Assembly: GCA_005772855.1 (NCBI GenBank)
Contig: SXIK01000138.1
Span: forward strand, 1 to 61,042
DNA: 61,042 bases
DNA from: Planctomycetia bacterium
GTDB lineage: Bacteria; Planctomycetota; UBA8108; SXIK01
Direction: 5' to 3'
Shown: piece after piece, positions 1-61,042 of the stretch
How positions within the stretch are numbered: position 1 is the stretch's first letter
How the letters are laid out: every line of letters starts with the position of its first letter
The notes under the pieces: generated by a model
Told to the model about the DNA's origin: nothing
Database searches by the model: none
The model's input: the letters and a program-made list of their open reading frames with translations, nothing else
Translations under genes and position numbers: made by a program

Positions 1-99
1 GAAGCGTGAGGCTATACCGCACGCGGGTAGTGATGAGACCTTTTGCAGCCTGCGAAAGGTTGCGGCTGCTCGCGCCAGAGGCGCCCGGCGCCCATCCGG

Positions 100-217
100 C
101 GCCGAGGAGGGGGTTTGCGGCGAGCTGGCGGAGCCGCAAACGGCTCGGAGGGAGCCGGCGCCAGCGAGAGCTGGCGGCTCCCGAGAGCCTGGCCCGGAGG
201 CGCACGCGCAGCGTGCG
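100..217. other. Cluster of GC-rich hairpins in non-coding left end
   Basis: The first 586 bases hold no gene I can support; the open frames there are GC-rich shadows on all strands. Several inverted repeats follow one another: TTTGCGGC at 114-121 with GCCGCAAA at 133-140; GGGAGCC/GCCAGC at 150-165 with GCTGGC/GGCTCCC at 170-182 around a GAGA loop; and CGCACGC at 201-207 with GCGTGCG at 211-217. They run directly into the 89-bp repeat at 231-319. Bases 320-586 carry one more small hairpin (CGCGCT/AGCGCG, 330-345) and otherwise nothing recognisable. The stretch lies beyond the 3' end of the minus-strand gene at 587. It may be a structured intergenic repeat cluster; no function is shown. Confidence 0.5.
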
Positions 218-230
218 ACCGGAGGGGCCG

Positions 231-319
231 CCTCCCCCACCAGCAGAAACGAGCAGCAGACTTGAGATGGTCCTCCTCTGCCCATTCGGAATGTCTCACA
301 TGTGGGCGCGCGAGGTATA
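231..319 (+). repeat. 89-bp dispersed repeat, copy 1
   Basis: This 89-bp segment recurs with a single base difference (CACATG here, CACGTG there) in inverted orientation at 60904-60992, and in a diverged form at about 55331-55400. It includes the strings GCAGCAGAC and GGAATGTCTCAC and ends in GGTATA. About ten bases after it, a hairpin CGCGCT-GTTG-AGCGCG lies at 330-345. The other copies are also followed by a hairpin at the same place. Seen from the neighbouring gene's sense strand, the order is stop codon, hairpin, repeat. This copy is 268 bases beyond the stop of the gene ending at 587. Confidence 0.85.
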
Positions 320-586
320 TGTAGGCCACCGCGCTGTTGAGCGCGTATCAGGCTTCGAGCTCCGCAGAGCCGCCACCGGCCTCACGTCACAGCAAGCGGC
401 ACGTACGTTTCGGGTTATCCGACCGGCCAGCAGGCCGAACGCAGACGCCGTGGTGTGGCGCGTCACGAGGCAACTGGTGGCCAGCGTCAGCCAGCCAATC
501 GGCGCGCACAGGACAAGCCCCATGCAGACCCGAGCCCACAGCGCGAAGCGCGATCGCGCCTCCTTGCCCGGGGCTTCACGACATGC

Positions 587-2344
587 TCATTCATCGTACT
601 CGCCACGCTTCTCATACGTGTGATTGTCCTTCTGGTCGTCATCATCCTTCATGCGAATAACGACCTCGAGGAGATTCTCCACGGGTGCGTAGTCGTCTGT
701 CAGCACAATGCCCCGCGACCGTTTCTCGAGGGTCTTCAGATGCCTCGCGTTGAGGAGGCTTCCCGTGAACGGATCCTCGCCCTCGCGTTGGCCCAGGTCG
801 GAGAGGTCTCCGAGGTCTTTCAGGGCACCTATCACGATGAAAGTGTCGCGGCCTGTCCGGTCGATGTCGGGTTTGCCCTCGGTGTTCGAAAAGACGTAGA
901 TGTACGGGAACACCTCTCGCATCGTGTTGCAGACGCTGCCAAGAAAGCGGCCCCAGTAGTAAATATCGATCACATTGATCAGGTAGATCCCATCTTCCGG
1001 CCGGAGAAGCTCCTTCACCTTCTGCGTGAACTCCTTTGTCACGAGGTGAGCTGGCACTGCGTAGTAGTTGAAAGCGTCGCCGTAGATGAAGTCGAAGGGC
1101 TTGAACGACTTCCCAGTCTTCTTTAGCTCCACCAGCTCGTCCACGCGGTTGCGGGCGTCCATGTGATGGACCTCGATGGGCTCACGGTCATCGATCGCCA
1201 GGAGCCTCCCCGGGTCCTCCTGCGAGGGGTCCGGTCCCACGATACGAAGCTCGTCAACGCTCAGACCGAAACCTTCAATGTCGGCCTTCGTGACGCCCGG
1301 GTCAATCTCGGCTACCTGGATGGAGCTCTCGGGCCACTTCTCCCGAACGTAGCGTGGAAAAATGTAGCCCCCTCCACCGAAAAAGAGCGCGCGCAAGTCC
1401 ACCCTGTCCTTGCCAAAGCGATGGGTGACTCCAGCGTAGATCTTCTCGTACTCGTACTTCAGCCTCGTGACGTCGCTGGGTGTGTAATAGGCATGAATGA
1501 GGTTGTCGAGAACCAGGCTCCTCTGCTCCTGCTCGCCCTCACCCTCCGAGTCAATCCGGATGTAGGAATACTGGGTCTCCGCCGTGTAGATGGAGTCCGA
1601 GTCCGGCTTCTGCCGGACGAGGAACTGCCGGTCCCCCACCTGCCACTCGAGCGGCCCATACCACGCCTGGACAACAAAAAAGATGCACCCTGCCATGAAG
1701 GGGAACCAGGTCAAGCCAGGCGCGAGCCCAAGCCCCACGAAGGCAAGTAAACCCGCCACCGAGTACATAATCCCCACCGTGCCCATCGCCTGGATGAGGT
1801 AGAACCCCGTGACGAAGGTCCCCACGATGCTCCCCAACGCGCCCCAGGCGTAGACGTTTCCAACCGTTGCGCCGGCCTTGCGCCCGTGGTCAAGAGCCAT
1901 CTTGGCCACGTTGGGGCCAATGAGCCCGAGCACGGTCGCGGGGATCAAGAAGACCGCGCCCACGTGAAGCGCGATGCGAAGAGGCCAGTTCTCAACCTCC
2001 TTCAAGGACCATGCGCCGCCGGTCCCCACAAGGTGGTCCAGGAGCGGGATGCCGAGCGTGGTCAAGGCAGCCAGAAGGAAGAGCACCGAGAGCGTCTTTC
2101 GCGGTTTGAACCAGTCAGCAAGGAACCCGCCGAGCCAGTTCCCGAGCGTGATACCCCCGAGCACAATCCCAATAACGCTCGTCCAGGTGTACAGGGAGGC
2201 CCCCACGTGGCGGGAGATCAAGCGACTGGCAACAAGCTCGATCACCATAACGCAAAAGCTCGAGGTGAAGGTGAGGAAACAGGGCAGTAGCCGGTGGAGA
2301 AAGGAGGCCGAGGGCGGGAGGTTTACTGGGTCATTCATGGCCAC
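587..2344 (-). CDS. Membrane protein with C-terminal spermidine-synthase-like domain
   Basis: This 585-residue protein joins an integral-membrane half to a Rossmann methyltransferase-like half. Residues about 15-245 hold roughly seven to eight hydrophobic helices, with conserved-looking VIELVASRLISRHVG at the start, as in the MFS-like or orphan spermidine synthase family. Residues about 320-560 carry a glycine-rich SAM-type motif (ALFFGGGGYIFPRYV), the acidic strand-2 end VAEIDPGVTKA, and an IYGDAFNYYAVPAHL segment. That segment is where true SpeE enzymes place the catalytic aspartate and the substrate loop. The family is known, but its substrates mostly are not; polyamine aminopropyl transfer is an inference. 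It lies 51 bases downstream of the 1364-residue exported protein, so co-transcription is possible. The start is the first ATG of the frame (a second ATG lies two codons later). Confidence 0.85.
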   Translation of the reverse strand: MAMNDPVNLPPSASFLHRLLPCFLTFTSSFCVMVIELVASRLISRHVGASLYTWTSVIGIVLGGITLGNWLGGFLADWFKPRKTLSVLFLLAALTTLGIPLLDHLVGTGGAWSLKEVENWPLRIALHVGAVFLIPATVLGLIGPNVAKMALDHGRKAGATVGNVYAWGALGSIVGTFVTGFYLIQAMGTVGIMYSVAGLLAFVGLGLAPGLTWFPFMAGCIFFVVQAWYGPLEWQVGDRQFLVRQKPDSDSIYTAETQYSYIRIDSEGEGEQEQRSLVLDNLIHAYYTPSDVTRLKYEYEKIYAGVTHRFGKDRVDLRALFFGGGGYIFPRYVREKWPESSIQVAEIDPGVTKADIEGFGLSVDELRIVGPDPSQEDPGRLLAIDDREPIEVHHMDARNRVDELVELKKTGKSFKPFDFIYGDAFNYYAVPAHLVTKEFTQKVKELLRPEDGIYLINVIDIYYWGRFLGSVCNTMREVFPYIYVFSNTEGKPDIDRTGRDTFIVIGALKDLGDLSDLGQREGEDPFTGSLLNARHLKTLEKRSRGIVLTDDYAPVENLLEVVIRMKDDDDQKDNHTYEKRGEYDE

Positions 2345-2395
2345 GTAGAATACGACCGGCCGAAACCAAGAGGTAACTCAAAATGGCCAAGAGAT

Positions 2396-5300
2396 TCACT
2401 TGACGTCGAGTGTGTGGTCAGCTCTCAAGTGGATCGTCTGCGAGAGGATCAAGCTGTCGCGCGCCGAGCGCAGAGCGACCCGATGCGCTCCGGGTCGAAG
2501 ACCCCAAAGACGCACGGTGTTTCCCTCGATCGGTTCCTCCGCCGCTCGAGGAACGAAGCGCGTGCCATCCCACTCCTGATAGTCGAGTGAGAGCACAACA
2601 CCCTGGTGACGAACGAGGAATTCGTTGGAAATCTGGATCGTCAAGTCGACCGACTCGTAGTTGACATCGAGGCGCCCCGAACGGAGATCGGCCCTGTAAC
2701 CGCGATACCTGACGGGCAATGCCTCGCCTCTTGGGACGTTCTGCATCGGCTGCGGGGTCCTCTCCGGAATCACGGCAACGTACCCGTGGATTGAGTTGGG
2801 GGGATCGAGAAGCGTGAGCTTTCCCCCCAGCACTCGACCCACGCAAACGTCACCGCCCGTGGGATCATCGGTGAGGAGAAGCCATCCACGCTCGAGGGAC
2901 TTTCCGTTCAGCTGGACGCTGCCCTGCAGCACCCAGCCCTCCAGCCGCATGCTGATCAAACCGACACCGCCAGGGAAGACCACGGCCGACTCCATGCGCC
3001 CGGGGAAGGGCAGGTAAACCTGCGAGAGCCCCGCTCTCACACGGTAGATGCCCGGCTCGATCCCGTGGAAAGTGTATCCAGCCCGGACCTCGTGCGGAAC
3101 CTCGCCCAGGACGACTCGAGACTCCGGGTCGGCCGGGTCACGAACGTACTCGAGCCAGAATCCGTGATCCTGGCGAGGGAGGCCGTCCGCGAAGCCGACC
3201 TTGACTTGAAGCTGCGTCTCGAAACCGAGTACGAGGTCGTGGCCGGTCGGCTCGAGAGTCAGAGGATCCTCCACCGCGTCCTGAAACCCGTCGGCGTGAG
3301 CCAGGAGAACCCAGTCCTCGGCGAAGTCGACAGGCAAGGCATCGAACGAGAACTGACCGCCCTGCGCATCCACCGTGGCAGCGTACACGGCATGGGCAAT
3401 GCCTCCCTCGTGGACTGGCCAGCGATACGCCTTCTTCCGGGGCACCAGACCCACGACAGCGTTCAGAGCGGGGGTGCCGTCAGGAAGGAGTACGCGTCCT
3501 GACAGGCGGCGAGTCTCGGTCAGGAGCAGCTTCCCGATGTCGAGCGTCCCGCCCTCGCTCAGCGTGAGACGACGGAACGCGGCAACGTTAGACCCCTCGG
3601 GGCGAAAAACAAAGGTGAGTGGGATGGGAGGAAGCCCTGTGGCGTGGAACTTTCCGTGATGAACCAGGGCGACGATCGGCGAGCCGTGCGTGATGGACGT
3701 CGGGGTCAACGCCTCCCAGGCGACATGAATGCGGCCCACGAACGGCTGCAAGTCCGTGTCGAAGAGATCCGCGACAATGCCGCCAGGCGCAAGGAGCGTA
3801 ACCTCGCCCGGGACCTCCGTCCGGGGTTCGACACGAAGGTGAGCCGACAGGCGTCCAGGGGCATGGATGGACAGCTCATTCAGCCGGCCCGGCGACACCC
3901 GCGCGACAACGATTCCCGGATCGAGATCCAGAGCTGGGCCGATCCCCGGCTCCACCATCCTGGGCTCCGCAACAGCACCCTCGATCGGCTGCCCCTTCGA
4001 GTCAAGGACCTCCAACAGCACACCCTCCTCGACGCCCGGCAAACGTTTCGCCACGAGCGACACCTTCACCTGATGCTGGCGTGTGACCCGAAATCCCACG
4101 GTCTCCTCCACCCCGCCTTCCACAATCCACCTCAGCGCATAGCTTCCGGGTCGAAGCCCGAAGGCCACGAGGCGGCGGTTCCTGAGAGCAAGATGCGCCA
4201 CAGACTCAACCCCGCGCTCGCCGATGATCTCCACTCGAGCTGGCGGCAGCACCCGGCCCAACCCCTCGACCTCGAAGGCCACCTCGGCCCTCGGGAAACC
4301 GCGCAGGCGCAGCTCGCCGGCGGCAAACAAGGGGAGCCCCTCGCCGCGCTCGAGCCATGCCTCCGCCCCTCGCTCGCCCGGGGTGACGACAGCGACGTGC
4401 ACCCCACGAACGCCCGAGAGTCTTCGGACGCTGCCGAAGCTTCCGTCGAGTCCCAGCGGATACGCCGGGAACAAGAGAGGCTCGGCGGAGCCAGCGATCC
4501 ACCACCGCTCCACGACCTCCACCTGCGCGGCCACGACTGGATTCAAGTCCACCACGCGCCCCGTGAGACGCACATCCTCCTCCGATGAAAGCTCGACGGA
4601 GAGCTCGATGGGCTCACCCTCGGTCGCCTCATCCACCCGGATCACGCCCTGAAAGGCGTTCAACAGGGGCCCCGTGACCGCGACCGAGAACGTCCCCACA
4701 AGAAGCCCGCTGACCTTGATGGATCGATCCTTGCCCATCGGGTAGCGGTGGCGCGCACCGAAGGAACTTACCGCTCCGGGCAACGCCTCAACGGTCAAGG
4801 TGGCCCCGCAAAGCGACTCGCGTGAAACACCCGTGCAGACAACCGTGCGCTCAAGGCCTCGCGCAAAAGCAATATCGCCGAGCTCGACGAGGCCCGGACC
4901 ACGCCACGCTGGCATCACCTGAACAGCGGGAAGGAAGCCCGAGAGGACAACCTCCAGGATGTCTCCGGGAACTGGCAACGTGCCCACCAGCTCGACCACG
5001 CCCGTCGGGCCTGCTTCGATGAGAGTCAAGTCAGCGCTCGTGAAGATCCCCCCGGGCTCCACGGCAAGAGTCCGTGCGGGATCCTCGGCCGCGACGGCAC
5101 GAAAGCGCAGCCTCTGGGATCCGTGAGCCTGGATTCTCAACTCCGTCGTGAGCACCGGAAACACCACGGGCATGGAGCGCTTCGAGAAGCCCGGATCCAG
5201 GACCGTGAGTTGACCCGGACGAGCGTGGTGGTATCCGAGTGGCTCACCCGGCGGTACAAAGTGGGTGACGCCCACGACAAAGCCGCCCGCGGTGTCCGTT

Positions 5301-6490
5301 CGGAGACGAAGAGGCGGCATTCCCTCGAGATTCACGCGAATCTCGGCATTCGCGACCGCGAAGCCGTCCCTGTCAAGGAGTCGATGGCGCTCGGTCCAGC
5401 GTGCCTGCGTCTCGAGGCGCAGGCTGCCTTCCACCGGCAAGTAGGTCGTGATCTTCTCAAGGATCACCTCACTGCCGCGCCTCTCGTGGAGCGCGAAATG
5501 AGGGTGGAGAAGCTCGAAGTCGTGGGGAAGGCCCGTGAATGAGACGCGGAGGCTCCCCCTTGAGTCGGTGAATCGAAGCTCAGGCTCGGCTCTTCGTAGC
5601 ACCCGGCCGTCGAACGCTGTCGTGACCGCGGCCGCGTCCAGGAATGCGTGGCCGGCTCGCCAGGCGGTCACGCGCACGGGCACACCAGGCAGAGGCGCAC
5701 CGCCAGGATCACAGATCTCGACAGGCACTGTCACCGCACGCCGCAGACGAATCTCGACCTCGCCAGGACCGCCGTCCCAAGCCGCTCCACGGAGAAGCAC
5801 GGCGTGCGCGGGCGCATAGCCGGCGCGATCGATTTCGACATACGCAGCAAGGCGGACATCCCCGGCGCGCGGAGGGAAGAGCGTAAACGTTCCGTCAAGA
5901 ACGGTCCGGGTCGTCTCGGCTCCCAGCCGGGGATGGGTGGCCGCACCCCAGAGGTCGAGAGCCCGCTCGAAGGCGGCAGAGCCCGAGGCTGCGTCCCCCC
6001 GAGACATACTGTCCGCCTGCGCAGCGTGAAAGAAAACGGCACGCACGCCCGCGTCCGAAATTGGCTGTCCATCGAGCGCATCGATCACTCTTCCACCAAG
6101 CTTCTGGGATGACGTCTCTCGAGAGGGGCTTTCGTCGCCCCTTCCGAGCGTCAGGACAACGCCCGGGTTCGCGGACGGCGCCACGGAGGAATCCCCTGGC
6201 GCTCCCTGCGAGGACGCCTGGCTGGCAAAGTTTGCTGATCCTGCCTCTCCGGCTCTTGCCGCGAGGAGTCGGGCAACAGCTTCGTCCCGGGCGGCGCCGC
6301 CGCCCGTAATCATCAAGCCTGACCACTGGGCGTAATCCGCCGTGGCCGTCGAGGGATCTCCGGAGGCTTCGGGACTCGGCGGTACGGGGCTCTTTCGCTG
6401 CACGAGAAACGTTTCCAGCAGCCAACCAAGGCAAATTAACGCTCCGAGGCACGCAAGGTAGCCTGTGCGTCGAACCCATTTTTTGGCCAT
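2396..6490 (-). CDS. Giant membrane-anchored protein with carboxypeptidase regulatory-like (beta-sandwich) repeats
   Basis: The protein has 1364 residues. Residues about 9-30 form one hydrophobic signal anchor (LACLGALICLGWLLE), and the rest should be extracytoplasmic. The body is made of many beta-sandwich modules with the hallmarks of CarboxypepD_reg/Ig-like folds. Examples are GGRVIDALDGQPISDAGV near residue 130, LTGRVVDLNPVVAAQVEV near 640 and LSGRVLLPDGTPALNAVVG near 1010. No catalytic residues are recognisable. The start is chosen at the ATG preceded by GGGGAG eight bases upstream. It forms a run with the related 634-residue protein and the TPR protein upstream. An envelope or scaffold role is inferred; there is no specific function to name. 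Confidence 0.8.
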   Translation of the reverse strand: MAKKWVRRTGYLACLGALICLGWLLETFLVQRKSPVPPSPEASGDPSTATADYAQWSGLMITGGGAARDEAVARLLAARAGEAGSANFASQASSQGAPGDSSVAPSANPGVVLTLGRGDESPSRETSSQKLGGRVIDALDGQPISDAGVRAVFFHAAQADSMSRGDAASGSAAFERALDLWGAATHPRLGAETTRTVLDGTFTLFPPRAGDVRLAAYVEIDRAGYAPAHAVLLRGAAWDGGPGEVEIRLRRAVTVPVEICDPGGAPLPGVPVRVTAWRAGHAFLDAAAVTTAFDGRVLRRAEPELRFTDSRGSLRVSFTGLPHDFELLHPHFALHERRGSEVILEKITTYLPVEGSLRLETQARWTERHRLLDRDGFAVANAEIRVNLEGMPPLRLRTDTAGGFVVGVTHFVPPGEPLGYHHARPGQLTVLDPGFSKRSMPVVFPVLTTELRIQAHGSQRLRFRAVAAEDPARTLAVEPGGIFTSADLTLIEAGPTGVVELVGTLPVPGDILEVVLSGFLPAVQVMPAWRGPGLVELGDIAFARGLERTVVCTGVSRESLCGATLTVEALPGAVSSFGARHRYPMGKDRSIKVSGLLVGTFSVAVTGPLLNAFQGVIRVDEATEGEPIELSVELSSEEDVRLTGRVVDLNPVVAAQVEVVERWWIAGSAEPLLFPAYPLGLDGSFGSVRRLSGVRGVHVAVVTPGERGAEAWLERGEGLPLFAAGELRLRGFPRAEVAFEVEGLGRVLPPARVEIIGERGVESVAHLALRNRRLVAFGLRPGSYALRWIVEGGVEETVGFRVTRQHQVKVSLVAKRLPGVEEGVLLEVLDSKGQPIEGAVAEPRMVEPGIGPALDLDPGIVVARVSPGRLNELSIHAPGRLSAHLRVEPRTEVPGEVTLLAPGGIVADLFDTDLQPFVGRIHVAWEALTPTSITHGSPIVALVHHGKFHATGLPPIPLTFVFRPEGSNVAAFRRLTLSEGGTLDIGKLLLTETRRLSGRVLLPDGTPALNAVVGLVPRKKAYRWPVHEGGIAHAVYAATVDAQGGQFSFDALPVDFAEDWVLLAHADGFQDAVEDPLTLEPTGHDLVLGFETQLQVKVGFADGLPRQDHGFWLEYVRDPADPESRVVLGEVPHEVRAGYTFHGIEPGIYRVRAGLSQVYLPFPGRMESAVVFPGGVGLISMRLEGWVLQGSVQLNGKSLERGWLLLTDDPTGGDVCVGRVLGGKLTLLDPPNSIHGYVAVIPERTPQPMQNVPRGEALPVRYRGYRADLRSGRLDVNYESVDLTIQISNEFLVRHQGVVLSLDYQEWDGTRFVPRAAEEPIEGNTVRLWGLRPGAHRVALRSARDSLILSQTIHLRADHTLDVK

Positions 6491-6516
6491 CAGAACATCT
6501 CCCCGGGAAGGTTCTG
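6491..6516 (-). promoter_or_regulatory. Hairpin covering the ribosome binding site of the 1364-residue gene
   Basis: On the minus strand the leader reads CAGAAC, then CTTCC, then GGGGAG (the Shine-Dalgarno sequence), then GTTCTG and the ATG. CAGAAC pairs with GTTCTG, and CTTCC can pair with the GGGGAG, so the ribosome site would sit inside the stem. This could damp translation. No ligand or trans-acting partner is apparent. Confidence 0.35.
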
Positions 6517-6578
6517 AAACCCGAATCCCGTGCGTATGGGACGCCCCCCCGCAAGCCTCTATTCAGCGACTATCGGCG

Positions 6579-8483
6579 TTACTCGCGAGGCGACGCTGGC
6601 CGGGCTGGCTTCGCCTTCAGCTGGATCGAAAGCGGCAGCGGATCGGTGGCCGGGTCCACGGAGACCTGCGCCGGCAGACTCCCCGGCGTCGTCACGGTAA
6701 TCTTGCGCGGCCCCGGGCCCAGTTCGCTGAAGCTGAAACGGCCCGAAGCATCCGTCACGCAGGTGCGGTAAGAAGATGTCTGGACCGACTCAACACTCTG
6801 GGCCCAGGCCATGCTGACCGCCACGCCCGGAAGCAACACCCCCATTTCATCGAGCACAACCCCTTCGACCTGGTAGGCCCCCCAGTCGATCACGAGTCGT
6901 AGGGGCACAGGGGCTGCCGGATCGTGCCGAAATCCACGGAGCGTGATTCGCGGCTCCGACCGGGTCTCGAAGAGGAGATCCCCCTCGGGAACCTCCCTGG
7001 CCATGAAGGCCCCACGGGCATCGCTCGAAACCGCGACAGAGCTTGCCTGCGCCTGGAGACTTCTCACCCAGAGCGTGAAGTCAGGCACTGGCGCTCCGGA
7101 CACATCAACCAGGATGCCTTCCAGAGGGCCTCGCTCCAGCGGCTCGAGCGTGATGTCAAGAGCAGCGCCGTTCTCCTCGACCTCGATGGGACTTTGCGAG
7201 AAATCCTTGAAGCCCACCGGAGGGTAGATGGTTAGAGTGTAGTCTCCACCCACCTGCACACCCTCGATCGCAAAATGACCCGACGCGTCACTCGCACCCT
7301 CGTACTGCGTGTTGAGAGAGCCCGAGCGGAGCATTAGCCTCTGGCCAGAGAGGGGGGTGCGGTCTGCGCCTCTCACAGTTCCAGTCACTGTCGTCTGGGC
7401 GCCAAGCTCATCGACCACGAGATCCATCTGCCACGAGTCCACCTCGCCCACGTCACTGAGTCGCAGGTTCACTCGGGCCTCGCGAAAGCCGGCTTTCCGG
7501 GCAACTAGCACCGCCACGGTTTGTTCGGCGACAAAATCGACCTCAACCGCGTAATGTCCGGATGCATCACTTTCCGACTCGGGAGCATCTTCCCCGAGAG
7601 AAACCACAACTGCGCCGGCAACCGCTTCCCCCGAACGGGTGAGAACCTTCCCCTGAACCTCGATCTTTCGGCCAGCGCCGAGGACAAAGTTCACCGACCG
7701 CGAGCCTCCCCGGACCACCTTGAAGGCCTCCGAAAAGCCGCCGGACGGCACCGTACGAACCACGTAGTCGCCTCTGTCCACACCCCCGATTTCATAGCGT
7801 CCGGCGCGGTCACTGCGGCTGGAGAGGATCTCTTGATCTTCCCGTACGACATCTCCCTCCTGTAGAGCAGCGGTCCACCGGCGAGCGGTGACTTCGATAC
7901 CCTCGAGCGGACTCCCGGAGGGATCCTGCAATCGACCGGCGATCGATTGCGCGTAGTCGCCCACCACAATCCGCAAGCGCTTCGTTTCTCGTTCCAGGAG
8001 CGTGAGCTCCCTGGCGCTCACGAGGCCGGGCAACCCCGGACTCGTGATGCTGAAGGAGTAGACGCCCGCCTCGATCTGTTCGAAGGCGGCGCCGCCGTCT
8101 GCCGCGCACACAACGCTCCGAGCCTTGCGTCCTCGAAGCAATGTCACGGTGGCGCCCGCGAGCGGGCCGCCCCGGGCGCGCTCGAGCGCGAACTGAACAC
8201 TCGCGTTCCCTGGCAAGAAGGGAAGAGGACCACCCGCTCTCCGAGGGGTACCGGATTCCACAACTCCGGGGCTTGGCGAGGCGATGGATTCCGCGCTCAG
8301 TGGCCTCCCGGAAGGAGGATCCTCGTTCACCGGAGCCTTCCCGGCGTCCTCCCCCCTGACTACCGCCCCTTTCCTGCTCGTCACACCGTCGCTCCTCGGC
8401 ACGCGTCTCCACAGATCGAGCAACGCCAGGAGCCCCGCGAAAAAAATCAACGCAAGGGTCAACGCGAGAATCGCTTTCTTCAT
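6579..8483 (-). CDS. Membrane-anchored protein with carboxypeptidase regulatory-like repeats
   Basis: The protein has 634 residues from the start at 8483. That ATG overlaps the stop of the TPR gene upstream as ATGA, and a signal anchor (MKKAILALTLALIFFAGL) follows at once, so the longer in-frame reading to 8702 is rejected. After a Ser/Pro/Gly-rich spacer (about residues 30-85) come five or six beta-sandwich modules. Each has a signature like IAGRLQDPSGSPLEGIEV, VQGKVLTRSGEAVAGAVV or VTGTVRGADRTPLSGQRL, followed by a G-x-Y or G-x-F-x-I strand. This is the CarboxypepD_reg pattern. It is probably exported and tethered to the inner membrane. The architecture matches the 1364-residue protein 88 bases downstream, which suggests duplicated or cooperating surface proteins. 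Function unknown. Confidence 0.8.
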   Translation of the reverse strand: MKKAILALTLALIFFAGLLALLDLWRRVPRSDGVTSRKGAVVRGEDAGKAPVNEDPPSGRPLSAESIASPSPGVVESGTPRRAGGPLPFLPGNASVQFALERARGGPLAGATVTLLRGRKARSVVCAADGGAAFEQIEAGVYSFSITSPGLPGLVSARELTLLERETKRLRIVVGDYAQSIAGRLQDPSGSPLEGIEVTARRWTAALQEGDVVREDQEILSSRSDRAGRYEIGGVDRGDYVVRTVPSGGFSEAFKVVRGGSRSVNFVLGAGRKIEVQGKVLTRSGEAVAGAVVVSLGEDAPESESDASGHYAVEVDFVAEQTVAVLVARKAGFREARVNLRLSDVGEVDSWQMDLVVDELGAQTTVTGTVRGADRTPLSGQRLMLRSGSLNTQYEGASDASGHFAIEGVQVGGDYTLTIYPPVGFKDFSQSPIEVEENGAALDITLEPLERGPLEGILVDVSGAPVPDFTLWVRSLQAQASSVAVSSDARGAFMAREVPEGDLLFETRSEPRITLRGFRHDPAAPVPLRLVIDWGAYQVEGVVLDEMGVLLPGVAVSMAWAQSVESVQTSSYRTCVTDASGRFSFSELGPGPRKITVTTPGSLPAQVSVDPATDPLPLSIQLKAKPARPASPRE

Positions 8484-9238
8484 GCCATGAGGTCCCGGCG
8501 GCCGTTCACGGGCCTTGGAGACTGAGCAAGATCGTTCCCCGCGATTTGTTCGACAAGGTGAAGACACTCCTTGAGTCGACGGTCCCGCGGCTGGGCCCCA
8601 AGCGCACGACGGAGCGTTCGCATCGCTTCCCGTGGCCGCTCCAACTCGCAGAGAAGACCGGCGAGTTGCCGGGAGGCCCAGGAGTAGCCCGGGAATAGCC
8701 ACAGCGCGGTGCTGAAGGCCTCAACCGCCTCCGCGACCCTGCCCTCCTGGCGCAACACCTCACCGAGATAGCCCTGAGTGTAGGGATCGAGAGGATCTCT
8801 CTCCAGCAGACGCTCGAGAATCTCGCGGGCCTCCTCGAACTTCCCGTAATCGCCAAGGACCTCGCCCAGTTGGCGGCCGATCTGCGCGGCGCCCGGATCA
8901 AGCTCCACGGCGCGGCGGAGCGCCCGCGTTGCCTCCACGTCGCGGTCCTGCGTTCTCCACACCTCCGCCAGGAGCCCGAGGGCTCTCGCTGCGCGCTCCT
9001 GGTGGCGAGCGACGGCCTCCGCCAAACGCTCGGCGCGAGCCGCATCTCCCGCATCAAGAACGCGCTCGGCGACATCGAGGACGGCTTCACCGCAGTCTGG
9101 ATCGTGCTCGAGAGCCTGCAGGTACTCCTTCACGGCCCGATTCGGACACCCCAGCGCCTCGAAAACTTGTGCCTTGAGGAGACAGCGTCTGGCCTCGACG
9201 GGTTCAAGATTCCAACGGCGCACTGGATGTGAATTCAT
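8480..9238 (-). CDS. TPR-repeat protein
   Basis: The protein has 252 residues and is cytoplasmic by sequence, with no signal peptide or membrane helix. It is built almost wholly of tetratricopeptide repeats. Examples are AVKEYLQALEHDPDCGEAVLD, then ATRALRRAVELDPGAAQIG, EAREILERLLERDPLDPYTQ and AVEAFSTALWLFPGYSWAS (each about 34 residues). The start at 9238 is chosen because GAGGAG lies nine bases upstream; the ATG at 9286 has no such site. The stop overlaps the next gene as ATGA, so the two are translationally coupled. It is probably an adaptor or assembly factor for the exported proteins encoded downstream, but the partner is not known. Confidence 0.8.
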   Translation of the reverse strand: MNSHPVRRWNLEPVEARRCLLKAQVFEALGCPNRAVKEYLQALEHDPDCGEAVLDVAERVLDAGDAARAERLAEAVARHQERAARALGLLAEVWRTQDRDVEATRALRRAVELDPGAAQIGRQLGEVLGDYGKFEEAREILERLLERDPLDPYTQGYLGEVLRQEGRVAEAVEAFSTALWLFPGYSWASRQLAGLLCELERPREAMRTLRRALGAQPRDRRLKECLHLVEQIAGNDLAQSPRPVNGRRDLMA

Positions 9239-9260
9239 CGGCGACTCCTCAGGAAATTGA

Positions 9261-9312
9261 AAGTCCAACGCGTTTGGAGCAGGCACGCACTACGCTTCTC
9301 CACGTTGGACTT
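9261..9312 (-). promoter_or_regulatory. Long stem-loop in the leader of the TPR operon
   Basis: AAGTCCAACG at 9261-9270 and CGTTGGACTT at 9303-9312 form a perfect ten-base-pair stem. An inner GGAG (9276-9279) pairs with CTCC (9298-9301). The structure ends about nine bases upstream of the GAGGAG ribosome site of the TPR gene. It could be a leader regulatory element, a protein-binding site or an mRNA-stability hairpin. The rest of the 250-base gap to leuD holds a short inverted repeat (CTCCGG/CCGGAG near 9471-9484) and no gene. Confidence 0.4.
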
Positions 9313-9488
9313 CGCATCGATGAAGCTACACCCGCCCACGGGCGAATGCAATCCGGCACTCGCGTGAGCGTGTGACAAGATTTCGCGCTCCGTCGTCCCG
9401 TCGTCGCCTTCACTGACACTGTCCCTGGCAACGCCCGAGAAGATCCGGCGTCGGGTCTGCGCCGCAGACTCCGGAGCCGGAGGCTCTG

Positions 9489-10112
9489 TCAGGCAAAGGC
9501 TCTCGTGTACGCGAGAGACTGCGCGATCCGGCGAACGTCTGCGGGCGCACTCAAAAGCAGCGCCGTCCCATCCCAGGTGCCGCCAAGAAAACTCTGGCGC
9601 ACGCCTTCGGGCATCGAAGCCGGGGCCGAGGCCATTTCCTTGCCGTTCGAGGAGATCGACACCTTGCGACTTTCGAGGTCCAGGCACACCTCCGAGCGCG
9701 GATTCTCCTCGACAAGCTTCTGGAGCTCTTGAACGTCCCCCACGCTCGCCGTCAAACACGGAAGCCCGAGCAGGACACAATTGCCAAGGAAGATCTCGGC
9801 GAAGCTGACAGCGACAATACCATGGATGCCCCAGCGCTGAAGCCCCTGCGGGGCGTGCTCGCGCGAGGAGCCACAGCCGAAGTTGCGTCCGCCGATGAGG
9901 ACGCTGGCGCCGCGATAGGCAGGGTTGTCGAACGGATGCTGGCCCGCTGCCTGCTCGCGGTCGTCCTCGAACACGTGGGTCTCGAGACCTTCAAAAGTCA
10001 CGCAACGAAGGTATCGAGCCGGCATGATGCGGTCAGTGTCGATATCATCGCCTCTGAGGGGCAAGGCTCGACCGGAGACACGGCAGATCACGAAATCTTT
10101 CACTGGGATCAT
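9489..10112 (-). CDS. leuD: 3-isopropylmalate dehydratase small subunit
   Basis: The 207-residue protein is the swivel-domain subunit of isopropylmalate isomerase in leucine biosynthesis; with LeuC it interconverts 2- and 3-isopropylmalate. Diagnostic features are DDIDTDRIMPARYL near residue 20, the HPFDNPAY segment, and the very conserved GRNFGCGSSREHAPQGL near residue 75. These lie in the order expected for LeuD, and the length fits the family (about 165-215). It follows leuC by 25 bases on the same strand, so the pair should form one operon and one enzyme. Homoaconitase and methylisocitrate isomerases share this fold. The leuCD pairing favours leucine synthesis, although leuA and leuB are not in this window. 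Confidence 0.93.
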   Translation of the reverse strand: MIPVKDFVICRVSGRALPLRGDDIDTDRIMPARYLRCVTFEGLETHVFEDDREQAAGQHPFDNPAYRGASVLIGGRNFGCGSSREHAPQGLQRWGIHGIVAVSFAEIFLGNCVLLGLPCLTASVGDVQELQKLVEENPRSEVCLDLESRKVSISSNGKEMASAPASMPEGVRQSFLGGTWDGTALLLSAPADVRRIAQSLAYTRAFA

Positions 10113-10137
10113 TGCATTTCTCTCTGAAGGCGAGGGC

Positions 10138-11547
10138 CTAGAGTAACTGCCTCACGTCGCTCACTTCGCCAGCGATGGCGGCAGCTACCACCATGGCGGG
10201 GCTCATGAGAAGGGTGCGGCCCGTGGGACTCCCCTGCCTGCCCTTGAAGTTGCGGTTGGAGGAGGAGGCGCACACCTGCCGCCCGACGAGCTTGTCGGGA
10301 TTCATCGCGAGACACATGGAGCACCCGGCGTCGCGCCACTGGAAGCCAGCAGCCCGAAAAATCTCGTGCAGCCCTTCCGCCTCTGCGGCCCGCCGGACCT
10401 GGTCCGAGCCTGGCACGACAAGCGCCTTGACATGGGCGGCGACACGGTTCCCCTTCGCGATTCGCGCGGCCTCTCGCAGGTCGCTGAGTCGGCCATTGGT
10501 GCAGGAGCCGATGAACGCCACATCGATCTTCGTTCCCGAGATTGACGCTCCGCCCTTGAGCTCCATGAACTGTAACGCCTCCTCCACGCTGGCTCGGTCG
10601 GCCGGGGGCACCTCGTTCGCACGCGGGATTGGCTCATCGATCTCGACGGACTGACCCGGGTTGATGCCCCAGGTGATCGTTGGCTTGATCCTCGTTCCGT
10701 CGAGCTCGGCTTCATCGTCATAGTGCGCGTCCCGGTCCGAAGCCATCGACCCCCACCACGCGACGGCTCTTTCCCAGGCCTCGCCCCTCGGCGAGTAGCT
10801 TCGGCCCTTCAAGTACTCGAACGTCTTCTCATCAGGGTTCACGTAACCGGCGCGAGCGCCGCCCTCGATGGACATGTTGCACACGCTCATGCGCTCCTCC
10901 ATCGACATGGCCTCCACGGCCTCGCCAGCGTACTCATAGGCGTAACCAACGCCGCCCTGGACACCGAGCTTGCGAATGATCGCAAGGATCACATCCTTCG
11001 CGTAGCTGCCTCGAGAAAGCCGGCCGCTCACGCGGATCCGACGGACCTTGAGCGGTGACAGGGCCAGACACTGGGAAGCGAGGACATCGCGTACCTGACT
11101 CGTCCCAATGCCAAAAGCGATCGCGCCGAAAGCCCCGTGAGTCGAAGTGTGGCTGTCCCCGCAGGCAATCGTCATGCCCGGCTGCGTCAACCCGAGCTCC
11201 GGCCCCACGACATGCACAATGCCTTGCCGCTCATCGCCCAGGTTAAAGAGCGCGATACCATACTCCCGGCAGTTCCGTTCAATCGCGGTCATCATCTCCT
11301 CGGCCAGAGTGTCAAGGAAAGGACGGCTGCGCTCTGCCGTGGGCACAATGTGGTCCACCGTCGCGAAGGTGCGGTCCGGATAGGGAACCTTCCAACCGTG
11401 GCGTCGGAGGTCGGCGAAAGCCTGAGGGCTCGTGACCTCGTGGATGAGGTGCAAGCCTATGAAGAGCTGTGTCTGACCTCCAGGAAGCTGTCGAACAGTG
11501 TGGGCATCCCAAATCTTCTGAAGGAGGTTCTTTCGCATGGGTAGCAC
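10138..11547 (-). CDS. leuC: 3-isopropylmalate dehydratase large subunit
   Basis: The 469-residue protein is the iron-sulfur aconitase-family catalytic subunit. Visible landmarks are ATVDHIVPT near residue 65, [20 protein letters not shown] near 130, the first cluster cysteine in [12 protein letters not shown] near 350, and the CxxC pair in [15 protein letters not shown] near 412, followed by [11 protein letters not shown]. All three cluster ligands are present. The length equals the usual LeuC length of about 465-475. The start is taken as the first ATG, but the second ATG at 11538 ([11 protein letters not shown]) fits homologues equally well. It is the first gene of leuCD and is divergent from the lipoprotein gene at 11734 across a 186-base spacer in which I see no clear attenuator. 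Confidence 0.94.
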
Positions 11548-11733
11548 TGAAGCAGAGTACGGCGCAGAGTTCCGAGAAAGCTCCTTAATTTAGCAGGCGA
11601 TCCCTGCGGAGAACATCTCAAAGTTCCTGGCGACTCCTCCTGGGCACTATGGCGCCGACTTGTTGGGCAAACGATTACCGGACGATTCCGCTTCCTCTCA
11701 ATTTGATGGACAAAAAAGTCGAAAACTATCGAC

Positions 11734-12357
11734 ATGAAGAACTGCACCCTGATCCCCATCCTGTTCCTTCTCGTATCCTGCGGCGAGACCATGGCATTTC
11801 GAGGCGCAAGCCAGGACGACTCTGTCCCGGCCTACCGTGACTACCTCCAGAAGTACCCCGACGGGTCCCACACCGAAGCCGCTCACCGGCGCGTCGAGGA
11901 CCTCCTCCACGAGCAAGCCTTGAAGGAGAAGAAGCTCGAGTCCATCGATCGGTACCTCCGGGAATACCCCAAGGGCCGGCATGTCCAACAGGCAACGATC
12001 GAAAGGCGGAAGCTCGCTTACGACCTGGCGCGGTCGGAGGACACGCCAGCCGCTTACAGGACTTTTCTGCGCCAGCACCCCGAGGGAGCGCTCGCCGAAT
12101 CGGCACGGGAACGCATCGAGGGGCAAAGCTTTGGGGAGGCGATTCGGGAGAACACCACCAACGCCTACCGGATGTTCATCCAGCTCTTTCCCGATAGCCG
12201 GCACCGACAGGAGGCCGAGACCGCCATGGCGCGTGCAGCCTTCATCGAGGCAGCGCAAGCCGACACCGAGGAACGCTACCAGCAGTTTCTGAGGAGCCAC
12301 GCCGACTCGAGCTACGGGGAGCGAGCAAGAGAACGGCTTCAAGCGATGACCAAGTAG
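11734..12357 (+). CDS. Lipoprotein with five TPR-like repeats
   Basis: The 207-residue protein has a lipoprotein signal peptide; the hydrophobic stretch LIPILFLLVSC ends in a lipobox with Cys16 as the acylation site. The mature part consists of five degenerate repeats of about 36 residues. They have the pattern Y-x2-[FY]-L-x3-[PH]-[DEA]-[GS]-x4-A-x2-[RA], for example PAYRDYLQKYPDGSHTEAA, ESIDRYLREYPKGRHVQQA and AAYRTFLRQHPEGALAESA. This resembles the TPR-like repeats of BamD or YbgF-type periplasmic proteins. A small inverted repeat GTCGA/TCGAC sits directly before the ATG, with no Shine-Dalgarno sequence visible. Periplasmic or outer-membrane location is inferred; function unknown. Confidence 0.8.
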   Translation: MKNCTLIPILFLLVSCGETMAFRGASQDDSVPAYRDYLQKYPDGSHTEAAHRRVEDLLHEQALKEKKLESIDRYLREYPKGRHVQQATIERRKLAYDLARSEDTPAAYRTFLRQHPEGALAESARERIEGQSFGEAIRENTTNAYRMFIQLFPDSRHRQEAETAMARAAFIEAAQADTEERYQQFLRSHADSSYGERARERLQAMTK

Positions 12358-12535
12358 CCAGGGCCCTTCCGCAAACCGTCTGCCCCTTGACCAAAAACAA
12401 CGCTGGCGCTGGCGCCTGGAGTGGTAAGATTTTACACGTACACTTGAAGGTCTCCTCAACCTCCGGCGATTACTGAGAGGCCCCCGCCTCTCGCGGAAAT
12501 GAAGGCCGGCAAGCCGAACGAAAAGTGGAAGAGTT

Positions 12536-15382
12536 ATGGCCATTCGCCCTGCGTTTCGGACTTTTCTCCTGCCAGGTCTCCTGTTCGGGGCGTCGGCATC
12601 ACCTGCGCTGGCGCAGCAGCAACCCGCCGCCGTCCTTGCCAAGTCGGCCAACAACTCCGCGACCGGCGCTTCCAACCGTTGGGACTTTAGCGCCACGGAC
12701 CTTTCGTTCAAGGCAGAGAAAAAAGAGGTTTGGGTCATCGACGCCTATTCCTCGACAGATCCGGCCATTGTCAAATTTTCGTCCGAGAACTTGCCTGCGA
12801 ATCCGACCAAGGTCCTCATCAACTTGCCCCAGGAACAGGCGACAGCCCCCGTGCTGGGAATCGCAGAGATTCCCCACGGCGTATTCAAGGGAAAGAATCT
12901 CGTCCTCGTCGATAGCGCATTTGGAACCAATGCAGCGCCTCGGCCCGAGATCGCAATCTACGGAGACGACGGCAGCCTGGAGGCCGGTGAGACTTTCGCG
13001 CCCCTCGATGGTCTCGGTCAGAACGTGGGCATTACCTCGATCGACGTGAACCCCGTGCGCGAGGAGATCGTGGCTTATGATTACGTCCACCACAGCCTGC
13101 TGATTCTCGACTTCGGATATGATCTGGTGGGTGGTCCTTTTCCCCTCGAAGGTTTTCCCAACAATTTCGTGGGACCCTGGTTCTACGGCACGGTCAATCG
13201 TACCGGGCTCAGGGGCGGCGGCGTGGGAGTGGCTTATAACGATCCTGACCACGTCGTCGTGACCTCGAGCTTCACGAACCAGAGCGACTGCCACTGGGCG
13301 CTCGAGTACGACCTGACACAGAACGGCGCTTACTCCTTGAGGGCCATTGACCTCAGCCAGGCGGGCTCCTCGGGCCTGAACCCCGACCTCGCCTTCGCCG
13401 GCTGCGCGATCGGGAAGGTAGGAAATGACTCGGCGCTCTTCGCACTCAATACCGGCGACGACAGTCTCTACGCGTTCAGCTTGGCGCTTGAACCCCATGC
13501 ACCCCCTGTCGCCCTCGTGAGTTGTAGCACTGATGCCGCAAGCGGCCGCTACACACTCTCCTGGACAGTGGCTGCGGCCCCCTCGACGTACGACGGCTTC
13601 GCCATCCTCGAAAATGGGGTGACGGTCGCGACGTTGGGACCCACGGAATCGACCTACACGTCCTCGCTCCCCACGTTCGGACGAGCCATCCTGGAGGTGG
13701 CGACTCAAAAAGATGGTCTGACTGGCGGCCCCCGCCTCGTGTGCGAGACGAATAACAGCTTTCGCCCAGCCCTCCCCGGCATTGTGACGGACACGACGCA
13801 GATCACGTCGCTTGGCGTACTCTCCGGCCTCGCGGTCGAGAAGATGCCCCCGACGGCGCAAGAGTTCCGCGGGTACGTGATCGGTCAGGGGCAAAACGAC
13901 ATCGAGGTCTTCGATCACACCTTGGCCGTCTTGCCGCTCGAGAAGCTGACACTGAACCCACGAGTCGTCACGCCTCAGGGTAGCTCCAATCTGTCGGCCA
14001 TCGGCATCGCCCTCGTGAATCTGAATGGAGAGAAAGTGATCGCAGTTCTCGACCCTGACGGGCCGACGGACTCGGGTGTGCCGAGCGCAGGATTCTACTC
14101 GCTCGCCCCGGGGAACCGAGGCGTCAGGATCAAGGAGATCGATCCGATCGATCTCGGCGCCCTGACTCCGGTGCCTTTGCTTTTCGACTGGGACTCGGAC
14201 AGTGACAACCACTTCGTCGCTGGAGGCTCTGTTCCGGGTACGCAGAATTTCGTTCTCGTCCGGATCCTTTTCGACGGAGAGACCCTCGTGGCCACGCAAC
14301 AGACCCCAATTCCTCAACGGCAGCTCACGCCATTTTTGAGTGCGCCCTTGACCGGAGTGGGTCTGTCCGTCCTGCCAAGCGGCAACCTCCTTGTCGCAGG
14401 CTCCGACACCTTCTCGAGAACGTACACCGAGGCGCTCCTCATGTCACCCTTCGTTGACGCTGCGCCGGGCCGCGCAGCAGCTCCCGGGAAATTTATCGGA
14501 TATGCGCAGGGGCTGCCGGGCCTGGGCAATTTCATGGCCCTGGGCTCCGGCCTTGGCCCGAGCACGATCTACGGTCTTGAGACAGCCTATTTTCCGCCCG
14601 AGCCTGCCGATGAAAAGGGGGTTGGTGTCACTTACCTCCCGACGGGCAGCATCACCCTCCTTTCGAACCCCTCGACCAATCAGGTACTCACTAGCCAGGC
14701 TCGCCGACTGATTCATGGCACCAATACGTGCGCGCAGCCCGACTTGCTGGCAGAGCAGCTACTAGATTCCATCGATGACCTGGCGACGGGCACCAGCTCC
14801 AAGGGGGCCCTGACCACTCCAGGCTTCGCCAAGAACCTGGGCGCGATCGACTATTTTCTTTATGTGATCAACCAGTCCCAGACCGCATCCACGGACTTGA
14901 CCCTCGAGGTCTTGCTCGACGGCGCTGTCGTGACCGAGGCCAGCCACAAGATTTCCCTGCCGCCCGGGCGGTATTTTCGCCGCTGGCTGCCGGCTCGCAG
15001 CGAGGACTCGCTTCAAGTCAACGTGACCAATAGCGGGAAGGATGCAGCGAGTGTTCGCGTGATCACGGGGGCCATGGGAAGCGGTTCCGCGCCTCAGCCC
15101 CGACCGACTTTCCGCCGCGGCGACTGCGACACCAACGGAGTCGTCAACCTGACGGACGCCATCTTCGGCCTCAACCACCTGTTCACGGGCGGAGTGGAGC
15201 CCACCTGCGCCGACGCCACCGACACCGACGATGACGGCAAAGTTTCGCTCACGGACATGATCCAGATCCTCAATTTTCTCTTCAAGGGTGGCGGCCCGCC
15301 GATGGCACCCGGGGCGGAAATCTGCGGCCTCGACCCAACCGACGACGGATTATCCCTGTGTGACTATCCTGCCTGCGAGTAG
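12536..15382 (+). CDS. Secreted protein with C-terminal dockerin-like calcium-binding repeats
   Basis: The protein has 948 residues with a classical signal peptide (hydrophobic core FLLPGLLFGASA, likely cleavage after ALA near residue 26). The central 800 residues are beta-rich and include propeller-like or fibronectin-like stretches (a CSTDAASGRYTLSWTV segment near 330). No enzyme motif is recognised. Residues about 858-920 contain two calcium-loop repeats, GDCDTNGVVNLTDAIFGLNH and DTDDDGKVSLTDMIQILNF, each followed by LF-x-GG. These are typical of dockerin-like tails on planctomycete exported proteins. Near 12475-12492 the leader holds a GAGAGGC/GCCTCTC hairpin. The tail may mediate surface attachment or protein pairing; no matching cohesin was recognised in this window. 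Confidence 0.8.
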   Translation: MAIRPAFRTFLLPGLLFGASASPALAQQQPAAVLAKSANNSATGASNRWDFSATDLSFKAEKKEVWVIDAYSSTDPAIVKFSSENLPANPTKVLINLPQEQATAPVLGIAEIPHGVFKGKNLVLVDSAFGTNAAPRPEIAIYGDDGSLEAGETFAPLDGLGQNVGITSIDVNPVREEIVAYDYVHHSLLILDFGYDLVGGPFPLEGFPNNFVGPWFYGTVNRTGLRGGGVGVAYNDPDHVVVTSSFTNQSDCHWALEYDLTQNGAYSLRAIDLSQAGSSGLNPDLAFAGCAIGKVGNDSALFALNTGDDSLYAFSLALEPHAPPVALVSCSTDAASGRYTLSWTVAAAPSTYDGFAILENGVTVATLGPTESTYTSSLPTFGRAILEVATQKDGLTGGPRLVCETNNSFRPALPGIVTDTTQITSLGVLSGLAVEKMPPTAQEFRGYVIGQGQNDIEVFDHTLAVLPLEKLTLNPRVVTPQGSSNLSAIGIALVNLNGEKVIAVLDPDGPTDSGVPSAGFYSLAPGNRGVRIKEIDPIDLGALTPVPLLFDWDSDSDNHFVAGGSVPGTQNFVLVRILFDGETLVATQQTPIPQRQLTPFLSAPLTGVGLSVLPSGNLLVAGSDTFSRTYTEALLMSPFVDAAPGRAAAPGKFIGYAQGLPGLGNFMALGSGLGPSTIYGLETAYFPPEPADEKGVGVTYLPTGSITLLSNPSTNQVLTSQARRLIHGTNTCAQPDLLAEQLLDSIDDLATGTSSKGALTTPGFAKNLGAIDYFLYVINQSQTASTDLTLEVLLDGAVVTEASHKISLPPGRYFRRWLPARSEDSLQVNVTNSGKDAASVRVITGAMGSGSAPQPRPTFRRGDCDTNGVVNLTDAIFGLNHLFTGGVEPTCADATDTDDDGKVSLTDMIQILNFLFKGGGPPMAPGAEICGLDPTDDGLSLCDYPACE

Positions 15383-15437
15383 GGGAAGAACAGCCGACCC
15401 ACTTCCTTTTGGCTCCAGCAGACCTTAATGTCTGGGC

Positions 15438-16166
15438 ATGCTGCAATCCAAAGTCGCAATCGTCACCGGGGCCGGCTCGGGTATCGGACGCGCCGTCGCG
15501 AGGGCACTCCAGGTCGCAGGGGCTCGTGTGGCCCTCCTGGGCCGCCGCAAGGAGCTTGTCGAGGAGGCCCGAGAGGCCATCCATGCCGAGCCGGGCACCA
15601 CCCTCACCTTCGAAGTCGACGTCACCCACCGTGCCGCCCTCGCTGCGGCGATCAAGGCAATCGAGGAATCGTGGGGTCGCATCGATATCCTCGTCAACAA
15701 CGCCGGCACCAATACGCCCCGCAGGGCGCTCGAGGATATCGCCCCCGAGGACTGGGACCAGGTCGTCGGCGTCAACCTCACGGGAGCGTACAACGCGACA
15801 CGAGCCTGCCTCCCCGCCTTGCGCCGCTGTGGAGCGGGAATCGTGATCAACATCGGCTCGACCTCGAGCTTGCGACCCACCCGGCTCGCGGGGATTGCCT
15901 ACGTATCCTCGAAGCACGCGATCGTCGGTTTTAGCGCCTGTATCGCGCTCGAGGAAAGGAAGCACGGCATTCGAGCGACCGCGATCCACCCCGGCGAGGT
16001 TGACACCGCGATTCTCGAAAAACGCCCGACGCCGGTGAGTGCCGAGCGACGCAGGCTGATGCTCCGTCCGGAGGACATTGCCGAAGCCGTCGTCTTCGCC
16101 GCCACGCGGCCTCCGCATGTAAGCGTGCCAACGATGGTGGTGGAGCCCAGCTCACAGGAATTCTGA
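15438..16166 (+). CDS. SDR-family NAD(P)-dependent oxidoreductase
   Basis: The 242-residue protein is a classical short-chain dehydrogenase/reductase. The cofactor loop TGAGSGIGRAVA is at residues 9-20, the NNAG motif near 90, the catalytic serine in INIGSTSS near 140, and the YxxxK pair in YVSSKHAIVGF near 155. The PGEVDTAI segment after strand 6 is also typical. The length is standard for the family. The closest general relatives are FabG-like ketoreductases and various sugar or alcohol dehydrogenases, and the substrate cannot be read from sequence. It follows the dockerin-like gene by 55 bases and precedes the uracil-DNA glycosylase gene by 72, with no functional link evident. Confidence 0.88.
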   Translation: MLQSKVAIVTGAGSGIGRAVARALQVAGARVALLGRRKELVEEAREAIHAEPGTTLTFEVDVTHRAALAAAIKAIEESWGRIDILVNNAGTNTPRRALEDIAPEDWDQVVGVNLTGAYNATRACLPALRRCGAGIVINIGSTSSLRPTRLAGIAYVSSKHAIVGFSACIALEERKHGIRATAIHPGEVDTAILEKRPTPVSAERRRLMLRPEDIAEAVVFAATRPPHVSVPTMVVEPSSQEF

Positions 16167-16238
16167 CCCGTCCCGGGAAGAGGCCTCCGTCTTCGGCCGG
16201 CTTGATACGGCCGGATCGGTCGACTAACCTTCTTCCTC

Positions 16239-16949
16239 GTGAAAAGTCGAATCCACCACCAGGACTCGTTGGAGGTGCTTCGCAGCGATCTGGTGGGCTG
16301 CCGAAGATGCCCACGGCTTGTCGATCACAGGGAGAAAGTCGCCCGGGAGAAACGACGCGCCTACCGCGATTGCACTTACTGGGGCAGGCCGGTCCCCGGT
16401 CTTGGTGACCCGAAGGCCCGGCTCCTCATCGTGGGCCTTGCGCCCGCGGCGCACGGAGCCAATCGCACCGGCCGAATGTTCACGGGCGACCGATCGGGCG
16501 ACTGGCTCTACCGTGCGCTCCATCGGGCCGGGCTGGCCTCGCAGGCAGCGTCGACAGGCCTGGATGATGGGCTCAAGCTGCGCGGAGTCTTCATCACGGC
16601 GACGACGCGCTGCGCTCCACCCGACAATGCGCCCTTGCGTGTGGAGATGGAAAACTGCCGTGAGTACCTGCTGCGGGAGCTCGCGCTTCTGCGGAACGTC
16701 AAGGCAATCCTCGCCCTCGGGAAAATAGCGTTTGATGGCTCGGTCCGTGGGCTCCTCGAGCGCGGCGCGATCCTGCCCCGCCCAGCACCCAAGTTTCGAC
16801 ACGGGGCGATTGTGCGCCTGGGGGGCCATTGTCCGCCGATCGTGGCCAGCTTCCACCCGAGCCAGCAAAACACCCAGACGGGCCGACTCACCGAGGAGAT
16901 GCTCGACGCCGTGGTCTCCAGCGCGAAAACGCTTGCGACGGGCCATTGA
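16239..16949 (+). CDS. Uracil-DNA glycosylase, family 5 (UDGb-type)
   Basis: The 236-residue protein belongs to the uracil-DNA glycosylase superfamily and should remove uracil or other deaminated bases from DNA in base-excision repair. The N-terminal CRRCPRLVDHR supplies the first two cysteines of an iron-sulfur cluster, and CAPPDN and CREYLL later offer the other two. Motif A is GLAPAAHGANRTGRMFTGD near residue 67; the alanines where other families carry Asp or Asn mark family 5. Motif B is ASFHPSQQNTQTGRLT near 208. The length matches UDGb proteins (about 220-260). The start is GTG at 16239; no better start with a ribosome site is visible. Confidence 0.88.
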   Translation: MKSRIHHQDSLEVLRSDLVGCRRCPRLVDHREKVAREKRRAYRDCTYWGRPVPGLGDPKARLLIVGLAPAAHGANRTGRMFTGDRSGDWLYRALHRAGLASQAASTGLDDGLKLRGVFITATTRCAPPDNAPLRVEMENCREYLLRELALLRNVKAILALGKIAFDGSVRGLLERGAILPRPAPKFRHGAIVRLGGHCPPIVASFHPSQQNTQTGRLTEEMLDAVVSSAKTLATGH

Positions 16950-17040
16950 CCACCCCGGCGACGCCTGGTTCTAATGCCCCTCGGCCCCATTGAAGCCTAC
17001 AAACCTCAGATCAAGAGAAACTCTCCCAAGGAGCCTGCGC

Positions 17041-18084
17041 ATGCCCGGAAAGTACCGTTTTTCATTTGGTCCCTGGAACATCCACGAAGGCGCTGATCCC
17101 TTCGGTCCGCCCGTGCGCGAATCCTTCGCCTTTGACGAAAAGCTCAAGGTTTACAAACAGCTTGGATTCCAGGGCGTTCAGTTTCACGACGACGACGTCG
17201 TGCCTTCCATCGATCGTTACTCCCACACGGATGTCCTGAAGAAAGCCCGAGAGGTAAAACGACGCCTGGACGAGCTCGAACTCGTGGCGGAGTTCGTGGC
17301 TCCCCGGCTCTGGGAGGATGCACGAACGACGGATGGCGCGTATACCTCGAACGACTCAAGAGATCGCGATTACGCGATCGAACGCTCCGTGCGCGCGGTC
17401 GAGATCGCACGGGAGGTGGGCTGTGACAGGATCGTGCTCTGGCTTGCCCGCGAGGGCAGTTACCTCCGCGAAGCCAAGGACCCGGCGCGGGCCCTCAGCC
17501 AGATCGTCGAGGCCATCAATCGCATGCTGGCTGCGGACAGGGGAATTCGGATCCTCATCGAGCCAAAGCCCAACGAGCCCATGGATCAGGCCTTCCTGCC
17601 CACCATGGGCCACGCGATCGCAGCGGCGTACCTGACGGACGACCCGACCCGCGTCGGGGCTCTCATGGAGTCAGCCCACGCGATCCTGGCCGGCCTTGAC
17701 CCGTCCGATGAGATGGCGTTCGCGCTCGGGCACCGGAAGCTCTGGGGCGTGCACCTCAACGACCAGAACGGGCTCAAATACGACCAGGACAAGGCTTTTG
17801 GCTCGGTCGATCTGCGCCGGGCCTTTGACCAGGTGCGCGTCCTCGAACGTCACAACTATGGCCAGGCGGGCGAGTGGGTCGGTCTGGATGTCAAGGCAAT
17901 GCGCACTCAGCGGCGTGACGTCTCCTTCGCGCACCTCAAGCACTCGAAGGAGACTTTCGAGCTCCTTGTGGAAAAAGTCCGAACCTTCGACGAGCCCGCG
18001 GCCCAGCGATCCATCGCCGAGAGGAACTACGAGGAGCTCGACCAACTTATCCTGCGCCACCTCCTGGGATTACGCGAACGCTGA
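17041..18084 (+). CDS. xylA: Xylose isomerase
   Basis: The protein has 347 residues from the ATG at 17041, which has AAGGAG eight bases upstream; the upstream frame to 16990 lacks one. It is a TIM-barrel, metal-dependent aldose-ketose isomerase interconverting D-xylose and D-xylulose. Seen motifs match compact class I enzymes: the catalytic histidine in FHDDDVVP near residue 41, the EPKPNEP metal/lysine motif near 175, MESAHAILAGL (Glu and His ligands) near 208, and KYDQDKAFG (two Asp ligands) near 245. The segment HLNDQNG replaces the usual HIDLNGQ and appears two residues shorter. Other aldoses could be the true substrate. No xylulokinase or xylose transporter is nearby. Confidence 0.82.
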   Translation: MPGKYRFSFGPWNIHEGADPFGPPVRESFAFDEKLKVYKQLGFQGVQFHDDDVVPSIDRYSHTDVLKKAREVKRRLDELELVAEFVAPRLWEDARTTDGAYTSNDSRDRDYAIERSVRAVEIAREVGCDRIVLWLAREGSYLREAKDPARALSQIVEAINRMLAADRGIRILIEPKPNEPMDQAFLPTMGHAIAAAYLTDDPTRVGALMESAHAILAGLDPSDEMAFALGHRKLWGVHLNDQNGLKYDQDKAFGSVDLRRAFDQVRVLERHNYGQAGEWVGLDVKAMRTQRRDVSFAHLKHSKETFELLVEKVRTFDEPAAQRSIAERNYEELDQLILRHLLGLRER

Positions 18085-18195
18085 GGGTGGCCGAGGCGCC
18101 CCAAAATTGGGCTACCGTGCGTCGGGGGGAGAGCCGTATACTCGAGAATCTGCTCGATTCCCTCCCTTCACCTAGTCGCAGAAACGTGGCCCTCC

Positions 18196-21100
18196 ATGCA
18201 CCGTAAGGAACTCTTCTCCAAGGCTAGCTTCTTGCGTTCTGCCCCACCCTGGATAGCGTTGTGTTGGGGATTGGCACTGGCTCCTCTAGCCCTCCCACTT
18301 GAGGCCCAGGAGCGAGACGCGAAGCCAGAGGCGAAACCCAGGAAGCCCCCGGGCGAAGCTTCCGGGGACACGGACCCAATCCACGAGGAGATTCTGAAGA
18401 TCAACTACGTCTTCAATCGTGGACTTCACGAGCTCGCGCTGCCCAGGTACGAGCAAATCCTCGCGGCGAATGGCTCCTACGCCCGTACCGACCTCCTCCA
18501 CTACCCCATCGCACTGTGCCACTACAACCTGGCCACGGCGGCCCCCCCGGGCACGAAGAAAGCGGTTGACTCCCCCGGGGAGGCTTCCGCGCTGCGGCAG
18601 GGGCACCTCAAGAAGGCGGTCTTCCACTTCAAGGAAGCATTCCGGCGCAAGGAGCTCGAACCGCGGGCAACGGCAACGCGCCTCCTGGGTCAATCCCTGC
18701 TTCTTCTCGAGGACGCGGACGCCGCAGCAAAGGCTTTTCAGTTTGTTCTAGACAAGATGCCGAACTCGCCCGAATCGCCCCTGGCACGACTGGGCCTGGC
18801 AGAAGCTCGCTATTCCCAGGGCAAATTCGCGGAGGCAGCGGGGGCCTACCGTCAATTCCTCGAGGGTGGAGCGAGCGGCGATGACACGGACCGAGCACAG
18901 TTTTACCTCGCAATGTCACTCTACAAGGCCGGCGAGGCTGGCGACGAGGCCAGCAGGGCCGAAAGCATCGTCGCTTTCGAAAAGCTGTCGGCCAGCAGCT
19001 CGGCTCGCCATGCGCTCGATGCACGCTACATGCTCGCCATCGCACGTGAAGCGAAGGGTGAGCTCGAGGCTGCGGCGGAGGCCTTTCGTGGGATCGTGGA
19101 GGCCGGTTCAAAGGAATACGGTGAGCGGGCCCAGTTTGGCCTCGCTGCGTCGCTCTTTCGATCGGGGAAACACGGGGAAGCGCAGGCCGCGCTCGAACAG
19201 TTTCTCTCGAGCTTCCCCGCAAGCGAGCGCCGCGATCAGGCAACCCTGCTCTTGGCACGGGCACTTCTTGAGCAGAAGCAGACGACTGCGGCCGCAAAAA
19301 AGTTGCAGGAGCTCAGGAACTCTCCCGACGTGGGAGACGAGGCTTCGCTCCACCTGGCAAGGATCCTCACGCGCCACGGAAAGCCCCGGAGCGCAGCCAG
19401 CGTCCTTGCCCAGGCGCTCAAGGATTATCCAGAGAGTCGGCTGCGTGAGGATCTCGAGCTCGACCTGATCTCCGCTCAGGTCGCTGACGGCAACTTTCCA
19501 GCGGCGCTCGAGGAGATCCGGCGGGTAGAAGCCACCGGCAAGTCTGGTTCAACCGCGGATCAAGCAGCCTACCTGAAGGCCTACGCGCTCCATCGAGGCC
19601 AACGGCTGGAGGAGTCCAACACGGCCTGCGCCGAGTTCAGGAGGTCTTTTCCCCAAAGCCTTTACTTGAAGGATGTGCTCCAGATCGAGGCCGAAAACAA
19701 GCTGCTCACCGGTGACGCCGCCGGGGCAAGGGCGACGTACGAGGAGTTGCTCCGTGGCAACGCGAAGAGCCTCACCGCCACCCAGCGCCTCAAGGCCCGT
19801 TTCCGGATCGCCCAGGCCGTCTATCGTGAGAAGAGCTACGCGGAGGCGCTCAAGCTCTTCGACGCCATCGGCCAGGAAGTCCAGGGGCCCGAGGAGACCG
19901 TGGCGCTACGTGAGGACCCGCTTCTGCGTACCCTGCGTTATCTCATCGGCGAATGCGCCTACCAGGAAAAGATGCACGTGCGCGCGGTTAGCGAGCTCCG
20001 CACATTCCTCACCGAAGCTGCCGGAAAGGGAGGACTCGAGACCGAGACCTCCGATGCACGATTCAAGCTGGGACACTCGCTCCAGCTCTCCGGCGAGTTG
20101 AAGCAGGCTCGCGAAGCCTACCTCGATGCCTTGAAGGTCGACGACAAATCGCCCCACCGGGAACAGCTCCTCTTCGAGCTGGCGCAACTCGCCTACTCCG
20201 AGAAGGCTATCGACGAAGCGGCAAGATCATTTCAAACGGTTATCGAGGAGTTCCCGAAGTCGAGCTTCGTGCCTCACTCACTCAAGTTCCTCGGCTGGAT
20301 CGCCTTCGACGCCAAGGACGCGCAAAAGGCCGTGGGCTTTTACAAACGTCTGCTTCGAGAGCATCCGTCTCACCCTGCATCGAGCGACGCGGACTACTAT
20401 CTCTCCCTGAGTCTCAAGGCGCTCGGCCTGAGCCGGGAGGCCCGGGAAGCGCTCGAGAACTTCCGCTCGAAGCACCCCGAAGACCCGAGATCCGGCCGTT
20501 CGGAGCTCGAAGAGGCGGTTGAGCTCTCGAAGGAGAAGAAGCACGCCGAGGCGCTCGCGATCCTGGAGCGTCTCAGAGCGCAGCAACCTGCGCCCGAGAT
20601 GCTAACGATGGTTCTGTACGAAGTCGCATGGTGCCACCGTGGGCTGGGAGACCTCGCCAGCGCGCGCAAGGCTTATCAGGAGTGCCTCGAATCCGCCAAG
20701 GAGGATGGGTTTCGAGAGTCGACCACACTGGAACTGGGAGAGCTCGAGTTCGACGCCGGGGAGTACTCGAGGGCTCAGGAAATCCTCGAGCCGATCGCCA
20801 ACCGGAACGGTCCCAGGAGAGAGAAAGCGCTCTACCGACTGACGTGGACACGCCAGATGCTCCAGGATGCCGAGGGCGTGATCTCTCTCCACGAGTCCTT
20901 CGTGAAGGCCTTCCCGAAGAGCGAGCTTTCGAGCGAGCTGGGTGTCCTTGCCGCCAAGGCCCACGCCGCACGGGGCGACAGCTCGAAGGCTGCCCAGATT
21001 TTCCAGTCGATCGCAGACGGACGGCCCGACTCCCCCGAGGCCGAGTCGGCGCGTGTCAGCCTCGGCGAGTGCCTTGCGGAGGAGAAGAAATTCACCGAGG

Positions 21101-21522
21101 CCCAGGAGCGCTTCGACTCCTTTCTGGCCCGCTATCCAAAAAGTCCGCTGGGCTACCGTGCCCACTTCGGCTCTGCCTGGGCCCTCGAGAACCTCGGGGG
21201 CCGAGATGAGGCGATTGCAAAGTACCGGGCAGTCGTGAAGGAGACAAGAACGACGCTCGCAGCCAGGGCTCAGTTTCAGATTGGACAGTGCCTCGTGTCG
21301 AAGAAAGATTTCAAGGGCGCCATCGTCGAGTTCCTGCAGGTACCCGCAGCGTACAGCTTCCCGGAATGGAGCTCGAAGGCTCTTCTCCAGATCGCCGGCT
21401 GCTTCGAAGCGCTCGACGACGTCGACAATGCCCGCAAGTATTACTCGGAAGTCAAGGAGAGCTATTCGGCCCGCGATGAGGCCAGGCTCGCGCAGGAACG
21501 TCTCCAGAAGCTCGAACAGTAA
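18196..21522 (+). CDS. Very large periplasmic TPR protein, first gene of a Tol-like operon
   Basis: The protein has 1108 residues with a signal peptide (hydrophobic WIALCWGLALAPLALPLEA, probable cleavage near residue 37). The rest is a continuous array of roughly 25 tetratricopeptide-type repeats. Examples are AAAKAFQFVLDKMPNSPESP, EAAGAYRQFLEGGASGDDT, EAARSFQTVIEEFPKSSFVP and KYRAVVKETRTTLAARAQF. The F-P-x-S spacing matches the CpoB/YbgF and BamD subtype found in envelope complexes. Only three bases separate it from the ExbB/TolQ gene, so it is surely co-transcribed with the motor genes. By analogy with CpoB, a periplasmic regulator or adaptor of the motor is inferred. It is about four times larger than CpoB. 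Confidence 0.85.
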   Translation: MHRKELFSKASFLRSAPPWIALCWGLALAPLALPLEAQERDAKPEAKPRKPPGEASGDTDPIHEEILKINYVFNRGLHELALPRYEQILAANGSYARTDLLHYPIALCHYNLATAAPPGTKKAVDSPGEASALRQGHLKKAVFHFKEAFRRKELEPRATATRLLGQSLLLLEDADAAAKAFQFVLDKMPNSPESPLARLGLAEARYSQGKFAEAAGAYRQFLEGGASGDDTDRAQFYLAMSLYKAGEAGDEASRAESIVAFEKLSASSSARHALDARYMLAIAREAKGELEAAAEAFRGIVEAGSKEYGERAQFGLAASLFRSGKHGEAQAALEQFLSSFPASERRDQATLLLARALLEQKQTTAAAKKLQELRNSPDVGDEASLHLARILTRHGKPRSAASVLAQALKDYPESRLREDLELDLISAQVADGNFPAALEEIRRVEATGKSGSTADQAAYLKAYALHRGQRLEESNTACAEFRRSFPQSLYLKDVLQIEAENKLLTGDAAGARATYEELLRGNAKSLTATQRLKARFRIAQAVYREKSYAEALKLFDAIGQEVQGPEETVALREDPLLRTLRYLIGECAYQEKMHVRAVSELRTFLTEAAGKGGLETETSDARFKLGHSLQLSGELKQAREAYLDALKVDDKSPHREQLLFELAQLAYSEKAIDEAARSFQTVIEEFPKSSFVPHSLKFLGWIAFDAKDAQKAVGFYKRLLREHPSHPASSDADYYLSLSLKALGLSREAREALENFRSKHPEDPRSGRSELEEAVELSKEKKHAEALAILERLRAQQPAPEMLTMVLYEVAWCHRGLGDLASARKAYQECLESAKEDGFRESTTLELGELEFDAGEYSRAQEILEPIANRNGPRREKALYRLTWTRQMLQDAEGVISLHESFVKAFPKSELSSELGVLAAKAHAARGDSSKAAQIFQSIADGRPDSPEAESARVSLGECLAEEKKFTEAQERFDSFLARYPKSPLGYRAHFGSAWALENLGGRDEAIAKYRAVVKETRTTLAARAQFQIGQCLVSKKDFKGAIVEFLQVPAAYSFPEWSSKALLQIAGCFEALDDVDNARKYYSEVKESYSARDEARLAQERLQKLEQ

Positions 21523-21525
21523 CTC

Positions 21526-22332
21526 ATGAGACTCACCAAGCATCTCCATCCACTCGTGCGGATCGTACCGGCGGCCCTCCATCATCACAGGTGGATTCTT
21601 GCCCTGGCATTCGTGGCGCTCGCATCAACAGTCGTTCCCGCCGGCGAGCCGCAGACCGCGCCGCGAGAGAAGGAGACCGTCTTTTCGCTCATCGTCAAGG
21701 GTGGCTGGGTGATGATCCCCATTGGAATATGCTCGCTGATCGTCCTCACCTACGGCATCGAGCGGACCATCACCTTCCGGCAGTCCCGAGTTGGAAGCCC
21801 CACGCTTCTTGATCAAATCTTTGAGGACCTTCCGCAAGGGGCACAGTTGGGCCAGGGAACCGTCAAGCCCGCCCTTGAGCGATGCGATGCCGATGGCTCC
21901 ATCCTGGCTCGAGTGCTCCGATGCGGCATCGAGAAGCTCGACCGGGAGGAGGTCCACGTGCAGACGTTTCTCGAGGAGAGCGCAGCCAAGGAGTTCCACC
22001 TCCTGAAGCGGGGCCTCAGACCCTTCTCAATCTGCGCCTCACTTGCCCCCCTCCTGGGCCTTCTCGGCACGATCTTCGGCATGATCTCCTGTTTCGAAAA
22101 CGCAACCGCGGTCGATGCGGCCTCCCGCGCCGAAAGCCTCGCGAAGGGAATCTATGAGGCCCTCGTGACCACGGCTGCCGGCCTCTCGGTGGCCATCCCA
22201 GCAATGGCGCTCTTTTATTTCTTTAACGGACGGGTGGACAAAGCCGCCGACCTGATGGACGAGAGCGCGACTCGGTTCCTCGACCACTACTTCGGCGTTC
22301 AAGCCAGCGCCAAAGCTCCGAAGGGGAAGTGA
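21526..22332 (+). CDS. MotA/TolQ/ExbB-family proton channel
   Basis: The 268-residue protein is an inner-membrane stator-type channel subunit that uses the proton gradient together with the ExbD-like partner. It has an N-terminal hydrophobic segment (about residues 24-40) and a second helix in GGWVMIPIGICSLIVLTYGI near 53-75. The two conserved helices are PLLGLLGTIFGMISCF near 170 and ALVTTAAGLSVAIPAMALFYF near 210. The GLLGTIFGMI and TTAAGLSVAIPA strings are the signature of the TolQ/ExbB family. The extra N-terminal segment resembles ExbB-type proteins with a signal-like region. It sits between the TPR gene (3 bases) and the ExbD gene (3 bases). Confidence 0.92.
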   Translation: MRLTKHLHPLVRIVPAALHHHRWILALAFVALASTVVPAGEPQTAPREKETVFSLIVKGGWVMIPIGICSLIVLTYGIERTITFRQSRVGSPTLLDQIFEDLPQGAQLGQGTVKPALERCDADGSILARVLRCGIEKLDREEVHVQTFLEESAAKEFHLLKRGLRPFSICASLAPLLGLLGTIFGMISCFENATAVDAASRAESLAKGIYEALVTTAAGLSVAIPAMALFYFFNGRVDKAADLMDESATRFLDHYFGVQASAKAPKGK

Positions 22333-22335
22333 AAG

Positions 22336-22761
22336 TTGCACACCCGACGTGATGAATCCATCGAGGAGGTTGGTCCGAACATGACCCCCTTCATCGATAT
22401 GATGTTCATCCTTGTAATCTTCTTCTTGGCCACGAGTCGCTTCCAGCAGGAGGAACGCGACGAGAGCATTCGTCTCGCGAAATCCCGTTCGCAGATGCCG
22501 ATCGCAGCGGCCAGCGACATGCTCGTCATCAACGTGGACAAGGATGGCCGCAAGATCGTCGACGGCAAGGTGCGCACCCTCGATGAGCTCGAGGAGCTGG
22601 TACGCACCCGAAGAGCTGTCAGGAAAGACAGTGACGTGGTCATTCGAGCCGACGAAAGAGCTCGAGTTGGACAGTTGCAGGAGGCTCACGAGATTTGCGT
22701 TCGTCAGGGCTTCAAGGCAGCAAGTATCGCATACCAAAACGCAGGAGCCGTGGGGAACTGA
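22336..22761 (+). CDS. ExbD/TolR-family protein
   Basis: The 141-residue protein has a single membrane helix and a periplasmic domain. The cytoplasmic tail is followed by MTPFIDMMFILVIFFLATS, where Asp21 is the protonatable residue conserved in ExbD and TolR. The C-terminal part (about residues 55-140) has the family's pattern, with INVDKDGRKIVDGK, LDELEELVRTRR, VVIRADERARVGQLQEAHE and GFKAASIA. The start is TTG at 22336, three bases after the ExbB stop and preceded by AAGGGGAAG; starting at the ATG at 22381 would cut into the helix. The stop overlaps the next start as TGATG. Confidence 0.92.
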   Translation: MHTRRDESIEEVGPNMTPFIDMMFILVIFFLATSRFQQEERDESIRLAKSRSQMPIAAASDMLVINVDKDGRKIVDGKVRTLDELEELVRTRRAVRKDSDVVIRADERARVGQLQEAHEICVRQGFKAASIAYQNAGAVGN

Positions 22762-25700
22762 TGGCGCGCTCGTGGTTCAAGGCGATCCTGTGGACCGTGG
22801 GAGGTCTTCTGGGCCTCGCCGGGCTCGCGGCCTACTTTGTCCAGGAGAAAGGCCTCGTTCAACGCGTGTACCTGTACCAGGACGGACGCTCATCGCTCCG
22901 CCTGAGCGGATCCAGCACGCTCCGGGAGGTTTCCTGGTCAGCGCCCCGGGAAGTACCCGAAGGCAATGCGGCCCCAAATCCTCCTCCCGAGTCCCCTCAC
23001 TGGTCGTCTCCCGCGATCCTCCTGAACGCAGTACGTGGCCCCAACGGCGACTTTGACCTCCACGTCCGCGAGATGGCGTCCACCGGCTGGTCCGCCTCCC
23101 GTCCCATCCCGGGAGCCGTCAACTCACCAGGGGACGAGATCTCCCCGACACTTTCACCTGATGGTTCGATCCTATTTTTTGCCTCGAACCGTCCCGGTGG
23201 TCTCGGGGGATTCGACCTCTACCTCTCCCGGCGCACAAGGGATGGCTGGGGCAAGCCCCGGAACCTCGGCTCGCGCATCAATTCACCCTACGACGAGAAG
23301 GGGCCGGCGCTCCACCCCTCATCGTCCGTTCTCGTCTTCGCGACCAACCGGCCACGGAGTTTCATCCTGACACCGCCTTCGGAGTGGACCGACGTGCCGC
23401 TGGGAAGCTGGAAAGCGGGGAACGACTTGCTTGCCCGCGTCGAGCGGTCCATTACGCCCGACGGGGTCGGGGAATGGTCGGAGGTGCTACCGCTCGAGGC
23501 GCTCTCCTCCCCGGCAAGCAGCCGGGAGCCCTGTTTCTCGCCCTCGGGTGATTTTCTCTACTTCGCGTCCGATCGAAAAGGCGGCGCGGGTGGGCTGGAT
23601 ATCTACAGGGCGCAAGTTCAGTTCGCGGGAGATCAAGCGCCCAACATTTCACAGCTGAGGGTAGAGCCTCCCGAGAGCTGTGGCGCGCCGCTGAACTCAA
23701 GGTACGACGAACACGACCCACGGATCCTGCTGGATGGCCACGCCCTCGTCTTCCGCGTGGCCGAGACGCAAGGAGGCACGGAGAGCCTCTTCGAAAGCCG
23801 GACACGGGAGGTCTCATCGGAGCTGGAGTTCGCCACCGTGCCGCTTCGAGCGCTTGGTGCCAGGGCACTGCGTCTCACGGCGCTTGTCCTCGGCGGAATC
23901 AGCCTCCTCCTGGCCACGATCGTTCTCCTGCGCCATAGAGAACGCTGGTCCACGAGCCTCGTCCTGCGATCGAGCGTCCTGGCCATCTTGGCGCATGCCG
24001 CGATGCTCTACGGTTTTTACTTCTGGGTCGTCAGCGAGGACATCATCGCACTCGCAGAAAAGAAGACGTCCATGGAGGAAGTCACCGTCGAGCGCACGCT
24101 CCAGGCGAAGCTCCTGGAAGAAACGATGCGCATGGATGTCGCAGCACTGGCGAGGGAGGCTCCAGTCCAGCCCACGATCCGCGCGTCCGGGCGTGTCGTG
24201 GAAATTTCCAGCATTGATGTCACGGCGCCGGAGGCGGTGGATGCGCCCATCACCCCGGCACGCCCAGTGCCCGTCGAAAGCGCCGCGGAGTCACCCGAGG
24301 AACGAGCGGTGAAGGAGACCGCGCTCGAGTTGGAGGTCTCAAGGGCAATTCCGGAAGCGGTGCCTGTCACGGAGTCACTGCCACCTCCAGCGCCCAGCGA
24401 GCCAGAGAGAGACACCACCGATCTGACCGCGCGGGGGACCCAGAGTCTGAAGGCCGAACTCGAGACACCGAGGCCCGGGCCGCTCTTGCGAGTTCAAACG
24501 GCCGCCCCGACGCTCGAGCACCTTGGGGAGATCGACCTGGTCGCAGCCACAACGCAGTTGCAAGCCCCGGTGGAGACCCTGTCGTCTCTCCCACCGCTCG
24601 CCCGTCACACCCCGGAGACTCCAGCGGTCGTCACAGCGCTCTCGGTGCCCGCGCAGTCACAGGAGGTCACGCCCGAGCGCAGGTTGGCCGCCCCCGAGGT
24701 GTCGCCCAGAATGACGATCGGCAAGGCCTCACACGCCGTCAACGCTCCCGGCCTTCCCGAGGTGCGCGCAACGGAGGTGCACACAGCCGAATCGCTCTGG
24801 CGTGCGCAGATCTCAGGTATCCTGCCCGCTCCCTCCCATCACGCCGAGGCTCGCGAGCTGCCAGAAAATTCACTGGCCCTGGCCCCAATCACGCCGATTC
24901 CACAGACGCCAGGGGCCACCGTGAAGTTGGAGGAGACGGTGGCACTCGCCGAGGTCAGAAGCTCCTCAAGAGAGGATGCTTCCGATCCGCGACCACGTGG
25001 CAGCGACCATTTCGCGAGGCCAAGCGCTCCCGCCCGTGGAACGCTCAGCGCGGAGCTGGCCTCCGTGGTCTCACGACCCGAGTCGCGGCCGCTTTCGGTC
25101 GAGAGCTCGGCCGTCGCGGCTCCAGCTCTGGCCTCGAGCGCCCAGATGGACGCCGTGCCTTCCCCCGGAGTCCTCGAAAAGTCTCAACTACCCGGAATCG
25201 AGCGCTCGAGCTTGCGCTCACCGCTCGCCACTCTGAGCGAGGGCGAGGGCGGAGCGAAGCCCGCCCGGGGGGCGCCCGTCGTCACCGACATCCTGTTCGC
25301 GGGGCGGGCGGCGCAAAGAGAATGGCGGCCCGCTTTCCCCTCCACACCCGGCTCAAGCCTTGAGCTCCTCGAGGTTCAGCCCGGGCCTTCCGCATCACTC
25401 TCGCCCCTCGGCACAGTGGTGGGCAGGCCGAAGCTCTCGGGGAGCACGAAGACTGCCGGGAGTACACCGGCCCAAGCCAGCCTTCCCGCAGAAGCCACAG
25501 CCAAGGCCAGTGCCGTCACGCTGAAGCTCCCGGAGGCGCCGCCGGACCTCCGCAGAGAGAAAGATCTCGCGAAGGTGCGGTCTCCCGAGGCTCGCGAGGT
25601 GCTAGTAAGCCAGATGGGGGGCACGCAGGCTTCGGAAGACGCAGTTCGCATGGCGCTGGAATGGCTGGCACGGCACCAGTCGAGGGACGGCCGCTGGGAT

Positions 25701-26642
25701 GTCGACGGCTTTGATGCAGACTGCCGGAGCTGCCAAAGCCCCGGAGTACAGACGGACTGCGACGCTGCCGTCACGGCACTCGCGCTCCTGTGTTTCCTCG
25801 GCCAAAACCATACTCCGCAGAACCCTCTCAGCCCGTTCAAGAAGCACACCCAGGCAGCGATTTCTTGGCTGCTCCAGATCCAGGGTCTCAATGGCTCCCT
25901 CGCAGGCGCCGATGAGCGCTACACGATGTACACGCACGGCATTGCGACCCTGGCGCTGAGCGAAGCCCTGATCCTGACGAAGGACCCGAGGCTCGAGGAG
26001 CCCGTGCGCCTCGCGGTCCGCCTCATCATCACGACTCAGAACAGGACGACGGGTGGTTGGCGCTACAAGCCACAACCGCCCCTGCGGGGTGACACCTCCA
26101 TCACGGGCTGGCAGGTCCTTGCCCTTGTGAGCGCCCGCGGCGCCGGAGTCCAGGTACCCGAGGTTGTGTTGGATCGGGCCCGGCACTGGATCGACCACGA
26201 GGTCGCGGGAGGACAACACGGCGGCATCTTCGGTTACACCCGGCCGGAGAAGCCCCGCGTGGCGATGACTGCCGAAGGAATGTTCGCCCGCCTCCTCCTC
26301 GGCGGGAAACGGACGGACCGCAACATCGAGGAGGCGGCAAGGTACATCCACACCGAGACCCGGGACGGTGGATATCTCGACAACCTCTACCTTCTCTATT
26401 ACGGGAACCTGGCCCTCTACCATTACCAGGGCTGGATCTGGGAGCGGTGGAACAACGAAGTGCGCGAATTCCTTGTTCGCTCCCAGCAGCGGACGGGTAC
26501 TCGCGCCGGGAGCTGGGACCCCTCAGGGCAATATACCAAGACGGGTGGCCGCGTGCTTTCGACCTGCTTCGCGGCACTGACCCTGGAAGTCTATTACCGA
26601 TATCTACCACTTTACTGGACGCTCGACAAATCGGCGAAGTGA
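22761..26642 (+). CDS. Tol/TonB-like fusion: PD40 propeller, membrane anchor, long linker, squalene-cyclase-like toroid
   Basis: The protein has 1293 residues and starts at the ATG overlapping the ExbD stop (TGATG); an in-frame extension to 22695 lies inside exbD and is rejected. The order is: a membrane helix (about 10-30); a TolB/PD40-type propeller with at least four blades, seen as NSPGDEISPTLSPDG (121), NSPYDEKGPALHP (174), a blade near 254 and NSRYDEHDPRILLDG (312); two membrane helices (about 369-391 and 400-423), the second with His412 in LAILAHAAMLYGF, like TonB/TolA anchors; and a Pro/Ala/Glu/Ser-rich linker (424-955). Last comes an alpha/alpha toroid with prenyltransferase/squalene-cyclase repeats (LARHQSRDGRWD 964, ITTQNRTTGGWRY, GGQHGGIFGYT). 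No DxDD catalytic motif was seen, so a binding or scaffold role is likelier than cyclisation. Confidence 0.82.
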   Translation: MARSWFKAILWTVGGLLGLAGLAAYFVQEKGLVQRVYLYQDGRSSLRLSGSSTLREVSWSAPREVPEGNAAPNPPPESPHWSSPAILLNAVRGPNGDFDLHVREMASTGWSASRPIPGAVNSPGDEISPTLSPDGSILFFASNRPGGLGGFDLYLSRRTRDGWGKPRNLGSRINSPYDEKGPALHPSSSVLVFATNRPRSFILTPPSEWTDVPLGSWKAGNDLLARVERSITPDGVGEWSEVLPLEALSSPASSREPCFSPSGDFLYFASDRKGGAGGLDIYRAQVQFAGDQAPNISQLRVEPPESCGAPLNSRYDEHDPRILLDGHALVFRVAETQGGTESLFESRTREVSSELEFATVPLRALGARALRLTALVLGGISLLLATIVLLRHRERWSTSLVLRSSVLAILAHAAMLYGFYFWVVSEDIIALAEKKTSMEEVTVERTLQAKLLEETMRMDVAALAREAPVQPTIRASGRVVEISSIDVTAPEAVDAPITPARPVPVESAAESPEERAVKETALELEVSRAIPEAVPVTESLPPPAPSEPERDTTDLTARGTQSLKAELETPRPGPLLRVQTAAPTLEHLGEIDLVAATTQLQAPVETLSSLPPLARHTPETPAVVTALSVPAQSQEVTPERRLAAPEVSPRMTIGKASHAVNAPGLPEVRATEVHTAESLWRAQISGILPAPSHHAEARELPENSLALAPITPIPQTPGATVKLEETVALAEVRSSSREDASDPRPRGSDHFARPSAPARGTLSAELASVVSRPESRPLSVESSAVAAPALASSAQMDAVPSPGVLEKSQLPGIERSSLRSPLATLSEGEGGAKPARGAPVVTDILFAGRAAQREWRPAFPSTPGSSLELLEVQPGPSASLSPLGTVVGRPKLSGSTKTAGSTPAQASLPAEATAKASAVTLKLPEAPPDLRREKDLAKVRSPEAREVLVSQMGGTQASEDAVRMALEWLARHQSRDGRWDVDGFDADCRSCQSPGVQTDCDAAVTALALLCFLGQNHTPQNPLSPFKKHTQAAISWLLQIQGLNGSLAGADERYTMYTHGIATLALSEALILTKDPRLEEPVRLAVRLIITTQNRTTGGWRYKPQPPLRGDTSITGWQVLALVSARGAGVQVPEVVLDRARHWIDHEVAGGQHGGIFGYTRPEKPRVAMTAEGMFARLLLGGKRTDRNIEEAARYIHTETRDGGYLDNLYLLYYGNLALYHYQGWIWERWNNEVREFLVRSQQRTGTRAGSWDPSGQYTKTGGRVLSTCFAALTLEVYYRYLPLYWTLDKSAK

Positions 26643-26875
26643 TCCGCTCTCAGCCGTCTGAACACCACTGCGAGAAGGAATCCCATAAAGATTTTCTCTC
26701 ACGGAAGCAGAAAGAAAGGCAGAGTAAAGTGTCGGGAAGCAGCCCTGAACCACACAACAGCGTCAACAGCGCCCCGAAGGAACTGAAGAAACAAGCTTGC
26801 GCTGGCATCCTCGTTCCGTAAGCTACCCCGATTCAAGAGTTCCCCCCCGGCGTCGAGGGGCGGAGAGGTTTCGAT

Positions 26876-29560
26876 TTGAAAATGAAAGCCGCTGGCAAAT
26901 CACTCGTGATCGTGGAGTCGCCCACCAAGGCGAAAACCATCGCGAATTTCCTCCCGCCTGGATTCGTGGTCGAATCGAGCATCGGGCACATCCGAGACCT
27001 GCCTAGTTCCGCCGACGAAATCCCCGAGAGCGTGAAGGGTCAGCCCTGGGCCCGACTCGGAATCAACGTTGAGCGTGACTTCGAGCCTCTCTACATCGTG
27101 CCACCCGAGAAGAAGAAGCAGGTCTCCAAGCTCAAGGCTCTCCTCAAGGACGCCTCAACTCTCTATCTGGCTACCGACGAGGACCGCGAGGGAGAGTCCA
27201 TCAGCTGGCACCTGCTCCAGGTCCTGGGCTCCAAGGTGCCCCGCAAGCGCCTGGTCTTCCACGAGATCACCCGCGAGGCCATCGAAAAAGCTCTCGAGAA
27301 CCCGCGCGACATTGACCTGAACCTCGTGGAAGCGCAGGAGACGCGGCGCAAGCTCGACCGGCTCTATGGTTACGAGGTATCACCCGTCCTGTGGCGCAAG
27401 ATCGCCCCGCGACTTTCGGCCGGACGCGTGCAGTCGGTGGCGATTCGCATCCTCGTCGAGCGAGAGGAGGAACGGCGCGCCTTTGTCCGCGCAGCCTACT
27501 GGGACCTCGTGGGCAAGTTCCTCACGAGGGATCAGCGGCCCCTCGAGGCGACACTTGTCTCCCTGGGCGGCAAGCGTCTGGCCACCGGCAAAGACTTCGA
27601 GGGAACAACGGGCAAGCTGCGTCCGGGCGTCGAAAAGGACGTCGTACTCGTGACGGAGCCCCTCGCGCGAGACTTGACCGCTCGCCTCAAGACGGTGCCG
27701 TGGAAAGCGATCAAGGTTGAGCGGAAGCCCTACGCGGACAGGCCAAAACCGCCGTTTACGACGAGCACGCTCGCGCAGGAAGCCAACCGGAAGCTTCGCC
27801 TGAGCTCCCGCGACACCATGCGGGCAGCGCAGCGTCTGTACGAAAACGGGTTCATCACGTACATGCGTACGGACTCGACCACCCTCTCGGAACAAGCTGT
27901 TCGCCACGCGCGAGCGCTCATCAGTGAGCTTTACGGGGAGAACTACCTCTCGCCCGCCCCCCGGCAATACCAGACAAAGGTCAAGAACGCCCAGGAGGCT
28001 CACGAGGCCATCCGGCCGTCGGGCAACTTCAACACGCCGGAAGACATCCGAACCCAGATTGGCGAGACCGAATTTCGGCTCTACGACATGATCTGGAAGC
28101 GCACGATGGCGTGCCAGATGGCCGAGGCCCGAGGCCATCTGATCACGGTCCAGGCGCAGGGCGGAGATGCGGTGTTTCAGGCAAACGGCAAGACGATCGA
28201 GTTCCCGGGCTTCCTCCGCGCGTATGTGGAGGGCGCCGACGACCCCGAGGAGGAGCTCGAGGACCAGGAGCGAATCCTCCCGCCAGTCGCCGTGGGTGAT
28301 CCTCTCGACTGCTCCAGCCTCGATGCCAAGAGTCATTCGACCAAGCCTCCGGACCGATTCACCGAGGCCTCGCTGATCAAGGAGCTCGAGGCCAACGGTA
28401 TCGGTCGTCCCAGCACCTATGCCAGCATCATCGACACCATCCTGCGGCGCGAGTACGTCGTCAAGCAACAGAACGCGCTGATTCCCACCTTCATGGCTTT
28501 CGCGGTGGTGGGCTTCCTCAAGAAAAACTTTCGCGACCTCGTGGACATCCAGTTCACGGCACGCATGGAGGACGACCTCGATGCGATCTCGCTCGGGGAT
28601 ATGCAGGCGCTCCCCTACTTGAAGTCCTTCTATTTTGGCAACGACGCGAAGGCAGGCCTTCAACACCTCATCCAGTGCGACGTGGATCCGCGCGAGTCAT
28701 CGACCATCCCCCTCGGGACCGACGCCAGCGGCCAAGCCGTGAACGTCCGTATCGGGAAGTACGGCCCCTACATCGAGCGAGGCGAGGAGCGGGCCAGCAT
28801 TCCCGCGGACCTTGCCCCCGACGAGCTAACCATCGCAAGAGCCGAGACGCTGCTCTCACAGGGCGCGGTGGGCCCCCTGGGCCAGGATCCCGACACCGGC
28901 AGGAACGTCTACGTCAAGGTGGGGCGATTCGGACCCTACGTACAACTCGGGGATGCTGACCAGGAGGAGAAACCAAAGATGGTGACACTTCTCCCCGGAA
29001 TGACACCCGAGAAGACGACCCTGGAGGATGCCCTCAAGCTCCTGAAGCTACCGCGCAATCTGGGGACAGACCCCGAAACGGGGCAGGAAGTCTTCGTGCA
29101 TCTGGGACGCTTCGGCCCGTACGCCAAGCGCGGCGACGATACGCGAAGTCTGGCCAAGACCGACAGTATCTTCGAGGTCACGCTCGAGCGGGTGCTGGCC
29201 CTCCTCAAGGAGGAGAAAAAGGCAAGCTGGCGATCCCGCGGCCCCACGGTACTGCGCGAGCTCGGCGCGCACCCCGAGTCGAAGGTGATCGTGAAGCTGC
29301 TCGACGGCCGCTATGGGCCCTATGTCTCTGACGGCGAGACCAACGCGTCGATCCCCAAGGGCGCCGACGCGGCAACTTTCACCCTGGATCAAGCGGTGGT
29401 GCTCCTCAAGGAGCGCGCCCTGCAGGGACCGTCCAAGAAAAAATCGCGGCGACCGGCCCGCAAAACCCCTGCAAAGAAATCCTCGCTGACAAGCCCTCAA
29501 GCCAAAAAATCGTCCGCAAGGAAGAAAAGCCCCAAGAGATCCAGGGAAAAAGAGGTCTGA
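26876..29560 (+). CDS. topA: DNA topoisomerase I
   Basis: The 894-residue protein is a type IA topoisomerase that relaxes negative supercoils. The N-terminal TOPRIM domain shows LVIVESPTKAKTIANFLP (residues 10-27) and the acidic triad ATDEDREGESISWHL near 100. The catalytic tyrosine is in FITYMRTDST near 325. ESPTKAKT and GRVQSVA motifs are intact. Instead of zinc fingers, the C-terminus has four repeats of the Topo_C_assoc type ending in RIGKYGPYIERG, KVGRFGPYVQLG, HLGRFGPYAKRG and LDGRYGPYVSDG, then a Lys/Arg-rich tail of about 40 residues. The start is TTG at 26876 (GGAGAGG seven bases before) or ATG at 26882. The 233-base gap before it holds no gene and no convincing promoter. Confidence 0.95.
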   Translation: MKMKAAGKSLVIVESPTKAKTIANFLPPGFVVESSIGHIRDLPSSADEIPESVKGQPWARLGINVERDFEPLYIVPPEKKKQVSKLKALLKDASTLYLATDEDREGESISWHLLQVLGSKVPRKRLVFHEITREAIEKALENPRDIDLNLVEAQETRRKLDRLYGYEVSPVLWRKIAPRLSAGRVQSVAIRILVEREEERRAFVRAAYWDLVGKFLTRDQRPLEATLVSLGGKRLATGKDFEGTTGKLRPGVEKDVVLVTEPLARDLTARLKTVPWKAIKVERKPYADRPKPPFTTSTLAQEANRKLRLSSRDTMRAAQRLYENGFITYMRTDSTTLSEQAVRHARALISELYGENYLSPAPRQYQTKVKNAQEAHEAIRPSGNFNTPEDIRTQIGETEFRLYDMIWKRTMACQMAEARGHLITVQAQGGDAVFQANGKTIEFPGFLRAYVEGADDPEEELEDQERILPPVAVGDPLDCSSLDAKSHSTKPPDRFTEASLIKELEANGIGRPSTYASIIDTILRREYVVKQQNALIPTFMAFAVVGFLKKNFRDLVDIQFTARMEDDLDAISLGDMQALPYLKSFYFGNDAKAGLQHLIQCDVDPRESSTIPLGTDASGQAVNVRIGKYGPYIERGEERASIPADLAPDELTIARAETLLSQGAVGPLGQDPDTGRNVYVKVGRFGPYVQLGDADQEEKPKMVTLLPGMTPEKTTLEDALKLLKLPRNLGTDPETGQEVFVHLGRFGPYAKRGDDTRSLAKTDSIFEVTLERVLALLKEEKKASWRSRGPTVLRELGAHPESKVIVKLLDGRYGPYVSDGETNASIPKGADAATFTLDQAVVLLKERALQGPSKKKSRRPARKTPAKKSSLTSPQAKKSSARKKSPKRSREKEV

Positions 29561-29680
29561 GGTTCGCCGCCCGAGCGGAGCGAGGACGGCGGTAATAACG
29601 ACACGCGGCCCCTCCGTCTCGCGCCACGCGCTCGTCCCAGGCGCCTCCGGCGCCGTGGCCTCCTCACACTCCCCTTGCCG

Positions 29681-29728
29681 AGTACCGCCCAAGAGCTGCA
29701 TTTTCAGGCACCAACTTACGGTGGGCGG
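29681..29728 (-). repeat. 48-bp repeat B, copy 1
   Basis: This segment is nearly identical to 41533-41580; both contain GAGCTGCATTTTCAGGCA unchanged. Read on the minus strand, the outer arms CCGCCCA and TGGGCGG are complementary, so the element can close as a hairpin with a loop of about 30 bases. It ends three bases before the stop of the ABC permease gene on that strand and so forms its 3' flank. The 29561-29680 part of this convergent gap also holds the hairpins CCGCC/GGCGG and GGCGCC-TCC-GGCGCC and no gene. The short string CGAGCGGAGCGAGG (29572-29585) recurs at 61021. Confidence 0.75.
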
Positions 29729-29731
29729 GAC

Positions 29732-30586
29732 TCAGCGCTTCCGTAGTCGCCTGAGGATGAACGATGCTGCGGTGATGCACGAGAGCGCTGCCACCGCCAT
29801 TTGCCCGGGCGGATGATCCCAGTGGTTCGCAAGGACAAAGGCCACGACAGTCGTAAGAATTGCCAGGACGGGCGCCGCCACGAAGACCCCGGACGCGGTC
29901 CTTGAGAGGCTCCTCGCCGAAAGGGCCGGCAGCACGAGACAACCGAACGTGTAGAGCATGCCCGAGACACGTAACGAGTAACCCACCGTCATGCCGAGCA
30001 ACCCGCAAGTGAAGAGTTCCCAGGCCCTCGCAGGGACGCCAGAAGCCTGCGCCATGTCGGGATCGGTGAGCACGAGCAGGATTCTTCGGCGGAAGCAGAG
30101 CAGGGAGCAGCCCACACAGAAGGTCGCAATGGCCAGGAACGTAACCTCCTCGCTGGAGGATCCAATAATGCTGGAGGAGAGGAGCCGGTGGATATCCTCG
30201 GTGCCATGGGGCGAGTGCGACACGAGTAAGATTGCGAAGCTGGCCGCGGCCAGGAAGACCCAACCCGTCACCGCCTCGGTTGATTCTCGCCCCCAGCGAC
30301 CCGAGTGCGACGTCAGGAGAGTCGCGGCCACCGACAAGGCACCCGCGAGGAACGACAGGAAGAGATCGGACTCCATCCACTCAACCCCGTGAAAAGGCCC
30401 GACGCTGGTGAGCCACATGCCGAGCGCCACGCCCAGGGTGGAAGCCTCCGCGACCGCGGCCCCGAGGAAGATCTGATCCTTTGCGACGACGAGAACGCCC
30501 GTCATGGAAAGGAGCACGGCAAGGAGCCAGCCTGCGAGCCAGCTATTGTGAAAGAGACCCCAGGACTGGATGAACTCTTGGATCAT
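29732..30586 (-). CDS. znuB: Zinc/manganese-type ABC transporter permease
   Basis: The 284-residue integral membrane protein is of the ABC-3 (ZnuB/MntB) family, with about eight hydrophobic helices. The first conserved block is WLAGWLLAVLLSMTGVLVVAKDQIFLG with AAVAEASTLGVALG following, as in ZnuB proteins. Later, LLGMTVGYSLRVSGMLYTFG and LVLPALSARSLS are typical of the family's helices 6 and 7. With the ATPase (44-base overlap) and the binding protein upstream it makes a complete importer. Zinc is the likeliest metal because of the company it keeps, but manganese or iron cannot be excluded from sequence. Confidence 0.88.
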   Translation of the reverse strand: MIQEFIQSWGLFHNSWLAGWLLAVLLSMTGVLVVAKDQIFLGAAVAEASTLGVALGMWLTSVGPFHGVEWMESDLFLSFLAGALSVAATLLTSHSGRWGRESTEAVTGWVFLAAASFAILLVSHSPHGTEDIHRLLSSSIIGSSSEEVTFLAIATFCVGCSLLCFRRRILLVLTDPDMAQASGVPARAWELFTCGLLGMTVGYSLRVSGMLYTFGCLVLPALSARSLSRTASGVFVAAPVLAILTTVVAFVLANHWDHPPGQMAVAALSCITAASFILRRLRKR

Positions 30587-31379
30587 GTAGCTCCCTTTCT
30601 TGAATCGACGTTGCGCTCAACCTTTTAAGGAGCTGCTCGTCGAGACCATAGGCCTCGCGCAAGAGCTCTGGAATCAGCACCCCATCACGCTTGCCGCAGG
30701 TAATTCTGCCTTGATGGAACAATGCCACGTGCGTCGCATGACGCAGGGCGAGCGCGAGCACGTGAGTCACGAAGACGACGGTAATGCCGAGGTCGCGATT
30801 CAAGGAGACGACCAGGCGTACCAGCGACTCCTCCGCGGCGATGTCCAGCCCGCTTGTCGGCTCGTCAAGGATCAAGAGGCTCGGCCTTCGCGCCAGGCCC
30901 CGCGCGATCAGCGCTCGCTGGCGCTGACCTCCGGACACGGACCAATAGTCGCGCTCCGCCAGGTCGGAGATTCCAGTCATCTCGAGCGCCCAGGCAATGT
31001 TCTCCCTACGTTCCGCTGCGGAGATGCCCGCCCTGGTGAGCCCGAGGTCAACAAATTCCCGGACTGTCTGGGGCAAGGTGGCCTTCGCGTCGCAGCGTTG
31101 CGGAACGAAACCGACCATCTGGCGTGAGGCAAGCTCGGGTGCCAGGGTAATCACTCCCGAGGTGATACGGTGAATCCCCAGTATCGCCCCGAGGAACGTG
31201 GTCTTGCCGGAGCCATTGGGACCAATGAAAAACCAAAGCTCTCCCGGCAAGATCTCGAGTTGAATGTCGCGCAGCACCACGGCCTTGCCATGACCCAGTA
31301 CGACATTCGACACCCGCAGGACAGAGTCCGGAGAGGACCGGACCGCGCCAACCACAAGAGGGGAGTCAGTACGTGTCAT
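30543..31379 (-). CDS. znuC: Zinc/manganese-type ABC transporter ATP-binding protein
   Basis: The protein has 278 residues from the ATG at 31379, which overlaps the stop of the binding-protein gene as ATGA; the reading up to 31469 would run into that gene. Walker A is GPNGSGKTTF near residue 46, the Q-loop lies in VGFVPQRCD near 93, the signature is SVSGGQRQRALIARGLA near 146, Walker B is LLILDEPTSGLD near 170, and the switch histidine is in VVFVTHVL near 200. Every catalytic element is intact. The 44-base overlap with the permease indicates tight coupling. It powers import by the ZnuB-like permease. Confidence 0.92.
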   Translation of the reverse strand: MTRTDSPLVVGAVRSSPDSVLRVSNVVLGHGKAVVLRDIQLEILPGELWFFIGPNGSGKTTFLGAILGIHRITSGVITLAPELASRQMVGFVPQRCDAKATLPQTVREFVDLGLTRAGISAAERRENIAWALEMTGISDLAERDYWSVSGGQRQRALIARGLARRPSLLILDEPTSGLDIAAEESLVRLVVSLNRDLGITVVFVTHVLALALRHATHVALFHQGRITCGKRDGVLIPELLREAYGLDEQLLKRLSATSIQERELHDPRVHPVLGSLSQ

Positions 31380-32446
31380 CCCCGGGTGCCTCCTAGTACG
31401 TTTTCGAGTTGCGTCACATTGAACTCCACCATGTCGAGGTATCGATCGGTGCCAGGTTGAGCCCCGCACTGATGAGCCAGGCTCACGATCCTCGCACCCG
31501 TCTCTTCACTCACAAGCCGGGCATGGCGGGAATCAAAGTAAGACACTGTCAATACGGCGCGAACACGGTTCGCCTTCAGGATCGCGATCACTTCTCTGAG
31601 ATGCCTCGTGCTCGGCGGAATACCCGGCCGGGGCTCGAGGAAGGCAATGATCTTGAGCCCGAATCGCCGCGCGAAATAGGGCCACAGGTCATGGTCACTC
31701 GCGACCTGGGCGCCGCGATAAGATGCGAGCCTCCCCAGCCAACCTCCCACGGCGCCGTCCTCTTGCTTCCTGAGGAACTCCTCGAGCTTGCCGTGCTCGT
31801 GGAGGATCGAGAGCTTCTCGACGTCGTACTTCGCCGCAAGCTTCTCTCCCACCAAGGCCGAGCCAAGCCGGCGCTCGAAGTCGGCGCAGCGGCTCTTGAA
31901 ATAGTCCGCCTTCTGGGGTCGGAGCTTCTGGAGGCTGTCGCTAAGCAGTCTTGCGACCTGGAGACCACAGATGGGATCACTGAGGTAGTGCGGGTTGCCG
32001 AATGCGTGCACATCTCCAAGGCTCCGGTCCACGACACCTCCAGGGATGTTGAGGGGGGCGATGGCCTTCGAGGCGTCGATGAAGCCGATCGCACCGGGCA
32101 GGACCTGCGGATTGCGAGCGTTTTGCCACAAGTTTGGCTCCCAGGCGACCTCCAGCTCAAGCCCCACATGCACGAGGGCGTCGGCGGTGCTGAGTTCCTT
32201 GATGAAACTCAGCTTGGCCTCGAGGAAGTGAGGGTCCTGCTGCGCCTTTGCGAAGACGAAAACCGTGACCTCATCGCCGCCAACCTCACTGGAGAGCTGG
32301 CCAAGCTCCGGCACGGTGGCACAGACTTTCAGCTTCCTGAATGCTTCCTGGGCCTCCAGCCGGGTCGCGCCGGCCAGCCCCAGGGTTAGCGCCACCACGG
32401 ACACGGCACCGACAAATTCTCTTTCACGGCTCATGGAGGTATTCAC
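31376..32446 (-). CDS. znuA: Zinc/manganese-type ABC transporter substrate-binding protein
   Basis: The 356-residue protein has an N-terminal signal peptide (VVALTLGLAGATRLEAQ). It belongs to cluster A-I (ZnuA/TroA) binding proteins. Two likely histidine ligands appear in QQDPHFLEAK near residue 71 and HAFGNPHYLSDP near 147; the segment EHGKLEEFL near 218 and the conserved VLTVSYFDSRHARLVSEETG near 300 also fit the fold. It has no long His-rich loop of the ZnuA kind. The poly-His segment may instead be supplied by the small protein encoded two genes upstream. The start is GTG at 32446; ATG at 32434 is an alternative. It lies 39 bases after the porin gene and overlaps znuC. Confidence 0.88.
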   Translation of the reverse strand: MNTSMSREREFVGAVSVVALTLGLAGATRLEAQEAFRKLKVCATVPELGQLSSEVGGDEVTVFVFAKAQQDPHFLEAKLSFIKELSTADALVHVGLELEVAWEPNLWQNARNPQVLPGAIGFIDASKAIAPLNIPGGVVDRSLGDVHAFGNPHYLSDPICGLQVARLLSDSLQKLRPQKADYFKSRCADFERRLGSALVGEKLAAKYDVEKLSILHEHGKLEEFLRKQEDGAVGGWLGRLASYRGAQVASDHDLWPYFARRFGLKIIAFLEPRPGIPPSTRHLREVIAILKANRVRAVLTVSYFDSRHARLVSEETGARIVSLAHQCGAQPGTDRYLDMVEFNVTQLENVLGGTRG

Positions 32447-32485
32447 TTTCTGCGATTGGGATCGGAGTTTTTCAAGTCGCCTGGA

Positions 32486-33874
32486 TCAATACTGGTGCGC
32501 CGCGTGAGCGCCAAAGAGAAACTCGACGCCGAGCCACACCGAGTGCGCTTCATCGCCAGGGAGGTGCGCCGCGCGATCGTAGTTGTACTGCAACCTGAGC
32601 CGGGAAAATTCAGTCGGGTAATAGACGAGGATCGGCGAAACGCGGAGGCGATCGTCGCGGAACGGATCGTTCTGCCGATCGTCGGCCGATGGGCCTTCGC
32701 CCCCGGCGTGCTCGAAGCGCCCTCCCAGCGCCCAACCGGGCGTAAAACCATAAATCAACTGGGTGTAAAAGCCCCAGTCCCGAAAATTCTCCGAGGCAAA
32801 GACCGTGTCGTCCGCTGGATCAACCGGGTCATTTCCTTCGTCGAGCGCGTCGTCCGCAAGATAATCGCGGCCCATGATCTCTGTCTGCCAGATAACGAAG
32901 GGCCAGCCCCTTGAAGCTGACAACGGACGCCATTTGAGCAGAAGGTCGGCTCCGTAGATCCACGTCTCGCCATCGGGGCCGGTGAAGTTGGGGCCGTGCA
33001 GCCCGGATCCTGCAACCTTGGCGGAGACGGTGTCCGAGAGGTCGAAGCCGTTCTCCCACCGGAGCAAGTAGACGAGATCCTCGAACGAACGCACGGGCCG
33101 ATGAGTGAACGGCCGAGCCTCGGGGGATCGCTCCGCAGCGAATTCCTCGTTTGCCAGAAAACTCGTCATGGTCTCGCCGTTCGCGTTCTGCGTCCCGAGG
33201 TGAAACTGCGAAAACCACGGAGTGAATGGGACTAGCCAGCCGATACGGAAACCCGGGCCGCGCAGGCCATCGGGTCCAAACAGTCGGCTGTTGACGACGG
33301 GCTGGTCGAGCCACTCCCACTGGTGCGGGTGCTGGGGATTGATACGGCCGAATTCAGTAAAGAATTGGCCTGCCTCGATCTGAAATCCCGCCTCGGTCAG
33401 ACCCAGGGGAAGCGCTTGCGAGGTCAAGAACGCTTCCTCGAGTTCGACGACGCTCTCTCCCTCGATCGGGTCGATGAAGTAGACAACGTGCGCCTCGCCC
33501 GTCATGTAGGGGTCCACCGCGCCCGAGAGCGAGAGCTCAACGTTTTGCACGGTGAAGCCTCGCTTTCGGGGGTCGTGCCCACCCGCCTGGAGGCGCGAGA
33601 GCTCCTCATCGCGAGCCGTGGAGCTCCCCGCTGCGAAGAGCGCGCCGAGGGAGATGTCGATGAGCCTCAGGGTGGTGGGGCCAGCCTGCTTGACCAGGAG
33701 ACCGGGGCCAGAAGCCGACTGAGGCGGCAACGCGGGTGGCTGGGGAATCTCCTTCAAGGCTTCCTCGAGGGCATCTCTGGCCTCCGAGCTATCCTGCCCC
33801 CCGGCGTGCGATGGAAGAAAGCAAAAGGCAATCGCGAGCAGGCAGCGCCGCTCGAAATTGAAGTGCGGATTCAT
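32486..33874 (-). CDS. Outer-membrane beta-barrel (porin-like) protein in the zinc operon
   Basis: The protein has 462 residues with a signal peptide (about 1-26, ending near HAGG). After a short coiled or Pro-rich stretch (about 30-55), the rest has alternating hydrophobic strands with aromatic girdle residues and ends in VWLGVEFLFGAHAAHQY, as expected for a beta-barrel. Blocks such as EAFLTSQALPLGLTEAGFQI, FGRINPQHPHQWEW and FRDWGFYTQLIYGF resemble porin-like proteins that accompany metal ABC transporters in many diderms. The ATG at 33874 has AGGAAGG six bases upstream. It is placed between the His/Cys-rich protein and the binding protein, which suggests passage of metal across the outer membrane. 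This is inferred from context. Confidence 0.72.
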   Translation of the reverse strand: MNPHFNFERRCLLAIAFCFLPSHAGGQDSSEARDALEEALKEIPQPPALPPQSASGPGLLVKQAGPTTLRLIDISLGALFAAGSSTARDEELSRLQAGGHDPRKRGFTVQNVELSLSGAVDPYMTGEAHVVYFIDPIEGESVVELEEAFLTSQALPLGLTEAGFQIEAGQFFTEFGRINPQHPHQWEWLDQPVVNSRLFGPDGLRGPGFRIGWLVPFTPWFSQFHLGTQNANGETMTSFLANEEFAAERSPEARPFTHRPVRSFEDLVYLLRWENGFDLSDTVSAKVAGSGLHGPNFTGPDGETWIYGADLLLKWRPLSASRGWPFVIWQTEIMGRDYLADDALDEGNDPVDPADDTVFASENFRDWGFYTQLIYGFTPGWALGGRFEHAGGEGPSADDRQNDPFRDDRLRVSPILVYYPTEFSRLRLQYNYDRAAHLPGDEAHSVWLGVEFLFGAHAAHQY

Positions 33875-33964
33875 GAGTTACCTTCCTGATGGTGGTCCGT
33901 GGGAGGGACGGAGCCGGAGCGCAACAGATGTGCCTCGGTCCACAATCCCTCGAAAAGTCAGCAA

Positions 33965-34360
33965 TCAGGAAAGGCGGGGGGGCGCTCGGGCAAGGTAGAG
34001 CCCGGAGACGCCATGAGGCTGGATTCGAGTGGGCTGCTGGAGTTGCCCAACGACAAGGACCTCCCTGAAGAGCCCCAACGTGGTGGTGGGAATCGGAAGG
34101 CCGGGAGCGCTCAAGCCCTGGCAGGAGAGGCAATGCCCGTGAGCGTGCGGATGCTGGTGGTGATGGTGCTCTGGATTGTCGCAGGGGAGGCCGGAATCAC
34201 AACCAGCCTCGATGCAGCTCCCTTGCGCCAGCACTTCGTGACAGCTCGAGCACTCCTCCTCGGCAAAGATGAAGTCGTGCGCCAGCGGCAAGTGCATCGC
34301 CAGTCCATACAGGACGCAGGCGACGAGCAAGTGCGATCGCGAAAGAGGAATTGGGCGCAT
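33965..34360 (-). CDS. Small exported His/Cys-rich protein, putative metal-binding first gene of the zinc operon
   Basis: The protein has about 131 residues from the ATG at 34360; a longer GTG-initiated frame reaches 34456 but would bury the signal peptide. The N-terminus (LLVACVLYGLAMHLPLAHDFIFA) is a signal peptide or anchor. The mature part is dense in metal-type ligands: ECSSCHE, then further cysteines, then a His cluster HHHHQHPHAHGH and CLSC. No known domain is recognised. It is the promoter-proximal gene of a run with the porin and the ABC importer, separated from the porin by 90 bases and from lysS by 113. A periplasmic zinc chaperone, buffer or sensor is the natural inference. No obvious Shine-Dalgarno sequence precedes the start. 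Confidence 0.65.
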   Translation of the reverse strand: MRPIPLSRSHLLVACVLYGLAMHLPLAHDFIFAEEECSSCHEVLAQGSCIEAGCDSGLPCDNPEHHHHQHPHAHGHCLSCQGLSAPGLPIPTTTLGLFREVLVVGQLQQPTRIQPHGVSGLYLARAPPRLS

Positions 34361-34473
34361 GGGATACCGGGGCGAGCCGCAAGGAAATACGGGCGGCGCA
34401 AGGATACAGATCTCATCGGATGGAGTCAAGCCCGAAAGGGGCCCGGAGTCTCTCACGAATCCCTGGGCGGGCT

Positions 34474-35946
34474 CTACCTGTCCCGTGGCTTCATCATGGG
34501 GAAGGCTATCACGTCCCGAATTGAGTGCGAGTCCGTGAGCAGCATCACGAGGCGATCGATCCCGAGGCCCACGCCACCGGTCGGCGGCATGCCGCAGCCC
34601 ACGGCCTTGATGAAGTCCTCGTCGATTGGGTGATGCTCGATTCCCTCGCGGTCAGCGCCCATGGCCTGCTGGCGCTCGAAGCGCTCGCGTTGCTCGACGG
34701 GATCCGTCAGCTCACTGTAGGCGTTGCCGATTTCCATACCTGCCACGGCGGGCTCGAAGCGTTCAACCAGTCGATCGTCGCCCCGCTTCTTCTTGGTCAA
34801 GGGCGAGATGTCGATCGGATGATCGCAGATGAAGGTCGGCTGCACTATCGTCTTTTCCACCAGAGCGCTGAAGAGCTCCGCCACCGCGTGGCCCCACGAC
34901 CAGGGCCTGGGCGGGGCAACGCCCCGCTTGTCCATCTCCTCCCTCAGCTCCGACTCGCCGAGCGCTCCGGCATCGACACCAATGTCTTTCAACGCGCCGA
35001 GCACCGTGATGCGCCTCCAGGGAGGCGTAAAATCGATCTCGGTACCCTCGTAAAGAACCTTGTAACCGCCCGTCACCTCCCTGGCGACAGAGCTGACGAG
35101 AGCCTCGAACTGCTCCATCTGGTACGTGTAATCGGTGTAGGCCTCGTACCACTCGAGCATCGTGACCTCGGGGTTGTGGCTCCGGTCAATGCCTTCATTG
35201 CGGAAGTTCTGGCAGATCGTGAAGACCTTTTCGAACCCCCCGGCAATGAAACGCTTGAGCGCAAGCTCGGGGGAGATCCGGAGGTACGCCTCCTGGTTCG
35301 AGAGGGCGTGAATGCCCGTGGTGAACGGCCTCGCCTCTGCGCCACCGTAGCTCATTTCGATCGTCGGCGTCGTCACCTCAACAAATCCACGCGACTCGAG
35401 GAACGTGCGGATCCTGCTGATCACGCGGGCCCTTGTGACCACAACCTCGCGGGCGGCGGGGTCGGTAATCCAGTGCAGGTAGCGCTCTCGGTACTTCGTC
35501 TCCGCATCGGAGAGCTGAAAAAACGTCCGGTCATCCTTCGATTTCGGAATCGGCACGCGCACCACAGTCTTCGAGAGGACCTCCACCTCGCGGGCCTCGA
35601 CCGTGAGCTCCCCCATTTTCGTGATGAAAAGCTGACCTCGCACCCCGAGCAGGTCTCCCAGATCGAGTTGACGCTGGATCACGTCCCAGAGCTGGTCGGA
35701 GTAGCAGTTCTTACGAAACATGACCTGGAGGCGGCCCTCAAAGTCGCCGAGATCGGCGAAGACGAGCTTGCCGGCACCTCGGTAAGCGACGAGCCGTCCG
35801 GCGACACTGACGTCCTTGCCCAACAGCTCCACCTGCGCCTGTCGAGTCTCGCAGAGAGTATGAGAACGCTCAAAAGAGTAGGGATAAGGATCGATGCCCT
35901 GGGCGAGGAGGGCCTTGCGCTTCTCAAGAAGCTCGGGGTCAAACAT
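34474..35946 (-). CDS. lysS: Lysyl-tRNA synthetase, class II
   Basis: The protein has 490 residues from the ATG at 35946, which has GAAGG upstream; the reading to 36186 runs through a repeat and is rejected. It charges tRNA-Lys. An N-terminal OB-fold (VSVAGRLVAYRGAGKLVFAD near 55) binds the anticodon. The class II motifs follow: motif 1 around FVEVTTPTIE, motif 2 in ICQNFRNEGIDRSHNPEVTM near 250 and motif 3 in GVGLGIDRLVMLLTD near 460. Length and order match bacterial LysS. It is divergent from the dehydrogenase gene at 36328. Confidence 0.95.
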   Translation of the reverse strand: MFDPELLEKRKALLAQGIDPYPYSFERSHTLCETRQAQVELLGKDVSVAGRLVAYRGAGKLVFADLGDFEGRLQVMFRKNCYSDQLWDVIQRQLDLGDLLGVRGQLFITKMGELTVEAREVEVLSKTVVRVPIPKSKDDRTFFQLSDAETKYRERYLHWITDPAAREVVVTRARVISRIRTFLESRGFVEVTTPTIEMSYGGAEARPFTTGIHALSNQEAYLRISPELALKRFIAGGFEKVFTICQNFRNEGIDRSHNPEVTMLEWYEAYTDYTYQMEQFEALVSSVAREVTGGYKVLYEGTEIDFTPPWRRITVLGALKDIGVDAGALGESELREEMDKRGVAPPRPWSWGHAVAELFSALVEKTIVQPTFICDHPIDISPLTKKKRGDDRLVERFEPAVAGMEIGNAYSELTDPVEQRERFERQQAMGADREGIEHHPIDEDFIKAVGCGMPPTGGVGLGIDRLVMLLTDSHSIRDVIAFPMMKPRDR

Positions 35947-36060
35947 GGCGTACCTTCGGGGTGTGCGCGAGGAGTTCAGCGCGTGTGTCAAAATGAAAAG
36001 CGCCGGCTTCGCGCCGACGTAGCGGATCCTGGGATGGGCTCCAGGGACCCACAAGAATAA

Positions 36061-36102
36061 ACTCCTCGCGGGGGCGGAAGACCTCCCCACACCGGCGCTC
36101 GA
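36061..36102. repeat. Hairpin repeat shared with the 55.2-kb element
   Basis: ACTCCTCGCGGGGG, one variable base, then GGAAGACCTCC recurs at 55238-55263 with one difference. The string CGGCGCTCGA at 36093-36102 also recurs at 55301-55310. The centre folds as GGGG-x-GGAAGACCTCCCC. It sits in the 381-base divergent spacer between lysS (start 35946) and the dehydrogenase (36328). That spacer otherwise holds only the palindrome at 36301 and no gene. Confidence 0.6.
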
Positions 36103-36300
36103 TCGACGCCGATGGCGGGGGAGCCTTGCTCCAGAGAGCCCCATCCTGGCCGCGCGGAGTATAGTGAACCGTGTTACCAAAAGCAACGAAGGGCACGGGC
36201 CAATAGCCCGGGAAGGCGCCTCAATTCACCTTTGCAATCGACAGTCCTCGCCGGGCCCACGACAATGTGGGAGGAACTCCAAACAAGTATCTTTTCATGC

Positions 36301-36314
36301 CCACGAAGTCGTGG
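36301..36314. promoter_or_regulatory. Palindrome upstream of the dehydrogenase, putative operator
   Basis: CCACGA-AG-TCGTGG is a perfect 6-2-6 inverted repeat ending 13 bases before the start codon of the dehydrogenase. TATACG, a possible -10-like element, overlaps its right edge. The position suits repressor binding. No regulator gene is adjacent. Confidence 0.35.
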
Positions 36315-36327
36315 TATACGATTCGCC

Positions 36328-37305
36328 ATGCTTGCAGGACGCATTATCAAAAAAGGGCACATCGAACTCGTTGACCTTCCCGAGCCGCGCCTGAGCCCGG
36401 CAAGATCCGGAGCGCCGGGAGAAATCATCTTCCAGCCCGAGGTCACTTGCCTCTGCGGCTCCGATCTGCCCTACTTTTGCAACAACCAGCCGAAGTACCC
36501 GCTCAAGGACGGCCTCTCCCTTCACGAGATGGTCGGAACCGTCATCGAGACTTCCGGGAGCCGTTTCCGACGCGGAGACAAGGTGCTCGCGGTGCCGGAT
36601 GGTCAAGTGGGACTCTTCGAGCGCTTTGCCATGGGCGAGGAACGGGTGATTCCGCTCGACCCACGCAAACCCCCCGAGGCGGCCATGCTCGCGCAGCCAC
36701 TGGGCACGGTGATCTTCGCGGTGAAGAAGCTCCAGCAGGTGATCGATCAAGACGTTGTCGTCGTTGGACAGGGGCCCATGGGCCAAATCTGGTGCTCGGT
36801 GCTCCGGAACCTCGGCGCCCGGGAGATCATCGCGATCGATCGGCTCGAATCTCGATTGATGCGGAGCCACGAATTCGGCGCCACGGCCACGGTGAACTCC
36901 TCAAAGGAAGACCCCATCGCCGCCGTTTCTCGAATCACGGGCGGCGCACTCGCCGACATTGTCATAGAGGCCGTCGGCCACCAGAACCAGGCGCTCGACC
37001 TCTGCATCGACCTCTGCCGCCTGAACGGCCGCATCCTCTTCTTCGGCATGCCCGAGGAGAAACTCCATGAAGTCCGCTGGCTAGACCTCCTCCGCAAGAA
37101 CATCACCGTCCACACGAGCGTGAACCCCGACTTCAAGCGCGACTTCCCCCTCGCCATGCGCTGGATCAGCGAGGGCCGGATCGATCTCTCCCCTCTCGTC
37201 ACCCACCGCTTCGAGCTCCGGGATATCCAGAAGGCTTTCGAGACCTTCCGGGACAAGACAGACGGGGCGCTGAAGGTCGTCGTCAGGTTCCCCTCGGCGG
37301 GGTAA
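36328..37305 (+). CDS. Zinc-type medium-chain alcohol/sorbitol dehydrogenase family protein
   Basis: The protein has 325 residues from the ATG at 36328; the longer frame to 36112 would cross the repeat and palindrome. The catalytic zinc ligand region is VTCLCGSDLPYF near residue 40 and the second ligand region LHEMVGTVIE near 65. In the usual GHE motif the Gly is replaced by Leu, but His-Glu are present. The Rossmann domain shows VVVVGQGPMGQIWCSV near 150 and the acid IAIDRLESR near 175. The four-cysteine structural zinc loop seems absent, which with the short length suggests a threonine/sorbitol-dehydrogenase-like oxidoreductase of unknown substrate. It converges with the ABC permease gene. 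Confidence 0.8.
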   Translation: MLAGRIIKKGHIELVDLPEPRLSPARSGAPGEIIFQPEVTCLCGSDLPYFCNNQPKYPLKDGLSLHEMVGTVIETSGSRFRRGDKVLAVPDGQVGLFERFAMGEERVIPLDPRKPPEAAMLAQPLGTVIFAVKKLQQVIDQDVVVVGQGPMGQIWCSVLRNLGAREIIAIDRLESRLMRSHEFGATATVNSSKEDPIAAVSRITGGALADIVIEAVGHQNQALDLCIDLCRLNGRILFFGMPEEKLHEVRWLDLLRKNITVHTSVNPDFKRDFPLAMRWISEGRIDLSPLVTHRFELRDIQKAFETFRDKTDGALKVVVRFPSAG

Positions 37306-37353
37306 CGAAGGCTTCGGGCGATCCACGAGCCTCGCTCTTACCCTTCCTTCGTT
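37304..37353. terminator. Possible bidirectional terminator between convergent genes
   Basis: AACGAAGG (37304-37311, overlapping the TAA stop) and CCTTCGTT (37346-37353) are perfectly complementary, with a 34-base loop. The repeat lies exactly between the dehydrogenase (plus) and the ABC permease (minus). There is no strong U-tract, so the role is tentative. Confidence 0.35.
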
Positions 37354-37357
37354 CCGC

Positions 37358-38914
37358 CTACCGCCGGAAAATTTTCAACACCGTAACCAGGCAGACCGCC
37401 CCCAGAATAGTTCCCAGGGCCTGAAACAAGCAGAGAGCCGCCAGGACGTTCCGCTCGGGCGTGTAGTGGACGAGATTGTAGATCCGCACGATTACAGGCT
37501 CGCTCCCCGGAGGGGCGAGTAGCAGCGTGGCAGGAAGCTCGCAGGCACAAAGGAGCGCCACGGCGACGCTCCCGGCCTCGAGCCCCGGAGCCGCCAGCGG
37601 CAACCGGATGCGCAGCCAGCGCCGAGCGCGCCCCGGAGCAAGCTTCGCTGCGCTCCACTCATCCCGCGGGGAAGATCGAAGGTGAGCCTCCAGCGCGAGA
37701 ACAGCCACCGGAAAAAAGCGCATGGCTCCGGCCACGACGAGCACAGCGGGGCTGTTGTAGAGAGCGTAAAACGGACCGATCTGAAACCATCGGATCAAGG
37801 TAAACCCCAGGAGCGAGCCAGGCAGGGCCAGCGGCAACCAGAGGTGAGCGAACCGTCGACGCCCCTGGGCGAGCGGGGGGAGCAGAAGCGCGGCCGCCAC
37901 CGCCACAGCGAGTAGCGCCGAAAGCGAGGACACACACACACCCCACAGCACTTTCTCCCAGTCGGTGAGCCACGCGTTCGCAAAAACTGATCGTCGCCCC
38001 GCGAGCACGCACAGGACCCAGATCGGCAAGGCCGTGCTGAAGGCCCACCAGCCACCGAAGACACACCAGGGGAGAAGCCCGGCCCTCTCGGTCGCCACGA
38101 GAGTCTCCCGAGCTTCGCGCCCCGAGAGCGCGAAGCCTCGGCGACTTGCCCAGGATTCGAACGCAAGAAGCACCATCGCTCCCGTCAAGAAAAGCGGCAG
38201 CAGCGCCGCGAAGGCGAGCCCCGGATCGTCCTGGGCTCCGTAACTCACCTGTACGAGCACCGAGTAGCTCGTGACGTCGAGCAGACGGGGCACCTCATAG
38301 GCCAAGAGCGAGAACGTGAAGACCATGCCGGAGGCCGCTGCGATTGCCGGCAGAAGCAGGGGCACGATGATCCGCCAGGCCACCACCCCCGGCCCGCGGG
38401 ACACCCGGGCGGCATCGACCAGCTCCCTCGGGATGGTGCGCAGACCCTGCGAGATGAAAAAGAAAAACACCGGCGAGAAGCTCGTGCCGAGGACCAGCGT
38501 CGTGAAGAACGCGCTGCGGATCGGAAAGGGCCTTCCAGGCGCAACAGCCCAGGGGAACAGCTTCGTCAGCACGCCTCCGGGCAACGCCAGATACTCCCAG
38601 ACGGCCACGTGAAAAAACGGCGGCAGCACAAGGGAAAAGAGGGCCGCTGTTCGCAGGAAAGGCTTGAGCGGAAAACAGCGCCGCTCCAGTGCCCAGGCGG
38701 CCGGACCACCGAGAGCCAGCGCGAGAAACGTCGAGGCCGACCCGATCGCGATCGTGCGGGCCAAGACGGGCCACACACCCGGCTCAAGAGATCTTGAATA
38801 CGCCTCGAGCGAAAAAGTTCCATCACGACGGATCGAAAGCCATGCCAGGTAGGCGAGGGGTGAAAGCAGGGACACTTGCAGGCACCCCCGGAAAAGAGTC
38901 GGAAGACGTCGCAT
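37358..38914 (-). CDS. Iron(III)/thiamine-type ABC transporter permease (two-domain)
   Basis: The protein has 518 residues from the ATG at 38914, seven bases after the binding-protein gene. It has about twelve membrane helices in two homologous halves, as in FbpB/ThiP-type fused permeases. The cytoplasmic EAA-type loops that contact the ATPase are ELVDAARVSRGPGVVAWRII near residue 185 in the first half and DEWSAAKLAPGRARRWLRIR near 425 in the second. With the upstream binding lipoprotein it should import ferric iron or another small ligand. No ATP-binding subunit gene lies nearby, so one must be supplied from elsewhere in the genome. Confidence 0.85.
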   Translation of the reverse strand: MRRLPTLFRGCLQVSLLSPLAYLAWLSIRRDGTFSLEAYSRSLEPGVWPVLARTIAIGSASTFLALALGGPAAWALERRCFPLKPFLRTAALFSLVLPPFFHVAVWEYLALPGGVLTKLFPWAVAPGRPFPIRSAFFTTLVLGTSFSPVFFFFISQGLRTIPRELVDAARVSRGPGVVAWRIIVPLLLPAIAAASGMVFTFSLLAYEVPRLLDVTSYSVLVQVSYGAQDDPGLAFAALLPLFLTGAMVLLAFESWASRRGFALSGREARETLVATERAGLLPWCVFGGWWAFSTALPIWVLCVLAGRRSVFANAWLTDWEKVLWGVCVSSLSALLAVAVAAALLLPPLAQGRRRFAHLWLPLALPGSLLGFTLIRWFQIGPFYALYNSPAVLVVAGAMRFFPVAVLALEAHLRSSPRDEWSAAKLAPGRARRWLRIRLPLAAPGLEAGSVAVALLCACELPATLLLAPPGSEPVIVRIYNLVHYTPERNVLAALCLFQALGTILGAVCLVTVLKIFRR

Positions 38915-38921
38915 GCGCAGG

Positions 38922-39953
38922 TTACTTGACGACAAGCTTCCGCAAGGGCTCGAGCGACTCCTCGACACCCCTGGAGACTTCAGGCCACTTGATCTTCATG
39001 CGAACGAGGCCTGCTGGCAGAGCAAGCCCGGCGGGATGCGGCACTCCGGAGCGAACAGGAATCTGCGCCGACTCGCCCATGGCCAGGCGAAGCTCGGTCT
39101 TCCTGTCGAGGAGATGGTCGGCGAGCCTGCGGGCCAACTCCGGGTGGGGCCCGCCCCGAATCAGCGCCACGGTGTTGGGGAAGACAAAGCAGCCGAGTGG
39201 CTCCGCCACACCGGGAAAGAGCGCCTCCTGATCGGGGAACACGACCCCCACCGGCAGCCCCTGGAGGATTGCGACGTGGGCATCGTCCGTGTCTGTGAGC
39301 CCACAGAGAAGCTCGCCCGAGGCCACGCGGTCCCGAACCACCGAATTCCCAGAAAGCACCTTCACGCCGTTCGCAACAAGCCCCTTGAAATAAGCCTCCA
39401 CGGCCTCCTTTCCCAGGCGTGACCAGAGTGCGCCGGTGTGCGTCGCCATCGTGCCAAAGAGAGGATCCGAAATCGCGGCCTCGTTCCGAAAGCGCTCGAG
39501 GGTCAGGTCAAAGATGGACCGCGGACGTTCGGCATCGGGAAGGCGCTGCCGGTTGTAGACGATGACGCGGGCCCTGGCAGCGAAGCCCGTCCAGGCGCCC
39601 GAGAGGGACTTGAACTCGGCCGGGATGTCCACCGCATTCGGGGACACGTACGGCTCGAGCGCTCCAGCGGCCTCCAGGGAGAGCGTCCTCGACGGCTCCG
39701 AGCTCCAGAAAAGGTCGGCACGCGGTCGCGATCTTTCCGCAAGTAGACGCTGATAGAGTCCCGTGACCTTGGTGGCCTCCGCATCAAAGACGGCCTCGAT
39801 TCGCACCCCGGTCTCCCGCTCAAAAGCCTCGAAAATGGGCTTCGCGAAGACATCGTCCACCGAGGTATAGACCACCACCGCGCAGCTGCGTGACTCGCAG
39901 CCGAACCCGGGGAAAAGAGCAACAAGACCTACCGCAAGGACCTTCGATCTCAT
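38922..39953 (-). CDS. ABC transporter substrate-binding lipoprotein (Fe3+-type)
   Basis: The protein has 343 residues. The start at 39953 gives a lipoprotein signal with the lipobox around GFGC (Cys19). The fold is the FbpA/SfuA-like class: VVVYTSVDDVFAKPIFEAFE near residue 27, then VFDAEATKVTGLYQRLLAE, PRADLFWSSEPSRTL and FPNTVALIRGG later. The opening VYTSVDDVFAKP is typical of iron-binding family members. It is followed after seven bases by the permease gene and preceded by the VWA gene (78 bases). The ligand is inferred; phosphonate or thiamine binders share the fold. Confidence 0.83.
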   Translation of the reverse strand: MRSKVLAVGLVALFPGFGCESRSCAVVVYTSVDDVFAKPIFEAFERETGVRIEAVFDAEATKVTGLYQRLLAERSRPRADLFWSSEPSRTLSLEAAGALEPYVSPNAVDIPAEFKSLSGAWTGFAARARVIVYNRQRLPDAERPRSIFDLTLERFRNEAAISDPLFGTMATHTGALWSRLGKEAVEAYFKGLVANGVKVLSGNSVVRDRVASGELLCGLTDTDDAHVAILQGLPVGVVFPDQEALFPGVAEPLGCFVFPNTVALIRGGPHPELARRLADHLLDRKTELRLAMGESAQIPVRSGVPHPAGLALPAGLVRMKIKWPEVSRGVEESLEPLRKLVVK

Positions 39954-40031
39954 CGGAAGCGCATTGTACAGTCTCACGCGGGTTGAAGTCCGGGAATTGG
40001 AGCTCAACCTCCCGGTGAACAGCCCCGGCAA

Positions 40032-41408
40032 TCACCGGATCGCAACGTACTTCCCGGCGTGGTTTGCCGCCAGCTTCTTGAGAAACTCCTCGTGGGCCCC
40101 CTGGAACCCGAGCGCGAAGATCCGCACCCCCCTGAGAAAATTGAGCTCGGCCACGCGATCGTGGATGTCGGCCATGATCTGGAGGGCATCCTCGGGCAGC
40201 CCATTGCCGGCGTTCGACGAGCCCATGTGAGTCGGGGCCCCATCGGTGATCAGGTAGATCGTGTCGACGTTCAAGTCAGCGAAGGCCTCCTCGAGTGCCA
40301 TGTCAGTGACGGTGATGCCTTCCGCCTTGAGGCCCTCGAGGTGCTCGATGGCTGCCTGCTTGTTGGTGTCTGAGGCCTGGACCATGCCCTTCTTCCACGA
40401 TCGCACGTCGGAGGAGTAGTCGATAACATTGAAATGAATGTCGGAGGGCAGCGACTTGATGACCCGCGCAAGCTCCTTCTTGGCCCTGAGCATCCGCTTC
40501 CGATCATCCGGCGGCCTCCTTGTCAGTGCCTTGTCTTCTTGTTTCGCAGGGTCTCCCACCACCGTGCGGCCAGACTCCCGCTCCGACTCGCCCTCGGGCA
40601 GAAGGTCCGTCGTCTCCATGCTGCCCGACGTGTCGAGCACGAAGATCAGGTTCTTGCCCGTCACCGCGGCGCCAAAGAGCGTGAGGCCACTGATCCCCCT
40701 GGACTCCTTCGGGCCGTCAAAGAGCCCCGGATCGCGCTTCCGGGTCTCGAAGTAGTTCTTGTAGTCCTCTGCCACGGGCAGGTCGACCCCCAGGAGCCGC
40801 TCCAGGGTCGACTGAAAAATGCCTCGGGTTCGGTCCCAGTCGGAACGCTCTGCCGGCTTCGGCTTCCTCTTCGAGACCTCCACATAGCGCTCGATGATCG
40901 CCTCCACGATCGAGACTTGCTTCGACCTCGAGAGGTATTGAAGCGCCTGCCTCACCACCGCTGGATGCTCGTCGCGAAGGCACTTCAGAGCGGCCTCGAG
41001 ACGGCTCACCGGCTTTACGACACTCGAGGCGTTCAGGAGGAGTAGCCTCCCCCGCCAGTCGGGGTGCGAAGCCAAAAGCCTCTGATACTCCTCCACCGCG
41101 CCCTTCGACTTTACCGGCGCGAACGCCGCGGCCGCCCGGCCGTGTAGCAGCTTGAAGTCGCGGGAGTCCGCGGTCCTTGGCAGGCGCGAGGCGAACTTTG
41201 AGTAGCTCACGACAACCGCACGAACACTCCTCGCATCGTCGCCTTCGAGCACCGCCCTGAGGGCCACGAGATAAGCTTCGGTATCACCGCCTTTCTCGGC
41301 GCTTGCAAGATTCTTGGCTGCCAGCCCGGAGTCCTGGCCGGCGTCGAGGGGACGCTCGAGCACCGCGAGGCAAAGTAGGATAGTGACCCGGGGAGGGTGG
41401 AATCTCAT
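40032..41408 (-). CDS. Secreted VWA-domain protein
   Basis: The protein has 458 residues with an N-terminal signal-like segment (ILLCLAVLERPLDAGQ). Residues about 30-210 are helical and include a HEAT-like stretch (LRDEHPAVVRQALQYLSRSK). From about residue 250 a von Willebrand factor A domain follows: the MIDAS motif DTSGSM near 260, the threonine in GITVTDMALEEAF near 370 and DTIYLITDGAPTHMG near 385. An acidic/basic insert of about 50 residues separates the MIDAS strand from the next helix. VWA domains bind partners through a metal ion. The gene lies upstream of the iron-type ABC genes on the same strand, with no known functional link. Confidence 0.8.
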   Translation of the reverse strand: MRFHPPRVTILLCLAVLERPLDAGQDSGLAAKNLASAEKGGDTEAYLVALRAVLEGDDARSVRAVVVSYSKFASRLPRTADSRDFKLLHGRAAAAFAPVKSKGAVEEYQRLLASHPDWRGRLLLLNASSVVKPVSRLEAALKCLRDEHPAVVRQALQYLSRSKQVSIVEAIIERYVEVSKRKPKPAERSDWDRTRGIFQSTLERLLGVDLPVAEDYKNYFETRKRDPGLFDGPKESRGISGLTLFGAAVTGKNLIFVLDTSGSMETTDLLPEGESERESGRTVVGDPAKQEDKALTRRPPDDRKRMLRAKKELARVIKSLPSDIHFNVIDYSSDVRSWKKGMVQASDTNKQAAIEHLEGLKAEGITVTDMALEEAFADLNVDTIYLITDGAPTHMGSSNAGNGLPEDALQIMADIHDRVAELNFLRGVRIFALGFQGAHEEFLKKLAANHAGKYVAIR

Positions 41409-41532
41409 GAGACCATGCTAACAGCCCATTGATGGAGTCCGCGCCTGTGAAGTCAGGTCCTGAGAATCGATGGGGGGAAAATTACCAGTATCGGGCGATT
41501 TTTACCGCCCGGAAGTGCTCGTCGTTCTCTTC

Positions 41533-41580
41533 AGTACCGCCCAGGAGCTGCATTTTCAGGCACTCACTTGCGGTGGGGGG
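41533..41580 (-). repeat. 48-bp repeat B, copy 2
   Basis: This is the same element as at 29681-29728, with a few substitutions but GAGCTGCATTTTCAGGCA fully conserved. It lies 56 bases beyond the stop of the minus-strand cytochrome c gene. A hairpin CGGGCG/CGCCCG at 41492-41511 follows on the same strand. The 228-base gap holds nothing else recognisable. Confidence 0.75.
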
Positions 41581-41636
41581 TACTCTCCACACGGCGTTCG
41601 CGAAATCCGGGCAATACAGCAAACGGCCCGCGGGCT

Positions 41637-42089
41637 TTAGTAGTACGGGTAATCGCTCCTGTAATCGGGCTCCAGCTTCTCGTATCGCGACTGCAAGAAC
41701 GTGACAAGATCGATCAACTGGGCCACCTTCATGACCTCGTTGAAGTTCGCCATGAGAGACTTGCCCTCCCGGGAGATCTTCTCGCTCGGATACCCCTTCG
41801 CCAGCTCGTGCGACGGGTTGACGATGGCCGTTACGAGCTCGCCATAGGAGCGGATGCGCAAGACCTGGCCACCGAGGGCCACCAAGATCTGTTCGGGCTT
41901 GGACGGGGGCGGCAGATCGACACCGGCAACCGTGTGGCAGCCGTTGCAGCCCAGATCCACAAACGTCGCCCTTCCCTTCGCGATGTCCCCTTCTGGCAGC
42001 CGAAATCCCCTCCCTGACTTCGGACCCGAATCGCAGCCGGAGAGGACACCCATCGCCGCCGCCAACCCCAGGAGCACAGGAACCTTCAT
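41637..42089 (-). CDS. Cytochrome c-type lipoprotein
   Basis: The 150-residue protein has a lipoprotein signal (VLLGLAAAMGVLSGC, Cys19 acylated). One c-type haem site, CNGCH, lies near residue 48. The methionines in SLMANFNEVMK near 112-120 are candidate sixth ligands, and the final helix IDLVTFLQSRYEKL is typical of class I cytochromes. It is a periplasmic, membrane-tethered single-haem carrier. It lies 182 bases downstream of the complex I operon, which may indicate a role in the same respiratory chain; the exact partner oxidase is not in this window. Confidence 0.85.
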   Translation of the reverse strand: MKVPVLLGLAAAMGVLSGCDSGPKSGRGFRLPEGDIAKGRATFVDLGCNGCHTVAGVDLPPPSKPEQILVALGGQVLRIRSYGELVTAIVNPSHELAKGYPSEKISREGKSLMANFNEVMKVAQLIDLVTFLQSRYEKLEPDYRSDYPYY

Positions 42090-42212
42090 CGGAGCCTCCT
42101 TTCAGAATCTACTGTCGTTGGAACCACCCCGGAACACGTCTGCACAAGGTGTTCCAGAGGCCCGCGAAATTCACCGGCCGCGCGATCCTTCGCACCAGCA
42201 AGGATTTTTCAG

Positions 42213-42230
42213 AACCCTGGGGCCAGGGTT
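42213..42230 (-). terminator. Palindromic hairpin after the nuo operon
   Basis: AACCCTGG and CCAGGGTT form a perfect eight-base-pair stem with a two-base centre. It lies 42 bases beyond the stop of the last gene of the operon and is followed on the minus strand by CTGAAAAATCC. It could be a Rho-independent end without a proper U-tract, or a 3' stabilising hairpin. Confidence 0.3.
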
Positions 42231-42271
42231 CCCCCGATGGAGGGGTCCTTCGTGCCCAGGGACAGGTCCTC

Positions 42272-42775
42272 TCACCACCGGGAAGCGCTGGAGCCCTTGA
42301 TCCTTGGCTTCGTGGAAGGGGACGCCTCGGCAGGGCTCGATTCCCTGCTCGCCAACTCCGCCTCGAGCTTTCTTGCACGGTCAAGGTAGTAGCGCTGGCG
42401 AGCCAGCACCGCGTTCAGAAGGTCCCTGGCTCGCGGGCTGCCCTGAATCTGCCCCGCAAGCTCCGAGATCCGCGCCATCTTAGCCGAGCACCTCTCTACC
42501 ATCGGCCCGAGGAGATAAGCCGGCCCCAGGTAATTGTACTGACTGTACTCTATCGGAAACGAGCTCGAGGGAGGCACGCAGTCCATCTCTGCCAGGAGGT
42601 CGCCAAGGGCCATCTGGCTGTAGCGCGCCTCACGGCTCCAGTCCTCGAAGAGCGAAAAAGCCCGGCGGTCAAAGTCGTCCTGGATCTCGGGCTCGGCACT
42701 CTCGATGACGTACCTGACAAACGAGTGCTGGGTAAGGTAATAAGCTTCCAGGATGAGCTCCACGGCCTTGCTCAT
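42272..42775 (-). CDS. Uncharacterised helical protein coupled to nuoN
   Basis: The 167-residue protein has no signal or membrane helix. The first 140 residues are predicted all-alpha, with segments VELILEAYYLTQHSFVRYVI, LFEDWSREARYSQMALGDLL and a third helix near 95-115; the last 25 residues are Ser/Pro/Lys-rich. The acid/His-bearing helices recall a ferritin-like four-helix bundle, but a full ExxH metal set is not evident. The start codon overlaps the nuoN stop as ATGA, so it is expressed with complex I. An assembly or accessory role is inferred from this coupling only. Confidence 0.7.
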   Translation of the reverse strand: MSKAVELILEAYYLTQHSFVRYVIESAEPEIQDDFDRRAFSLFEDWSREARYSQMALGDLLAEMDCVPPSSSFPIEYSQYNYLGPAYLLGPMVERCSAKMARISELAGQIQGSPRARDLLNAVLARQRYYLDRARKLEAELASRESSPAEASPSTKPRIKGSSASRW

Positions 42776-44391
42776 ACATGCATCCCGAGGTTCAGGGTGG
42801 TCTTGAGGATCGAGTCAGCACAGAAGCACAGATAGAAAGTCAGGAAGAGCATTCCGACAACCACCACGCGACCGAGAGCCGAGGACTGGATCAACTCCAG
42901 GCTCGATCCTTTCTCAAAGTACATGACCCGGGCAATCTTCAGATAGTAGTAGGCCGACAGGGCGGTGTTCATAGCAGCCGCGATGGCCAGCAAGTAGTAG
43001 GGCCAGCCACCCACGTCGATAATCCCCATGAAGAGGTGGAATTTGCCCATGAACCCGGCCGTGGGGGGCACACCGATCAGCGAAAATATGAAGACCGTCA
43101 GGGCGCCCGCCAGGAACGGAGCGCGCCGTCCAAGACCCTTGTAGTCCTCGAGCTCGGACGAGTTGAGACGGTTCTCGACGAGAATGGCCACCGCGAAAGC
43201 GCCGAAGTTCATGGAGAGGTAGGCAACGAGGTAAAACGCGATCGTCTGCGTGCCGGTGTAACGGGTGGCGGTGCCCAGGATCGAGAGCCCCATCAAGAGG
43301 TACCCTGCGTGGGCGATCGACGAGTAGGCCATGAGACGCTTCAAGTTCGTCTGCCAGAGGGCTGCCAAGTTCCCGAGCGTCATGGTCAGGATCGAGATCA
43401 CTATCAGAATCAGCCGCCAGTCGACGCCAGCCCAGAGCTTCACCGCCATGTCGCCAGGGGCAAGACCCGAGACGGAGCTGGAGAGGCCTCCGAGAAAGCG
43501 AAGTAGAATCGCGAAGCCCGCGGCCTTGGAGATCACGGACAGGAAGGCCGTGACGACCGTCGGGGCGCCCTCGTAAACATCGGGTGCCCAGAAGTGCATG
43601 GGGATCGCGGCAATCTTGTAGGCGAAGCCCACAAATACAAAAAGGAACGCGAAGGTGACCGTCAGCGCGGCCAGTGCCTGCTGGTTCCGCTCGGTATAGA
43701 TCTCGTGCTCCGGGCTCCAGAACACTCTGGCCAGGGAGGAAATCTCGCCGGAGCCCGTCATACCGTACCAGAGCGAAAATCCATAGCCCATGATGGCGGC
43801 CGCGATGCTGCCATAAATGATGTACTTCAGGGCCGCCTCGGCCCCCTTGCGTTCGGTACGGAAATAGCCGACCAGGATGTAGGAGCACACGCTCAGGATC
43901 TCGAGGGAGAGGAAGAGCGTGAGGAAGTGGGTCGACGAGGCCATGAGCATGGCCCCGAATACGCTCGAGAGGAGGATGAAGTAGTACTCCCCCATGCGGC
44001 GACCCTCGAGCTTCCTTGAAACAAAGCTCAACATGATCACAGGGATCGAGCCCAGAAGGAAGAACGCCTTGAAGAAGTTGGCGAAGGGGTCGATCACCAG
44101 CATCCCAAGGAAGAGCGACTTCGAATCCTCGTAGTAGTGTCCAATTCCTGAAAGTGGCGCGAGGCAGCCGAGAATGGCGGCCCAGGCGAGGTGCTTCGAG
44201 AACTGGATGGGGAGGACCAGGTCCAGGAGCAAGATCGCAATCGCTGCGACCGCGACCTGCGTCTCCGGGCCGAAGTACTTGAGGCTGTCGATAATGGCGG
44301 GGTAAAAGGTATCCCGAAACTGCTCCACGCCCGGGGCGGTCACCGCAACGGGGAGCGTGAGGAGAGCCTGGAGATGGTTCAAGAGGTGCAT
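42772..44391 (-). CDS. nuoN: NADH-quinone oxidoreductase subunit N
   Basis: The 539-residue protein is one of the three antiporter-like proton-pumping subunits of complex I. It has about 14 membrane helices. Landmarks are the ILSVCSYILVGYFRTERKGAEA block near residue 170 with its conserved lysine and glutamate region, the AYKIAAIPMHFWAPDVYEGAP motif near 260, and LMAYSSIAHAGYLLMGL near 360. The length is slightly above the norm (about 480-500), mostly through an N-terminal extension of about 30 residues. It lies between nuoM (28 bases upstream) and the helical protein (overlap). Confidence 0.95.
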   Translation of the reverse strand: MHLLNHLQALLTLPVAVTAPGVEQFRDTFYPAIIDSLKYFGPETQVAVAAIAILLLDLVLPIQFSKHLAWAAILGCLAPLSGIGHYYEDSKSLFLGMLVIDPFANFFKAFFLLGSIPVIMLSFVSRKLEGRRMGEYYFILLSSVFGAMLMASSTHFLTLFLSLEILSVCSYILVGYFRTERKGAEAALKYIIYGSIAAAIMGYGFSLWYGMTGSGEISSLARVFWSPEHEIYTERNQQALAALTVTFAFLFVFVGFAYKIAAIPMHFWAPDVYEGAPTVVTAFLSVISKAAGFAILLRFLGGLSSSVSGLAPGDMAVKLWAGVDWRLILIVISILTMTLGNLAALWQTNLKRLMAYSSIAHAGYLLMGLSILGTATRYTGTQTIAFYLVAYLSMNFGAFAVAILVENRLNSSELEDYKGLGRRAPFLAGALTVFIFSLIGVPPTAGFMGKFHLFMGIIDVGGWPYYLLAIAAAMNTALSAYYYLKIARVMYFEKGSSLELIQSSALGRVVVVGMLFLTFYLCFCADSILKTTLNLGMHV

Positions 44392-44419
44392 GGATCGGTT
44401 ATCCGGGGGCTGGTCTGCG

Positions 44420-46207
44420 CTAATTGCCCATCGCGCCGCGGACGAGGTCAGTGACGGCCGTCAAGGATCCGTTCATGAACTCGATGAGGCCGTTCGGGAA
44501 GACGCCGAGGACGATGCAGAGGATTCCGAGCGGCGCGAGCGCCAGGACCTCGCGGAAGGAAACATCGGGGAATCGCTTGTATTCCTCGCGCTTCACCTCG
44601 CCCAGGTAGACACGCTGAATCGTCCAGAGGATGTAGACTGCGGCCAGAATAATCCCGAGGAGCGAGACGTAGACAATCCAGGGGGAGTGGATCCCCTGGG
44701 TCGTGGTGATCAGGCTGCCAGTAGCGCCGTCCCGAAAGTCGAACGCCCCCTGGAAGCAGAGGAATTCGCTGATGAATCCGTTCAGGCCGGGCAGCCCGAG
44801 CGAGGCAAAGAATCCGACGGTCGCGATGCCCGTGTACCAGGGCATCTGGAGAGCCATGCCTCCGAACCTGGTAAGGTCTCGATGGTGCGCACGGTCGTAG
44901 ACCACGCCCACGATGAGGAAGAGCATGGCGCTCGAGACCCCGTGGTTGATCATTTGAAGGACGGCCCCCGTGACGCCGGTATGGTTCAGCGCTGCGAGGC
45001 CAAGGAGCACATACCCCATGTGACTGACCGACGAGTAGGCGACCAGCTTCTTGAAGTCCTTTTGCGCAAGCGCGCAGAAGGCGCCGTAGACGATGTTGAT
45101 CATGCCCAGGACAGCAATGAGGGCGATGAAGAACTTGTCGGTGCCCGTGCCTGGCAGCATGGGGTAGGAGATCCGGAAGAGCCCGTAGCCGCCCATCTTG
45201 AGCAGGACTCCGGCCAGAATCACGCTGACTGCGGTCGGCGCCTCGACGTGCGCGTCGGGTAACCAGGTGTGGAACGGGAAGACGGGCACCTTGATCGCGA
45301 ACCCAATGAACAGCGCGACGAAAAGCAGCGAGGCAACGCCCGGGCTGAAACCCGGAGCAAGGTTCATCAAGGTGAGCATGTTGAACGTGTGCGGCTCCGT
45401 CATGAAATACATGACGAGCATCGCAACCAGCATGAGCACCGAACCCACGAGCGTGTAGATGAAAAACTTTATCGCCGCGTAAATGCGGTTCTCGCCGCCC
45501 CAGACCCCAATGAGGAAGTACATCGGGAGGAGGACGATCTCCCAGAAGACATAGAAGAGAAAGAAATCAAGCGCACAGAAGACGCCGATCAGTCCCGACT
45601 CGAGGAGCAAGAAGAGCACGAAGTAGCCCTTCGTACCCTTGTCGATATTCCAGGACCAGACGAAACAGAGGACGCACAGGAGCGTCGTCAATGCCACAAG
45701 CGGCAAGCTCAAGCCGTCAACACCCACGAAGTAATTGATCTTGAACCGCTGAATCCAGGGCAGATACTCGACGAACTTGATGTGGGTGGTCAGACTCACG
45801 CTCTTTGCCAGGATCAACTCGGCTGCCTGCTCCCAGGCCTCCTGAGCGCCAGGCGTGAATTCGCTGAAGACAGTGGGTTTCACCAGGATTGACCGACCGT
45901 TTTCGATCCTTGGGGTCAGGAAATCCGCGCGCCAGCGTTCCTTCCCCTGGGGACCAACGCTGTAAGCGGGTCCCAGCGCCGCGCCGTCAAGGATCCTCTC
46001 AATTCGCTCCTCGAGCACCCGATCGGCGCCACCGGGCGCGCTTTCGCCCAGCATGTAGCCCCGGACAAGCCCGATGGAGATCAGAAAGGTCACGAAGGCG
46101 CCAAGGAGACTGACCGTCTTGATCAGGCCCTTGAGCGAGGAAGGGATCAAGAGCAAGACTCCTGCGGTCAAGAGCGGTAGGAAGATACACCAGGTAATAC
46201 TGGTCAT
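44420..46207 (-). CDS. nuoM: NADH-quinone oxidoreductase subunit M with a large loop insertion
   Basis: The 595-residue protein is the second antiporter-like subunit. The conserved core is clear: FVGVDGLSLPLVALTTLLC near residue 160, VFPFHTWLPDAHVEAPTAVS near 315 and KLVAYSSVSHMGYVLLGL near 385. Between the second helix (about residue 48) and PWIQRFKINYFVG lies an extra hydrophilic segment of about 90 residues (from SAPGGADRVLEERIERIL to SLTTHIKFVEYL) that ordinary NuoM (about 500 residues) lacks. The insertion should sit on one side of the membrane, probably the periplasm. It is 39 bases after nuoL. Confidence 0.95.
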   Translation of the reverse strand: MTSITWCIFLPLLTAGVLLLIPSSLKGLIKTVSLLGAFVTFLISIGLVRGYMLGESAPGGADRVLEERIERILDGAALGPAYSVGPQGKERWRADFLTPRIENGRSILVKPTVFSEFTPGAQEAWEQAAELILAKSVSLTTHIKFVEYLPWIQRFKINYFVGVDGLSLPLVALTTLLCVLCFVWSWNIDKGTKGYFVLFLLLESGLIGVFCALDFFLFYVFWEIVLLPMYFLIGVWGGENRIYAAIKFFIYTLVGSVLMLVAMLVMYFMTEPHTFNMLTLMNLAPGFSPGVASLLFVALFIGFAIKVPVFPFHTWLPDAHVEAPTAVSVILAGVLLKMGGYGLFRISYPMLPGTGTDKFFIALIAVLGMINIVYGAFCALAQKDFKKLVAYSSVSHMGYVLLGLAALNHTGVTGAVLQMINHGVSSAMLFLIVGVVYDRAHHRDLTRFGGMALQMPWYTGIATVGFFASLGLPGLNGFISEFLCFQGAFDFRDGATGSLITTTQGIHSPWIVYVSLLGIILAAVYILWTIQRVYLGEVKREEYKRFPDVSFREVLALAPLGILCIVLGVFPNGLIEFMNGSLTAVTDLVRGAMGN

Positions 46208-46246
46208 GACTGGCTCGAAACTAAAGGGGACGAGGGTGCCAAGTTG

Positions 46247-48517
46247 TTACTGAAAAATCCTGACGAGGACGATGAAGCCTGAAACCAGGAATACGCCGGC
46301 AAATATGAAGACCGAGGCGTAGACGTACTCCTGGAGGAAGCCTGTTTGAAGCCGGCGCAGGCGATCACCGCTTCTGAGGCTCAGATTGCCGATACCCCGC
46401 ACGGCACCGTCGACTCCATGGTGGTCCACTGTTCCCGAGACGCTGAGAGCGTACTGGCACAGAGTACCCCAGAGGTTCACAAAGCCGTCCACGACGTACC
46501 TGTCAAAGGCGCCCGCCGCGATCTGGAACATGTGCATCAAGCGAAGGGCGACCCAGGTCCACAGACGGTCAACGTACCAGAGGTTCTTCAGGAAGACCTG
46601 AATACCCCCCAGAAGCGTGCCCGGCCGAAGCACCTGCTTGCGGTAAAACGGCCCAAAGGGCAGAAAAAATAGGCTCGCCAGGCTGATGCCGGCGAGGAAC
46701 ATTGCGATCGAAGCTCCCATCACGAGGTGATGGTTGTGCGGGTCATGGAGGATCTTGTGAAACTCCTCGAGGGCCACTTCGCTCCCCGGCGCAAAGAGCG
46801 CGACGGACGACACCCTCTGCGCGAACCACTCGCTGTTGAACTGTGGAAGGCCCATGCCCGGAAGACCAATACCCCCCGCAACGACCGACAGCAGCGCCAA
46901 CACGCAAAGCGGGAGGGTCATCGTCCAGGGTGACTCCTGCGCGTGGTCGAAGGCGTGCTGATCGCGCGGTTCTCCGTGGAAGACCCCGAAGAAGAGGCGA
47001 AACATGTAGAAGGCCGTCATACCCGCGGTCAAGATCCCGAAGATGAACGGCAGAGCCGCGAGTATCTGCGGAAACCTGTGCGAGGCTTCGTTGTGGTGCA
47101 GGAAGGCCAGCGCCTGGCCAAGGATCGCCTCCTTGGAATAAAACCCTGACAGGAACGGTAGACCGGCTATGGCAAAGGTGCCAATACCGAATGTGAGCCA
47201 GGTAATGGGCAGTTTTTTCCTGAGTCCACCCATGCGTGACATCTCCTGCTCGTGGTGCATGGCGCGAATCACGCTGCCCGAGCCGAGGAACAGGAGCGCC
47301 TTGAAAAAGGCGTGCGTGGTGAGGTGGAAAAGGCCCGCGCTCACGCTGCCCACACCGAGGCCGATCATCATGTATCCCAGCTGGGAGACAGTGGAGTAGG
47401 CAAGGACCTTCTTGATGTCCGTTTGCGCAAAGGCGATCGTCGCGGCAAAGAAAGCAGTGAAGCCGCCCGTCAAGGCGACCACGAGGAGCACCGGGCTCGA
47501 GACGAAATCACCGTCGAAGTAAGGCATCCCGGCCATGAACGGAAACATGCGCCCGACGAGGTAAACACCAGCCGCGACCATGGTCGCGGCGTGGATGAGC
47601 GCGCTCACCGGCGTCGGTCCTTCCATGGCGTCCGGAAGCCAGACGTGCAGTGGAAACTGGGCGGACTTGCCAACCGGCCCGAAGAAGAGGCAGATTCCGA
47701 TCGCAGCCAGGAACCAGGGGCCATAGGCCGTCCATTTCCCATCCCGGACGCTGGCGAAGATCGCATCGAACTCCAGGGAGCCTGCAACGCAGTAAATCGC
47801 CAGAATCGCAATGAAAAAGCCCAGGTCTCCAAGCCGAGTCGTCATGAAGGCCTTGATCGCCGCCTGCTGAGCCGACTTCTTCTCGAAGTAGAACCCGATC
47901 AGAAAGTAGGAGCAGAGGCCCACCAGCTCCCAAAACATGAAGAGGAATAGCAGATTGCTCGTGATGCAAAGTCCCAGCATCGAAAACGTGAAGAGGCCGA
48001 GAAAGGCAAAGAAGCGGTTGTAGCGCTTCTCGCCGTGCATGTAACCCATGGAGAAGAGGTGGACCAGGAAGCTCACGAGGGTCACGACGAAGAGCATGAC
48101 GATGGTGAGGTTGTCGACCAGGATGCCGAAGTCGAGGTGGAAGCCCACGGCGGGAGCAACCGCGTTGCCGCCGGAGTCAGCGCTGGGCTGTGATGGGTGC
48201 CCCACATGCATCCAGCTCCGGCCATCCTCCTGAATCACCTGGCCCCCGGCATCCGTGCGCAAGAGAGGAAACCATCGCTGAGCCTCAACTCCGTGGTGGG
48301 TCTCTTTCCCATGCTCGAAGTGTCCGGTCAGGAGCAGGAAGGTCATGTAGCCGGCGATTGCCAGCGAACCACCGATAAACAGGGTCGGGATCCAATCGCC
48401 CTGCCGCTTCACCGGCGGGATGCGCTTCCCGAAAAAGATCTGGATCACAAACCCAATCAAGGGCAGGACCAGAATCACAAGCGCCAGCTTGCAGAGAAGT
48501 GTTTCCTTGGTGTTCAT
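46247..48517 (-). CDS. nuoL: NADH-quinone oxidoreductase subunit L with extra loops
   Basis: The 756-residue protein is the distal antiporter-like subunit with the long lateral helix. Recognisable parts are FGILVDNLTIVMLFVVTLVS near residue 128, GPVGKSAQFPLHVWLPDAME near 265, LAYSTVSQLGYMMIGLGVG near 360 and the C-terminal amphipathic region ending in a last membrane helix. Ordinary NuoL has about 610-650 residues. Here a loop of about 60 residues (EHGKETHHGVEAQRWF onward) precedes the GILVDNLT block, and the C-terminal part is longer. It lies 16 bases after nuoK. Confidence 0.95.
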   Translation of the reverse strand: MNTKETLLCKLALVILVLPLIGFVIQIFFGKRIPPVKRQGDWIPTLFIGGSLAIAGYMTFLLLTGHFEHGKETHHGVEAQRWFPLLRTDAGGQVIQEDGRSWMHVGHPSQPSADSGGNAVAPAVGFHLDFGILVDNLTIVMLFVVTLVSFLVHLFSMGYMHGEKRYNRFFAFLGLFTFSMLGLCITSNLLFLFMFWELVGLCSYFLIGFYFEKKSAQQAAIKAFMTTRLGDLGFFIAILAIYCVAGSLEFDAIFASVRDGKWTAYGPWFLAAIGICLFFGPVGKSAQFPLHVWLPDAMEGPTPVSALIHAATMVAAGVYLVGRMFPFMAGMPYFDGDFVSSPVLLVVALTGGFTAFFAATIAFAQTDIKKVLAYSTVSQLGYMMIGLGVGSVSAGLFHLTTHAFFKALLFLGSGSVIRAMHHEQEMSRMGGLRKKLPITWLTFGIGTFAIAGLPFLSGFYSKEAILGQALAFLHHNEASHRFPQILAALPFIFGILTAGMTAFYMFRLFFGVFHGEPRDQHAFDHAQESPWTMTLPLCVLALLSVVAGGIGLPGMGLPQFNSEWFAQRVSSVALFAPGSEVALEEFHKILHDPHNHHLVMGASIAMFLAGISLASLFFLPFGPFYRKQVLRPGTLLGGIQVFLKNLWYVDRLWTWVALRLMHMFQIAAGAFDRYVVDGFVNLWGTLCQYALSVSGTVDHHGVDGAVRGIGNLSLRSGDRLRRLQTGFLQEYVYASVFIFAGVFLVSGFIVLVRIFQ

Positions 48518-48533
48518 GGGCGTCTGGGGACGA

Positions 48534-48941
48534 CTAACCTTTGAGAGACTTCGCCTCGTCCACTTCGATCGTGTTGAGGCTGTTAAAAATATTCAAGATG
48601 ATGGCGAGAGCCAGCGAGGCCTCGGCGGCCGCGATAACGATCAGGAACAACGTCACCATCTGGCCATCGATTCGGTCAGCTGCGACATACTTCCCAAACG
48701 CAACAAAATTGAGCCCCGCCGAGTTCAAGATCAGCTCCAGACCCATGAGGAGCACGATCGCATTCCTGCGGATGATGATGACCATGATGCCGATACCAAA
48801 GACGAGTGCGCTGACGACCAGGTAGTGGTGGAGCCCGATCGAGCTTTCAAGCACCGTGGCAGCCGCATTCGCTGCCGGAACACCTTCCGCCCCGAGAGTG
48901 GAAAGCACTACCTGTAAACCTTGAAACAGACCGGGGGTCAT
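48534..48941 (-). CDS. nuoK: NADH-quinone oxidoreductase subunit K
   Basis: The protein has 135 residues and three membrane helices. The glutamate-bearing second helix is seen in IVLLMGLELILNSAGLNFVA near residue 65 and the third in VTLFLIVIAAAEASLALAI near 95; these two membrane glutamates are required for proton translocation in the family. Ordinary NuoK has about 100 residues; the extra 30 are at the N-terminus (QVVLSTLGAEGVPAANAAAT). The start overlaps the nuoJ stop by four bases, which supports the longer start. Confidence 0.95.
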   Translation of the reverse strand: MTPGLFQGLQVVLSTLGAEGVPAANAAATVLESSIGLHHYLVVSALVFGIGIMVIIIRRNAIVLLMGLELILNSAGLNFVAFGKYVAADRIDGQMVTLFLIVIAAAEASLALAIILNIFNSLNTIEVDEAKSLKG

Positions 48942-49498
48942 TCCAATCGTCCTTCTGCATTGCTGTCGGACAACTCAGCCTGGCCGTCCGGCGCACCAGG
49001 AGCTTGCACCCTGGCAATATAGGTGGCCCCCACCATGGCGGCGAGAAGAAGAATCGAGACCGCCTCGAAGGGCAAAATGTAGGTGCTCAAGAGCTTGATA
49101 CCGATCACGGGCGTATCCGGCTCCGTCACCGGCACCGGTGGATGAGTTTTCCAGGGATTCTGCAAGGCAATGAAGAGCAGCGCCGCCATGAGGAGCAGCC
49201 CGGCAAAGAATCCGGGGACCGCCAGGGCGGGCCCCACCTTCTCGCGCACGGGGATGTCGGAGCGTTGGGTCAACATCACGCCAAAGAGGAAGAGGATCAA
49301 GATTCCACCAATGTAGACCATCACCTGCGTGAAGCCGAGGAAGGCAGCGTTTAGCTGAAGGTAGAGCCCGGCGAACCCCGCGAGACTCCCCAGGAGCAGG
49401 AACGCCATGCGCACGATGCTCCTGGTAAACAGGATCAAGAATGCAGGCACCACCGCGGTCGTGGCAAAAACCCAGAATATCGAATCGCTGAAGCTCAT
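48938..49498 (-). CDS. nuoJ: NADH-quinone oxidoreductase subunit J
   Basis: The 186-residue protein has five membrane helices. The family block GFAGLYLQLNAAFLGFTQVMVYIGGILILFLFGVML appears near residues 40-75; its tyrosine/glycine-rich third helix forms the pi-bulge region of complex I. Then follow a hydrophilic loop with TQRSDIPVREKVG and a last helix in LPFEAVSILLLAAMVGATYI. The length matches bacterial NuoJ. It follows nuoI by 87 bases and overlaps nuoK. Confidence 0.94.
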   Translation of the reverse strand: MSFSDSIFWVFATTAVVPAFLILFTRSIVRMAFLLLGSLAGFAGLYLQLNAAFLGFTQVMVYIGGILILFLFGVMLTQRSDIPVREKVGPALAVPGFFAGLLLMAALLFIALQNPWKTHPPVPVTEPDTPVIGIKLLSTYILPFEAVSILLLAAMVGATYIARVQAPGAPDGQAELSDSNAEGRLE

Positions 49499-49585
49499 GA
49501 ACTATCTCGATTCAAACTGTATCGGGCGGGCAGAAAAGGCCGAAGGTTTACTCGATCTCACCCAAAGCAGCAAGACCTCTCACGC

Positions 49586-50182
49586 TCACTTGGGCGGCGA
49601 CGCTGCCCCCTGAGCCGCCTTGGCCAGAGCGGCCTTGGCCTTCTCGTCGGCCTCACGCTGTTTCTTCTCGCTGATGAGGCGCTCGTTTTCTTCTCGGGCC
49701 CACAAGACGAACTTCTCGTCCTCCTCGGTGTAGACCTCGTCCGTCAGTAAATTTTTCTCCATCAGGGTTCGGTCCGTCGCGTGGTAGTCAAAGCCCGGGC
49801 CAAGGTAGATACACTTGGGCGGACACGGCTCCTCGCAGAGACCGCAAAAGATGCACACGGTGTAGTCCACAGTGAACTTGGAGAGAGTGGCCTTCTGGCC
49901 CCGATAGCCGCCCTGAAGCGGGCCATCAGCACCTCGGGTCCCCTCGATATAAATACACTCGACCGGGCAGATCTCGGAGCACTTCCAGCACATGACGCAC
50001 TTCTCGGTCTCGAGGTAATGGATCCCTCGGTGCCGGGGCGGGATGAAGTCGCGCTCCCTCGGATACTGGACCGTGGCGAGGTTCTTCTTGTGCTGAATAA
50101 AGTACCGCATCGTGATGCCCATGCCGATAGCGATCGACTTGGCGACCTTGAAAATATCTGTGAAGTAGTTGCCGGCTGTCAT
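49586..50182 (-). CDS. nuoI: NADH-quinone oxidoreductase subunit I
   Basis: The 198-residue protein is the two-cluster ferredoxin-like subunit that links the peripheral and membrane arms. Two complete [4Fe-4S] motifs are present: CVMCWKCSEICP near residue 62 and CIFCGLCEEPCPPKC near 110. The C-terminal 50 residues are a charged, Lys/Glu/Ala-rich helix longer than usual. On the minus strand the leader consists of two direct repeats of CAACAACAGC and shows no purine-rich ribosome site. An alternative start was not found that keeps the N-terminal helix. Confidence 0.95.
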   Translation of the reverse strand: MTAGNYFTDIFKVAKSIAIGMGITMRYFIQHKKNLATVQYPRERDFIPPRHRGIHYLETEKCVMCWKCSEICPVECIYIEGTRGADGPLQGGYRGQKATLSKFTVDYTVCIFCGLCEEPCPPKCIYLGPGFDYHATDRTLMEKNLLTDEVYTEEDEKFVLWAREENERLISEKKQREADEKAKAALAKAAQGAASPPK

Positions 50183-50233
50183 TGGCTGTTGTTGGCTGTT
50201 GTTGGAGACCCAGTTAGATAGGGATCCAGTCTG

Positions 50234-51583
50234 TCAGAACCCGAGTAAGGCCGGAAGACCATAGAGACCGCTGCCCCCACAAGCCAGGTGCCAGAGGGTC
50301 GAGCCCACCAGGCAGACCAGCGAGACGGGAAGGAGCACCTTCCAGCACAGGTGCATCATCTGGTCGAGGCGAACGCGGGGCAGCGTCCATCGCACCCAGA
50401 CCTGAACGAACACCAGGAACACGGCCTTCGAGACGAAGACCGAAGCTTTCAACAGAAAACCCAGGAGGCTCGCGATGGGGGACGAGGTCGGGCTCATGCC
50501 GAGGTCGTCGAGGAAGGGAAGGCCCGTCCACCACCCACCAAAGAAGAGGACCACGGCCACCGCAGAGACGAGGTACATCGCCGCGTACTCCGAGAGGAAG
50601 AAGAGCCCGAACCGCATGCCCGAGTACTCGGTGTGGAAGCCACAGACCAATTCCGACTCGGCCTCGGGAAGGTCGAAGGGAGCTCGCTTGCACTCGGCAA
50701 GGCTCGCGATCAGGTAGACGATGGAGAGCACCGTGAGGAACGGATTCTCGAGAACGTACCAGTGGAAGAACCAGCCCCGCTGAGCGGCCACGATCTCCTG
50801 GAGGGACATGCTTCCAGCGGAGACAATCACGGCAACGAAGGCAATCCCGATGGGAATCTCGTAGCTCACCATCTGCGTCGCGGTCCGAATCGTGCCGAAG
50901 AGGGACCACTTGTTGTTCGAGGCCCACCCGGCCATGATCACGCCGATTACTTCCACCGAGCCCACCGCGGCCACGAAGAAGAGGCCCAGGTCCAGATCGC
51001 TTGCCGTGAGGTTTTGACCAAAGGGCAGCGGGACGAAGCGCATGAGGACACCCGTAAAGACCAGGATCGGGGCCAGGATGAAAAGTGGCCTGTCCGCAAG
51101 CCGAGGAATGATATCCTCCTTGGCGGTTAGCTTGATACCGTCGGCAATGCTCTGGAGAAGGCCATGGGGGCCCACCTCCATCGGACCCAGGCGGCACTGA
51201 ATGTGCGCCGAGACCTTTCGTTCAAGCCAGACCGCAAAGAGCGCGTAGACGTTGATGAAGCCAAAGACGAGCGCGCAGACAAGGAGGAGTGTCACTGCCA
51301 CGAGAAGCCACTCGGGCACCGTGAAGGGCAGGTAGGGATCGATCACCTGGTTCCAGAGGGCTTCGATCCAGATACCCCCTTGATCGGCATTCGTGCCGCG
51401 TTCCCGGGCGAGGGCACGGGCCGCACCGGCGATATCGACCGATTCACCCTGGGCCATGGAAGCCTCGGCGGCAGCCTCCTGGGCGGCAACGGCCAAAGCC
51501 GCGTCTCCCGAGGCCGGAGCTGCCGGATCGGCCGTCTGCCCGAGCAGAAGAAAACCTGTCAACAAGACGCCAGCAGCGCTCAC
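50234..51583 (-). CDS. nuoH: NADH-quinone oxidoreductase subunit H with a long N-terminal extension
   Basis: The 449-residue protein is the membrane subunit forming the quinone-site floor. The core begins at PEWLLVAVTLLLVCALVFGF near residue 90 and includes WLERKVSAHIQCRLGPMEVG near 117, DGIKLTAKEDIIP near 148 and RAPFDLPEAESELVCGFHTE near 315. About 85 residues precede the first conserved helix: a hydrophobic segment (AGVLLTGFLLLG) and then an Ala/Glu-rich stretch. Ordinary NuoH (about 325-350) lacks this. The GTG start overlaps the nuoD stop as GTGA and has GGAGGTGG just upstream, so the extension looks real. Confidence 0.95.
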   Translation of the reverse strand: MSAAGVLLTGFLLLGQTADPAAPASGDAALAVAAQEAAAEASMAQGESVDIAGAARALARERGTNADQGGIWIEALWNQVIDPYLPFTVPEWLLVAVTLLLVCALVFGFINVYALFAVWLERKVSAHIQCRLGPMEVGPHGLLQSIADGIKLTAKEDIIPRLADRPLFILAPILVFTGVLMRFVPLPFGQNLTASDLDLGLFFVAAVGSVEVIGVIMAGWASNNKWSLFGTIRTATQMVSYEIPIGIAFVAVIVSAGSMSLQEIVAAQRGWFFHWYVLENPFLTVLSIVYLIASLAECKRAPFDLPEAESELVCGFHTEYSGMRFGLFFLSEYAAMYLVSAVAVVLFFGGWWTGLPFLDDLGMSPTSSPIASLLGFLLKASVFVSKAVFLVFVQVWVRWTLPRVRLDQMMHLCWKVLLPVSLVCLVGSTLWHLACGGSGLYGLPALLGF

Positions 51584-52710
51584 CGGTCCACCTCCCCCAT
51601 GACGATATCGAGGCTGCCAATGATCGCGACCATGTCCGCCACCATGCAGTCCCCCCTGGAAGTCAAGGCGTCGAGCACGCTGATATTGCAGAAGGAAGGG
51701 CCCCGAGCCTTGACGCGGTAGGGCTTCGTGGTCCCGTCGGAAACGATATAGAAACCAACCTCGCCCCGCGCCCCTTCAATCTTGTGGTACACCTCGCCCT
51801 TCGGTGGCTTGACGCCGCGGAAGGCTTTCTTGTCGCAAAAGTCTCCGGCGGGAATATCGGCAAGAGCCTGACGGATGATCTTGACGCTCTCCGTCATCTC
51901 CAGGACTCGAACCATGTACCGATCCCAGCAGTCGCCGAGTGCGCCCATTTCGCCCGTCCCGACGGGAATGTCGAATTCGAAACGGTCGTAGATCGAGTAG
52001 GGCTCGTCCTTGCGCAGGTCACGCTTGACTCCAGAGCCACGCAGCGACGGTCCCGTGACCCCATAGCTGAGGGCAAGGTCCGCGGGAAGCACCCCCACCT
52101 TGGCCGTGCGGGAGATGAAAATTCCGTTGTAGCTCAGAAGCTCGTTATATTCCTTGATGGTATCTGGCTCGAAGTAGTCGCAGAAACGCTGGATGTCAGC
52201 CAGAATTTCCTCCGTGATATCGAACGTGACGCCACCGACACGCACGTAGCTGTAATTGAGCCGCTGGCCGCAAAGCTTCTCGAAGATCTTGAGAATCATT
52301 TCGCGATCGCGGAAGGCATAAAGGAAGGGCGTGATCGCGCCAATGTCCATGCCATACGTGCCGAAGGCCAGGAGGTGGCTCGCAATGCGGTTGAGCTCCG
52401 TGACGATCACGCGGATATACTGGGCTCGCTCGGGCACCTCGAGCTTCATGAGCTTCTCGACCGTCTGCGCGTAGCCAAGGTTGTTGGCCATTGCGCAGAG
52501 GTAGTCCATCCGGTCCGTGTAGGGCACCACCTGAATGTAGGTGTTGTTCTCGGCCACCTTCTCGAAACAGCGGTGGAGGTAGCCAATGTGGGACTCGCTC
52601 TCGAGCACCATCTCCCCGTCGGTACGGATCACCACCCGAAACACCCCGTGCGTGCTTGGGTGCTGCGGCCCCATGTTGAGGAGCATTTCTTCTGTCTTGA
52701 TATCAGGCAT
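51580..52710 (-). CDS. nuoD: NADH-quinone oxidoreductase subunit D
   Basis: The 376-residue protein is the hydrogenase-related 49-kDa-type subunit that lines the quinone pocket. It shows MGPQHPSTHGVFRV near residue 13 (with the quinone-site His), EKVAENNTYIQVVPYTDRMDY near 50, IVTELNRIASHLLAFGTYGMDIGA near 105, GPSLRGSGVKRDLRKDEPY near 220, and the C-terminal LDIVMGEVDR. The length matches stand-alone NuoD, so it is not fused to NuoC. It is 39 bases after nuoC. Confidence 0.96.
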   Translation of the reverse strand: MPDIKTEEMLLNMGPQHPSTHGVFRVVIRTDGEMVLESESHIGYLHRCFEKVAENNTYIQVVPYTDRMDYLCAMANNLGYAQTVEKLMKLEVPERAQYIRVIVTELNRIASHLLAFGTYGMDIGAITPFLYAFRDREMILKIFEKLCGQRLNYSYVRVGGVTFDITEEILADIQRFCDYFEPDTIKEYNELLSYNGIFISRTAKVGVLPADLALSYGVTGPSLRGSGVKRDLRKDEPYSIYDRFEFDIPVGTGEMGALGDCWDRYMVRVLEMTESVKIIRQALADIPAGDFCDKKAFRGVKPPKGEVYHKIEGARGEVGFYIVSDGTTKPYRVKARGPSFCNISVLDALTSRGDCMVADMVAIIGSLDIVMGEVDR

Positions 52711-52749
52711 GAAGCCGTCCGCCTCTGGATGGATCCAAATTCATTGGCC

Positions 52750-53238
52750 CTAGTAAATTACGTTCTTGATCCCGCGATAGGTCTCCGGCATGACGTAATC
52801 CCGACGCAGCGGGTAGCCGACCCAATCCTCGGCGCAAAGAATGCGCGTCAGGTTGTGGTGGCCCTCGAACGTGACCCCGAGAAGGTCGAACGTCTCGCGC
52901 TCGTGCCAGTCCATCGTCTTCCATACACTTTCGACGCTCGCAATGCGTGGATTGTCTCGCGGAAGAGCAGCCTTCACGACAAGCCAGTGCCGGTTCGGCG
53001 TGGAGTCGAGACAGTAAATCAGCTCGATGACCTTGCGGTCGGGATAGTCCACCCCTGTCAAGCAACTCAGAAGGTCGAAACGGAGGCGCTGGTCGTCGCG
53101 ACAAAAGAACGCGATCTCTTCCCACGCGTCCGGGCGAATCACAACGAAGGGCTCCGCGGCTTCGACGTGGTCCTCAAGAACCGCATCGCCAAATTTTTCT
53201 TTCAAGATTCCGTGGATCTCGGATCGTTCAAGTCCCAT
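52750..53238 (-). CDS. nuoC: NADH-quinone oxidoreductase subunit C
   Basis: The 162-residue protein is the 30-kDa-type peripheral subunit. Typical elements are RFDLLSCLTGVDYPDRKVIELIY near residue 55, WHERETFDLLGVTFEGHHNL near 110 and the family signature RILCAEDWVGYPLRRDY near 132. It is followed by nuoD after 39 bases and preceded by nuoB (92 bases). Confidence 0.95.
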   Translation of the reverse strand: MGLERSEIHGILKEKFGDAVLEDHVEAAEPFVVIRPDAWEEIAFFCRDDQRLRFDLLSCLTGVDYPDRKVIELIYCLDSTPNRHWLVVKAALPRDNPRIASVESVWKTMDWHERETFDLLGVTFEGHHNLTRILCAEDWVGYPLRRDYVMPETYRGIKNVIY

Positions 53239-53330
53239 TGTGTCGGTTCCTCGGTCCCGCGATCATCCGTGCTGCGCTCCCGCGGAGCTGGCTTCCCGCC
53301 TTGAAAGCCTCCGCGGCACGTTCTGGTTCA

Positions 53331-53873
53331 CTAAACCGCCTGCGGCACGTAGACCTCAGGCTTGGTGGTACGACGGGTCCGATCGAGAATCTTCTCTCGC
53401 TTCATCAGCTTCTGGACCTTGAAGAGCGCCTCAAGAAGTGCCTCGGGCCGTGGCGGGCAACCGGGCACGTAGACGTCCACGGGCAGGATCAGATCAACGC
53501 CCTTGACCACATGATAGCCGTACTTCACGTACGGCCCACCCCGGATCACGCAGCCCCCCATGGCAATGACGTACTTGGGCTCGGGCATCTGGTCGTAGAG
53601 TCTCTTGACCCTCGGAGCCATCTTGTGCGTCACCGTGCCAGCCACGATCATGAGATCAGCCTGGCGGGGTGTGGCTCGAAAGGCCTCCGAACCAAAGCGG
53701 GCGATATCGTATTTCGAGGCGCCAACCGCCATCATCTCGATCGCACAGCAAGCCAGACCAAACGTGAGCGGCCAAACGGAGTTGGCTCGTGTCAAGTTCA
53801 CCAAGTCGTCGACCGTCTGGAGGAATACGACGTCCTTGATCAGCGGATCGGGGTTCAGGTTTTCGAGGGTCAT
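53331..53873 (-). CDS. nuoB: NADH-quinone oxidoreductase subunit B
   Basis: The 180-residue protein carries cluster N2, the terminal [4Fe-4S] centre before quinone. The tandem-cysteine motif is in [14 protein letters not shown] near residue 43; the other ligands are in [10 protein letters not shown] near 107 and [17 protein letters not shown] near 137. SPRQAD-type residues appear as [18 protein letters not shown]. All four ligands are present. The gene follows nuoA by 53 bases. Confidence 0.96.
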
Positions 53874-53926
53874 TCTGATATTTCAGTCAGGTTGATTCGT
53901 CACGGCTCGCGCGCCCCGCCCTACTG

Positions 53927-54466
53927 CTAGCGGGGAAGGAGGGCCTCTCGATGGGTATAATTGGATGCGCCCGAGCCGACTGGCGCTTGGGCCCCGTGCG
54001 ACAAGGCAACTGGCAACGCCGTGGAAGCGCGCCGCTCCACTCGCGCGACGCGGTGAGCAGGGAATTTCTTCGTCGGCGTGAGCTTCACCCAGTCGAGGTC
54101 GCCCTTGAGCCAGCAGTAGATAAAGCCAGCACCCAGGATCACGAGGAAGATCGCAACCTCGGCAAAGACGAACATGCCCAGCTTTGCCTTGACGAGCGAG
54201 TTAAAAACCAGCGCCCAGGGATAGAGAAAGGCCACTTCAACGTCGAAGATGAGAAAAATCAGAGCGACTGTATAGAAGCGGATATCAAACCGCACCCACG
54301 AGGAGCCGACCGCGGGCTCGCCGCATTCATAGGTCTCCTCCTTCGCGGGCTCCTCCGGGGTCGAGAGCCTGGGGCGTAGAATCCGCCCAACCACGCCAAC
54401 CACGCTGACCACGAAGACAACTCCTACGAGCGTGAAGACAAGTACATTGAGAAGTTGATAGCCCAT
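53927..54466 (-). CDS. nuoA: NADH-quinone oxidoreductase subunit A
   Basis: The protein has 179 residues and three membrane helices. The family block is [20 protein letters not shown] near residue 46, followed by [20 protein letters not shown] with its conserved membrane acids. The first helix is at 5-28 and the third near 100-118. The C-terminal 50 residues are a basic, Ala/Arg-rich tail longer than usual (family about 120-150). This is the first nuo gene. In the 170-base leader TATACG is a possible -10, but no convincing -35 lies at the right distance. The operon order is A, B, C, D, H, I, J, K, L, M, N. Confidence 0.95.
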
Positions 54467-54636
54467 GGCGTTTTCACAAGAGCTTGCAGAAAATAAACTT
54501 CGGCAAGCCTACCAGCTTTTCTGGCCGGAGGATCCGCCTACCAAAGCACAGGCGACGATAGCCAGAACCAGAGTCCGTGCTTTTTTTCACGAACTTCGGA
54601 GATCGTATAGAATTCCTCGGGCATTGCAATGGTTTT

Positions 54637-55209
54637 TCATGAAACCACCTGATTTTTGGGAGGGCAATCCGTGGCGGTAGAACCCCGGGACTCCAACTCG
54701 CGGTTGAGCTCCTCGATGCCGCGCCGGTTCTCCTTCAGCGTGGTGACTTCAGCCCAGAAGGCCCAGCCGCTCGCGGCAACGGCAAGAATTACCAGCATGA
54801 GATGAATCCACCAGGCGGTCACGCCGCGCAAGGGCAAGGTCTGGCCGCCGTCCACGGCCAGAATCCGACTGTGGACCTCTCCTCCCATGAGCGTGGCGAC
54901 AATGATGAGCGCGATCGCGAAGCATGCCGGAGGGAAGACGCGGCGCTTTTGCACCCGAGTCCAGGGGAGAAACCTGGCCCTGAGGTCCTCGTGGTCCTCG
55001 ATGGCATCGCGCACGTCCTTGCCGGTGCCGATCAGGTAGAAGAGGCAAAGCACGTGGATGAAGCAGGTGAAGCTCGACGAAAGGAGACCCATGGAGAAGT
55101 GGCGCATCAGGGCCTCGCGGCCGTCGAGCGTGATTCCGAGGGTGGCTGTGAACCCCAGGAGGAGCAGGTCGAGAATGATCAGGACAAGGAGAACGCGATA
55201 AAGTGGCAT
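54637..55209 (-). CDS. Four-helix membrane protein, function unknown
   Basis: The 190-residue protein has four predicted membrane helices (about residues 5-28, 40-60, 92-110 and 132-152) and a charged C-terminal tail with a short coiled-coil-like helix (TLKENRRGIEELNRELES). A conserved-looking histidine occurs in TCFIHVLCLFYLIGTGKDVRD, and HSRILAVDG and WWIHLMLVILAV follow. This might place paired histidines near the membrane, as in cytochrome b-like bundles, but I cannot claim a haem site. The gene lies between nadA and nuoA on the same strand and may be read into the nuo operon. Confidence 0.65.
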   Translation of the reverse strand: MPLYRVLLVLIILDLLLLGFTATLGITLDGREALMRHFSMGLLSSSFTCFIHVLCLFYLIGTGKDVRDAIEDHEDLRARFLPWTRVQKRRVFPPACFAIALIIVATLMGGEVHSRILAVDGGQTLPLRGVTAWWIHLMLVILAVAASGWAFWAEVTTLKENRRGIEELNRELESRGSTATDCPPKNQVVS

Positions 55210-55237
55210 GGGGAAATCCTTGTGCGCGAAAAAATAT

Positions 55238-55436
55238 ACTCCTCGCGGGGGAGGAAGACCTCCTCCGCACCGGCCGCCTTGGCGGCATCCTCCCCCTCCT
55301 CGGCGCTCGATAAGCCCCGGCGCCTCCGGCGCAGCAGACCCACTGGGGCCTCACAGGGCAGGCTTCGAGATGTCTCATTCGTGGCCGCCTGACCTATATA
55401 CTTTCGCGCAAGGATTCGCAAGAGCTGCCGCGCGAA
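55238..55436 (+). repeat. Composite repeat element: GGAGG hairpin, diverged 89-bp core, hairpin
   Basis: Three parts follow one another. At 55238-55263 lies a copy of the 36061 segment, with GGAGG-AAGA-CCTCC as a perfect hairpin (55250-55263). At 55331-55400 is a diverged form of the 89-bp repeat core, keeping GCAGCAGAC, GATGTCTCA and the final TATAT. At 55403-55436 is a seven-base-pair hairpin TTCGCGC/GCGCGAA. The element fills the 243-base gap, ending 16 bases before the nadA stop, so it is the 3' flank of nadA. No gene is present. Confidence 0.6.
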
Positions 55437-55452
55437 CTTGTTGGTGGGGAGG

Positions 55453-56481
55453 CTAACGGTCCCGGGGCACCGCCAGCATCCGCTCAAGCGCCCGTCGAGC
55501 TCCGTCGGCGACGTCCCTCGACACGTGAATCTCGAAGAGATCCTCCTCGAGTGACCGCTTCACCTGCGGAAGGTCTATCATCTTCATGTAGGGGCAGTGG
55601 AGGCGGCAGCCGATGCAACCGTCCGCCATGATGAACTCCTTGTCGGGATAGGCCTGCTGGAGCCGGTAGACCAACGCCCACTCGGTCGCGACGATGAACG
55701 TCTTGACATTCGGATGACGCTTCACTGCATCGAACATGCCCGCTGTCGAGCAGATTTCGTCGGCGATTTCGAGGACGTCCTCCCGACACTCCGGGTGTGC
55801 AATGATGACCGCTTCCGGGTGGCTTCCCTTCACCTTGTCGACGGAGGCGCTCCGGAGCACATCGTGCGTGGGGCACACTCCGTCATAGACGACCACGTCC
55901 TTCTCGGGAACCTGCTTCCTCACCCAGTTTCCCAGGTTCCTGTCGGGCGTGAAGAGGACCTTCTTCTCCTTCAAGCTTCGCACCACGCTCACTGCGTTCC
56001 CGGACGTGCAGCAGATGTCGGAGAGCGCCTTCACCTCGGCCGAGCTATTGATGTAGGTCACCACGACCCGGTCGGGGTAACGGCGCTTCCATTCCTCCAG
56101 GGACTCGGGGCTGATCGAGTCGGCCAGCGCGCAGCCGGCGGCGAGGCTCGGGAGCAGCACCTTCTTCGACGGATTCAAGACCTTGGCCGACTCGGCCATG
56201 AAATGCACGCCGCAAAAGACGATGCGGTCCGCCTTCGTCTCCCGCGCCTTCATGGACAGGTAGAGAGAGTCGCCGAGAAGGTCCGCGACCTCCTGAACAC
56301 GGGGAAGCTGGTAGTTGTGCGCCAGAATGACGGCGCGCCGGGTCCTGGCGAGAGAACGGATCTCCGCGATCAGCTGACGGGTAGACTCGGAATCATCCGC
56401 CTCACAGGTCCAGGCTGGCGGGGTTGCGAAAGCAACGTGCGCTGCGCTCGAGGGCGTCCCTGTTGTGGTGTCCGTGCTCAT
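55453..56481 (-). CDS. nadA: Quinolinate synthase
   Basis: The 342-residue protein is the [4Fe-4S] enzyme condensing iminoaspartate with dihydroxyacetone phosphate to quinolinate in de novo NAD synthesis. Visible are ILAHNYQLPRVQEVADLLGD near residue 52, GVHFMAESAKVLNP near 92, cluster cysteines in LAAGCALADS near 116 and CIGCRLHCPYMK near 297, VVTYINSSAEVKALSDICC near 140, and IAHPECREDVLEIAD near 230. The length and order fit the NadA family. AGGAGAGGAG precedes the start by about ten bases. It lies 25 bases after the ribbon-helix-helix gene, so the two should share the promoter at 56838-56866. Confidence 0.95.
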   Translation of the reverse strand: MSTDTTTGTPSSAAHVAFATPPAWTCEADDSESTRQLIAEIRSLARTRRAVILAHNYQLPRVQEVADLLGDSLYLSMKARETKADRIVFCGVHFMAESAKVLNPSKKVLLPSLAAGCALADSISPESLEEWKRRYPDRVVVTYINSSAEVKALSDICCTSGNAVSVVRSLKEKKVLFTPDRNLGNWVRKQVPEKDVVVYDGVCPTHDVLRSASVDKVKGSHPEAVIIAHPECREDVLEIADEICSTAGMFDAVKRHPNVKTFIVATEWALVYRLQQAYPDKEFIMADGCIGCRLHCPYMKMIDLPQVKRSLEEDLFEIHVSRDVADGARRALERMLAVPRDR

Positions 56482-56506
56482 GCTCGTGAGGCTCCTCTCC
56501 TGTGTC

Positions 56507-56752
56507 TCATGCGAAGGACTGCTCGCTGACCCGGGCGCCTGGCTCCGGGCGCACCTCGTCAGTCCCGCCCGGAAAAACCCGCCAGAACTCCTTCTTCAAG
56601 AGGTTCATGAGGGTGGCGCTCTTCGAGAAGCCGTGGTACCGGGCAAGAACCTCGAGCATGCTCAGCTCCGCCGAGCTCGCCGTGAAAGTGCGGATCAGCT
56701 TTCGTGGGCTCTTCGGGCCTCCTCGAGGCTTCGTCCTTGCCTTCGTGCTCAT
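56507..56752 (-). CDS. Small ribbon-helix-helix-type DNA-binding protein upstream of nadA
   Basis: The protein has 81 residues from the ATG at 56752 (GAAGGA ribosome site eight bases upstream); the reading to 56884 would cross the promoter. After a basic N-terminal tail comes the pattern of a ribbon-helix-helix fold: a strand KLIRTFTAS (about residues 18-26), helix A in SAELSMLEVLARYHGFS and helix B in KSATLMNLLKKEFWRVFP. Such proteins bind DNA as dimers through the strand. It is co-directional with nadA at a 25-base distance and preceded by a near-consensus promoter, so control of itself and nadA is a fair inference. An antitoxin is possible, but no toxin gene is adjacent. Confidence 0.65.
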   Translation of the reverse strand: MSTKARTKPRGGPKSPRKLIRTFTASSAELSMLEVLARYHGFSKSATLMNLLKKEFWRVFPGGTDEVRPEPGARVSEQSFA

Positions 56753-57153
56753 GGATGGTCCTTCAAATTGGTCAGGTGGAGCGAGGGCCGTGTTGGGATT
56801 GGCTATATATTTCTTATCGAATACTTGTATAGCGCGAAGCATAGGTCGGGATGTGGCGGCTGTCAACAGTCCCCCAGTGCTCATTTTCGTCCAGAGCCAC
56901 CAGGCGTGTCACGACGGGGTGACACGGGGCGTCGCAGCCCGGAGGCAGACAAAACGCAAGAGACTTCCCGTAATGCGGTTGCAGTTCCGGCGCCCGGGGC
57001 ACGGTAGTTGATCGGTATCCAGTGCGGGGCCGGTTCGGACCCCTGGCAGGGGAGCTCCGGTTCGACAGCCGACACCTTCAATGGAATCCTTTAACGAGGC
57101 CGATAGTTTCAAGGTGCGGCCCGAGGGAACCCTACACACCGCCGAGGCATCCC
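56753..57153. other. Divergent intergenic region between the ribbon-helix-helix gene and the pilin operon
   Basis: The 401 bases hold no credible gene. On the minus strand they contain the promoter at 56838-56866 and an AT-rich stretch with the complementary ends GCTATA/TATAGC between it and the start codon. Toward the pilins there are short hairpins, GTGTCA/TGACAC near 56904-56925 and CCCCT-GGC-AGGGG near 57039-57052. I looked for a c-di-GMP riboswitch or a tRNA and could not fit either. Confidence 0.45.
56838..56866 (-). promoter_or_regulatory. Near-consensus sigma-70 promoter for the ribbon-helix-helix gene and nadA
   Basis: On the minus strand, TTGACA (56861-56866) is followed after 17 bases by TATGCT (56838-56843). 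The -35 is perfect and the -10 is one step from consensus, with ideal spacing. Transcription would start about 80 bases before the ATG at 56752. This is the clearest promoter in the window. Confidence 0.7.
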
Positions 57154-57555
57154 ATGAAAGCTCAAAGACGTATCCTCTCCAGAGAGACTCTTGATCCCTC
57201 TTCCCGGGACGCCGGCTCAAGCTTGATCGAGGTTGCGATCTCGCTCGCGCTGATTCTCGCGATCTTGCTCGGCGTGATGGCAGCCCTCTCGACGGGCTCC
57301 CTCGCCCAGCTGAATGCCACGGAGGCCACAACGAGCCAGCTCCTCCTCAGCCAGGCGATCGAGGAGGTCAAGAACAATGACTACGACTCCCTTCTGTCCT
57401 TCAACGGGCAGACCGTCGTGAGCGGCACCAACACGGCGACGATCCTCGCCGACCTGGTATCGACCGATCTCACGAGAATTCAGGTCACCGTGACCTCCAC
57501 GGCGTTTCCCGACGTGACATCGCGGGCGGTGATTCTCCTGGCGAATACAAACTGA
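57154..57555 (+). CDS. Type IV pilin-like minor prepilin (PilV/GspI-like)
   Basis: The 133-residue protein starts at the ATG at 57154 (GAGG ribosome site). After a 22-residue charged leader comes the prepilin peptidase site G/SSLIEVAISLALILA, with the Glu at position +5 of the mature protein; the hydrophobic helix that follows packs in the pilus or pseudopilus core. The rest is a short beta-rich domain (IEEVKNNDYDSLLSFNGQ, then LTRIQVTVTSTAFP). The final domain and small size suit a minor pilin of the PilV or GspI class. It is first of four closely spaced genes. No peptidase or assembly ATPase gene is in the window. Confidence 0.85.
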   Translation: MKAQRRILSRETLDPSSRDAGSSLIEVAISLALILAILLGVMAALSTGSLAQLNATEATTSQLLLSQAIEEVKNNDYDSLLSFNGQTVVSGTNTATILADLVSTDLTRIQVTVTSTAFPDVTSRAVILLANTN

Positions 57556-57592
57556 AAAGAATTGCGTCGGTTTCCCACAGAGAGGTGGAAGC

Positions 57593-58204
57593 ATGAACAA
57601 TGAATCGCATTCGAGACGTCAGACCCCGAGGTCTTCGCGTCCAACCGAGAGCGGGTTCACGCTGCTGGAGGTGGCCATCGTCGTGGGTTTGACGAGCGTG
57701 GTGGCCCTGACCCTCGGCAACGTGATCCTGGGGACGACGAGCTCCGTGGACTACTTGATGCGCGACACGCGCTCCGTCGAGGAGATGCAGCACATGGTCA
57801 GCGCCATCAAGGACGAGATCCGCGACACGGGCACAGCGAACATCACGATCCAAACCGGAACTTACTACGACACGGTCTACCTCCAGCAGGCCCGATGGAA
57901 CGATGTCACGAGCACCATGGAGCATGGCGCGGAGGACATCAACGGGTACTGGAGGTCGGGTTGGCAGGTTCGATACCGGGTGAACGTCACCGACCTCAAG
58001 CGTGAGCTCATGCCAAGCTCGAGCGTGGTAGATTCCTCATCGACGGTCGCCACGGACCTGGATGTCAACACGACAGGCGTGAAGGGGTTCACCGTGATCA
58101 GGAACGGAGATCTCTACACGGTTCGAATCTCCATGAAAAAGACTTTTGACGACGGAAAGACTTGCCAGAAAAGTATGCAGAGCACGGTCCGTCTGCAGAA
58201 TTAG
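57593..58204 (+). CDS. Minor prepilin (PilW/GspJ-like)
   Basis: The 203-residue protein has a 20-residue Ser/Arg-rich leader, then the prepilin cleavage site G/FTLLEVAIVVGLTSVVA with Glu at +5. A long amphipathic helix follows (SVEEMQHMVSAIKDEIRD), and then a beta-rich globular domain with WQVRYRVNVTDLKRELM and YTVRISMKKTFDDGK. This matches minor pilins of the PilW/GspJ kind. It lies 37 bases after the first prepilin gene and 44 before the PilX-like gene. Confidence 0.83.
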   Translation: MNNESHSRRQTPRSSRPTESGFTLLEVAIVVGLTSVVALTLGNVILGTTSSVDYLMRDTRSVEEMQHMVSAIKDEIRDTGTANITIQTGTYYDTVYLQQARWNDVTSTMEHGAEDINGYWRSGWQVRYRVNVTDLKRELMPSSSVVDSSSTVATDLDVNTTGVKGFTVIRNGDLYTVRISMKKTFDDGKTCQKSMQSTVRLQN

Positions 58205-58248
58205 GGTTCAGAAATAGAGGCTAATGGACGCCGGAAAGGAAGGTCAAC

Positions 58249-60237
58249 ATGAAGCTTCGCACACGCAACAAGAACAAGGATCCCTCCCGGAGGACGCGGG
58301 CAGGCTGTAGCCCCCGGGGAGCTCGAGGTGGACGCGATCAGGGCAGTTTCCTGATCATGACGGTTCTATTCCTCACGTTTGTCCTGACGCTGGTGCTCTC
58401 GACGATGGGGGTCGTTAACTCGCGAGTGACCGATGTTCGGGTCGAGAGGAACAAGCTCGTCGCCATCAATGCCGCGGAATCGGGGATTCAGCGCCAGATT
58501 GCCGACATCCGCATGGTGAGAGACCTGGCCTCGCTTCAACTCCCCTACGGGGGCATTGACAGCATGGACCCGAACAGCGTGTCGGGAGCCGGCGGCTATA
58601 CCCAGACTTATGGCGCGCAGACGCTCACGGACAGGTATGGCAACTCGATCGCCGAATACGACGTGCTGGTGGACCAAGGCGACACAACCAACCCAATGTC
58701 GCGCACACTCTCGCTCACTTGCATAGCCTACGTGCCCTCGAAGGCCGCCTTCATGAGCGGCCTGACGGATGCGGTCCGCTCGGACGCGCACGTCATGCTC
58801 ACGGTGCCCCAGGGCCCCGCGAACGTTTTTGACTATGCCTACTTCATCAACCACTGGGGCTGGTTCTACGGTAACAACATCCACTCCAATGGCAGCGTGC
58901 GATCGAACGGCCAGTTCGACTTTGGCGGGTATCAGTCGCAAATCAATGGGAGCCCGCGCTACGAATCATCGAACGGCACACAACTCATTGGCTACCAGGA
59001 TGACAACCAGGACGGCCTCCTTGACGGTACCGATGGCGGCGTCTACGCCGGCATGGCCATCGTCGGCGAGCAGAACGTCAAGGGCATGGGCGCCCTGGCA
59101 AAGAATCAGCACGAGTACGAGGAGAAGCTCGAGATGCCAAACCTCTCCGACCTCTCCTATTACGAGAGCAAGGCGACCGCGAAGAGCTCGTCCATCTCGA
59201 TCGGTGGCACGCCGGTCGTCTCTTCGGTGCTGGGCGATGGCGTCGGCGAGCAGAAAAACCTCTACCTTGTTGGCACCGCCGCGAACCCCATCGTCCTTAA
59301 CGGCCCCGTCGTGGTCCGCGGAAGCGTGATCATCTCTGGCTACGTGACAGGCCAGGGTTCGATCTTCGCCAAGGGGAACATCTACATCCCCAAGGACCTC
59401 AAGTACCTCAACCCGCCAACGACCTGGCGTCCGGCGTCCAACGACCAGGCCACCACCGAAGCCTGGAGGGCCGCGAACCAGACCAAGGACGCTCTCGGCC
59501 TCTACTCGGCCGAGCACATGGTGATTGGAAACTACGAGAATTCCACCTGGCGATCCAACGTGAATAGCTGGATCACCCACCCACTCAACAAGTCCGTCGA
59601 GGACGCTGGCGCCGATGGCATCCACAACACCCGGAACGGACTGGACGGCGTTTATGGCACGGCAGATGATGACGTAATAGAGGGAGACGGCGTCTGGACA
59701 GTATCCAGGTTCACTTCCGCCGACCAAGCCGCAGGCCGAATTCCTGCGGGAAAGAGCGTCGGCGACGTGATCCCCGGAACCGGCGAGGATATCGACGGTG
59801 ATGGCGCCTACGACCCCGCAACGACGCTCAGCAACTTCACCATCCCGGATTCGCTCACCTCGTCCAAGTGGGCCGGCAATGTGCCGGCGGGAACTCCCAG
59901 CTTCTCGTCGATCTCGGGAACCACGTTCACCCGGATCGATGGCGTTCTCTACACCAATCACACCCTCCCGGCGCTCATGATCGCGCCGGCAGGGCAGGAT
60001 ATTACTTTCAACGGCTCGATTGTCTCGAGAAACGAATCCATCATTTACAGCGCTCGGTACCTCGTCATGAATCACGACGAGCGCCTGAGCGGCTCGGGTG
60101 GAGAGGTCTTTGGAATGCAACCGCCCAATGTCTGGAAGCCGATGACGCTATCCAACTGGGAATATGACCGGAAGCTTCCGACCGGAACCTCTGGCGATCC
60201 AGCCGCGCTGCTCACTTACTTCACGGGAATTCCATAG
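58249..60237 (+). CDS. Large PilX-like pilus-associated protein with calcium-type loops
   Basis: The protein has 662 residues. A basic 33-residue N-terminus leads to GSFLIMTVLFLTFVLTLVLS and the AINAAESGIQRQIADIR segment; this is the PilX-type N-terminal region, in which the alpha-helix carries Glu in AAESG. The C-terminal 550 residues include a beta-helix-like ladder (VLNGPVVVRGSVIISGYV and IFAKGNIYIP near 355) and acidic loops DDNQDGLLDGTD near 250, GVYGTADDDVIEGDG near 475 and DIDGDGAYDP near 515, which fit calcium-binding DxDxDG patterns. It may sit at a pilus tip or on the surface. Function beyond that is unknown. Confidence 0.78.
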   Translation: MKLRTRNKNKDPSRRTRAGCSPRGARGGRDQGSFLIMTVLFLTFVLTLVLSTMGVVNSRVTDVRVERNKLVAINAAESGIQRQIADIRMVRDLASLQLPYGGIDSMDPNSVSGAGGYTQTYGAQTLTDRYGNSIAEYDVLVDQGDTTNPMSRTLSLTCIAYVPSKAAFMSGLTDAVRSDAHVMLTVPQGPANVFDYAYFINHWGWFYGNNIHSNGSVRSNGQFDFGGYQSQINGSPRYESSNGTQLIGYQDDNQDGLLDGTDGGVYAGMAIVGEQNVKGMGALAKNQHEYEEKLEMPNLSDLSYYESKATAKSSSISIGGTPVVSSVLGDGVGEQKNLYLVGTAANPIVLNGPVVVRGSVIISGYVTGQGSIFAKGNIYIPKDLKYLNPPTTWRPASNDQATTEAWRAANQTKDALGLYSAEHMVIGNYENSTWRSNVNSWITHPLNKSVEDAGADGIHNTRNGLDGVYGTADDDVIEGDGVWTVSRFTSADQAAGRIPAGKSVGDVIPGTGEDIDGDGAYDPATTLSNFTIPDSLTSSKWAGNVPAGTPSFSSISGTTFTRIDGVLYTNHTLPALMIAPAGQDITFNGSIVSRNESIIYSARYLVMNHDERLSGSGGEVFGMQPPNVWKPMTLSNWEYDRKLPTGTSGDPAALLTYFTGIP

Positions 60238-60295
60238 GCACATCCGTCCAAGACCGAGAGAGGTCAGGGAGCCCGGCAGCCGCCGGGAGTATCCA

Positions 60296-60832
60296 ATGCA
60301 TACAAACACTTTCGTTGCGACTACCGGGCTCCTCCTCATGACCGCTCTGGCTCCAGCCCAGACAAGCACCTCGGAAGACTCCAGCGGAGCTCTGCGGAAA
60401 CTCCAGGCAGCACAGGAAGCCGAGGACTCGATCCCCCCGGAGCTGCGGGCCTTGATCATCAACAAGCCCAAGATCGCCGAGGACACACTCCAGCGTGTAG
60501 TGGGACTCCGGGAGGCTGGGAATCCACATATCCAAACGGGCGAGGGGCTCTTGCTCCCGGGCATGATGGACGTTCCGGAGCTCTCCCGCGTGGATGTCGA
60601 AAAGCTCCGCGAGGAGCGGATCGCCATCTACGAGCGGAAACTCGAGAAGCTCTCCACGCCCCGGGAGGCGAGGGACAAGCCCGCTCAAGGGCCGTCCACG
60701 GAAAGCCTCACCTCCGCGCCGGAGTCCCTCAAGCCAACGAAGGGCTATGGAGGCCTCCTTCTCGCACTATCGCTCCTCCTCGCCGGGGCAGCCGCGGGGC
60801 TCTTCCTCTTCCAGAAAAACCAGAACGCTTAG
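60296..60832 (+). CDS. Exported single-span protein of the pilin operon
   Basis: The protein has 178 residues; the start at 60296 has GGGAG upstream and is followed by a signal peptide (FVATTGLLLMTALAPAQ). The longer reading to 60164 lies inside the previous gene. The middle part is a charged helical region (ALRKLQAAQEAEDS, LREERIAIYERKLEKL), then a Pro/Ser spacer, and a C-terminal membrane helix (GGLLLALSLLLAGAAAGLFLF) with a short basic end. The topology suggests a bitopic protein with its domain in the periplasm. No family is recognised. It lies 58 bases after the PilX-like gene and ends at a strong terminator. Confidence 0.7.
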   Translation: MHTNTFVATTGLLLMTALAPAQTSTSEDSSGALRKLQAAQEAEDSIPPELRALIINKPKIAEDTLQRVVGLREAGNPHIQTGEGLLLPGMMDVPELSRVDVEKLREERIAIYERKLEKLSTPREARDKPAQGPSTESLTSAPESLKPTKGYGGLLLALSLLLAGAAAGLFLFQKNQNA

Positions 60833-60871
60833 CGCCACAGGCTCGAGCGAAGCTCTGAGGAATTCACAGAA

Positions 60872-60900
60872 CCGCCGCACGCCCCAACAGCGTGCGGCGG
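60872..60900 (+). terminator. Intrinsic terminator of the pilin operon
   Basis: CCGCCGCACGC (60872-60882) and GCGTGCGGCGG (60890-60900) make a perfect eleven-base-pair stem with the loop CCCAACA, followed by TCTTAT. It lies 40 bases after the last stop of the pilin genes. The same structure is the hairpin adjoining the 89-bp repeat at 60904. Confidence 0.75.
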
Positions 60901-60903
60901 TCT

Positions 60904-60992
60904 TATACCTCGCGCGCCCACACGTGAGACATTCCGAATGGGCAGAGGAGGACCATCTCAAGTCTGCTGCTCGTTTCTGCTGGTGGGGGAGG
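60904..60992 (-). repeat. 89-bp dispersed repeat, copy 2 (inverted)
   Basis: This is the reverse complement of 231-319 with one base changed. On the minus strand it is preceded by a hairpin GTGGGGGA/TTCCCCCAC (60983-61007) that recalls the GGAGG hairpins at 36061 and 55250. It is followed by the terminator hairpin at 60872-60900. It forms the 3' flank of the pilin operon. The final bases (61021-61034) repeat CGAGCGGAGCGAGG of 29572-29585. Confidence 0.85.
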
Positions 60993-61042
60993 AAAGACTT
61001 CCCCCACGACGGCTCGCCTCCGAGCGGAGCGAGGGTGGCGGC

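Follow-up and report, generated by a model that had tools for sequence, protein, structure and literature searches.

A predicted Ton/Tol-type envelope motor of Planctomycetota with a fused TolB-like propeller and a C-terminal alpha/alpha toroid

The planctomycete envelope is unusual. Among the envelope machines described to date, the closest class to the one considered here is formed by the TPR-TolQ-TolR-vWA transducers of PVC bacteria, which carry an SHLS helix, and further systems of this sort are said to await discovery (PMC12204202; Mol Biol Evol 2025). The window, a stretch of 61,042 nucleotides of DNA from a Planctomycetia bacterium, contains a system of that kind, consisting of a four-gene operon whose final gene encodes a fusion in which TM1, a TolB-like PD40 propeller, TM2, TM3, a proline-rich linker and a squalene-cyclase-type alpha/alpha toroid follow one another in that order. 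The genes, and the parts of the fusion, are as follows:

18196..21522, + strand: large TPR protein, operon gene 1; 1108 aa with a predicted N-terminal signal peptide (ORF, Pfam)
21526..22332, + strand: ExbB/TolQ-type proton channel, gene 2; 268 aa (Pfam MotA_ExbB, E=1.7e-27)
22336..22761, + strand: ExbD/TolR-type protein, gene 3; 141 aa, TTG start (Pfam ExbD, E=1e-23)
22761..26642, + strand: propeller-transducer-toroid fusion, gene 4; 1293 aa (ORF, Pfam, models)
22764..22847, + strand: TM1, N-terminal membrane anchor, residues 2-29 (modelled helix, hydropathy)
22866..23807, + strand: PD40 beta-propeller, predicted periplasmic, TolB-like, residues 36-349 (Pfam PD40, 1.1e-22)
23856..23933, + strand: TM2, residues 366-391 (modelled helix, hydropathy)
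23958..24026, + strand: TM3, residues 400-422, TonB/TolA-like motor-binding helix with His412 (family alignment)
24030..25560, + strand: linker, 521 residues by the hydropathy boundary; 11.9% Pro, no Cys, few aromatics, probably disordered
25554..26639, + strand: C-terminal QW-type alpha/alpha toroid, residues 932-1293 (weak Pfam SQHop_cyclase_C match, profile, model, Foldseek)

The ORF listing and Pfam agree in placing all four genes between 18196 and 26642, where a preliminary description made from the sequence had located them, and its claim of tight junctions of 3, 3 and 1 bases is borne out by direct reading of the letters: TAA-CTC-ATG, TGA-AAG-TTG and TGATG, corresponding to gaps of 3 and 3 bases followed by a 1-base overlap. 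With the PVC transducers this operon shares a TPR gene, TolQ-like and TolR-like genes, a transducer with an SHLS-type helix and a disordered linker, and in both systems the C-terminal domain is unrelated to that of TolA or TonB. In contrast to those transducers, the head is an alpha/alpha toroid rather than a vWA domain (Pfam found no vWA domain in the fusions), there is one ExbD where they have a pair, the linker spans about 470 residues as opposed to about 100, and a TolB-like propeller and two TM helices have been added before the motor-binding helix. No earlier description of this operon type was found: the open-access papers searched describe no toroid transducer, and PMC12204202 was the only near precedent among them.

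Residues of the putative motor were numbered by E. coli ExbB and ExbD, following alignment of the family with E. coli ExbB, TolQ, ExbD, TolR, TolA and TonB. The equivalent of ExbD Asp25 (TolR Asp23), the transmembrane proton-binding aspartate, is present in 53/53 family sequences, as are each of the ExbB pore threonines, Thr148 and Thr181, and the equivalent of ExbB Ser34, with the equivalent of Pro190 found in 52/53. Cryo-EM of the E. coli systems has demonstrated that the Ser-His pair of TonB/TolA touches Ser34/Ser28 of ExbB/TolQ, a Trp and a TM3 Pro (PMC12215075); at the Trp38 position of this contact network the family has mostly Leu or Val, not Trp. The helix at residues 400-423, to which the preliminary description had drawn attention, indeed bears a TonB/TolA-type histidine according to the family alignment: the TM3 His is found in all 52 sequences, preceded at H-4 by Ser in 40 and Ala in 12, the fusion of the window being one in which Ala (Ala408) replaces the motif Ser four residues before His412. 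His412 is one of 13 invariant columns across 35 sequences, and histidine is rare in the other helices (1/53 in TM1, 2/53 in TM2). The family has not conserved the distal Leu-Ser of the SHLS motif, and Ton systems also show lower conservation at these residues (PMC12215075). As the motor residues are essentially invariant and the TM3 His is universal among the sequences aligned, a proton-driven force transducer is very probable. Searches with Zorya models gave a weak match of ExbB to ZorA (17.5 bits) and none to ZorB, and nothing relevant in the phage and defence libraries matched the operon.

The operon is likely to encode a PMF-driven force transducer that acts across the envelope and belongs to the Ton/Tol superfamily, with a fusion that docks via TM3 and carries a toroid head. 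Counting against this reading are the loss of Trp38 and of the distal Leu-Ser, the Ala in place of Ser at H-4 in the window copy, and the G422 locus described below. In the proposed mechanism, ExbB and ExbD would form the inner-membrane motor, driven, as residue conservation suggests, by proton passage via the ExbB Thr/ExbD Asp site. The TM3 His, which has Ser or Ala at H-4, is the equivalent of TonB His20 and TolA His22, and by way of this helix the fusion would dock against the flank of ExbB. TM1 and TM2 are predicted to hold the TolB-like propeller at the inner membrane, on its periplasmic side. From TM3, the proline-rich linker (281-828 residues) may span the periplasm and present the toroid, which would grip a putative outer-membrane or wall partner for the motor to pull. 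The periplasmic TPR protein is probably a scaffold or partner, by analogy with CpoB for Tol.

Because searches with the whole fusion were swamped by the widespread toroid domain, later searches used its N-terminal half as the query against a sample of 392 Planctomycetota genomes. Matches at 1e-20 occur in 70 of these, comprising about 50 full-length fusions and, for the remainder, apparently other PD40 proteins. Loci with full-length fusions were fetched and annotated, giving 57 fusion frames in 52 genomes and 21 families, and ExbB followed by ExbD lies upstream on the same strand in 54 of the 57 (51 genomes, 21 families), with a large TPR gene before exbBD in 52 of those 54. That this order recurs so consistently though only the fusion N-terminus served as query argues for more than chance. 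Both the gene order first proposed from the window and the joining of propeller and anchor in one protein, as a propeller-anchor-toroid fusion linked to TPR-ExbB-ExbD, therefore recur across Planctomycetota. The exceptions are two frames on one short contig (G006:C381) and a fusion in G422. Homologues unlinked to exbBD were looked for as a possible refutation, and G422 is the one clear case: here the TPR gene directly precedes the fusion (L174, G422:C53) and exbBD is missing at the locus, the TM3 His is kept, and one MotA_ExbB gene lies elsewhere in the genome. The genome to which the window belongs has a second copy of the operon on contig C152 (L046), with a fusion of about 2000 aa that continues into contig C29 (L047), the two contig ends sharing 141 identical overlapping bases inside the fusion gene; both copies are also present in G001. 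A further locus (L055, G002:C180) has two rearranged fusion genes in tandem downstream of ExbB-ExbD. In the 797-aa product of one of them, propeller-like stretches flank the toroid on both sides; the other encodes at least 1256 aa.

One alternative is that the operon is the planctomycete orthologue of Tol-Pal, in which TolA has been fused to TolB and CpoB has expanded, and serves outer-membrane constriction at division. Its gene content does parallel TolQ-TolR-TolA-TolB-CpoB, and the systems have in common the motor residues, a Ser/Ala-x3-His helix, a TolB-like propeller and CpoB-like TPR repeats. Specifically, the TPR protein (Pfam TPR_16 1.2e-57, TPR_6 4e-54) scores 245.8 bits against the YbgF/CpoB-type NCBIfam model tol_pal_ybgF, exceeding its cut-off, and the identification of the propeller as a counterpart of TolB holds by profile and by fold. 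An AlphaFold model of fusion residues 1-457, built with 35 homologues in the alignment (mean pLDDT 78.8), places helices at 2-29, 366-391 and 400-422 and the propeller at 36-349; TolB was the sole match when a profile of the propeller region was run against PDB sequences (best 4.6e-6) and accounted for all top 20 Foldseek matches (best 9.5e-12), with TM-scores mostly of 0.3-0.4, the low values reflecting the membrane helices in the query and local uncertainty of the model. Among NCBIfam models, the best scores of the PD40 propeller, 82-87 bits, came from PorE and CHU_0125-type TPR-PD40-OmpA proteins of Bacteroidota; these are far under the cut-offs of 600-620, and the fusion, unlike those proteins, has no OmpA domain. 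The niche may, moreover, be open, as TolB_N was found in only 10 of the 392 Planctomycetota genomes, always weakly.

Against this reading, the propeller is fused to an inner-membrane transducer, and TolB_N, a TolA/TonB C-terminal fold and a linked Pal are all lacking, on which grounds the system, judged by its sequence, is not Tol-Pal. The initial statement that no Pal gene is present stands for the operon, where Pfam found no OmpA-domain protein, but four OmpA-domain proteins are encoded elsewhere in the genome. A search of the same genome for a classical tolB-tolA-pal set found no TolB_N domain, and the TonB present belongs to a separate Ton system. Occurrence in about 13% of sampled genomes (about 50/392), in some as two copies, is also patchy for a core division system. 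Taken together, these data make Tol-Pal orthology doubtful, and domain content, residue conservation and synteny support the earlier proposal of a motor-driven envelope system that probably differs from both Tol-Pal and TonB.

A second alternative holds that the operon is a Ton-like importer or exporter, in which the toroid, or the domain that replaces it, pulls an outer-membrane transporter or a surface-polymer secretion channel. The operon does share with ExbB-ExbD-TonB the motor and the logic of a motor-binding helix, its Ser-His helix being like that of TonB; exchanged C-terminal domains would suit differing partners, and glycans or isoprenoids are often bound by alpha/alpha-barrel relatives of the toroid. 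Such a role is unlikely, in that the operon has neither a TonB-dependent receptor nor a porin and the one TonB in this genome is a normal one that adjoins a TonB-dependent receptor (named from sequence), and so belongs to a Ton system of its own. The fusion differs from TonB in having no TonB_C domain: no TolA/TonB C-terminal domain was found in it, and the toroid sits at the C-terminus. Of the four MotA/ExbB proteins of the genome, two belong to the operon and its second copy, one to a flagellar-type MotA-MotB set on contig C93 and one to a set on contig C25. The last of these is a motor operon (L049, G000:C25, 1076-9928) that encodes a TPR protein, ExbB, two ExbD-like proteins and then a TPR-secretin protein.

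A third explanation takes the toroid to be a membrane-held enzyme, squalene-hopene-cyclase-like or polysaccharide lyase-like, with the motor serving regulation. Its relatives by sequence and fold are indeed enzymes: the C-terminal 362 residues, modelled at pLDDT 87 and pTM 0.91, match squalene-hopene cyclases in a profile search (2.7e-9), and Foldseek returned squalene-hopene cyclases along with other alpha/alpha barrels, such as AprG, GH76 and the complement thioester domain (TM about 0.5-0.6). The squalene cyclase assignment was nonetheless down-weighted because the window toroid contains no DXDD cyclase motif, and among the toroids examined just 8 have a strict DXDD. Furthermore, the fusions of three genomes of family f8 (L105-L107) have no toroid and carry instead a CarboxypepD_reg domain and a beta domain, the rest of the machine being kept, while that of L103 (G367) has both the toroid and the CarboxypepD_reg/beta module. 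As another module takes the place of the toroid in the L105-L107 clade, its most likely role is that of a binding head, not an enzyme; it could have a catalytic role, and the enzyme explanation as a whole is quite improbable. The linker that joins the head to TM3 varies in length across the family, with a median of 472 aa (range 281-828) and a median proline content of 11.6%. Finally, that the fusion lies beside a standard exbBD pair by chance, a notion to which the existence of lone toroid proteins in the same genome lends some color, is exceedingly improbable and is rejected because the ExbB-ExbD-fusion order is conserved over 21 families (54/57 frames), the TM3 His being invariant as well.

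In addition to the force transducer proposed for the operon, these genomes encode many toroid proteins unlinked to exbBD (L018-L042, L057-L059). A hydrophobic helix precedes the toroid in 29 of them: in 25 it lies 76-125 residues upstream and contains S-x3-H in every instance (25/25), and in the remaining four the TM is distant or the segment lies 22-25 residues ahead of the toroid. Among other TM segments of the fetched loci, S-x3-H occurs in 7 of 1054. Two proteins (L019/L057, L041/L059) are represented twice among the 25 rows, which also contain close relatives; fewer than 25 are therefore independent, yet the contrast with background remains very large. This pattern lends further support to the force-transducer reading of the operon. 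The orphan copy on contig C82 of the window's own genome has no clear TM helix. From their sequences, the orphan S-x3-H/toroid proteins are probably TonB-like transducers with a toroid head. Around the orphan toroid gene (L190-L197, L048, L059) the gene neighborhood is conserved, comprising YjeF_N, a small one-TM protein, sigma-54 activators and a 1350-1560-aa protein with no Pfam match; these neighbors provided no functional clue. We tentatively suggest, as a possibility, that Planctomycetota have a further branch of PMF machines in which QW-toroids are force-transmitting heads, one form being the propeller operon and the other a wider group of orphan S-x3-H/linker/toroid proteins that borrow motors from elsewhere, and that the job of this branch in the envelope has no equivalent in E. 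coli.

A conserved motor with its own class of transducer is a concrete candidate for the supply of energy to the planctomycete outer membrane; the classical TolB signature is nearly absent from the sampled genomes. His412 of the fusion, the ExbD Asp and the ExbB Thr are the candidate key residues. The system adds to a recent view in which motor-driven transducers come in several types, TonB and TolA being just two of them, and shows that the head domain is exchangeable.

Elsewhere in the window, a secreted 948-aa protein is encoded at 12536-15382, with a weak Pfam match to dockerin type I at its C-terminus. Positions 29732-32446 on the - strand encode a predicted metal-type ABC transporter (permease, ATPase and binding protein, read from sequence), and beside it, at 32486-33874, is an ORF resembling an outer-membrane porin.
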